From a candidate division Zixibacteria bacterium SM23_81 (GTDB lineage Bacteria > SM23-81): 32,149 bases of DNA. Numbering within the stretch: position 1 is the first letter of the stretch; every line of letters starts with the position of its first letter. Of this stretch, positions 1 to 32,149 are shown in pieces. The translations under genes were made by a program, and so were the position numbers. Location of the stretch: the NCBI GenBank assembly GCA_001304015.1, contig LJUY01000025.1, forward strand, positions 1 to 32,149, written 5' to 3'. The notes below the pieces were generated by a model that worked only from the letters and a program-made list of their open reading frames with translations, was not told the origin of the DNA and searched no databases.

Positions 1-417
1 CAGCTAGATTCCCGATACCGATTCGATTCCTATCGCCTCACCTATCGTTATGACTTTTTCCGTTCAGACGACCTCCAGCTGGGTCTCGGCCCTACCGCGA
101 AGGTGCGGGATGCCTCGATAAGTTTGGCGGGCGATAACAAGAAATCCGAAAAGAAGAACACCGGCTTTGTCCCCCTACTTCACTTCCGATGTCAGTGGAT
201 GTTTGCAGATCAGTTCGGGCTCCTCTTGGCCGGCGATGCTCTGGCAGCCCCCCAGGGCAGGGCCGAGGACATCTTGCTGGCCTTCTGCTACTGGCCCAGT
301 GAGAGGATCGGGATGAAGACGGGATACCGGATCCTGGAGGGGGGAGCCGATAACGATGATGTATATACTTTTACTTTGATCCACTACATCGTTGCCGGGG
401 CAATGTTCGCTTTCTGA
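1..417 (+). CDS. Outer-membrane beta-barrel protein, C-terminal part (5' truncated)
   Basis: The reading frame is open from base 1 and ends at TGA 415-417, so only the last 138 residues of a longer gene are visible. The sequence alternates short hydrophobic/aromatic strands with polar turns (for example YRLTYRYDFF, LQLGLGPTAKVRDASISL and FGLLLAGDAL) and ends in Phe (VAGAMFAF). This is the usual C-terminal signature of proteins inserted into the outer membrane. The segment GYRILEGGADNDDVYTF resembles a strand/turn seen in putative outer-membrane proteins of uncultured bacteria. No catalytic motif is visible, so porin, adhesin or structural roles are all possible. The barrel assignment rests on composition and the terminal Phe; the full N-terminus and signal peptide lie outside the window. 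Confidence 0.6.
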   Translation, partial: QLDSRYRFDSYRLTYRYDFFRSDDLQLGLGPTAKVRDASISLAGDNKKSEKKNTGFVPLLHFRCQWMFADQFGLLLAGDALAAPQGRAEDILLAFCYWPSERIGMKTGYRILEGGADNDDVYTFTLIHYIVAGAMFAF

Positions 418-563
418 TGTCGGTGAGAAGGGAGAAGGTTTGTCAAGATAATATCTGCCAAGATGTCGTCGGCGAGATGATGTCGGCAAGGTGGTCATCA
501 GATCCTATCTGGCTCGGGCCGGAAGAGGCTCAAACCGTTCTATATGCTGTCTGATCGTTCTGA

Positions 564-570
564 AAGGAGG
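564..570 (+). promoter_or_regulatory. Shine-Dalgarno site that fixes a TTG start
   Basis: AAGGAGG is a near-perfect anti-16S match. The GTG at 570-572 shares its first base with the motif, so it cannot be the start. The in-frame TTG at 579 is 8 bases downstream, the ideal spacing. Confidence 0.75.
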
Positions 571-578
571 TGAATGCT

Positions 579-785
579 TTGAACAAGCTGACCGGATTAG
601 ATCTCGTAGCTCTCATCCTGGTCATCGTCGGAGGACTGAACTGGCTGCTGGTGGGCATTTTCTCCTTTGATCTGGTGGCCGCCATCTTCGGGGCCATGTC
701 GGTGGTGGCCCGCATCGTTTACATCCTTGTGGGCCTGTCCGCCATCTACACGCTGGTCAACCTGGGTAAGTTTGGCAGGAAATGA
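579..785 (+). CDS. DUF378 family small membrane protein (YuzA-like)
   Basis: This 68-residue protein has two hydrophobic helices: roughly residues 8-30 (DLVALILVIVGGLNWLLVG) and 40-62 (ARIVYILVGLSAIYTLV). The motif VGGLNWLLVG followed by FDLVA is diagnostic of DUF378, a family of short two-helix membrane proteins of unknown function found in many bacteria; its length is normal. The start is taken as TTG 579 because a strong Shine-Dalgarno lies 8 bases upstream, and homologues usually begin with a short Lys/Asn segment followed by LD. It appears to be a single-gene transcription unit, closed by a strong hairpin directly downstream. The family call is secure; the function is unknown. Confidence 0.85.
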   Translation: MNKLTGLDLVALILVIVGGLNWLLVGIFSFDLVAAIFGAMSVVARIVYILVGLSAIYTLVNLGKFGRK

Positions 786-792
786 TGTCTTG

Positions 793-829
793 GCGCGGGG
801 AGGAGTTGGCTCCACCCCGCGCTGTTTTT
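793..829 (+). terminator. Rho-independent terminator after the DUF378 gene
   Basis: The arm GCGCGGGG at 793-800 pairs with CCCCGCGC at 815-822. GGAG (802-805) pairs with CTCC (810-813) across a single A/A mismatch, leaving a four-base loop. A run of five T follows at 825-829. It begins only 8 bases after the DUF378 stop codon. Confidence 0.9.
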
Positions 830-896
830 CAGGAGACCCATGGTCTGGAGGGCTCGATGCTTTCCCACATTGTAAGTCTGGAAGGGGACGAATGAT

Positions 897-1652
897 ATGC
901 GACCTTTAGACTGTGCCGATCTTTACAGTGACGGGCGGCATTATGATCTTCAGACGAAGGGTTTTGTCGAGGACATACCCTTTTACCTGCGGCAAGTTCA
1001 GAAATATGGTCAGCCGGTCCTCGAACTGGCCTGCGGGACGGGCAGGATTACCATTCCTTTAGCCCAAAAAGGAATTCAGATCACTGGCTTGGATGTATCT
1101 GAATCCATGCTTGCTCAGGCCAGACGAAAGGCATCGCAGAAGAACGTGGCTGTGACCTGGATTCGGGCAGACTGTCGGGACTTCCAACAGAACCAAAAGT
1201 TTCGTCTCATCTTCATTCCCGCCAATTCCATCACTCACCTGCATGATCTAGAAAGCCTTGAAACCTTCTTCTCTTGCGTGAGAATCCACCTGGCCGACAA
1301 GGGCAGATTTGTCATCGACGTGTTCAATCCACGCTTGGATATTCTCATGAGAGATCCCACCAAACGCTATCCTGTGGCCGAATATTCCGATCCCGATGGT
1401 CAAGGTATGGTGACTGTGACGGAGAGCAACGCCTACGATGCGGCCCAGCAGATCAACCGGATCAAATGGTACTACAAAACGGGGGAAGAAGAACGCGTCG
1501 TGGAGAACAACATGCGCGTCTTCTTCCCCCAAGAGCTTGACGGGCTCCTACAGTATTATGGCTTCGTCATCGAGGCGAAGTATGGAAATTACGATGAGAC
1601 CCCCTTTGAATCGGGATCACCTAAACAACTGGTGGTGTGCTCGTTAAAGTAA
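897..1652 (+). CDS. Class I SAM-dependent methyltransferase
   Basis: The 251-residue protein carries the Rossmann-type SAM-binding motif I (VLELACGTGRI, about residues 41-51). This is followed by the acidic end of strand 2 (GLDVSESMLAQARR, Asp about 70), which contacts the ribose of S-adenosylmethionine, and an acidic ADCRDF motif near 106-111. The C-terminal half is a beta-rich region (KWYYKTGEEERVV) of the kind that forms the substrate lid. The ATG at 897 is preceded by GAAGGGGA at 881-888; the other nearby ATG at 892 runs into a stop. It is cytosolic by composition. The acceptor substrate cannot be read from the sequence. The next gene is convergent, and no clear terminator hairpin was seen in the 94-base gap at 1653-1746. 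Confidence 0.85.
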   Translation: MRPLDCADLYSDGRHYDLQTKGFVEDIPFYLRQVQKYGQPVLELACGTGRITIPLAQKGIQITGLDVSESMLAQARRKASQKNVAVTWIRADCRDFQQNQKFRLIFIPANSITHLHDLESLETFFSCVRIHLADKGRFVIDVFNPRLDILMRDPTKRYPVAEYSDPDGQGMVTVTESNAYDAAQQINRIKWYYKTGEEERVVENNMRVFFPQELDGLLQYYGFVIEAKYGNYDETPFESGSPKQLVVCSLK

Positions 1653-1746
1653 AGGTTAAATCCTGTGTCAGTTTGCGGGGCGCCATTTTGAAAACGTCTA
1701 GTCTCTGAAAAGGTGTAGTTATCTTTCTTAGTAACAATATAAACTT

Positions 1747-3723
1747 TTAGATCTTCGGTTCAGCCATGGGTCCTTTCTCAAATTCTATCTTCTTCAAGAA
1801 AGCTAACCTTTGCTCAGTGGCCTGTAAGATAAGCCCGAGCATCTCCGCATAGGACATCCCTGCAAATTTTGCCATCTTGGCCAGGTGTCCATCCCAGCAC
1901 CACCCCGGATTTGGATTCACCTCCAGAAGCTTTGGTTTGCCGGCAGCATTTAGTCGCCAGTCAAACCGGCAATAATCTCTGCACTCCAGCCTCTCAAATA
2001 GCTTCGAACACCATTCCAAGATGTCCTTCTCCGTCTCCTCGGTCAGCTGAGCGGGTACAGATTTGATGGCTTTCCAGTAAGGGGAGTCCGGAAGCCATTT
2101 GGCCTCATAACCGCAAATTTTGGGGAGACCTTCTGGAAGTTCCGAGTAATCCTCCTCGATAATAGGCAGAGTTGTGTAGGATTCAGGAGGATTCCCGATG
2201 ATGCCCACGCTGAGATCCTTGCCGCTGAGAAATTCCTCCACAAGAATGGGCTTGTCGTAGCCAAATTTCTCTCGTATTTCTGTAATGGCATTGACCAATT
2301 CCTCGATGCTGTTGGCGACACTCCTCTCGGTGATTCCAAAACTGGAATCACCGAGATTTGGTTTCACGATAACGGGAAAGTCAAAGAAAAGTTCAAACGT
2401 TTGGTCCTCCGGCTTGATGAAGAAGGCCTCGGGTACAGGAATTCCCATCTCTTCGGCAATACCCCGCACCAGAGACTTGTCATAACAGTAAGCGAGACAT
2501 TGCGGTCCCGAGCCTGAATAGGGAATGCTAAGCATTTCCAGCGCTGCCGGTATATGAAGCTCCTTGGTGGCCTCGTTGTTGTAGCCCTCGTCGGACAGAT
2601 TAAAAATGTAGTCCAAAGTACCTTTCAACTTCATCAAATCCTGGATCAAGGTGTCGTGGTCGCTCAGGTAGGTAAAATGATAGCCGGTCATTTCTCGCAA
2701 AGCTGATTTTAACTGATCAATGGTGTATAGATCGTCATCATCAAAGATCGCTGATGGTTTCAAAGGATCGGGTCTGTTGGGATCTCCCAGTATCACGGTG
2801 ATTTTTTTTACTGCTTCCCTTGGCTTTCTTTTAACGGGCGTCCACTCTTTTCTGGCGATCGCGGTTACGATGAGGCGCTGTTGCATCATGCCTAAATCCT
2901 GTTTTCGCTTGGAATCAGGGGAAATTCCCTGGTGCAAGATCCCCTCAGCTAAACCTGATGTTTTCAAAAGCTCCATTAAGCTTTCTTTGGTATAGAGTCT
3001 TTCTGCATAAAATTGATCTGCAATCACACCCTTTGTCGTATGGGTGATGACTTCCCTTGATATGAGACTTTGCCCATCGAGGGACAGGGAACGTTCCCGG
3101 CACACGAAATGGTTTTTGTCTATCCATTCCCAAGAGCGGGTTTGAAAATTTTCTCTTAAATATTCTCCATCGGTGACATCGATAAGCATTTTGCCCCAAG
3201 GTTTTAAAACTCGCCGAACTTCTTTTAACACTCTCAGGTCATCGTGAACTGTTTCAAAATAACCGAAGCTGTTGCCCAGTATCATAACCACATCAAAGGT
3301 ATCAGGTAAATATGGCAATTTTCGAGCATCCCCCTCTCGAAATTTCACATTTAAGCCATTTTTCTTGGCAGATGATTTAGCCCTTTGAATGAGATAGTGG
3401 GAGCGGTCCAATCCTTCAATATGTTTGAATTCTCTTCTGGCTAATTCCAGAGCATGGCGTCCCTGTCCACAGCACAGATCTAGGACTTTTTCTTCCTGAG
3501 AGAGTTTTAGAATCTCCGAGAACAATTCAATTTCTTGACAGGTTATGTCTTTGTCGTCTATGACGTCTCCATCGGTCTTCAGATAAAGGGAGTTGAAAAT
3601 GTAGCGCCACCAATCAGGACGCACATGCTCCTCAAGATTTGCGACAGGCCCCAGTATTTTTCTAACCTGTTTGCCACTTTTTCCGCTTTGCGGAGGTTTT
3701 TCCGGGCATGTTTTTTTATTCAT
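1747..3723 (-). CDS. Fused SAM methyltransferase / D-Ala-D-Ala-ligase-like ATP-grasp protein
   Basis: This 658-residue, two-domain protein is the last gene of a four-gene minus-strand operon. Residues about 70-292 form a class I methyltransferase: motif I is KVLDLCCGQGRH (about 79-90), followed by GLD (Asp about 106), GDARKLP, and FDVVMILGNSFGY in place of the usual motif IV. A charged linker rich in Lys and Arg (about 293-306) leads to an ATP-grasp domain (about 307-643) of the D-alanine-D-alanine ligase type. That domain has NLSDEGYNNEATKELHIP and IPYSGSGP, the ATP-binding VIVKPN (Lys about 453), VEEFL, and the metal-binding LLEVNPNPG near 599-606. ATG 3723 is chosen because a GA-rich site precedes it; the upstream TTG at 3780 has no ribosome site and adds 19 unlikely residues. 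Known relatives activate a carboxylate with ATP and join it to an amine. Its substrate is unknown; the operon suggests an amino acid or polyamine conjugate (inference). Confidence 0.82.
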   Translation of the reverse strand: MNKKTCPEKPPQSGKSGKQVRKILGPVANLEEHVRPDWWRYIFNSLYLKTDGDVIDDKDITCQEIELFSEILKLSQEEKVLDLCCGQGRHALELARREFKHIEGLDRSHYLIQRAKSSAKKNGLNVKFREGDARKLPYLPDTFDVVMILGNSFGYFETVHDDLRVLKEVRRVLKPWGKMLIDVTDGEYLRENFQTRSWEWIDKNHFVCRERSLSLDGQSLISREVITHTTKGVIADQFYAERLYTKESLMELLKTSGLAEGILHQGISPDSKRKQDLGMMQQRLIVTAIARKEWTPVKRKPREAVKKITVILGDPNRPDPLKPSAIFDDDDLYTIDQLKSALREMTGYHFTYLSDHDTLIQDLMKLKGTLDYIFNLSDEGYNNEATKELHIPAALEMLSIPYSGSGPQCLAYCYDKSLVRGIAEEMGIPVPEAFFIKPEDQTFELFFDFPVIVKPNLGDSSFGITERSVANSIEELVNAITEIREKFGYDKPILVEEFLSGKDLSVGIIGNPPESYTTLPIIEEDYSELPEGLPKICGYEAKWLPDSPYWKAIKSVPAQLTEETEKDILEWCSKLFERLECRDYCRFDWRLNAAGKPKLLEVNPNPGWCWDGHLAKMAKFAGMSYAEMLGLILQATEQRLAFLKKIEFEKGPMAEPKI

Positions 3724-3787
3724 GGTTTCTTCCCACCACCTTATTCGCCAGGTTACTTTTTTGCCTGCGCACCAGGACAACGGTTTT

Positions 3788-4705
3788 TTAAGCTTGGCCT
3801 TTCAAGTTCTTTGATACTAATCTCTTGTTCGCAAACACACAACCTAAAAATTTATACACAATTTTCGCCGCTAGAAAATCTGGAGCTACCTGACCCGGGA
3901 TGGGAGCCAACTCGACAACGTCGAAGCCCACCACCTCTCTCTCGGCGGCTACCCGTCGCAGCAGGTCCAGAATCTGGTTCCAGCTTAAACCTCCTGGAAC
4001 GGGTGTCCCCACCGACGGCATGATGCCTTGGTCCAGTACATCCAGATCGATGGTCACATAGACCTGGTCAGAAAGGCTTTCCAAGACTTTGGAGATCCAC
4101 TCGGGATCTGTGAGGATTTTGTGGACGAACATTACCTTGAGGTTGCCCTCTCGAACGTGGTCCATCTCCTCCAGGGATAAGCTGCGAATACCCACGGCCA
4201 TGGCGGGGCAGAGCTCTCCAATGCGGCGCATGGTCGAGGCGTGGCCCCACCTGGTATGATGATACCGGTCACGCAGGTCGGCGTGTGCATCCAGCTGCAG
4301 CACCGACATGTCGGGATATTTCTCCACATAAGCCTGGACGGCGCCCACGGTCACTGAGTGCTCTCCCCCCAGGAGGACCACAAATTTGTTCTGATGGAGA
4401 TACTCACGGCATCGCAGGGAGACTTTATGGATCATGTGCTCCGGGGCACTGTAGTCGGGCCAGATAGGTTTGGCGGTGTGGATGCCTAGTTGAAAGGGCT
4501 CGGCGTCCAACTCGGGGTCATAGAGCTCCAGGTGAGCGGATGCCTCGATGATGGCCCTGGGGCCATGACGGGTGCCGGACCGATAGCTGACCGTGCCCTC
4601 GTACGGCACGGGAAGCATGACCACTCGGGAGGAGTCCAGGGTTGTATCCAGGCCCAGAAAAACGCCGGGCGTGGCCTCTTCGGAGAAATTTGGCCTATGG
4701 CTCAT
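3788..4705 (-). CDS. speB: Agmatinase (ureohydrolase family)
   Basis: Agmatinase hydrolyses agmatine to putrescine and urea with a two-manganese centre. The 305-residue protein carries the full set of ureohydrolase metal ligands: His116 in LLGGEHS, Asp139/His141/Asp143 in QLDAHADLRD, and Asp220/Asp222 in VTIDLDVLD. The family ELAP segment is at 265-268, and the length is typical. The frame extends upstream to 4873, but that stretch overlaps the preceding gene. ATG 4705 lies 8 bases after the stop of that gene and gives a normal N-terminus. Next to an arginine decarboxylase gene, agmatine is the most likely substrate; formiminoglutamate or arginine cannot be excluded by motif alone. No strong Shine-Dalgarno is visible, which suggests translational coupling. 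Confidence 0.88.
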   Translation of the reverse strand: MSHRPNFSEEATPGVFLGLDTTLDSSRVVMLPVPYEGTVSYRSGTRHGPRAIIEASAHLELYDPELDAEPFQLGIHTAKPIWPDYSAPEHMIHKVSLRCREYLHQNKFVVLLGGEHSVTVGAVQAYVEKYPDMSVLQLDAHADLRDRYHHTRWGHASTMRRIGELCPAMAVGIRSLSLEEMDHVREGNLKVMFVHKILTDPEWISKVLESLSDQVYVTIDLDVLDQGIMPSVGTPVPGGLSWNQILDLLRRVAAEREVVGFDVVELAPIPGQVAPDFLAAKIVYKFLGCVFANKRLVSKNLKGQA

Positions 4706-4713
4706 AAGTACAT

Positions 4714-5733
4714 CTATGGTTTTGGGGAGTTCATGGAAGGCGCAGTATCCTCCAGCCACTCGGCCAGGGCCGATACCAGTAAAGGCAGCGCGATGGTGGC
4801 GTCGCAATGGATAGAGACTTTCTTGGCCTGTGGAGAGATCTTTCCCCAGGATTGAGCTTCGGCAAAAGTGCATCCGCTCAGGCCGCCCCAGTGGGGGGCG
4901 TCGGCGGTAATCTGAATGGCGTACTCGTGCCCACCGACCTCGTGGCCCATCGATTTCGCCGTCACTTCGGCCTGCTGGATGAAATTCTTGGGAGTGCCTC
5001 CGCCCACGTAGATCACTCCCGTGGAGGGAGCTTTGGCCACAAGATCGGCCAGCTCCTCCACATCGGCGATGAGGTCGAACTGCACCGCAGTGCGCCCTTT
5101 TTTATCGCCCACGGCCAAGGCGATGCCGATGGAGGAGTCTCCTATGGCCGGGCAGTAAATGGGAACGGCCCCTTTGGCTGCTGCGGTGAGGATGCCCTCC
5201 TCATGGGCTTCCTTGGTCAGATGTTGGCCCAAACGACGGAGAAATTCCCTTGTGGTATAAGGGCTTTGCGTTTGAAGAGTCGCGGCAAAGTCGATGATAA
5301 ACTGGTCGGTTTCTCGGAACTCTTTCTCGCTGGCGAATGTGTCGTAGATGCGGTCGATCTTATGCTCTCTAAGTTTCAAATCATCGGCCATAGGTGAGCC
5401 CTTGAAGTGTTTTTTCCCCAGGCTCTCATGACAGTCGTGAAACAGATTGGCGCCGGTGGAGACCAGACAGTGGATGAGTCGTTTTTCTAGAAGATATACC
5501 AAAATTTTGCGCATCCCCGCCGGAACCATGGCTCCGGCCAAGCCGAAAAGGACAGTGATCTGTTTCTCGATCATCTGTTGCCAAATGGTCAAAGCCCGCC
5601 CGAGGTTTCTCCCCTGAAAGGAGGTGTCGGCCATCTTTTCTAAAAGGGCGCAGGCCGTGAGCTTTTCGTCCACCTCAAAGGGGATGACGGGCTTGTGTAG
5701 AAAGAACTCTTTTGATGCTTCTTTTTCCCGCAT
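4714..5733 (-). CDS. Deoxyhypusine-synthase-like protein, probable homospermidine-type aminobutyl transferase
   Basis: The 339-residue protein has the deoxyhypusine synthase fold: the NAD-site STGAN motif (92-96) followed by FHDCHESL, YVGGGTPKNF (242-251), and HWGGLSGCTFAEAQSWGK, in which Lys298 matches the catalytic lysine that carries the aminobutyl imine in the eukaryotic enzyme. In archaea and eukaryotes the enzyme transfers an aminobutyl group from spermidine to eIF5A. Bacteria lack eIF5A, and related plant enzymes make homospermidine from putrescine, so a free polyamine is the likely acceptor here (inference). It lies between arginine decarboxylase (38 bases upstream) and agmatinase (8 bases downstream). 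ATG 5733 gives the usual N-terminal length, although no clear ribosome site precedes it. Confidence 0.85.
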   Translation of the reverse strand: MREKEASKEFFLHKPVIPFEVDEKLTACALLEKMADTSFQGRNLGRALTIWQQMIEKQITVLFGLAGAMVPAGMRKILVYLLEKRLIHCLVSTGANLFHDCHESLGKKHFKGSPMADDLKLREHKIDRIYDTFASEKEFRETDQFIIDFAATLQTQSPYTTREFLRRLGQHLTKEAHEEGILTAAAKGAVPIYCPAIGDSSIGIALAVGDKKGRTAVQFDLIADVEELADLVAKAPSTGVIYVGGGTPKNFIQQAEVTAKSMGHEVGGHEYAIQITADAPHWGGLSGCTFAEAQSWGKISPQAKKVSIHCDATIALPLLVSALAEWLEDTAPSMNSPKP

Positions 5734-5771
5734 AGGTAAAGATAGGTGTGGGAAAGACCCAATTAGTGCAG

Positions 5772-6347
5772 CTATAAAATAAGGATGGCACCGGCCAAAA
5801 CTGTTGTCCAGAGCCCCGTTTTGTCACCAACCGCCGATTGGGTCGCGTTTGTGGTCCTCACGATCTGACCGCTGATGCGCCAGATCTCCTTTTTATCATC
5901 ATAATTGCTATCGGGATCGAATGCCACTCCCAGGGTATTGGCCAGCATGCTGGCTGCCAAATCTTCTGCGTAATCGCCTGCGACCCTTTCCGTCTGGCCA
6001 AAACTATGGTGCTCTGATAAATATCCGTAGTTGCTTCTGTTTTTGGGAAGCGCCACGCCGATGGAAGCAGCCAGCAGGCGGTGCGGTTCGTTGGCAGCGT
6101 TTTGACTTAAGACGCACAAGACGATCTGGCCTGGGGTGAGCAAATGAAGACCGGCTTTTCTAGAGATCACCTGACAATGTGGGGGAACGATGCTGGAGAC
6201 CTTGACCAGATTAAATTCTGCAATGCCCGCATTCCTCAAGGCCAGCTCAAAGCTGGATAGCTTTTCTCTGTGGCGACCAACTCCTTTTGTCAAAAATAAT
6301 TTCTTTGGCACCCAAACGGGGGTGGAATGCTCTGTTTGCCTTTTCAA
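5772..6347 (-). CDS. pdaD: Pyruvoyl-dependent arginine decarboxylase (PvlArgDC)
   Basis: It decarboxylates arginine to agmatine. The proenzyme cuts itself between two serines, and the second becomes the pyruvoyl group that serves as cofactor. The cleavage motif is present as LVKVSSIVPP, with scission expected between Ser51 and Ser52, very close to the position in the Methanocaldococcus enzyme. LTPGQIVLCVLS and the basic/acidic GYLSEHHSFG segment also fit the family, and 191 residues is normal. The start is read as TTG 6347, preceded by GGGGAG about 9 bases upstream. As the first gene of the polyamine operon it supplies agmatine to the agmatinase two genes later. The upstream region holds a TATAAC-like -10 candidate (minus strand, 6405-6400) without a clear -35. 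Confidence 0.9.
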   Translation of the reverse strand: MKRQTEHSTPVWVPKKLFLTKGVGRHREKLSSFELALRNAGIAEFNLVKVSSIVPPHCQVISRKAGLHLLTPGQIVLCVLSQNAANEPHRLLAASIGVALPKNRSNYGYLSEHHSFGQTERVAGDYAEDLAASMLANTLGVAFDPDSNYDDKKEIWRISGQIVRTTNATQSAVGDKTGLWTTVLAGAILIL

Positions 6348-6554
6348 ACGTTCGTGCTCCCCAATGAGGATTCAACTTTGAAAATGGATTTTGACGCTAG
6401 TTATAATCAGGTAAGGTTTCCACTTATGTCCGATTTCACCTTTGTGGTGTCGACTGTTGTGATGAGGTCGTCTACCTTATAGTCGAGCTCTTCCAGCGAG
6501 TAAATGATAACTTCATCATCAAAAACAATTTGCTGCAGTTAAGATTAACTGCTA

Positions 6555-6836
6555 TTACAAGGAATGGACTTTCATTTGAAGAAAAAAAATAATGCTCATT
6601 CCCCCTGAGCGCAAGGAAAAACTTTCTGCTAGCTGTCGCACAATATTGAATGCGAGGCCGAGCCCGTGGGTGACATGACATCTGCGGAGCAAGGTGGCCA
6701 AGAATCGAAATGATCCGGTGGCCACCATCTTCACTGCCAGCCGTTCGATCTTTGGCCCTATTCTGAGCACGATATGAGTAGCCTGACTCGGACCCGATTT
6801 CATTTGCCCGCGTCGGGCACGAAGATCCAACAGCAT
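6555..6836 (-). pseudogene. Remnant of an anti-sigma-type HATPase (RsbW/SpoIIAB-like)
   Basis: The 93-residue frame contains two pieces that look like opposite ends of the small ATPase domain of anti-sigma kinases. IERLAVKMVATGSFRFL resembles the first helix. VTHGLGLAFNIVRQLAESF followed by SGGMSIIFFLQM resembles the G2 box, last helix and last strand. The middle of the domain, including the N box and the DxGxG motif, is absent; the join falls around LATLLRRCH. The piece is far shorter than the usual 130-150 residues and has no convincing ribosome site. This is a motif-level reading of a short frame, so it may be wrong. Confidence 0.35.
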
Positions 6837-6904
6837 TTAGAATGATGCCGCTGCTCTATCCTTAAGTTTTGTAAGCCTATATTAATAATATTGCACAAAA
6901 TTGC

Positions 6905-6933
6905 TTGAGAACTAGACAAAATGTCATTATCTT
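6905..6933 (+). promoter_or_regulatory. Possible sigma70 promoter upstream of the pgi remnant and rpiA
   Basis: TTGAGA (6905-6910, five of six consensus bases) lies 17 bases before TATCTT (6928-6933, four of six) in an AT-rich stretch about 40 bases before the first plausible start codon. It is the only promoter candidate seen for the rpiA-rpe unit. Confidence 0.4.
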
Positions 6934-6972
6934 TCAGGCATAAAAAATTGCCCTCGCTAGGAGACTTCTTAA

Positions 6973-7392
6973 ATGAAAGATTCTGATGACCAAGCTCTGC
7001 TGGTTAATCAATCTGAGCCCATATCAGGCTGCAGCGGCTGATGCCTTGAGCGAGATGGAACAGAACCGGATTTTGCTTGCATCTGGGCTGACAACATCGT
7101 CTGGTAACCGGAGCCCACGGAGATCGCCAACCGCTTGGGCTGGCTGCACATTACATGGGTCATGCTTGAGAACCTGCCTCGCCTGGGTAAGCTGGTTGTG
7201 GCGGTGCGCGCCAACGGCAGTGCCTAAGCCCTGCCCTGGGCCATGGCAGGTTCCAATCTGGCTTGTCAAGTCTTTTAGCAGGCCTTCGGTGTCGAAAGGG
7301 GATATCTGGATTTGGCCGTGCCGGAGAGCACCGATCTCAGTAATGCCCTGACCGTGGTCATACAGATGATCGAGGAACGAACGCTGGATTGA
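6973..7392 (+). pseudogene. Decayed glucose-6-phosphate isomerase fragment
   Basis: Starting from ATG 6973, which has AGGAG about 9 bases upstream, the translation can be followed through two compensating frameshifts (near 7021 and 7080) and three in-frame stops (TAA 7105, TAA 7225, TAG 7276) to TGA 7390. The pieces read YQAAAADALSEMEQNR, then IWADNIVW, PEPTEIANRLGWL, MLENLPRLGKLVVAVRANG, AMAGSNLACQVF and GYLDLAVPESTD. These match the N-terminal part of the phosphoglucose isomerase domain as found in transaldolase/isomerase fusions (typically ..W.PEPTEI.NRLGWL, GMGGSSLAPEVF, LDSTD). The rest of the domain, including the sugar-binding and catalytic parts, is missing. It lies 12 bases before rpiA, so it was probably once part of a pentose-phosphate operon. 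Confidence 0.62.
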
Positions 7393-7404
7393 GGAGAGGC
7401 CAAG

Positions 7405-8118
7405 ATGATAGTTGACGTTGCCCGACTTAAGCAACAGGCCGCCCAACGAGCGGTGAACTTTGTCAAATCGGGTATGGTGGTGGGCCTGGGACACGGCAGC
7501 ACGGCCCTCTTTGCCGTGCGCCAGATTGCTCAATTGCTGCAGGATGGCCGACTGAGGGACATCAAGGGCGTTCCCTGTTCCCTTGAGATCGGTCAAGAGG
7601 CGCAACAGCTGGGTATACCTGTGACCACGTTGGATGAGCATCCGGTCGTCGACCTGACCATCGATGGCGCCGACGAGATAGATGCCAACATGAACCTGAT
7701 CAAGGGTGGGGGTGGAGCTTTGCTGCGTGAAAAGATCGTCGCCCAGGCCAGTCGGAGGGAAATCGTCGTCGTGGATGAGTCAAAAATATCTCCAGCGCTT
7801 GGTACCCGTTGGCCGGTACCTATAGAGGTATTTCCCTTTGGCTGGCGTCCGGAGGCGGCCTACTTGGAGACGCTGGGCGCAAGCCCAGCTCTGCGTCAGA
7901 GCAGCGATGGGGCTCTCTTCCAAACCGATCAGGGTAACTACATCTTGGATGGCCATTTTGGGCCGATCTCGAACCCGCATCAACTGGCCGTTAAGCTCAA
8001 CGGACGAGCTGGCATTGTGGAACACGGGTTATTTCTGGATCTGGCGACGGATGTCATCGTCGCCGGGACAAAGGGCATTCGTCATCTACAGAGAGGAGCA
8101 GGAGATGATCGTGATTGA
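7405..8118 (+). CDS. rpiA: Ribose-5-phosphate isomerase A
   Basis: It interconverts ribose 5-phosphate and ribulose 5-phosphate in the non-oxidative pentose phosphate pathway. The 237-residue protein shows the family motifs in order: the phosphate loop GLGHGSTA (27-34), TIDGADEID (Asp87 and Asp90), the catalytic-region LIKGGGGALLREKIV (Lys100 and Glu109), VDESK, and a C-terminal NYILDGHF and GIVEHGLF. One oddity is His30 in the phosphate loop, where Thr or Ser is usual. ATG 7405 is preceded by GAGGAGAGG at 7391-7399. Its last 14 bases overlap the start of rpe, which indicates coupled translation of two enzymes that share ribulose 5-phosphate. Confidence 0.93.
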   Translation: MIVDVARLKQQAAQRAVNFVKSGMVVGLGHGSTALFAVRQIAQLLQDGRLRDIKGVPCSLEIGQEAQQLGIPVTTLDEHPVVDLTIDGADEIDANMNLIKGGGGALLREKIVAQASRREIVVVDESKISPALGTRWPVPIEVFPFGWRPEAAYLETLGASPALRQSSDGALFQTDQGNYILDGHFGPISNPHQLAVKLNGRAGIVEHGLFLDLATDVIVAGTKGIRHLQRGAGDDRD

Positions 8119-8761
8119 GGCCTCTATTCTTTCGGCCGATTTTGCGCGGCTGGGCGAGCAGGCTCGCGAGGCCGAAGCCGCCGGGGTCGAGGCCATCCAG
8201 GTAGATGTGATGGACGGGCGTTTTGTGCCCAACATCACCTTTGGGGCGGGCGTGGTGCGGGCGCTGAGGCCGTTGGTCAAGGTGACGCTGGATGTACACC
8301 TGATGATCGTGGAGCCGGAACGGCACCTGGAGGCGTTTGCGAAAGCCGGCGCAGACCGCTTAATCTTACACCAGGAGGCCTGTCCGCATCTTCACCGGGC
8401 GCTGCAATCCATCAGAGAGCTCAAGATGGAAACGGGCGTTGCCCTCAATCCCAGCACCCCCCCGGATGCCTTGGAGGAGGTGTTGGATCTCACCGACTTG
8501 GTTCAGGTGATGACGGTAAATCCGGGATGGGGTGGGCAGGCGTTCATTCACAGTCAATTAGAGAAGATACGCGATCTCAAACGCATCTTGGATAAGGGTG
8601 AACATAGCACGCGCATCGCCGTGGACGGAGGGATAGATACCAACACCGCACCGCTGGTGGTGGACGCCGGTGCGACGGTCCTGGTTGCCGGATCGAGCAT
8701 ATATAACGACAAAGCGTCGGTGGCGGATAACGTGGCCGCACTTCGGTCGAGCGTGGTCTAG
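8105..8761 (+). CDS. rpe: Ribulose-phosphate 3-epimerase
   Basis: It interconverts ribulose 5-phosphate and xylulose 5-phosphate on a TIM barrel with a divalent metal. The 218-residue protein begins IEASILSADFARL, then has the metal/catalytic IQVDVMDGRFVPNITFG (Asp in VMDG), LDVHLMI (His ligand), LILHQE (His), VMTVNPGWGGQAF (phosphate loop) and IAVDGGID (second catalytic Asp). ATG 8105 is chosen because AGAGGAG (8091-8097) lies 7 bases upstream and the family N-terminus starts exactly there; the frame extends upstream only as an overlap with rpiA. The start lies inside the 3' end of rpiA. Length and motifs are normal. Confidence 0.94.
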   Translation: MIVIEASILSADFARLGEQAREAEAAGVEAIQVDVMDGRFVPNITFGAGVVRALRPLVKVTLDVHLMIVEPERHLEAFAKAGADRLILHQEACPHLHRALQSIRELKMETGVALNPSTPPDALEEVLDLTDLVQVMTVNPGWGGQAFIHSQLEKIRDLKRILDKGEHSTRIAVDGGIDTNTAPLVVDAGATVLVAGSSIYNDKASVADNVAALRSSVV

Positions 8762-9129
8762 AACATTCGAAATGCCAGATGGGAGAAAAGCGATTGAGCT
8801 GGACCAGAGACTTTTGGATCATGCTCAAAGGCACCATGGCATAGACATGACTCGAGTGATAGCCAGATGAAAGATTTAAGAATTAAATCCGATTTATAGA
8901 TATCACTCATAGGCCTCATGAGGAGCACACCAGGCCTAGTCAGTCTTACAGGGCTTGCCAACTCAGAGATGAATTACCTTGAGATGTGCTCCGTTTTTCC
9001 TCGACCAGGCCCTAGGGGTTTAGTGTCTCTCTTCGAGCTCCCCTCAAGAGGCCTTAAGGGGATTCGCCGATTTTAGTGAGAGAGATGATATTGATATTTC
9101 CAAAGGCTTAACGGAGAAAGAGCTAAAAG
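8762..9129. other. Intergenic region between rpe and the flavoprotein gene
   Basis: No convincing gene is seen in these 368 bases. A 32-codon frame directly after rpe (ATG near 8772, residues MPDGRKAIELDQRLLDHAQR) ends at 8870 and has no ribosome site. An imperfect 22-base palindrome lies at 9040-9061 (CCCCT at 9040-9044, AGGGG at the other end). It lacks a T run, so it is not a normal terminator; it could be a processing site or an operator. AGGCCT occurs several times in the region. Confidence 0.4.
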
Positions 9130-10512
9130 ATGGGGAAGCGGATAGAGCAATACGATGTGATCGTGATTGGCTCTGGAAGCGGGGCGAGCATCGTTGAGGC
9201 TTACTTATACCAGGGTGCCAAGGTGGCTCAGGTCGATAGAGGACCGCTGGGGGGGACCTGCCTTAACGTAGGCTGTATTCCCTCTAAGATGCTTATTTTC
9301 GTGGCGGACAGAGCGATGGAAATTCAAGAAGCCAAGAAATTAGGAGTCGATGCTCAGGTGAAATCCATCGATTTTAGGGCCATCATGCAGCGGATGCGCA
9401 GCACTGTGGACGAAACTCGAAGCCACATAAGGGAAGCCATCCAGCAGACGGAAGCTTTGGATTTTTACGAGGAAGAAGGACGTTTTGTGAGCGATTATAC
9501 ATTGCAGGTTGGGACCAAGAGGATTCGAGGCCAGAAGATCTTTATCGCCTGCGGCGCCAGGCCTTTCATCCCACCCATCAAGGGTATCGACGAGGTCGAA
9601 TATTTGACCAATGAAAGTGTCTTTCAACTGCGTCAAAGGCCCGAAAGCCTGCTCATAGTGGGCGGGGGTTATATTGGCGCCGAATTCGCTCACTTCTTCG
9701 CGGCTATGGGCAGCAGGGTAATCCTAGTGGGGCGGAATACTCGACTGGTGCCGGATGAGGAGCCGGAGATTTCGGAACTTTTAAAAGAAAAGATGGCCCG
9801 GCGGATGGACGTTCGCACCAATGCTGAGGTCGTGGAGGTTAAAAAGAAAGAGAAGGGATACCTGGTGATAGCTGAGGAGGGTGATTCCAATCACAGGGAG
9901 AAGTTCGTCGCTGAGAAGATCATGATCGCAGCAGGCAGAAAATCAAATGCCGACCTTCTGAAAATTGAAGATGGCGGCATCGAGACGGACGAGCAAGGAT
10001 ATGTTAAGGTGAACGATTATCTTGAGACAAACAAGGAGAACATCTGGGCCTTTGGTGACGCCAACGGCAAATTCATGTTCACGCATGTCGCCAATAAGGA
10101 AGTGGCCGTTGCTTGGCACAACAGCATTCATGAGCATAAAATCAAAATGGACTATGGCGCTGTGCCGCATGCTGTCTATTCTCATCCACAAATTGCCTCC
10201 GTGGGCCTCACTGAAGGACGAGCCAGGAAAGAATTCGACATCATGGTGGGCAAGGCCAAGTATTCAGATGTTGCCAAGGGCGAGGCCATGATGGAGACAA
10301 AGGGATTCGCCAAAGCCATCGTCGAGAAGGGGAGCCAGAAGCTCTTGGGTTTCCATATCATAGGACCATATGCTCCGATTCTCATACAGGAGGTCATCCA
10401 GGCTATGGCCCATGAGGGAACAACGGGTTGGATCTCCCGGGGAATGCACATTCACCCTGCTATGTCAGAGTTGATCCTGGCCACTTTGAGCAACCTGAGA
10501 GAGCCGCACTGA
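9130..10512 (+). CDS. Dihydrolipoamide-dehydrogenase-like pyridine nucleotide-disulfide oxidoreductase
   Basis: This 460-residue flavoprotein moves electrons between NAD(P)H and a disulfide substrate. The FAD-binding N-terminus is YDVIVIGSGSGAS (8-20). The redox-active cysteines are Cys44 and Cys49 in GGTCLNVGCIPSK. An NAD(P)-binding fold follows at about 172-200 (LLIVGGGYIGAEFAHFFA), then the second FAD contact IWAFGDANG, and a C-terminal HIHPAMSE with the His442/Glu447 active-site dyad. The GSGSGAS loop resembles mycothione-reductase-type members more than classical Lpd. No E1 or E2 dehydrogenase subunit is nearby, so lipoamide, another disulfide or a metal could be the substrate. The ATG at 9130 has GGAG at 9113-9116, which is rather distant. 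Confidence 0.85.
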   Translation: MGKRIEQYDVIVIGSGSGASIVEAYLYQGAKVAQVDRGPLGGTCLNVGCIPSKMLIFVADRAMEIQEAKKLGVDAQVKSIDFRAIMQRMRSTVDETRSHIREAIQQTEALDFYEEEGRFVSDYTLQVGTKRIRGQKIFIACGARPFIPPIKGIDEVEYLTNESVFQLRQRPESLLIVGGGYIGAEFAHFFAAMGSRVILVGRNTRLVPDEEPEISELLKEKMARRMDVRTNAEVVEVKKKEKGYLVIAEEGDSNHREKFVAEKIMIAAGRKSNADLLKIEDGGIETDEQGYVKVNDYLETNKENIWAFGDANGKFMFTHVANKEVAVAWHNSIHEHKIKMDYGAVPHAVYSHPQIASVGLTEGRARKEFDIMVGKAKYSDVAKGEAMMETKGFAKAIVEKGSQKLLGFHIIGPYAPILIQEVIQAMAHEGTTGWISRGMHIHPAMSELILATLSNLREPH

Positions 10513-10585
10513 TTCTGGTGCCTATGTCCAGTTGTTGGGGGCGCTGTGCCAAAGTTGGTGGTGCCGTTTTCGAGGAGGAGAAAAG

Positions 10586-10828
10586 TTGGCCCGTTATGGA
10601 AAGGTGGGCAAACTGAGCCCGGCCCAGGTTCTGGAAATGGCCCTTCAGTTTTTTGGACCTGCTGGACTGGGCTTGAAAGTGGTGGAGCAGGGCGAAGGCT
10701 GCGTGAGCTTTGAGGGTGGTGGGGGCCATGTCTTCGTCCAGGTCTATGAGGAAGGAAAAGGTTCACAGGTAGAACTGGAAACCCGGGAGTGGGATGCCCA
10801 GGTCCGGGAATTTATGGGCAAGATCTGA
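10586..10828 (+). CDS. Conserved hypothetical small protein
   Basis: This is an 80-residue soluble protein (KVGKLSPAQVLEMALQFF at the N-terminal side, CVSFEGGGGHVFVQVYEE in the middle, LETREWDAQVREFMGKI at the end). It has one helix followed by a small beta sheet with a GGGG turn and a closing helix. I recall similar uncharacterised sequences in Chloroflexi-type genomes, but no function is known. The start is taken as TTG 10586 because AGGAGG at 10573-10578 lies 7 bases upstream; an ATG-led frame from 10532 would place this ribosome site inside the coding sequence and add 18 Trp/Cys-rich residues that look non-coding. It follows the flavoprotein gene by 73 bases and may share its transcript. 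Confidence 0.65.
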   Translation: MARYGKVGKLSPAQVLEMALQFFGPAGLGLKVVEQGEGCVSFEGGGGHVFVQVYEEGKGSQVELETREWDAQVREFMGKI

Positions 10829-10977
10829 GCATAATTCAAGAGATCAGTTGAAGAAGTGCAAACTAAAAGAAATACTTTTGTTTTCTTGAGCTACCATATG
10901 CTGCTTCGTGTGGCGGATTTTCCGTTACCTGTTGCAGAGTAACAGTCACAGTAATTTTTAGTGAGGCAAAAAAATTC

Positions 10978-11006
10978 TTGACAAATTTTGCGGTTTGTGA
11001 TAAAAT
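10978..11006 (+). promoter_or_regulatory. Strong sigma70-type promoter
   Basis: A perfect -35 TTGACA (10978-10983) is separated by exactly 17 bases from TAAAAT (11001-11006, five of six consensus bases), with an A/T-rich run just upstream. It faces the secreted protein gene at 11165. Confidence 0.88.
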
Positions 11007-11078
11007 GGTATAAGAAGATGTATACGTCTGGCTACAACGATTGTTCTTTGAGCAAAGCGCATCTTTAACGACCTTTAG

Positions 11079-11088
11079 AAGGAGGTGA
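11079..11088 (+). promoter_or_regulatory. Orphan perfect Shine-Dalgarno with short leader frame
   Basis: AAGGAGGTGA is a full anti-16S match, but no ATG, GTG or TTG lies at 5-10 bases. The frame downstream (in-frame GTG at 11085 and 11106) stays open and stops at TGA 11166-11168, overlapping the ATG 11165 of the secreted protein as ATGA. It could be a coupled leader peptide, a ribosome standby site, or chance. Confidence 0.4.
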
Positions 11089-11164
11089 CGTTATCTGTAG
11101 AGAATGTGAGAGCAAAGATTTTCTCGTTTGATGTGCAATTTTTCTGTGGAAAGGAGGTATTTCC

Positions 11165-12532
11165 ATGAAGAAGTGGTTTCTGTTTCTGATCGTGCCCGCG
11201 ATGGTACTTTTCGCTGGTTTGGGCTGGGCTCGCACTTTTAACACCCCGGTCATCGACGGGTATATCGGAACAGATTGGGATCCCGACTGCGAGGTCTTCG
11301 AGACGGAGACCTTTGAAGGTGCTGACTACACTCTGTGGCTCACCTGGGATTCTCTGGCCGTGTACCTTGGCATCGACCGCGACCCGAATCCAAACAACAA
11401 ATACCTAGGCGACAATGCGGGCGATCTCAGCATGTTTGTGGCCATCGACACCGACCCGCCGACGGTTCCCAGCGGTGGGTTCACCGCCGACGGTTATCAG
11501 CGGGTGACGTTCTCTGGTGGCCATCTGCCTGATTATTACTACGCTTATGCCGGCGGAGGGGGCTGGTATGAGTGGGCCATCTGGAATGGTGTAAGTTTTG
11601 ATTGGCAAGGTTGGTACGGTGATGTCTACAATTATTATGGCTGGGCTGATCCGGGAGACAGCCTGCTTGACGACGAGGTGACCATTTATTGGGACTCCAC
11701 GGGTCACGACAACGGCCTCAACAATCCTCTGGGTATAGCCGTCTATGTGTGGATCACCAACGAGGGGCCGGGAGATCAGGCAGTCTTGGGCTCATGGCCA
11801 GCGCTGAATCCAACAGGCGATGAACCTGACCCCGATTTCATCTGGGCCTATGAGTTCTACTACAATCACTACTACTGCTCGCCCGGAGTGCCGGCCCCCT
11901 GCCATCAACCGGCCTGCAACATCTGTCCCAACCTCACAGACATTTCCGTGCCGGTGATCCTTTCCTCCTTCACCGCCACGGGTCGAGAAGGCTCTATAGA
12001 GGTTGCCTGGACAAGCCAGACCGAGGTTAATGCTTTTGCCTATCATCTGTTGCGCAGCGAGAAGGCGGATGGCCAGTTCGTGGAGGTCGCCCGTCTGGAT
12101 GCCTCTGGCAACTCCGAGACTCCTCGCGATTACCGCTATCTGGACGAGGATGTGGTGGCGGGCCGGACATACTACTACATGCTGGTCGACGAGGACTACG
12201 AGGGCAACATGAAGTATCACGGTCCGGTCTTCGCCTCTGCCGGTGCCAGGCCCATGGCCTATAGCCTCTCGCCCAACTATCCCAATCCCTTCAATCCCTC
12301 GACGGCCATCGGCTATGAGATTCCCGAAGCTGGCCGCGTCACCTTGGCCATTTATAACGTCCTGGGGCAGGAGGTGCGCAGCTTGGTGGATGCGCATCAG
12401 GAGGCGGGCAACCACACCGTCATGTGGGACAGCAAGGATAACGCCGGCCATTATCTGAACAGCGGCGTTTATTTCTACACCCTCAAGGCCGGTGATTTCA
12501 CCCAGACCCGCAAGATGGTCTTGATGCGGTAA
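11165..12532 (+). CDS. Secreted protein with C-terminal FlgD-like / type IX-type sorting tail
   Basis: The 455-residue protein starts with a signal peptide (MKKWFLFLIVPAMVLFAGLGWA, cleavage near residue 22-23). Residues about 23-250 form an aromatic, Asp- and Gly-rich beta region (IDGYIGTDWD, WLTWDSLAVYLGIDRD, FVAIDTDPP) resembling the sugar- or haem-binding beta-sandwich domains of exported proteins. A Cys-rich hinge (CSPGVPAPCHQPACNIC, about 239-255) follows. Then comes a fibronectin-like module beginning PVILSSFTATG, and finally the tail with SPNYPNPFNPSTAI, LAIYNVLGQEVRSLVD and SGVYFYTLKAGDF, ending KMVLMR. Such tails direct export or surface attachment in FCB-group bacteria. ATG 11165 has AAGGAGG 6 bases upstream. 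The gene is framed by its own strong promoter and terminator, so it is probably highly expressed. The enzymatic role, if any, is unknown. Confidence 0.8.
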   Translation: MKKWFLFLIVPAMVLFAGLGWARTFNTPVIDGYIGTDWDPDCEVFETETFEGADYTLWLTWDSLAVYLGIDRDPNPNNKYLGDNAGDLSMFVAIDTDPPTVPSGGFTADGYQRVTFSGGHLPDYYYAYAGGGGWYEWAIWNGVSFDWQGWYGDVYNYYGWADPGDSLLDDEVTIYWDSTGHDNGLNNPLGIAVYVWITNEGPGDQAVLGSWPALNPTGDEPDPDFIWAYEFYYNHYYCSPGVPAPCHQPACNICPNLTDISVPVILSSFTATGREGSIEVAWTSQTEVNAFAYHLLRSEKADGQFVEVARLDASGNSETPRDYRYLDEDVVAGRTYYYMLVDEDYEGNMKYHGPVFASAGARPMAYSLSPNYPNPFNPSTAIGYEIPEAGRVTLAIYNVLGQEVRSLVDAHQEAGNHTVMWDSKDNAGHYLNSGVYFYTLKAGDFTQTRKMVLMR

Positions 12533-12562
12533 TCTGCTCAGCAGCAATGGTTGACCCTTCGA

Positions 12563-12594
12563 CCGCCAGGCGATTCGTCGCCTGGCGGTTTTTG
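12563..12594 (+). terminator. Rho-independent terminator after the secreted-protein gene
   Basis: A perfect 12-base-pair stem is formed by ACCGCCAGGCGA (12563-12574) and TCGCCTGGCGGT (12579-12590) around a TTCG loop. Five T follow at 12590-12594. Confidence 0.95.
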
Positions 12595-12635
12595 CATCTG
12601 TCAGCCATGCTGGGAAACCTCCTGCCTTTTTTCTA

Positions 12636-12664
12636 TTGACAGCGCAGTCTGCTTTTTGTAATAT
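12636..12664 (+). promoter_or_regulatory. Strong sigma70-type promoter upstream of the MscS-type channel gene
   Basis: A perfect TTGACA (12636-12641) lies 17 bases before TAATAT (12659-12664, five of six consensus bases). It is placed about 70 bases before the TTG start of the channel gene and just after the preceding terminator. Confidence 0.88.
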
Positions 12665-12735
12665 GAAGGAAATTTCAATTTCCCAAATTCCCATTCGTCG
12701 ACCTTTGGATAAAGATTCTGCGAAGGAGCTGACTC

Positions 12736-14268
12736 TTGCTGGTTGCCTTCTGGTCGTTATTGAAGACCGATGAATTTTTGTTCCACCTTATCTATGCCCT
12801 GGCCCTATTGGTGGGACTGGAGGTCATCTATCGTCTGCTGGCCCGATTTAAGGCCATCCGCATCTCCTCGTTTCTGGCTCGCCTGGCCATTATTCTGATC
12901 TCGCTGTGGTTTTTTCTTGTTCTTTCCCAAGTGCCTCCGGACTCCTTCGGCATGAGGCTGCTGCAGGCCGCCGCCCTGTTCTTGGCCATCCTCATCGTGT
13001 TGAATTTGCTGGATTACCTGTTCGTCGACCGTTTCCTGTTGGCCAAGCGCAAAATAAAGGTCCCGGTGCTTTTACATGAACTGATCAAAATCGCTCTGCT
13101 GATACTCATTCTGTTTGTGATCATCTCCAAGGTCTTCCAGGCCAGATTGTCTACCCTATTGGTCAGCTCGGCGGTGGTCTCAGCGGTCATCGGTTTAGCT
13201 CTCCAGGATGTTTTGGGCAACATCGTCGCAGGTGTGGCTCTGCACGTGGGCAAGCCCTTCAAGGTTGGGGATTGGGTGAAAGTCAGTGATCAGGTTGGCG
13301 CTGTTATCCAAACCAGCTGGCGTTCCACAACCATCAGGACCCTTGATGGCGACTTCGTGATCATACCCAATGGCAGCATCTCCAAAGAGGAGATCGTTAA
13401 CTACTCTGCGCCCAACCCCCGCCATGCCCAGTACGTCCAGGTGGGCACCCGATACGAGATGCCGCCCAACCTGGTCAAAGAGACCATGGCCGAGGCGGCG
13501 CTGCAAACAGCAGGGGTGCTGGCTGAGCCCAAGCCTCAAGTGTGGCTTATCGAGTACGGCGATTTCGCCATCAACTACAAGATGAAGTACTGGATCGACG
13601 ACTTCCCACGTCATTCACACATCGGGGATCAAATTATGACCCGTATTTGGTATCTGTTCCGTCGACAGGGGATCGGCATCCCCTTTCCCATTCGGGACGT
13701 GAATCTCTTTACCGTATCCCCGGAGGTGCAGGAAAGAGGGCGGGTCGAGAGGGTCGCCAGCATCTTGGAGGTTCTAAAAAGAGTGGAGATCCTCAAGCCG
13801 CTCTCCGGAGAGGAGATGAAGCGATTGGCCGAAGGTGCACGAGCCCATCGATATGCTCTGGGAGAACCTATCGTCCGGCAGGGAGAGGAGGGGGACTCCT
13901 TCTTCGTCATCACCTCCGGCCGTGTGGAAGTGAGTGCCTCAGACGAAACGGGAGCCAGAGCTGTTCTGGCTCAGCTGGGGGGAGGTGACTTCTTCGGGGA
14001 GATGTCGCTGCTCACCGGAGAGAGGAGGTCAGCCACCGTGACGGCTTTGGAGGACACCGAGATGATCGTGGTCGACAAGGCCAACTTCGCCCAAGTGATT
14101 ACCGCAAATCCATCCATCGCCCAATCCCTCAGCGAGATCTTGGAGCGGCGCCTTATTGAGAACGCTGCCAAGATGGCCGAACTGGAGAGAGCGCGTCCCA
14201 AAGAAAAGAGTGCGGTGGAATCTCGCGATAGCTTGCTAAAACGCATCCGCAGCTTTTTTCGCCTGTAA
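12736..14268 (+). CDS. MscS-family ion channel with C-terminal cyclic-nucleotide-binding domain
   Basis: The 510-residue membrane protein has four or five N-terminal helices (about residues 12-30, 42-62, 70-93 and 112-132), then the pore-lining helix and MscS core (LLVSSAVVSAVIGLALQDVLGNIVAGVAL, about 138-170; VGDWVKV; FVIIPNGSISKEEIVNYS). After the cytoplasmic cage, residues about 350-470 form a CAP-type nucleotide-binding domain with VRQGEEGDSFFVITSGRVEV and the phosphate-binding cassette GDFFGEMSLLTGERRSATV, which keeps the key Glu and Arg. Fusions of this kind are known as cyclic-nucleotide-gated MscS relatives, often with weak mechanosensitivity. TTG 12736 is chosen because AAGGAG (12723-12728) lies 7 bases upstream and no ATG fits. 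It has its own promoter, and a terminator lies 40 bases downstream. Confidence 0.9.
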   Translation: MLVAFWSLLKTDEFLFHLIYALALLVGLEVIYRLLARFKAIRISSFLARLAIILISLWFFLVLSQVPPDSFGMRLLQAAALFLAILIVLNLLDYLFVDRFLLAKRKIKVPVLLHELIKIALLILILFVIISKVFQARLSTLLVSSAVVSAVIGLALQDVLGNIVAGVALHVGKPFKVGDWVKVSDQVGAVIQTSWRSTTIRTLDGDFVIIPNGSISKEEIVNYSAPNPRHAQYVQVGTRYEMPPNLVKETMAEAALQTAGVLAEPKPQVWLIEYGDFAINYKMKYWIDDFPRHSHIGDQIMTRIWYLFRRQGIGIPFPIRDVNLFTVSPEVQERGRVERVASILEVLKRVEILKPLSGEEMKRLAEGARAHRYALGEPIVRQGEEGDSFFVITSGRVEVSASDETGARAVLAQLGGGDFFGEMSLLTGERRSATVTALEDTEMIVVDKANFAQVITANPSIAQSLSEILERRLIENAAKMAELERARPKEKSAVESRDSLLKRIRSFFRL

Positions 14269-14308
14269 GCACCGGTGCAATCCTGGGGCAGTTTCAAGGT
14301 TATAGGAC

Positions 14309-14337
14309 AGCGACGTCTTCACTAGATGTCGCTTTTT
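14309..14337 (+). terminator. Rho-independent terminator between the channel gene and the helicase gene
   Basis: AGCGACGTC (14309-14317) pairs with GATGTCGCT (14325-14333), with one G-T pair, around a 7-base loop. Five T follow at 14333-14337. It ends only 22 bases before the helicase start codon, leaving no room for a downstream promoter. Confidence 0.85.
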
Positions 14338-14359
14338 ATTTGTGCATAGGCAATGGGCC

Positions 14360-17266
14360 ATGGCCAGAGTAGATGTTCTATCGAATTTTGTAGCCCTCGA
14401 TCTGGAGACCACGGGCTTGAACCCGGAGGTGGACCACATCATCGAGGCAGGAGCTGTTAGGTTCCGGGATGGCCAAGCGGTAGCTGAGCTGTCCCAGCTC
14501 ATCGATCCGCAGGTGACCATTCCTCAGTTCATCACTCGAATCACCGGCATCTCCACGGAGGACTGTCGGGGACAGCCAGACATTGTTCAGGTTCTGCCCC
14601 AGCTCCTTGATTTTCTGGGAAAAGATCCTCTTGTGGTTCAAAACGCTCCCTTCGACATGGCTTTTCTTCAGGCTGCCTTGGGAAAGGCTTTTCTTCCACC
14701 TCTGTCCAACACCATCTTCGACACCCTCATTCTCTCGTGTATTTTGCTGCCCCAACTGCGAGATCATCGGCTTTCTACTCTGGTTGAATTTTACGGCATT
14801 TCCCTGGAGAAAGCTCACAGGGCTCTGGAGGATGCCCGGGCCACGGGAGAGGTTTTTTTATCATTGGCTCAACAGTTGATAGGGCTAGACCTGGCCTCCA
14901 TCAGCCTGTTGTCTCGTCTGGTAGCTGGCTCGGGATCCGGGCTTGAGGTTATCTTCTCTCAAGGCTTGAAAAAAACCATCCGGGAGGTTCTCTCTCGAAA
15001 AATTCCCACCGAGAGCCGCCATGATCTTCTGCAGGACTTCTTTAATCTTTCCGGCGAGGCCTCCGCGGAATCCCTGGGTTTGAGGGAGCAGGATGAGTAT
15101 CAACATCTGGACGATTCAGCCATGGAGGCTCTCCTGGGGCCGCAGACTTCCCTAGGCCAGGCTTTAGGTCAGTACGAGCACCGACCGCAGCAAGCACAGA
15201 TGATCCGAGCCGTAGCCAGGGCCTTCAACAGCGGCGAGTTTCTCTCCGTGGAGGCCGGCACCGGCACTGGCAAGTCTTTAGCCTACCTGATACCAGCCGT
15301 CTACTGGGCCGTGCAAAATGGGGAGCGAGTGATCGTCTCCACTCACACTAAAAATTTGCAGGAACAGCTCTTTTTGAAGGATATCCCCCTGTTACACGAT
15401 ACCTTGGAGGTGCCCTTCAGCGCCGCCCTGGTGAAAGGCCGCGCCAACTACCTTTGCCTGAATAAGTGGAACTGGGTTTTGTCTCAGGCCGAACAGGTCT
15501 TGACGGTCCAAGAGCGCCAACTTCTTCTTCCTCTGGTCCTCTGGGCGCAGCAGACTGAAACCGGAGACGTGGTGGAGAACACCGGCTTCAAAGCAGACCC
15601 CGGCTTATGGAGCAAAGTGTGCGCGGAACACAATTACTGTTTGGGACCGCGATGCAAGTTTCACGGTCGTTGTTTCGTAATGCGTATCCGTCGTGCGGCG
15701 GCTCATTCTCACATCGTGGTGGTCAACCACTCCCTGTTCTTCTCCGATTTAGCTTCTGATAACGCCGTGCTTTCCGATTATTGTCACGTTATATTCGACG
15801 AGGCCCACAGCTTGGAGCGGGTCGCTACCCAATATTTGGGAACCGAGCTGAACTGGTGGATGTTGCGAGCCTTGCTCAACCGCCTCTATCAGCGCGAGGC
15901 CTTGGAGTTAGGAGCCCTGCCGACCCTTAGGCGTCGGGCGGAGCATGCTGCCATCTCCGATGTGCTTCGCGAGAGATTTCTGGACCGCATCGGCCAGGCG
16001 GTGGAAGACCGCGAACTTTTATGGGGGGTGGCGGTTGATTTCTTTAATCTGCTGACGGAGAAGGCGTTGGCTCTTTATGGTAGGCAGGAGAGGGGGTATA
16101 CTGGAAAATACCGGTATCGCCCGGATGGGGAGTTAGTTAGGCTCATAAAGGAGCAGGCCGATGAGCTGGAGGGAGCCCTCGTCCAGTTGAAAGCCAGCCT
16201 CCTAGGACTGATAGAGATGCTGGAAATGCTTGGGCTGGAGAATTTTAAGGATGGAGAGCAATTGAAGGAAGAGCTCTTGGCCAAGGCCCGCGACGTCCAG
16301 GAGCTCATCGACGCACTTGGGCATCTGATCTCGGCCGAAGATGAGCATTTCGTATACTGGGTGGAGGTGCCGGCCCGGGAGGGAAGCTTCGACTCACGAC
16401 TGCTCAGTGCCCCGCTCAATATTGCTCAGTTGATGCGCACCCTGGTGTATAGTCGCCTGAGAACGGCCATCCATACCTCGGCCACCCTCAGTGTGGCCGA
16501 TCGGTTCGACTATTTCCAGGACAGGATCGGCCTTCTGCTGGTGGAACCCGAGAGGTTACGAACCCTTTCCCTGGGCTCGCCCTTTGACTTCGACGAGCAG
16601 GCTCTCGTCTGTCTGCCCTCTTATCTGCCCTCGCCCAAGGATTCGCACTTTCCGGATGCGGCTATCAGAGCCATACACAAAGCGCTTTTGGCCAGCAGGG
16701 GTGGGGCGCTGGTGCTGTTCACTTCCTACGAGATGCTTGACAGAGCTTACGGAGAACTCAGAAGTGAGCTTCAACAGCAGGGCATTGCGCTGTTGGGACA
16801 GGGCAAGGATGGATCGCGCACCAATATTCTGAACCGATTTCGAGAGGAGGAGGAATCGGTACTCATGGGCACTAACAGCTTCTGGGAGGGGGTAGACATT
16901 CCCGGGGAAACCCTGCGTTCCCTCGTGTTGGTCAAGCTCCCTTTTCTGGTGCCCACGGAGCCCATAGCGGAGGCCCACATGGAGCAGTTGGAAAAGCGGG
17001 GCCGGAACTCCTTTACAGAGTATGTTCTGCCCGAAGCGGTGATTCGATTTCGGCAGGGATTTGGTCGGTTGATCAGAAAGAGAGACGATCGAGGGGTAGT
17101 TCTCATTCTGGACAGGCGTGTGCTGAGCACAAGCTACGGGGCCACATTCCTAAGTTCCTTGCCCACTAGATCATGGATCTTTAACTCGACTGAAGCGTTA
17201 GTAAAGGACATCCGACGCTGGTTAGCAGGGGAAATAACACGACCCTCAGCGGGCCTGGGAGATTGA
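14360..17266 (+). CDS. dinG: DinG-type DNA helicase with N-terminal DnaQ-like exonuclease domain
   Basis: The 968-residue protein joins a DEDD 3'-5' exonuclease to an XPD/DinG helicase. The exonuclease (about 8-175) has VALDLETTGL (Asp14, Glu16), VVQNAPFDMAFL, and AHRALEDARATGEVF as the Exo III motif. The helicase has Walker A EAGTGTGKS (299-306), DEAH (480-483), a late NSFWEGVDIPGE, and motif VI FRQGFGRLIRKRDD. Cysteines 366, 427, 432 and 438 have the spacing of the E. coli DinG 4Fe-4S cluster, unlike the cluster-less Bacillus version. Relatives unwind DNA-RNA hybrids and 5'-overhang DNA during repair and replication-transcription conflicts. ATG 14360 is preferred over GTG 14342, which directly follows the terminator T run; neither has a strong ribosome site. 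Confidence 0.9.
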   Translation: MARVDVLSNFVALDLETTGLNPEVDHIIEAGAVRFRDGQAVAELSQLIDPQVTIPQFITRITGISTEDCRGQPDIVQVLPQLLDFLGKDPLVVQNAPFDMAFLQAALGKAFLPPLSNTIFDTLILSCILLPQLRDHRLSTLVEFYGISLEKAHRALEDARATGEVFLSLAQQLIGLDLASISLLSRLVAGSGSGLEVIFSQGLKKTIREVLSRKIPTESRHDLLQDFFNLSGEASAESLGLREQDEYQHLDDSAMEALLGPQTSLGQALGQYEHRPQQAQMIRAVARAFNSGEFLSVEAGTGTGKSLAYLIPAVYWAVQNGERVIVSTHTKNLQEQLFLKDIPLLHDTLEVPFSAALVKGRANYLCLNKWNWVLSQAEQVLTVQERQLLLPLVLWAQQTETGDVVENTGFKADPGLWSKVCAEHNYCLGPRCKFHGRCFVMRIRRAAAHSHIVVVNHSLFFSDLASDNAVLSDYCHVIFDEAHSLERVATQYLGTELNWWMLRALLNRLYQREALELGALPTLRRRAEHAAISDVLRERFLDRIGQAVEDRELLWGVAVDFFNLLTEKALALYGRQERGYTGKYRYRPDGELVRLIKEQADELEGALVQLKASLLGLIEMLEMLGLENFKDGEQLKEELLAKARDVQELIDALGHLISAEDEHFVYWVEVPAREGSFDSRLLSAPLNIAQLMRTLVYSRLRTAIHTSATLSVADRFDYFQDRIGLLLVEPERLRTLSLGSPFDFDEQALVCLPSYLPSPKDSHFPDAAIRAIHKALLASRGGALVLFTSYEMLDRAYGELRSELQQQGIALLGQGKDGSRTNILNRFREEEESVLMGTNSFWEGVDIPGETLRSLVLVKLPFLVPTEPIAEAHMEQLEKRGRNSFTEYVLPEAVIRFRQGFGRLIRKRDDRGVVLILDRRVLSTSYGATFLSSLPTRSWIFNSTEALVKDIRRWLAGEITRPSAGLGD

Positions 17267-17276
17267 AATCCGCAGT

Positions 17277-18077
17277 TCAATGCTGACGATACCGCTTGCT
17301 GGCCCATTCCAGCAGATCTTCCTCCTCTTTGGTGAGGCTTTCTCTTCCCTCCTGGGAGATTTTCTGTAAGATCTCGTCCACCTTCCGCTCCATCTCCCGT
17401 TCCTCCTGTTCCCTCAGGCGTTTTTGGCCTTCTCCCTTGGATTTTGACCCCCGGAGGATGTCCCCCAAAAGATAGGAGAAGCGTTCCCGTTTCAGATACA
17501 GGTAACCGAAGAGCATCCCACCCAGGTGTGCGAAGTGGGCTATGCCGCTCGATGCGTGTCCACGAGAGGCAAAGAGTTCCATAACAGCGAGGAAGATGAC
17601 GAAGTGCTTGGCCTTAACGGGCAGAAGAAAGTAAAAGTAAACTGGACGGTTGGGAAACATCATACCGTAGGCCACCAGAATGCCGTAAATGGCTCCGGAA
17701 GCGCCAATGGTGGGAATGGGCGAATTCATAGCCGTCAGCCAGCTTAAAAATCCAGCACCTACACCTGTGATGAAGTAGTATTTGATAAATTCACGGCTTC
17801 CCCAATACCGCTCGATCTCAGACCCGAACATCCACAGGATGAACATGTTCAGGAAAAGATGCCAGAATCCTCCATGAAGAAACATGTAGGTGAAGAACTG
17901 CCAGATGAACAATCGTCTCAGGACAAACCGGGGCACCAGACCTAAGACATAGATCATTTCGGTGCCCCCCGTGATATACTCCAGCAAGAAGACGATCACA
18001 TTGATGATCAGCAGAGATTTGACCATGGGGGTAAGCATGCTCCCGAAACCGAAACGGGGCCGGTAATAATAAGACAT
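17277..18077 (-). CDS. Rhomboid family intramembrane serine protease
   Basis: The 266-residue membrane protein cleaves substrates inside the lipid bilayer with a Ser-His dyad. The catalytic serine is Ser127 in TIGASGAIYG, and the histidine is His184 in AHFAHLGGMLFG. The family HGGFWHLFLNMFILWMFG loop/helix is at 69-85. Six helices span about residues 18-200. A charged cytosolic tail (about 205-266) is rich in Lys/Glu and ends in KEEEDLLEWASKRYRQH, a short C-terminal module seen in many bacterial rhomboids. ATG 18077 has AGGGGAG about 9 bases upstream. The gene is convergent with the helicase gene (10 bases apart) and divergent from hutH. The substrate is unknown. Confidence 0.92.
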   Translation of the reverse strand: MSYYYRPRFGFGSMLTPMVKSLLIINVIVFLLEYITGGTEMIYVLGLVPRFVLRRLFIWQFFTYMFLHGGFWHLFLNMFILWMFGSEIERYWGSREFIKYYFITGVGAGFLSWLTAMNSPIPTIGASGAIYGILVAYGMMFPNRPVYFYFLLPVKAKHFVIFLAVMELFASRGHASSGIAHFAHLGGMLFGYLYLKRERFSYLLGDILRGSKSKGEGQKRLREQEEREMERKVDEILQKISQEGRESLTKEEEDLLEWASKRYRQH

Positions 18078-18165
18078 GGATTTCGCTCCCCTAATTTTTA
18101 TCTTGCGTGAGGGATTTGGGTAAGGACTCAGTATATATAATTAAACTACCTAAGCCTGGGAAAGT

Positions 18166-18171
18166 TGTCAA
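18166..18171 (-). promoter_or_regulatory. Possible -35 element for the rhomboid gene
   Basis: Read on the minus strand this is TTGACA, followed by an AT-rich stretch with TATATA. The best -10 candidates are either weak at 17 bases (TAGTTT) or too far away, so only the -35 box is supported. Confidence 0.35.
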
Positions 18172-18262
18172 GAGAAATTTTGACCCATTCGCCGACACCA
18201 CCTTTTCCCGTTTTAAAGCCGAGCCCGTAGCTGTTATGGCGGTTCTGGGAAGCAAATAAGCC

Positions 18263-18268
18263 TTGACA
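18263..18268 (+). promoter_or_regulatory. Possible -35 element upstream of hutH
   Basis: A perfect TTGACA lies about 70 bases before hutH in a T-rich region, but the position 17 bases downstream is a T run without a TATAAT match. A regulator-dependent promoter would fit, since hut genes are usually inducible (inference). Confidence 0.4.
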
Positions 18269-18333
18269 AATTCAGTTAAGTTTTGTTTTTTTGATGAGGA
18301 TTTGGCAATGGTTCAGCCGATGAGGAGGAATTC

Positions 18334-19863
18334 ATGCCAGCTGTGGTTATCGATGGAGAAAAGCTCACCTTGGGGGATGTGGAGCGGGTTGCCGTGAAAG
18401 GAGCGCCACTGAGACTGTCCGCCAGGGCTGTCCAAAAGATGAGAGGTTCTCGCCACCTGGTGGAGAAGGTACTTAGCTCGAAAGAGATGGTTTACGGCAT
18501 CAACACCGGGTTTGGAAGGCTCTGTCAGGTGGTTATTCCCAGGGGCCAGATTCAACGTCTCCAGAGAAATCTGGTAGTCAGCCATGCCGCCGGGGTGGGC
18601 CGCCCTCTGCCCAGCGAGCTGGTCCGAGCCTTGATGCTGCTGCGAGCCAACGTTTTGGCTAAAGGGTATTCTGGCGTTAGGCCAGAGGTGGTTGAGATCT
18701 TGGTGGCCATGCTGAACGCCAAAGTCCATCCAGTAGTCCCTGAGCAGGGGTCGGTGGGAGCAAGCGGCGATCTGGCGCCCTTATCTCATGTAGCTCTGGC
18801 CCTCATCGGTAAGGGTCAGGTGACCTATCGTGGGAAGCGGATGCCTGCGGCCCGCGCCCTCAAAATGACGGGACTGGCACCTTTGAAACTGCAGGCCAAG
18901 GAGGGATTGGCCCTGCTCAACGGAACTCAAGCCATGACGGCTCTGGGCTGTCTGACCCTTCTGCGCGCCGAACTCTTGGCCAAGACAGCCGATATTTCCG
19001 GAGCTTTGAGCCTGGAGGCTTTGCTGGGTACCATGGCGTCCTTCCATCGTCGCCTTCATGATGTCAGACCCCACCGCGGGCAAAGAAATTCAGCCCGAAA
19101 CCTCCGCTTCCTCATGCGCGGTAGCCAGATCATAGCTTCGCACCGGGACTGCCCCAGGGTGCAGGATGCTTACAGCCTGCGGTGTATGCCCCAGGTACAC
19201 GGCGCGGCTCGAGACACCTTTCGGCACGTTCGTGAGGTCCTGGCTGTGGAGGTCAATTCGGCCACAGATAATCCCCTTGTTTTCCCCGAGGAGAAGTTGA
19301 TCATCTCCGGGGGAAATTTTCATGGCCAGCCAGTGGCTGTGGCCATGGATGCTTTGGGGATGGGCCTTTGTTCTTTAGCAAACATCTCAGAACGTAGGAT
19401 CGCCCGGCTGATGGACGACAACGTGAGCCAGCTGCCTGCCTTTTTGTCCTCCAAGCCCGGTCTAAACTCAGGATTCATGATGGCTCAGACCACGGCCGCC
19501 GCTCTGGTGTCGGAGAACAAGGTCCTGGCCCATCCCGCCAGCGTTGATTCCATCCCCACTTCGGCAAACCAGGAGGATTATGTCAGCATGGGAATGACCG
19601 CTGGGCGCAAGGCCTTGCAGATATTGGAGAACGCCGAGATGGTCGTGGGCATCGAGCTGCTCTGTGCCGCTCAGGGTGTGGATCTGCGGTCGCCCCTGAA
19701 GCCGGGAAGAGGCACTCTGGCGGCCCATAGGGCTATCAGGAAGCACATCTCGCGCCTGGATGAAGATCGCATCTTGGCTCCAGATCTAGAGCGCGCCGCC
19801 GCTCTGGTCCGGGAGGGAGAGGCGCTGAGGGCCGTGGAGCGAACCGTAGGGAAATTGTTGTAG
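18334..19863 (+). CDS. hutH: Histidine ammonia-lyase
   Basis: It removes ammonia from L-histidine to give urocanate, the first step of histidine breakdown. The 509-residue protein has the self-forming MIO prosthetic group motif Ala143-Ser144-Gly145 within GSVGASGDLAPLSH, almost exactly the position in the Pseudomonas enzyme. The active-site Tyr54 lies in VYGINTGFG, and NSATDNPLVF and GNFHGQPVA also fit the family. Length is typical. ATG 18334 is preceded by GAGGAGG about 7 bases upstream. The remaining hut genes (hutU, hutI) follow about 2 kb downstream on the same strand, separated by an unrelated secreted-protein gene. Phenylalanine or tyrosine lyases share the fold, but the hut context settles the substrate. 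Confidence 0.94.
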   Translation: MPAVVIDGEKLTLGDVERVAVKGAPLRLSARAVQKMRGSRHLVEKVLSSKEMVYGINTGFGRLCQVVIPRGQIQRLQRNLVVSHAAGVGRPLPSELVRALMLLRANVLAKGYSGVRPEVVEILVAMLNAKVHPVVPEQGSVGASGDLAPLSHVALALIGKGQVTYRGKRMPAARALKMTGLAPLKLQAKEGLALLNGTQAMTALGCLTLLRAELLAKTADISGALSLEALLGTMASFHRRLHDVRPHRGQRNSARNLRFLMRGSQIIASHRDCPRVQDAYSLRCMPQVHGAARDTFRHVREVLAVEVNSATDNPLVFPEEKLIISGGNFHGQPVAVAMDALGMGLCSLANISERRIARLMDDNVSQLPAFLSSKPGLNSGFMMAQTTAAALVSENKVLAHPASVDSIPTSANQEDYVSMGMTAGRKALQILENAEMVVGIELLCAAQGVDLRSPLKPGRGTLAAHRAIRKHISRLDEDRILAPDLERAAALVREGEALRAVERTVGKLL

Positions 19864-19904
19864 GGATCGGGTTTGAGCAAAATTTTTTGAATGCGGGTTA
19901 AGAT

Positions 19905-21674
19905 ATGAACGCTAAAGCAAAATCTTGCCTACTTATTGTTCTGTCTTTGCCTCTGCTCCTCTGTAACCCGGCTTGGGCCGCTGCAACAGAACTGGCCTGG
20001 AGCGCCTTTTTGGGAGGTAACGAGGACGAATTTGACTCGGACATCGCCGCAGACAGCTTCGGCAACGCTTATGTGACCGGGCTCACTCAATCAATCGATT
20101 TTCCCACCACAGTTGGCGTTTTCGACACGACCTACAACGGGGGATATAGTGACGTTTTTGTGGCCAAGATTAATCCCACCGGAACCGCCTTTTCCTACGC
20201 TACTTTCCTGGGAGGAAGTGGTGTTGACCATGTTTTGGGCATTTGCTTGGACGGTACCAGTAATGCCTACGTGACCGGGGAAACTCGTTCAACAGATTTT
20301 CCCACCACAGCTGGCGCTTTTGATACGACATTTAGCGGCGGTTATTATGATGTCTTTGTGGCTAAACTCAACTCTACTGGAAGCATCCTCGAGTACTCCA
20401 CCTTTCTAGGAGGAGACCAGGCTGAAACTGGCTCTGCCATCACCGTGGACAGCGCCGGCAACGCCCACATAACTGGGATGACCCAATCAGACGGCTTTCC
20501 CACCACCGCCGGTGCGTATGATTCCATATTCAACGGTGGCGATGATGTTTTTGTGGTCAAGCTCAACTCCGCAGGAAGTGCCCTCAAGTACTCTACCTTT
20601 CTGGGGGGACAGGACGACGATAGTGGTCATGATATCTCCTTGGATGGTTCTGGCAATGTCCACGTCGTGGGGGAGACTCGTTCATCTGATTTTCCCACTG
20701 CTGCTGGGGTCTTCGATGAGATACACAACGGCTTATACGATGTCTTTATAGCTAAGCTTAATTCCACGGGAGGCGTCCTTGATTATTGTACTTTCCTGGG
20801 AGGAAACGATGACGACTATGGCTCAAGCATCTTCTTGGACGGTTCCGCCAATGCGTATGTGACCGGAGAGACTCGTTCATCCGATTTTCCCACCACCGCA
20901 GAAGCTTTCGATACCACACTTAACGGATCCAGTGATATTTTTGTGGCCCAGCTTAATGCGGCAGGGAACGATCTTAACTATTCGACTTATCTAGGAGGAG
21001 ATTCCATCGATATAGGCCTTGACATCAGCGTTGACGACGCCAACAATGTTTACGTGACAGGGGAAACTGTTTCGGCCGACTTTCCCATCACCGCTGGGGC
21101 TTTCGATGAGATTTTTAACGGAGTATGGGACGTCTTTGTGGTCAAGCTCAACTCCGTAGGAAGCACTCTCGAGTATTCTACTTTCCTGGGAGGAAATGAT
21201 TACGATGGTGGCCGTGGCATCTTCTGGGATGGTTTCGGAAACGCCTACGTGACCGGGGAAACGTATTCGTCCGATTTTCCCGTTACTTCTGGGGCTTTCG
21301 ATACCACACTCGATGGATATTCCGATGTCTTTGTGACCAAGCTGAGCCTGGGTAGCACTGCAGTCGAATCAGGAGCTACACTAGATGTGGTGCCAAAGAC
21401 CTGTGCCCTCCATCAGAATTACCCCAATCCTTTCAACGCCATCACCGAGATCCGCTATGAGATCCCTAAACATAGCCATGTGACCTTGAATATCTTTAAT
21501 ACACTGGGGCAGGTGGTGCGGACTCTGGTGGATGGGAATCAAAGAGTCGGTTCGCATACGATCTTTTGGGATGGTCGAGACGGTGATGGAAAAGAGGTAG
21601 CCAGCGGTTTGTATTTCTGCCAGTTGAAAGCGGGTGATTTTGATAATACCATCAAGATGGTATTGGTGAAGTGA
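19905..21674 (+). CDS. Secreted SBBP-repeat protein with FlgD-like / type IX-type sorting tail
   Basis: The 589-residue protein has a signal peptide (LLIVLSLPLLLCNPAWA, cleavage near Ala25-Ala27) and seven SBBP repeats of 65-66 residues each (about residues 30-481), a bladed beta-propeller type. Each repeat contains FLGG, GNAYVTGET, a DFPTTAGAFDTT segment and DVFVAKLN. The last 90 residues form the sorting tail, with NYPNPFNAITEI, LGQVVRTLVD and SGLYFCQLKAGDF, ending in KMVLVK. Relatives are surface or extracellular proteins of unknown ligand. The gene lies between hutH (41 bases upstream) and hutU on the same strand, with no obvious link to histidine breakdown. The start has only a weak GGTTAAG site. 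The propeller may bind polysaccharide or mediate adhesion (inference). Confidence 0.85.
   Translation: MNAKAKSCLLIVLSLPLLLCNPAWAAATELAWSAFLGGNEDEFDSDIAADSFGNAYVTGLTQSIDFPTTVGVFDTTYNGGYSDVFVAKINPTGTAFSYATFLGGSGVDHVLGICLDGTSNAYVTGETRSTDFPTTAGAFDTTFSGGYYDVFVAKLNSTGSILEYSTFLGGDQAETGSAITVDSAGNAHITGMTQSDGFPTTAGAYDSIFNGGDDVFVVKLNSAGSALKYSTFLGGQDDDSGHDISLDGSGNVHVVGETRSSDFPTAAGVFDEIHNGLYDVFIAKLNSTGGVLDYCTFLGGNDDDYGSSIFLDGSANAYVTGETRSSDFPTTAEAFDTTLNGSSDIFVAQLNAAGNDLNYSTYLGGDSIDIGLDISVDDANNVYVTGETVSADFPITAGAFDEIFNGVWDVFVVKLNSVGSTLEYSTFLGGNDYDGGRGIFWDGFGNAYVTGETYSSDFPVTSGAFDTTLDGYSDVFVTKLSLGSTAVESGATLDVVPKTCALHQNYPNPFNAITEIRYEIPKHSHVTLNIFNTLGQVVRTLVDGNQRVGSHTIFWDGRDGDGKEVASGLYFCQLKAGDFDNTIKMVLVK
19992..21347 (+). 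repeat. Seven tandem 195-198 bp coding repeats (SBBP units)
   Basis: FLGG (YLGG once) recurs at residues 35, 101, 167, 232, 297, 362 and 427 of the encoded protein. That gives steps of 66, 66, 65, 65, 65 and 65 residues. The units are clearly related at DNA level (for example the GATTTTCCCACCAC block recurs), so the array may change copy number by recombination. Confidence 0.9.
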
Positions 21675-21734
21675 GGTGGATAGGTTGGAGATCCTGTTCC
21701 CTTCTTGGAGTCATTGAGAGCCCTACGTTTCACT

Positions 21735-21772
21735 CAGAGCTTGTTCCTTCATTTTATTCAGGACAGGCTCTG
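21735..21772. repeat. Inverted repeat between the SBBP gene and hutU
   Basis: CAGAGCTTGTTC (21735-21746) pairs with GGACAGGCTCTG (21761-21772), with two G-T pairs, around a 14-base loop. No T run follows, so it is not a normal terminator. It may mark RNA processing or be a mobile-element remnant. Confidence 0.55.
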
Positions 21773-21845
21773 AATGGAATGGAGGGATAGACTCCGCTTA
21801 GGGCTTTGGCCCACGCACTTCTCGTAATGAAAAAACCTTTGAATT

Positions 21846-21870
21846 TTAGATAGTTAAACAGTTTATCTAA
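21846..21870. promoter_or_regulatory. Palindrome upstream of hutU, possible operator
   Basis: TTAGATA (21846-21852) and TATCTAA (21864-21870) are perfect inverted repeats around an 11-base spacer, about 25 bases before hutU and overlapping where a promoter or leader would be. This is the geometry of a dimeric repressor site, but it could also be a weak hairpin. Confidence 0.35.
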
Positions 21871-21893
21871 GAAAAAAGTTGAGGTGAAACATC

Positions 21894-23546
21894 ATGCCTA
21901 TACCTAATATCAAAGCCCCTCACGGCACCGCTCTGTCCTGCCGCGGTTGGCATCAAGAGGCGGCCATGCGCATGTTGATGAATAACCTAGATGCTCAAGT
22001 GGCTGAGAAGCCGGAGGAGCTCATCGTCTACGGGGGCACAGGGAAGGCAGCCCGTAACTGGGATTGCTACCGGGCCATCGTGGAGAGCCTGAAAAACCTG
22101 GATGACGAAGAGACCCTTGTGGTCCAGTCCGGCAAACCCGTGGGGATTTTCCGGACCTATCCACAAGCCCCTCGGGTGCTCATCGCCAACTCCCTTTTAG
22201 TGCCTGAGTGGGCCACCTGGGAGCATTTCTGGGACCTGGAGGATCGCGGCCTGATCATGTATGGCCAGATGACGGCGGGAAGCTGGATCTACATCGGCAC
22301 CCAGGGCATTCTTCAGGGAACCTACGAGACCCTGGCAGAGTGTGCCCGGCAGCACTTCGGGGATTCCCTAAAGGGCAAGCTCGTGCTCACCGCCGGTATG
22401 GGAGGGATGGGTGGTGCCCAACCCCTGGCGGTGACCATGAATGAGGGTATATGCCTGGACGTGGAGGTAGATCGAGAGCGAATCAAGAGGCGCCTGGACA
22501 CGGGCTACTGCGATACCATGACCGAGAGTCTGGATGAGGCCCTGAAGCTGGTGGAGAAAGCGATCAGCCGAGAAGAACCCCTGTCAGTGGGTTTGGTAGG
22601 CAACGCCTCGGAGACACACCCCGAATTGGTGAAAAGGGGTATTACCCCGGATGTGCTCACCGATCAGACCTCTGCACACGACGCTCTCAATGGATATGTG
22701 CCGGGCAAGATGAGCCTGGCAGAGGCCCTGGAGCTCAGAAATAAGAATCCGAAGGAATACACAAAAAGGGCCTATGAATCCATGGCCATTCACGTGGGGG
22801 CCATGTTGGCCATGCAGAAGAAGGGGGCAGTGACCTTTGACTACGGCAACAACATCCGCGGGCAGGCTCAAAAAGCTGGTGTGGCCAACGCCTTCGATTT
22901 CCCCGGCTTCGTTCCGGCTTTTATCCGACCTCTGTTCTGTCACGGCAAAGGCCCCTTCCGCTGGGCAGCCCTGTCCGGCGATCCCCAGGATATTCGCAAA
23001 ACGGATGAAGTGGTGCTCCGGGAGTTTCCCCAGGACACCGCCCTGGGGCGGTGGATCCGTCTGGCCCAGAAGAAGGTGCAGTTTCAGGGATTGCCCTCCC
23101 GCATCTGCTGGCTGGGATATGGCGAAAGGGCGCGCTTCGGCAAGATCATCAACGAGATGGTGGGCCGAGGGGAGCTGAAGGCCCCCATCGTCATCGGACG
23201 CGATCATCTTGATTGCGGATCGGTGGCCTCGCCGCATCGGGAGACGGAGGGGATGAAGGACGGGTCCGACGCCATCGCCGACTGGCCCATTCTCAATGGC
23301 TTATTGAACGCGATCTCGGGAGCCTCCTGGGTCTCCGTGCATCACGGAGGGGGTGTGGGCATAGGTTTGTCCATCCACGCCGGGATGGTCATCGTGGCCG
23401 ATGGTACCAAGGAGATGGCTCATCGGCTGGACCGGGTACTGACCAATGACCCAGGTATTGGCGTGGCCCGTCATGCCGACGCTGGATATGAGGAAGCTAT
23501 CCAGACGGCCAAGAAAAAGGGCATCTGCATCCCTATGATGAAATGA
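21894..23546 (+). CDS. hutU: Urocanate hydratase
   Basis: It adds water to urocanate to give imidazolone propionate, using a tightly bound NAD as an electrophile. The 550-residue protein carries the urocanase signature [10 protein letters not shown] with the active-site Cys405 (Cys410 in Pseudomonas). It also has the NAD-binding [12 protein letters not shown] (168-179), [14 protein letters not shown] near residue 46, and [20 protein letters not shown] near the C-terminus. Length is normal. ATG 21894 is preceded by GAGGTGA about 7 bases upstream. It is followed 24 bases later by hutI, so the two are probably co-transcribed. A palindrome lies just before the gene. Confidence 0.96.
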
Positions 23547-23570
23547 AAGACTGCGGATCTGGAGCGGAAT

Positions 23571-24866
23571 ATGTCTCATAGAGAAGTTGACCTGATCGTT
23601 AAAAATGCCACTCAGCTCTTGACTTTACAATCTGAGAATCGAGGGCCCCGCAGGGGCGTCCAGATGGAGGATCTGGGCCTGGTGAGCGACGGGGCTGTAG
23701 CCGTCGCCGATGGTCACATCGCGGCTGTGGGGACCACCCGGGATGTGCTTGATGCCGTTTCTCCCAGCGAGGTGACGAAGGTAATCGACGCCACAGGCAA
23801 GGTGGTTATGCCCGGATTCGTCGATCCCCATACGCACCCGATCTTCGCCGGTTTACGGGAGCAGGAGTTCGAGCTTCGCATCAAAGGGGCATCGTACCAG
23901 CAGATCGCCGCCAGCGGTGGCGGAATTCGATCCAGCGTGCATAGCCTCCGCCAATCCACGAAGAGGGATCTGAAAGAACAGGCCCGGCCGAGACTGGACC
24001 GAATGCTGGCCCTTGGGACTACAACAGCTGAAGCAAAAAGCGGTTATGGACTTAACCTCAAGGATGAGATTAAGTCCCTAGAGGCTATCAATGAGCTGAA
24101 CGAGACTCACCCGCTGGAGCTGATTCCAACCTTTTTGGGCGCCCATGAGGTTCCAGACGAGTTTAAGCAAAACAGAGAGGAGTACATTCGTCTGGTGTGT
24201 GAGGAGATGATCCCGCAGGTGGTTCGTAGAGGACTTGCTGAGTTCTGCGACATCTTTTGTGAGAGGGGCGTCTTTGATGTGGAGGAGTCCCGGGAGATCT
24301 TGACCGCGGCCCAAAATGCTGGGCTGAAGCTGAAACTTCACGCCGATGAACTGGCCGCCAGCGGCGGGGCTTTTCTGGCCGCTGAGTTGGAGGTCATTTC
24401 CGCCGATCATCTGGTCTTCGTCTCCCAAGAGGGCATCGATGCCATGAGAGAGGCGGGGGTCATTGCCGTGTTGCTCCCCGGCACCACCTTCAGCTTGGGT
24501 TTGAGCCGGTATGCTCCGGCCCGCCGGATGATCGATGCTGGGCTTCCCGTTGCCCTGGCAACAGATCTAAATCCCGGAAGCTGCATGACGGAGTCTATGC
24601 CCATGATTATCACCTTGGCCTGTCTGCAGATGGAAATGACGCCAGCCGAGGCGATTACCGCTGCCACCGTCAATGCCGCTTACGCCGTGGACAGGGATCA
24701 ACAGTTGGGCAGCATAGAAGTGGGGAAACAGGCGGACTTGGTGGTCTGGGACATGCCAAACTACAAGGTTTTGCCTTACCACTTCGGGGTGAACCTGGTT
24801 GAGATGGTGATGAAGTCGGGTCGAGTGGTCTATCGCCAGGGCCAATTTCTCTATGGGGGGGGTTGA
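23571..24866 (+). CDS. hutI: Imidazolonepropionase
   Basis: It opens the imidazolone ring to yield formiminoglutamate, the third step of histidine breakdown. The 431-residue amidohydrolase has metal ligands His87 and His89 in GFVDPHTHPIF, His257 in LKLHADEL, the catalytic-region His280 in SADHLVF, and Asp332 in ALATDLNPGS. The N- and C-terminal beta-sandwich parts (MSHREVDLIVKN, and a late VVWDMPNYKVL) are intact. ATG 23571 has GGAG about 10 bases upstream. The gene ends in a run of eight G (24855-24862), which also lies immediately before lptE. The next enzyme (HutG formimidoylglutamase, or FtcD) is not in the window. Confidence 0.95.
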   Translation: MSHREVDLIVKNATQLLTLQSENRGPRRGVQMEDLGLVSDGAVAVADGHIAAVGTTRDVLDAVSPSEVTKVIDATGKVVMPGFVDPHTHPIFAGLREQEFELRIKGASYQQIAASGGGIRSSVHSLRQSTKRDLKEQARPRLDRMLALGTTTAEAKSGYGLNLKDEIKSLEAINELNETHPLELIPTFLGAHEVPDEFKQNREEYIRLVCEEMIPQVVRRGLAEFCDIFCERGVFDVEESREILTAAQNAGLKLKLHADELAASGGAFLAAELEVISADHLVFVSQEGIDAMREAGVIAVLLPGTTFSLGLSRYAPARRMIDAGLPVALATDLNPGSCMTESMPMIITLACLQMEMTPAEAITAATVNAAYAVDRDQQLGSIEVGKQADLVVWDMPNYKVLPYHFGVNLVEMVMKSGRVVYRQGQFLYGGG

Positions 24867-24870
24867 TTTC

Positions 24871-25380
24871 ATGAAGGCCGGTCAAAGAGCTTCGCTATTT
24901 CCGATTCTTTGTAGTCTCGTCTTTCTGGCATGCGGTGTGTACTCATTCTCCGGAAGCGGACTTCCCTCACACATCAAGACTGTGGCTGTTCCACTTTTTA
25001 GCAACCAAACCACCGAATATGGAATCAGGGAGAAGCTCACCGATGAGATCCTCAACGCCCTGGTGGAGGATGGTAAGCTGAAAGTTGCGGGAAGGGACGA
25101 AGCAGACTCTATCATCAACGGCACAGTGGTGGACTACAAAAATATAGCCTACACTTATGACAAATCGGAGAATGTCCAGGAGTACATCGTGCGCATCTAC
25201 GTGGATGTCTCTTACGAGGATCCCAAGGAAAGAAAGATCATCTGGGAACAGAAGAGGATGGAAGGTTGGGGTACCTACGATGTTCAGACTGATCCTCCGG
25301 AAGATGAGGACATGGGTAGGGACAGGGCCATCGCTAAGCTAGCCGAGGATATCGTAAATAAAACTGTAGCGGGATGGTGA
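24871..25380 (+). CDS. lptE: LptE-like LPS-assembly lipoprotein
   Basis: LptE plugs the LptD barrel that inserts lipopolysaccharide in the outer membrane. The 169-residue protein has a lipoprotein signal ending in the lipobox LVFLAC (the acylated Cys is residue 21) followed by GVYSFSGSG. The family segments IKTVAVPLFSNQTTEYGIREKLTDEI and IINGTVVDYKNIAYTYDK follow, and the C-terminus is AIAKLAEDIVNKTVAGW. ATG 24871 is chosen because it lies 4 bases after the hutI stop, with a G-rich stretch acting as ribosome site. An upstream ATG at 24853 overlaps hutI. The tight junction implies coupling to hutI, an odd pairing of catabolism and envelope assembly. Confidence 0.8.
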   Translation: MKAGQRASLFPILCSLVFLACGVYSFSGSGLPSHIKTVAVPLFSNQTTEYGIREKLTDEILNALVEDGKLKVAGRDEADSIINGTVVDYKNIAYTYDKSENVQEYIVRIYVDVSYEDPKERKIIWEQKRMEGWGTYDVQTDPPEDEDMGRDRAIAKLAEDIVNKTVAGW

Positions 25381-25412
25381 GGGGAAAGGATGCTGAGATA
25401 AGCTTTGTAGGT

Positions 25413-25540
25413 GGCGTCGGGACGCCGTACCCGACAGCATACGCGTTGGTCGTGAGTTGGTTGTCGGTTTCGAAGCTGGTCAGTGGATGAGCATTTCTAT
25501 ATTCTTTCACGATTAACGATCACCGATTCACGATTGACGT
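25413..25540. repeat. Intergenic repeat cluster between lptE and thiE
   Basis: Two mutually exclusive stems overlap: GGCGTC/GACGCC (25413-25426) and GTCGGG/CCCGAC (25416-25435). Further on, CACGATT-like units recur at 25508, 25521 and 25529. No convincing gene lies here; the 62-codon frame at 25483-25671 translates the repeat itself. The style resembles dispersed intergenic repeats of uncultured bacteria (inference). Confidence 0.45.
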
Positions 25541-25667
25541 TACGAGCATCGACACCGACAAACGAGCTTCGACCCTCATTTTTTATCAGTGTGAGGTTAC
25601 CCGACGGAATGAAAAAACTCTCACAGGTCAGGATCTTCACTCCCAGAGGATTCGTCTTTTACGCAAA

Positions 25668-26348
25668 ATGAGCTCCACAGAAACAGATAAAAAAGCTATT
25701 TTACAAAATGTCCAGGTTTGCGTCATCACAGACCGACATCTGTCCCGGGGACGGAGCTTCGTGGAGGTGGTGGAAGCTGCCGTCAAGGGCGGAGCACAGA
25801 TGGTTCAGTTTCGGGATAAGGAGCTTCCCGACGGTCCCTTCTTTCGGGAGGCCATGAAGCTGAGGGCCCTGACACGGAAGTCCGGCACCCTGTTCATCAT
25901 CGACGACAGGGTAGATGTGGCCCTGAGCGTGGCTGCTGACGGTGTCCATCTCGGAGAGAAGGATCTGCCCATAGAAGAAGCCAAAAAACTGGTGGGCTCC
26001 GAGATGATCCTGGGCGTCTCGGCTCGAACTCCCCAGGCAGCTCAGAGAGCCCAGGAGAGGGGAGCCGCCTACTTGGGCGTGGGGGCCATCTTTCCCACCG
26101 GTACCAAGGACGATGCGGTCCATGTAGGCATCGAGCGGTTGACTCAACTGCGACCCCTTGTGGATATCCCCATCCTGGCCATCGGGGGTATTACCGCCGA
26201 CAACGCCGCTCAGACCATCCGAGCTGGCGCCGATGGTGTGGCCGTTATCAGCGCTGTGGTGGGTGCCGATGATGTCGCAAGTGCCACAGCTCGTCTTTTG
26301 GACCGCGTTCGCCAGGCGAAAGAAGCCACTTCACAGGAAAACAGTTGA
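25668..26348 (+). CDS. thiE: Thiamine phosphate synthase
   Basis: It joins hydroxymethylpyrimidine diphosphate and the thiazole phosphate to make thiamine monophosphate. The 226-residue TIM barrel shows VCVITDRHL (strand 1), MVQFRDKE (pyrophosphate contact), LFIIDDRVDVAL, DGVHLGEKDLPIEEA, GVGAIFPTGTKDD (thiazole-phosphate loop) and PILAIGGITADN. The usual INDR motif reads IDDR here. Length is normal. No thiamine riboswitch was recognised upstream, and no other thi gene is near. The start at ATG 25668 lacks a clear ribosome site; AGAGGA at 25641 is too distant. TenI-type thiazole tautomerase is the main alternative, but the complete motif set favours ThiE. Confidence 0.9.
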   Translation: MSSTETDKKAILQNVQVCVITDRHLSRGRSFVEVVEAAVKGGAQMVQFRDKELPDGPFFREAMKLRALTRKSGTLFIIDDRVDVALSVAADGVHLGEKDLPIEEAKKLVGSEMILGVSARTPQAAQRAQERGAAYLGVGAIFPTGTKDDAVHVGIERLTQLRPLVDIPILAIGGITADNAAQTIRAGADGVAVISAVVGADDVASATARLLDRVRQAKEATSQENS

Positions 26349-26431
26349 CAGAAAGGGTGAAGTTTTCTATGTTGATAGAGAAAATCTCAATGCCATACCT
26401 TTGGAACATAATCACGTTTTGAGGGGAGAAC

Positions 26432-27604
26432 ATGAGAACCGTTTACTTGGATCACAGTGCCACCACACCCGTCCATCCAGATGTCGTGGAGGCCATGTTG
26501 CCCTTTTTTACAGAGGAGTATGGTAACGCCTCCAGTATTCACAGGTTTGGCCGGAACGCCCGCGTAGCCGTGGACGAGGCCCGGGAGAAAGTGGCCAGGT
26601 TGCTCAATGCCCAAGATCAGGAGATATATTTCACCAGCGGGGGGACCGAGGGGGACAATCTGGCCATCAAGGGGGTTGCCTGGGCTCTCCGGGACAAAGG
26701 AGATCACATCATCACATCACAGATTGAACACGAGGCCGTGCTGAATACCTGCCGCTATTTGGAGAGAAACGGATTCGAAGTAAATTATTTGCCCGTTGAT
26801 CAATACGGCATGGTGGACCCGACTGATGTGCGCAAGGCCATCACGGACAAAACCATCCTCATCTCCGTGATGCACGCCAACAACGAGGTGGGCACCATAC
26901 AGCCTATAGCCGAAATAGGGGCTATGGCTCGCCAGCGGGAAATCCTCTTCCACACCGATGCCGTCCAGACGGTGGGCAAACTGCCCGTTGATGTCAAGGC
27001 ACTTAGCGTGGATTTGCTGTCCATGTCTGGCCATAAATTCTATGGTCCCAAAGGGGTGGGGGCACTTTACATGCGCAAGGGCGCAAAGATTCAACCCCTG
27101 GCCCACGGTGGTCACCACGAGAATTGGAAACGTGCTGGGACAGAGAATATTCCGGGCATCGTGGGAATGGCCAAAGCCATGGAGATCTGTTATCAGGAGC
27201 TGGATATTGTCTCTAAAAAGGAAAGCCAATTACGCGATGCCCTGCAAAAGGGCATCCAGGAAACTATTGCAGACGTTCGCTTCAACGGCCATCCCACCCA
27301 ACGGCTGCCCGGCTCTTTGAGCGCCTGTTTCCAGGCACTTGAGGGAGAAGCGCTTATACTCAGCTTAGACCTGAAGGGGGTGGCGGCCTCCACTGGCTCG
27401 GCATGTTCCTCGGGATCTCTGGAGCCATCCCACGTCCTCAAGGCCATGGGCGTGCCCATTGAGATCGCCCATGGCTCCGCCCGCTTAACTCTCGGTCGTA
27501 GTAACACCCAGGAGGAAATCGACTACGTTCTGGAGGTTTTGCCCCAGATCGTTGACCGGCTCCGCAGCATGTCGCCACTCCGTCCATCTAAGGAAGTTTG
27601 CTGA
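26432..27604 (+). CDS. Cysteine desulfurase (NifS/IscS family)
   Basis: It takes sulfur from cysteine onto an active-site cysteine and hands it to Fe-S clusters or tRNA thiolation. The 390-residue PLP enzyme has YLDHSATTPVHPDV at the N-terminus, the cofactor-stacking His100 in SQIEHEAV, Lys202 in MSGHKFYGPKG (Schiff-base lysine), RAGTENIPGIVG, and the persulfide-carrying Cys325 in STGSACSSGSLEPSHVL. The ATG at 26432 follows GGGGAG with good spacing. No IscU or IscA gene follows; mnmA, which needs a sulfur donor, lies about 1.5 kb downstream. NifS and IscS cannot be separated from sequence alone. Its stop overlaps the next start codon by one base (TGATG). Confidence 0.93.
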   Translation: MRTVYLDHSATTPVHPDVVEAMLPFFTEEYGNASSIHRFGRNARVAVDEAREKVARLLNAQDQEIYFTSGGTEGDNLAIKGVAWALRDKGDHIITSQIEHEAVLNTCRYLERNGFEVNYLPVDQYGMVDPTDVRKAITDKTILISVMHANNEVGTIQPIAEIGAMARQREILFHTDAVQTVGKLPVDVKALSVDLLSMSGHKFYGPKGVGALYMRKGAKIQPLAHGGHHENWKRAGTENIPGIVGMAKAMEICYQELDIVSKKESQLRDALQKGIQETIADVRFNGHPTQRLPGSLSACFQALEGEALILSLDLKGVAASTGSACSSGSLEPSHVLKAMGVPIEIAHGSARLTLGRSNTQEEIDYVLEVLPQIVDRLRSMSPLRPSKEVC

Positions 27605-28125
27605 TGGCGGAGAGGTGGGCACTGCTGATCATCAATATGCTCAACGATTTCGTACAAGAGGGGGCTCCTCTAGAAGTACCGGTGGCGTGGACCATAGTGG
27701 ACCACATCAGAATAAGGCTCCAGGAAGCCCGAAGTCTCAGGATCCCGGTAATTTACATCTGCGATGCCCACGCCCCCAATGATCGGGAATTCACCACCTG
27801 GTCGGGGCATGCCGTTCGGGGAACTCATGGCGCTCAGGTGATCCCAGAGCTAGCCCCCCGGGTGGGTGAGCCCGTGGTCCACAAAACCAGGTACTCCGGT
27901 TTTTTCCAGACTCACCTTGAGATGAAGTTGCGTCAACGGGAAGTGAGCGGTCTGGTTCTCACCGGAGTCGTCACCAATGTCTGCATCCTGTATACAACCG
28001 CCGACGCTGTCTCCCGCGGCTATCAGGTCCGTGTACCAGAGAACTGCGTGGCTGCTCATTCGCCTGAGGATCAGGCATGGGCACTGAAACAGCTAAGGGA
28101 TGTGCTCCGTGCGGAGATTGTTTAA
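27604..28125 (+). CDS. Isochorismatase/nicotinamidase-family cysteine hydrolase
   Basis: The 173-residue protein has the Asp-Lys-Cys triad of the family: Asp15 in LIINMLNDFV, Lys94 in VVHKTRYSGFF, and Cys127 in GVVTNVCILYTTADA. A likely metal site is formed by Asp54 and His56 in YICDAHAPND, as in nicotinamidases, which turn nicotinamide into nicotinate. Isochorismatase, N-carbamoyl amidase and other activities share these residues, so the substrate is open. ATG 27604 shares its A with the stop codon of the cysteine desulfurase gene, and AAGGAAG (27591-27597) precedes it. Co-translation suggests a shared need rather than a shared pathway. Length is at the short end of normal. Confidence 0.85.
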   Translation: MAERWALLIINMLNDFVQEGAPLEVPVAWTIVDHIRIRLQEARSLRIPVIYICDAHAPNDREFTTWSGHAVRGTHGAQVIPELAPRVGEPVVHKTRYSGFFQTHLEMKLRQREVSGLVLTGVVTNVCILYTTADAVSRGYQVRVPENCVAAHSPEDQAWALKQLRDVLRAEIV

Positions 28126-28411
28126 ACTCGTTCAGCAGAACACACCGGGGACTTTTCACCGCCGCTGAGATGGTCGTGACGGCGGATCAGATTATCGACG
28201 TTTACTTCCAGCGAACCGAGGAAATACGCGAACCGGCTCTGTGATAATTCGAATGGCTTGAAGCTGGATCTATCGCTACAAAGAACTCAAATAGCGATAA
28301 AGAGCATCTCCATCAGAGGAGGTGATGAAAAAAACGGACGCCTTGTCGTCATTTCGATGACGAGCTAAGTTGCTTTTCGTGAAGGAGTGATGATTAAACT
28401 GGGGGGCGAGC
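28126..28411. other. Intergenic region with hairpins
   Basis: A perfect 8-base inverted repeat, TATCGCTA (28271-28278) / TAGCGATA (28292-28299), and a hairpin TCGTCAT-TTCG-ATGACGA (28346-28363) are present. Neither has the T run of a terminator. AGGAGGTG at 28317-28324 leads into an 11-codon frame ending at the second hairpin. A further 32-codon stretch near 28138-28243 (VVTADQIIDVYFQRTEEI) lacks a start and could be a gene remnant. Confidence 0.4.
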
Positions 28412-28996
28412 ATGTTAAAAAGTTGGAAGGTTTTTATTTTCACAGCTGTTCTGATCCTCACTTCGATGTCTGGCCTATGTCTTGCCGCCATGTGGCAGCC
28501 GTATCAGTTTGAGCCCAAGGATCAGGAATACGAGTACAAGATCATCACTTTTGAAGAAGACGTCGAGAAGACCAGCCTTTATGTGCTGAAGATGGAGAAG
28601 AAGGAAAGCGGCCAGATGGAGGTGTCGGTCAAGACCACTTGGGTGACAAGCCAGGAGGAACTGGACCAGCAGATTCTTGGTGGTTGGTGGGCTGCCGGTG
28701 CCTTTGGGGTGACCATGGCTTTTATAAATCCCATGTACGCTGCTTTCTTTAGCGGGTTGGATTTGTATCAGGGAAACAAGATGAGCTTCTTCGGGGCTGG
28801 GGTTGTGGAGGTGACCGGCACCGAGAATGTGGCCGGAAGAACCGGTTTTATCTGTGTGTTTCGTAATCAAGATGTGGGCCCCATATTGGGTCGCTACGTG
28901 GTGGATCCGGGTGTGCCGCTACCTCTCAAAACGGAGGTCTATGAGGAAGATGGGACGAAGCAGTTTGAAACGGAGCTATTGCGTATCGAGATTTGA
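28412..28996 (+). CDS. Exported protein of unknown function
   Basis: The 194-residue protein begins with a signal peptide (MLKSWKVFIFTAVLILTSMS, cleavage after CLA near residue 25). The mature part is rich in beta strands: YEYKIITFEEDVEKTSLYV, VSVKTTWVTSQEEL, then a hydrophobic Gly-rich segment at about 92-115 (GWWAAGAFGVTMAFINPMY) that could be a membrane-inserting hairpin, and a C-terminal RYVVDPGVPLPLKTEVYE. No cysteine lipobox or catalytic motif is seen. A periplasmic or outer-membrane-associated role is likely (inference). ATG 28412 has GGGGGCGAG upstream. A terminator follows 30 bases after the stop, so this is a stand-alone unit. I do not recognise the family. Confidence 0.75.
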   Translation: MLKSWKVFIFTAVLILTSMSGLCLAAMWQPYQFEPKDQEYEYKIITFEEDVEKTSLYVLKMEKKESGQMEVSVKTTWVTSQEELDQQILGGWWAAGAFGVTMAFINPMYAAFFSGLDLYQGNKMSFFGAGVVEVTGTENVAGRTGFICVFRNQDVGPILGRYVVDPGVPLPLKTEVYEEDGTKQFETELLRIEI

Positions 28997-29025
28997 GCGG
29001 AGCGAACGCGGACTGGTTGCTCTCT

Positions 29026-29055
29026 GGGGAGGGCGGGCTCGCCGTCCTCCCCTTT
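29026..29055 (+). terminator. Probable terminator after the exported unknown
   Basis: GGGGAGGGCGG (29026-29036) pairs with CCGTCCTCCCC (29042-29052), with one G-T pair, around a five-base loop. Only three T follow directly, so termination may be partial. Confidence 0.7.
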
Positions 29056-29084
29056 GCCTTTAAAGTGTCTGAGGATCCGTTTCC

Positions 29085-30263
29085 ATGGATGTTGATAGCC
29101 ATATCAGGCCACCGGCCAAAGTAGCGGTGGCCATGAGCGGTGGGGTGGACAGCTCCCTGGCAGCCGTGCTGCTCCAGGAGAGGGGTTATCAGGTCATCGG
29201 GCTGACCATGAGGCTTTGGGATGCTCCCGAGGCGGGAGGTCCTCGCTGCTGTTCTCCCCAGGCTTTCCTGGATGCTCGGGCCATCTGCCATCAGTGGAAA
29301 ATCCCCCACTACGTGCTGGATCTCCGAAAGCCCTTCGCCGCCAGGGTTGTGGATCCCTTTGTGAGGGAGTATCTTCGCGGACGGACGCCAAATCCCTGCG
29401 TGCTCTGCAACACTGAGATCAAATGGGGGATTCTATTGCGAAAAGCGCGAGCTGTGGGTGCTCAGGCTTTGGCCACGGGACATTATGCCCGGGTGCGTTG
29501 GGATGCGGACAGTGAAAGGTTTCTCCTCATGCGTGGTCTTGATCCTACCAAAGATCAGTCCTACGCCTTGTGGGGATTGTCTCAAGAGGCGCTTTCCCAG
29601 ACCCTCTTCCCTCTGGGTGAACTGACAAAGGCTCAGACACGTCATCTAGCCCTTCAAATGGGGCTTAAGGTGGCCGGCAAAAAGGACAGTCAGGAGATCT
29701 GCTTTGTGCCCGATGACGATTACAGTCAGTTCATCAGGAGCAGACTGAAGGCTTGTTCCAGGAGCGGGCTGGAGAGCGAGCCCGGGGGGCTCATCATGGA
29801 CAGGAGAGGTCGCGTGCTGGGCAAACATGCCGGAATTTCAAATTATACCATCGGTCAGCGAAGAGGTCTGGGGCTGGCAGAGGGAAGGCCCCTGTACGTG
29901 CTGGACATCGATGCCCAGCGGAATCGGCTGGTGGTGGGTCCCGACGAGGCTCTCCTCACCCGCCAGTTATGGGCCGAGGGGCTCAACTGGATTTCGATGA
30001 AGAGGCTGAATACTTCATTAAGCTGCCAGGCCCAGATCCGATATGCACATAGAGCAGCCCCCTTGAAGCTTTTCCCGACGCAAGATGGGGGGATTCAGGG
30101 TCTTTTTCTGCGACCCCAACGAGCCATTACACCGGGCCAGTCGGTGGTGTTTTACCGAAAGCAGGTGGTGCTGGGGGGAGGATTCATTCGGCGTTGGCCT
30201 CAGGTCATGAACCAGAGGGCACATTCCCCGGAATTATCTGCTGAGCTTAAGGATGAGAATTGA
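29085..30263 (+). CDS. mnmA: tRNA-specific 2-thiouridylase MnmA
   Basis: It thiolates uridine 34 of tRNAs for Lys, Glu and Gln, using ATP and sulfur passed from a cysteine desulfurase. The 392-residue protein has the PP-loop AMSGGVDSSLAA (16-27), GRTPNPCVLCN with catalytic Cys108, GHYAR, KDQSYALWGL, and the second catalytic Cys206 in KDSQEICFVPD. IGQRRGLGLA and the C-terminal beta-barrel (RYAHRAAPLKLFP, ITPGQSVVFYR) are also present. Length is normal. ATG 29085 is preceded by GAGGAT about 9 bases upstream. The cysteine desulfurase 1.5 kb upstream is a plausible sulfur donor. Its end touches the next gene, implying one transcript. Confidence 0.95.
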   Translation: MDVDSHIRPPAKVAVAMSGGVDSSLAAVLLQERGYQVIGLTMRLWDAPEAGGPRCCSPQAFLDARAICHQWKIPHYVLDLRKPFAARVVDPFVREYLRGRTPNPCVLCNTEIKWGILLRKARAVGAQALATGHYARVRWDADSERFLLMRGLDPTKDQSYALWGLSQEALSQTLFPLGELTKAQTRHLALQMGLKVAGKKDSQEICFVPDDDYSQFIRSRLKACSRSGLESEPGGLIMDRRGRVLGKHAGISNYTIGQRRGLGLAEGRPLYVLDIDAQRNRLVVGPDEALLTRQLWAEGLNWISMKRLNTSLSCQAQIRYAHRAAPLKLFPTQDGGIQGLFLRPQRAITPGQSVVFYRKQVVLGGGFIRRWPQVMNQRAHSPELSAELKDEN

Positions 30264-30264
30264 G

Positions 30265-31221
30265 ATGGTTCGTCGCGCGGCGGTTATAATCTCGATGCTC
30301 TTTTTTGTCACCTTGACGATGGCCTTCCGGGCTCCGGCCTGGGATGGTTTGAGCGAGAGCTCCGAAAATTTCGTTCTCTTCTATCATCGAGAAGATGCAA
30401 AAATAGCCCTGAACCTTCTGGCAGCCGCCGAGAGAGAGTACCATCGAGTAACGAGCACCATCGGATTTCGTCCGGCCAGTGACATCCAAATCTACTTAGC
30501 CAGCGATCCTCGAGAGTTTCGTCTTCTCACCCTGGGCGAGATCCCCGAGTGGGGAATCGGTGCCGCCCTGCCTCTCAGAGGAAGAATTGTCCTTATCTCC
30601 CCCAGGCACTCCCAAGGTCGTTACGATCTATACCAAGTCCTCGTTCATGAGCTCTCTCATGTGGTCTTAGGGTTGGCCCTGGGCGATGCCAGAGCACCCC
30701 GGTGGCTGGATGAGGGAATGGCCATGTTCATCTCCCACGAGTGGAAAATGGGACAGAGCATCCTGGTGGCCAGAGCGCTTTTGTTCGACTCCCTGATCCC
30801 TCTGGACGAGATAGAAACACTAAACTCCTTCAGCAAGGGCAAGGCCCAGTTGGCCTACGCGGAGAGCTTTCTGGCTGTGGCCTTTATCGCTGATCGCTAT
30901 GGTGAGGTGGGCCTGCACTTGTTAGTTGAGGAGCTGGCGCGCAATGGGGATCTGGATCTGGCCATGCGAGCCAGCCTGGGTTTATCACAAAGAGAATTTC
31001 ACATGATCTGGCGAGATTACGTGACGGCGAGGTTCAACTGGGCCTCTACCTTGAGCCATCCTCTGGTGTTGTGGTTGCTCATGCTCTCCCTCTTTATAGC
31101 GGCCTTTTTCATCAAGCGAAAACATACTCGCAAGATCATGGAACGTTGGAAAATGGAAGAGGCCAGCCTGGGAGAACTATCCGGCTTAGAAGAACGCGAT
31201 AGGCGGTGGTCCGCCCCATGA
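30265..31221 (+). CDS. Peptidase-MA-like gluzincin metalloprotease, membrane-anchored
   Basis: The 318-residue protein has an N-terminal signal or anchor helix (AAVIISMLFFVTLTMAF), a periplasmic catalytic domain with the zinc motif HELSH (128-132) followed by WLDEGMAMF (Glu150 as third ligand), and a C-terminal transmembrane helix (about 269-288, WLLMLSLFIAAFFI). A basic cytosolic tail closes it. IQIYLASDPREF and QLAYAESFLAVAFIADRYG are typical of the peptidase MA family. The start could be ATG 30253 (overlapping mnmA) or ATG 30265; the latter is preferred because AAGGA lies 11 bases before it and the former has no ribosome site. The stop overlaps the next start as ATGA. The substrate is unknown; envelope quality control is plausible (inference). 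Confidence 0.82.
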   Translation: MVRRAAVIISMLFFVTLTMAFRAPAWDGLSESSENFVLFYHREDAKIALNLLAAAEREYHRVTSTIGFRPASDIQIYLASDPREFRLLTLGEIPEWGIGAALPLRGRIVLISPRHSQGRYDLYQVLVHELSHVVLGLALGDARAPRWLDEGMAMFISHEWKMGQSILVARALLFDSLIPLDEIETLNSFSKGKAQLAYAESFLAVAFIADRYGEVGLHLLVEELARNGDLDLAMRASLGLSQREFHMIWRDYVTARFNWASTLSHPLVLWLLMLSLFIAAFFIKRKHTRKIMERWKMEEASLGELSGLEERDRRWSAP

Positions 31222-32075
31222 GTTTCCCAATCAGACATCGCCTGGAGTACTGGTCAGCTCGCGTGCTTGCTGCTCTTGTTCGGCTGCTGCCTCTGAGGTT
31301 AGGGTGGGCTCTGGGCGCAATTCTGGGTCAGCTGGCTTTTTCAATAGTTCGCGTTCGCCGGCGAGTGACCATGGAGAATCTCCACCACGCTTTTTCCGAA
31401 AGCCGGAGCCATAGAGAATTGACCAAAATTGGCGCTAGATGCTACCGGAACTTGGGCCGCGGCTTGGTGGAGTTTTGCCGTTTTCCCAGCTTGACCCGCC
31501 GGAACCTGAGCCGGATACTCGAGATCGAGGGCCTGGAGCACTGTACACGAGGTCTGGCTCAAGGCAAGGGAGTCATCATACTCAGCGGGCACTTTGGCGC
31601 CTGGGAGTTGTTATCTCCAGCCTTTGGCCTGCTTGTCTCTCGGCATCGTCGTCAAGTAGGCATCGCGATCCACCGGATCGGCCACACACCTTGGGGAGTA
31701 GTTCGTTCTCTGCGCCGGAATCGTCTGGTGATCATCTTGGCAGACCAAGATGGTGGCCGGGATGGGATTTTCATCCCTTTCTTGGGGCGATTAGCCTCCA
31801 CAGCTCGGGGGGCGGCCCGTTTCGCCATGGAGACCGGGGCCACCGTACTGATGAGCTTCGTGGTCAGGCAGCCGGGGAATCGACACCGATTGATCATCCA
31901 TCCGGCCATGGAAATTCCTCGAAGTTGCAATCGAGAGGAGGATCTTTTCGAGATCTTAAAGACATATACCCAATGTCTTGAGACCTATGTGCGGATCTAT
32001 CCTGAACAATGGTTTTGGCCCCATCGACGCTGGAAAAGTCGTCCGCCAGCCGATGATCCGGCAGCCCCAACCTGA
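31218..32075 (+). CDS. LpxL/HtrB-family lipid A biosynthesis acyltransferase
   Basis: This inner-membrane enzyme adds a secondary acyl chain to lipid A precursors or related glycolipids. The 285-residue protein has one N-terminal membrane segment (about 16-45), the catalytic HxxxxE motif as SGHFGAWEL (His125, Glu130), ADQDGGRDGIFIPFLG (substrate pocket), and a C-terminal YPEQWFWPHRRWKSRP, which is characteristic of the family. Length is slightly below the 300 or so of E. coli LpxL. ATG 31218 overlaps the stop of the peptidase gene (ATGA); GTG 31206 is an alternative four codons earlier. The next gene appears to be a heptosyltransferase, consistent with an LPS operon. The acyl chain and position cannot be told from sequence. 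Confidence 0.9.
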   Translation: MSFPIRHRLEYWSARVLAALVRLLPLRLGWALGAILGQLAFSIVRVRRRVTMENLHHAFSESRSHRELTKIGARCYRNLGRGLVEFCRFPSLTRRNLSRILEIEGLEHCTRGLAQGKGVIILSGHFGAWELLSPAFGLLVSRHRRQVGIAIHRIGHTPWGVVRSLRRNRLVIILADQDGGRDGIFIPFLGRLASTARGAARFAMETGATVLMSFVVRQPGNRHRLIIHPAMEIPRSCNREEDLFEILKTYTQCLETYVRIYPEQWFWPHRRWKSRPPADDPAAPT

Positions 32076-32085
32076 GGAGATCATT

Positions 32086-32149
32086 TTGAAGGCTGACAGG
32101 ACTCAGTGCCATAATGATAATGATGATCTGGAAAGGATTCTGGTGATCC
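32086..32149 (+). CDS. Start of a probable family-9 glycosyltransferase (heptosyltransferase-like), 3' truncated
   Basis: TTG 32086 is preceded by AGGAG (32075-32079) six bases upstream and opens a frame to the window end: 21 residues ending DLERILVI. The terminal RILVI resembles the first strand of family-9 glycosyltransferases (usually RILVIR followed by SLGD). The position directly after an LpxL-type gene fits lipopolysaccharide core synthesis. The call rests on very few residues. Confidence 0.4.
   Translation, partial: MKADRTQCHNDNDDLERILVI

Follow-up and report, generated by a model that had tools for sequence, protein, structure and literature searches.

Two described polyamine systems come closest to the locus analysed here. 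The speD-speB-speY cluster of Ca. Marinimicrobia, examined as a case of arginine decarboxylation by SpeD homologues, groups pyruvoyl-dependent arginine decarboxylase (ADC) activity with a ureohydrolase and a deoxyhypusine synthase (DHS) homologue, with no SpeE in the cluster (PMC10407285). In Thermus thermophilus, caldomycin synthase, a DHS-family enzyme with a catalytic Lys, is combined with a ureohydrolase, and two positions, D243 and D316 in human DHS numbering, were singled out as different in this enzyme (PMC10981699). A third point of comparison is D-alanine--D-alanine ligase (Ddl): the C-terminal half of the fourth gene product described below has its entire fold and its ATP-binding loop, together with the Mg/ATP residues (R586, D588, E601 and N603) and the omega-loop Lys (K542).

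The window, a 32,149-nucleotide stretch of DNA from the candidate division Zixibacteria bacterium SM23_81 (GenBank assembly GCA_001304015.1, contig LJUY01000025.1), carries the same combination of decarboxylase, DHS-family and ureohydrolase genes. It differs from the Marinimicrobia cluster in having a PvlArgDC-family decarboxylase in place of the SpeD homologue and, downstream, a gene fusing a SAM methyltransferase to a Ddl-fold ATP-grasp ligase. Most likely these are two separate things side by side: an agmatine-based homospermidine operon, and an independent, horizontally scattered bifunctional fusion enzyme.

Gene layout of the locus

The four genes lie on the minus strand. The first encodes a pyruvoyl-dependent arginine decarboxylase (5772..6347, TTG start; PF01862 E = 5.6e-58, TIGR00286 above cut-off) with the VSSIVPP stretch that members of the family are expected to have at the self-cleavage site. 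A gap of 38 bases leads to the gene for a DHS-family enzyme, probably homospermidine-forming and SpeY/CdmS-like (4714..5733; PF01916 E = 2.2e-98; NF002006 441.8 bits, cut-off 434), whose stop is separated by 8 bases from the ATG at 4705 of an agmatinase-family ureohydrolase gene (3788..4705; PF00491; TIGR01230 238.7 bits, cut-off 174.3). A longer agmatinase reading frame from 4873 overlaps the DHS gene and is not a likely start. Pfam and NCBIfam thus place the three enzyme families of an agmatine-based homospermidine cluster in direct adjacency.

The fusion gene (1747..3723; Methyltransf_25 and Dala_Dala_lig_C) begins 64 bases beyond the agmatinase gene with an ATG at 3723 that is preceded by GGTGGTGGGAAG and has a Shine-Dalgarno-like GGGAAG. 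A TTG start at 3780 would reduce the gap to 7 bases and is unlikely, since the alignments with relatives begin at about residue 17-20, close to the ATG at 3723. Judged by the E-values, none of the four genes taken singly is a chance match. Inspection of the interval between the agmatinase and fusion genes found no obvious terminator on their strand, and with a shared strand and a 64-base gap the fusion gene may well be co-transcribed with the three genes upstream. The initial annotation had described a four-gene operon ending in a gene with methyltransferase and ATP-grasp domains. Its domain assignments, the single orientation and the 38- and 8-base gaps that hold the first three genes together are all borne out, but the fourth gene, 64 bases away, is not tightly coupled to them.

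Other features of the window include a second SAM methyltransferase gene, this one stand-alone (897-1652), which is convergent with the fusion gene and weakly similar to RiPP methyltransferases of the daptide type (126 bits, cut-off 175), and a mechanosensitive channel of the MscS type with a CRP-like cyclic-nucleotide-binding domain at its C-terminus (12736-14268). Genes for histidine degradation, namely hutH, hutU and a hutI-like amidohydrolase, lie in one orientation at 18334-24866, with a beta-propeller-repeat protein bearing a C-terminal FlgD-Ig/sorting-type domain encoded between hutH and hutU (19905-21674).

Distribution of the three-gene cluster and of the fusion gene

DHS-family loci were collected from 60 genomes searched as relatives and from 80 genomes hosting the fusion gene, yielding 55 loci outside the window's own genome, each with at most 1.5 kb of flank. 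Within this flank, a PvlArgDC relative adjoins the DHS-family gene at 12 of the 55 loci and an agmatinase relative at 11; one or the other is present at 17, and both at 6. The closest cluster, in an Aerophobetes genome, has the identical gene order with 68/58/45% identity. In a second genome (G033), PvlArgDC and agmatinase are paired with a DHS-family protein that passes the caldomycin-synthase cut-off (565.6 bits), and in a third (G018) a SpeD homologue occupies the place of the decarboxylase beside a relative of the window's DHS-family gene, as in the Marinimicrobia cluster (PMC10407285). The ADC, DHS-family and agmatinase genes are therefore a recurrent, recognisable cluster of an already known kind.

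The fusion gene behaves differently. A scan covering a single genome for each species identified at least 578 relatives, and the best 80 of these, 66-76% identical over nearly their whole length, were taken for comparison of loci. The family keeps 65-76% identity from end to end across about 20 bacterial and archaeal phyla, and the best 80 come from, among others, Atribacterota, Aminicenantes, Planctomycetota, Spirochaetota, Actinomycetota, Chloroflexota, Asgard archaea and Methanophagales, although the hosts are mostly metagenome bins and single assignments can be wrong. Searches of 873 kb of flanking sequence around these best 80 (E <= 1e-3) found the decarboxylase, DHS-family and agmatinase genes near none of them, while the same queries do detect relatives beside DHS-family genes. 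Conversely, the fusion gene stands beside none of the 55 other DHS-family genes within about 1.5 kb. Nor are the two associated at the level of genomes: a DHS-family gene is present in 28/80 fusion-gene hosts, no more often than in the background of 60 relatives' genomes (23/60; Fisher p = 0.72), and the 60-genome search returned just two full-length fusion copies, the window's own and one in genome G043 (72% identical).

Clustering of all reading frames from the 80 loci revealed no other conserved partner, the largest neighbour family being a generic-looking one at 9 loci. Only 18/67 of the upstream neighbours and 21/75 of the downstream ones lie within 100 bases on the strand of the fusion gene. 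In a tree of the fusion gene the phyla are mixed, with little backbone, and its GC and GC3 contents (46.2/50.7%) fall below those of the agmatinase (56.6/68.0%) and DHS-family (55.4/66.5%) genes. In a search for a vehicle, neither plasmids nor phages yielded a full-length copy, and viral contigs yielded none. The lone loci, the lack of co-occurrence with DHS-family genes, the mixed tree and the deviating base composition together say that the fusion gene arrived and lives independently of the three genes upstream. One observation runs counter to this: the nearest relative in the tree belongs to an Aerophobetes genome (G060) that also has the nearest three-gene cluster, on a different contig, and the two may have had a common donor.

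These data bear directly on the initial proposal that all four genes form one pathway, with the polyamine product of the first three being conjugated or methylated by the methyltransferase/ligase. The arrangement in the window (one strand, 64 bases, no terminator found) favours such a pathway, as do domains suited to methylation and amide formation. However, the four-gene order, whose rarity elsewhere had been named in advance as counting against the proposal, is a one-off among the loci compared, absent from the best 80 of at least 578 fusion loci and from the 55 DHS-family loci; the hosts are not enriched in DHS-family genes, and the fusion gene differs from its neighbours in base composition. 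We consider a joint polyamine pathway very improbable. The fusion gene looks like a chance neighbour of the homospermidine operon.

The fusion enzyme

In the N-terminal half of the fusion protein the SAM motif is intact, residues D82, C85, G86, G88 and R89 being invariant, and the nearest solved sequences to this half are the stand-alone methyltransferases 9ri2 and 1ve3. Structural alignment with VIA-align gave only Ddl-type matches, and the methyltransferase half was therefore placed by sequence. The C-terminal half is predicted as a complete D-Ala-D-Ala ligase fold (AlphaFold pLDDT 80.9) that superposes on Ddl with Z of 25-29 and rmsd of 2.6-3.7 over 273-314 residues. The ATP-grasp residues K542, R586, D588, E601 and N603 are invariant, so that both the Ddl fold and its ATP-grasp catalytic residues are present.

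The substrate-binding regions depart from this pattern. Alignment with the Ddl encoded elsewhere in the same genome showed that the D-Ala recognition segments (GGxSxERxVS and HGGxGEDG) are replaced throughout, GGDSPERDVS and HGGIGEDG of that Ddl corresponding to GDPNRPDPLKP and SDEGYNNE in the fusion protein. The second-substrate loop is also unlike that of the genome's own Ddl, and the fusion protein has NPNPGWCWDGH where Ddl has NTLPGMTQHS. A Trp stands in for the omega-loop Tyr, and the fused methyltransferase is a further difference from Ddl. The curated models for Ddl are not reached (TIGR01205 118.1 bits, cut-off 245.65; NF002378 125 bits, cut-off 243).

It is accordingly hard to credit that the protein is a ligase of the D-Ala-D-Ala or D-Ala-D-Lac type, serving the cell wall or glycopeptide resistance, that happens to be fused to a methyltransferase. 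Its top PDB sequence match is VanA (E 3e-25) and its ATP-grasp half does superpose on Ddl, but all the cut-offs listed for Ddl, VanA and related curated models are missed by about half or more, the D-Ala recognition segments are lost, a canonical Ddl is present elsewhere in the genome, and the family also occurs in archaea, which are without murein. The natural reading of the modelled fold and the altered segments is that the C-terminal half would be a carboxylate-amine ligase acting on something other than D-Ala.

From the domain architecture, the intact SAM and ATP motifs and the lone distribution, we infer the two activities and the kind of substrates used. The first half would methylate with SAM, and the Ddl-fold half would activate a carboxylate with ATP and then join it to an amine. 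The substrates are probably ordinary metabolites present in any cell, because the gene travels alone through bacteria and archaea. We tentatively suggest, at somewhat less than even odds, a self-sufficient two-step enzyme combining a SAM methyltransferase with a Ddl-fold amide ligase, which would make a methylated amide from common metabolites and has spread singly among about 20 phyla.

The part of the full-text literature covered by our search describes no methyltransferase/Ddl fusion. An approach to function through tandem Ddl-like pairs about 30% identical was set aside, as these loci (L142 and L143) belong to a different family, beside a lysine-aminomutase-like reading frame. They form an arrangement in their own right, with tandem or single Ddl-like ligases and a frame judged by eye to resemble lysine 2,3-aminomutase (L142 3863-7162, L143 3504-5807), which recurs in other phyla.

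Probable product of the DHS-family enzyme and wider meaning

The genome is 92.6% complete, and statements on its gene content rest on family searches. No match to IF5A (PF21485) was found in it, whereas the control search was positive in four archaea, and no AdoMet decarboxylase (SpeD) was found, with working controls; an incomplete genome could hide an IF5A or a SpeD. The search for a PLP-dependent arginine/ornithine or carboxynorspermidine decarboxylase likewise found none in this genome, its sole PF02784 match being lysA. The single spermine-synthase-family match is a 765-aa MFS/spermidine-synthase fusion below the speE cut-offs. The initial reading of the first three genes, that arginine is converted via agmatine into a homospermidine-type product without AdoMet decarboxylase, gains support from the lack of IF5A and SpeD matches in the whole genome and from the recurrence of the cluster. 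The genome also encodes a protein of the agmatine-deiminase/peptidylarginine-deiminase family (contig C32, 13867-14787; 630-aa frame), which is probably exported and not part of polyamine synthesis because of its N-terminal hydrophobic stretch.

The window's DHS-family protein keeps the catalytic Lys in SWGK and, like Thermus caldomycin synthase (PMC10981699), has hydrophobic residues (Ile and Leu) at the positions of human D243 and D316, a combination that discriminates weakly since it is common to many DHS-family members. These active-site residues are suggestive only as to whether agmatine or putrescine would be the substrate. Unlike the Thermus enzyme, the protein misses the NCBIfam caldomycin-synthase model (275 bits, cut-off 500), and it passes the two models named deoxyhypusine synthase, NF002006 (by the score given above) and TIGR00321 (326.1 bits, cut-off 304.25), which speaks against an operon for homospermidine. 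That the protein is a genuine deoxyhypusine synthase with a protein lysine as its target, as those model names would have it, is nevertheless highly unlikely, since the IF5A substrate was not found in this genome by a search that was positive in all four archaea, the gene is recurrently linked to arginine decarboxylase and agmatinase, and the D243 and D316 positions carry Ile and Leu. As an observation on the family, several genomes hold two DHS-family paralogues (L119 and L129 in G061, L148 and L163 in G132, L150 and L164 in G107); in G061 one adjoins an agmatinase relative (DSEYGI motif), whereas the other resembles archaeal-type DHS in its DGAVG motif, which suggests that a single cell has one copy of the polyamine type and one of the hypusine type.

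Given a genome without IF5A and AdoMet decarboxylase, homospermidine is the most likely product of the DHS-family enzyme. From the gene identities, the recurrent clustering, the kept catalytic Lys and these two absences, we infer this product and the possible orders of steps. The pyruvoyl decarboxylase would convert arginine to agmatine, the DHS-family enzyme would carry out an aminobutyl-type transfer with NAD+ via a lysine-imine intermediate, and the ureohydrolase would take off urea. In a SpeY-type route, agmatine would be converted to putrescine and then to homospermidine; in a route like that of Thermus CdmS, two agmatines would be coupled to bis-guanidino-homospermidine before the ureohydrolase releases homospermidine. 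Both routes call for the same genes, and sequence does not decide between putrescine and bis-guanidino-homospermidine as the intermediate.

The three-gene cluster is one more AdoMet-free homospermidine cluster, with a PvlArgDC-family decarboxylase, and its DHS-family enzyme is of a type labelled deoxyhypusine synthase in databases, yet encoded in a genome without a detected IF5A. The fusion enzyme matters more: it is strongly conserved, scattered, apparently uncharacterised and present in many uncultured lineages, and it should point to an unnamed small molecule common to its host organisms.
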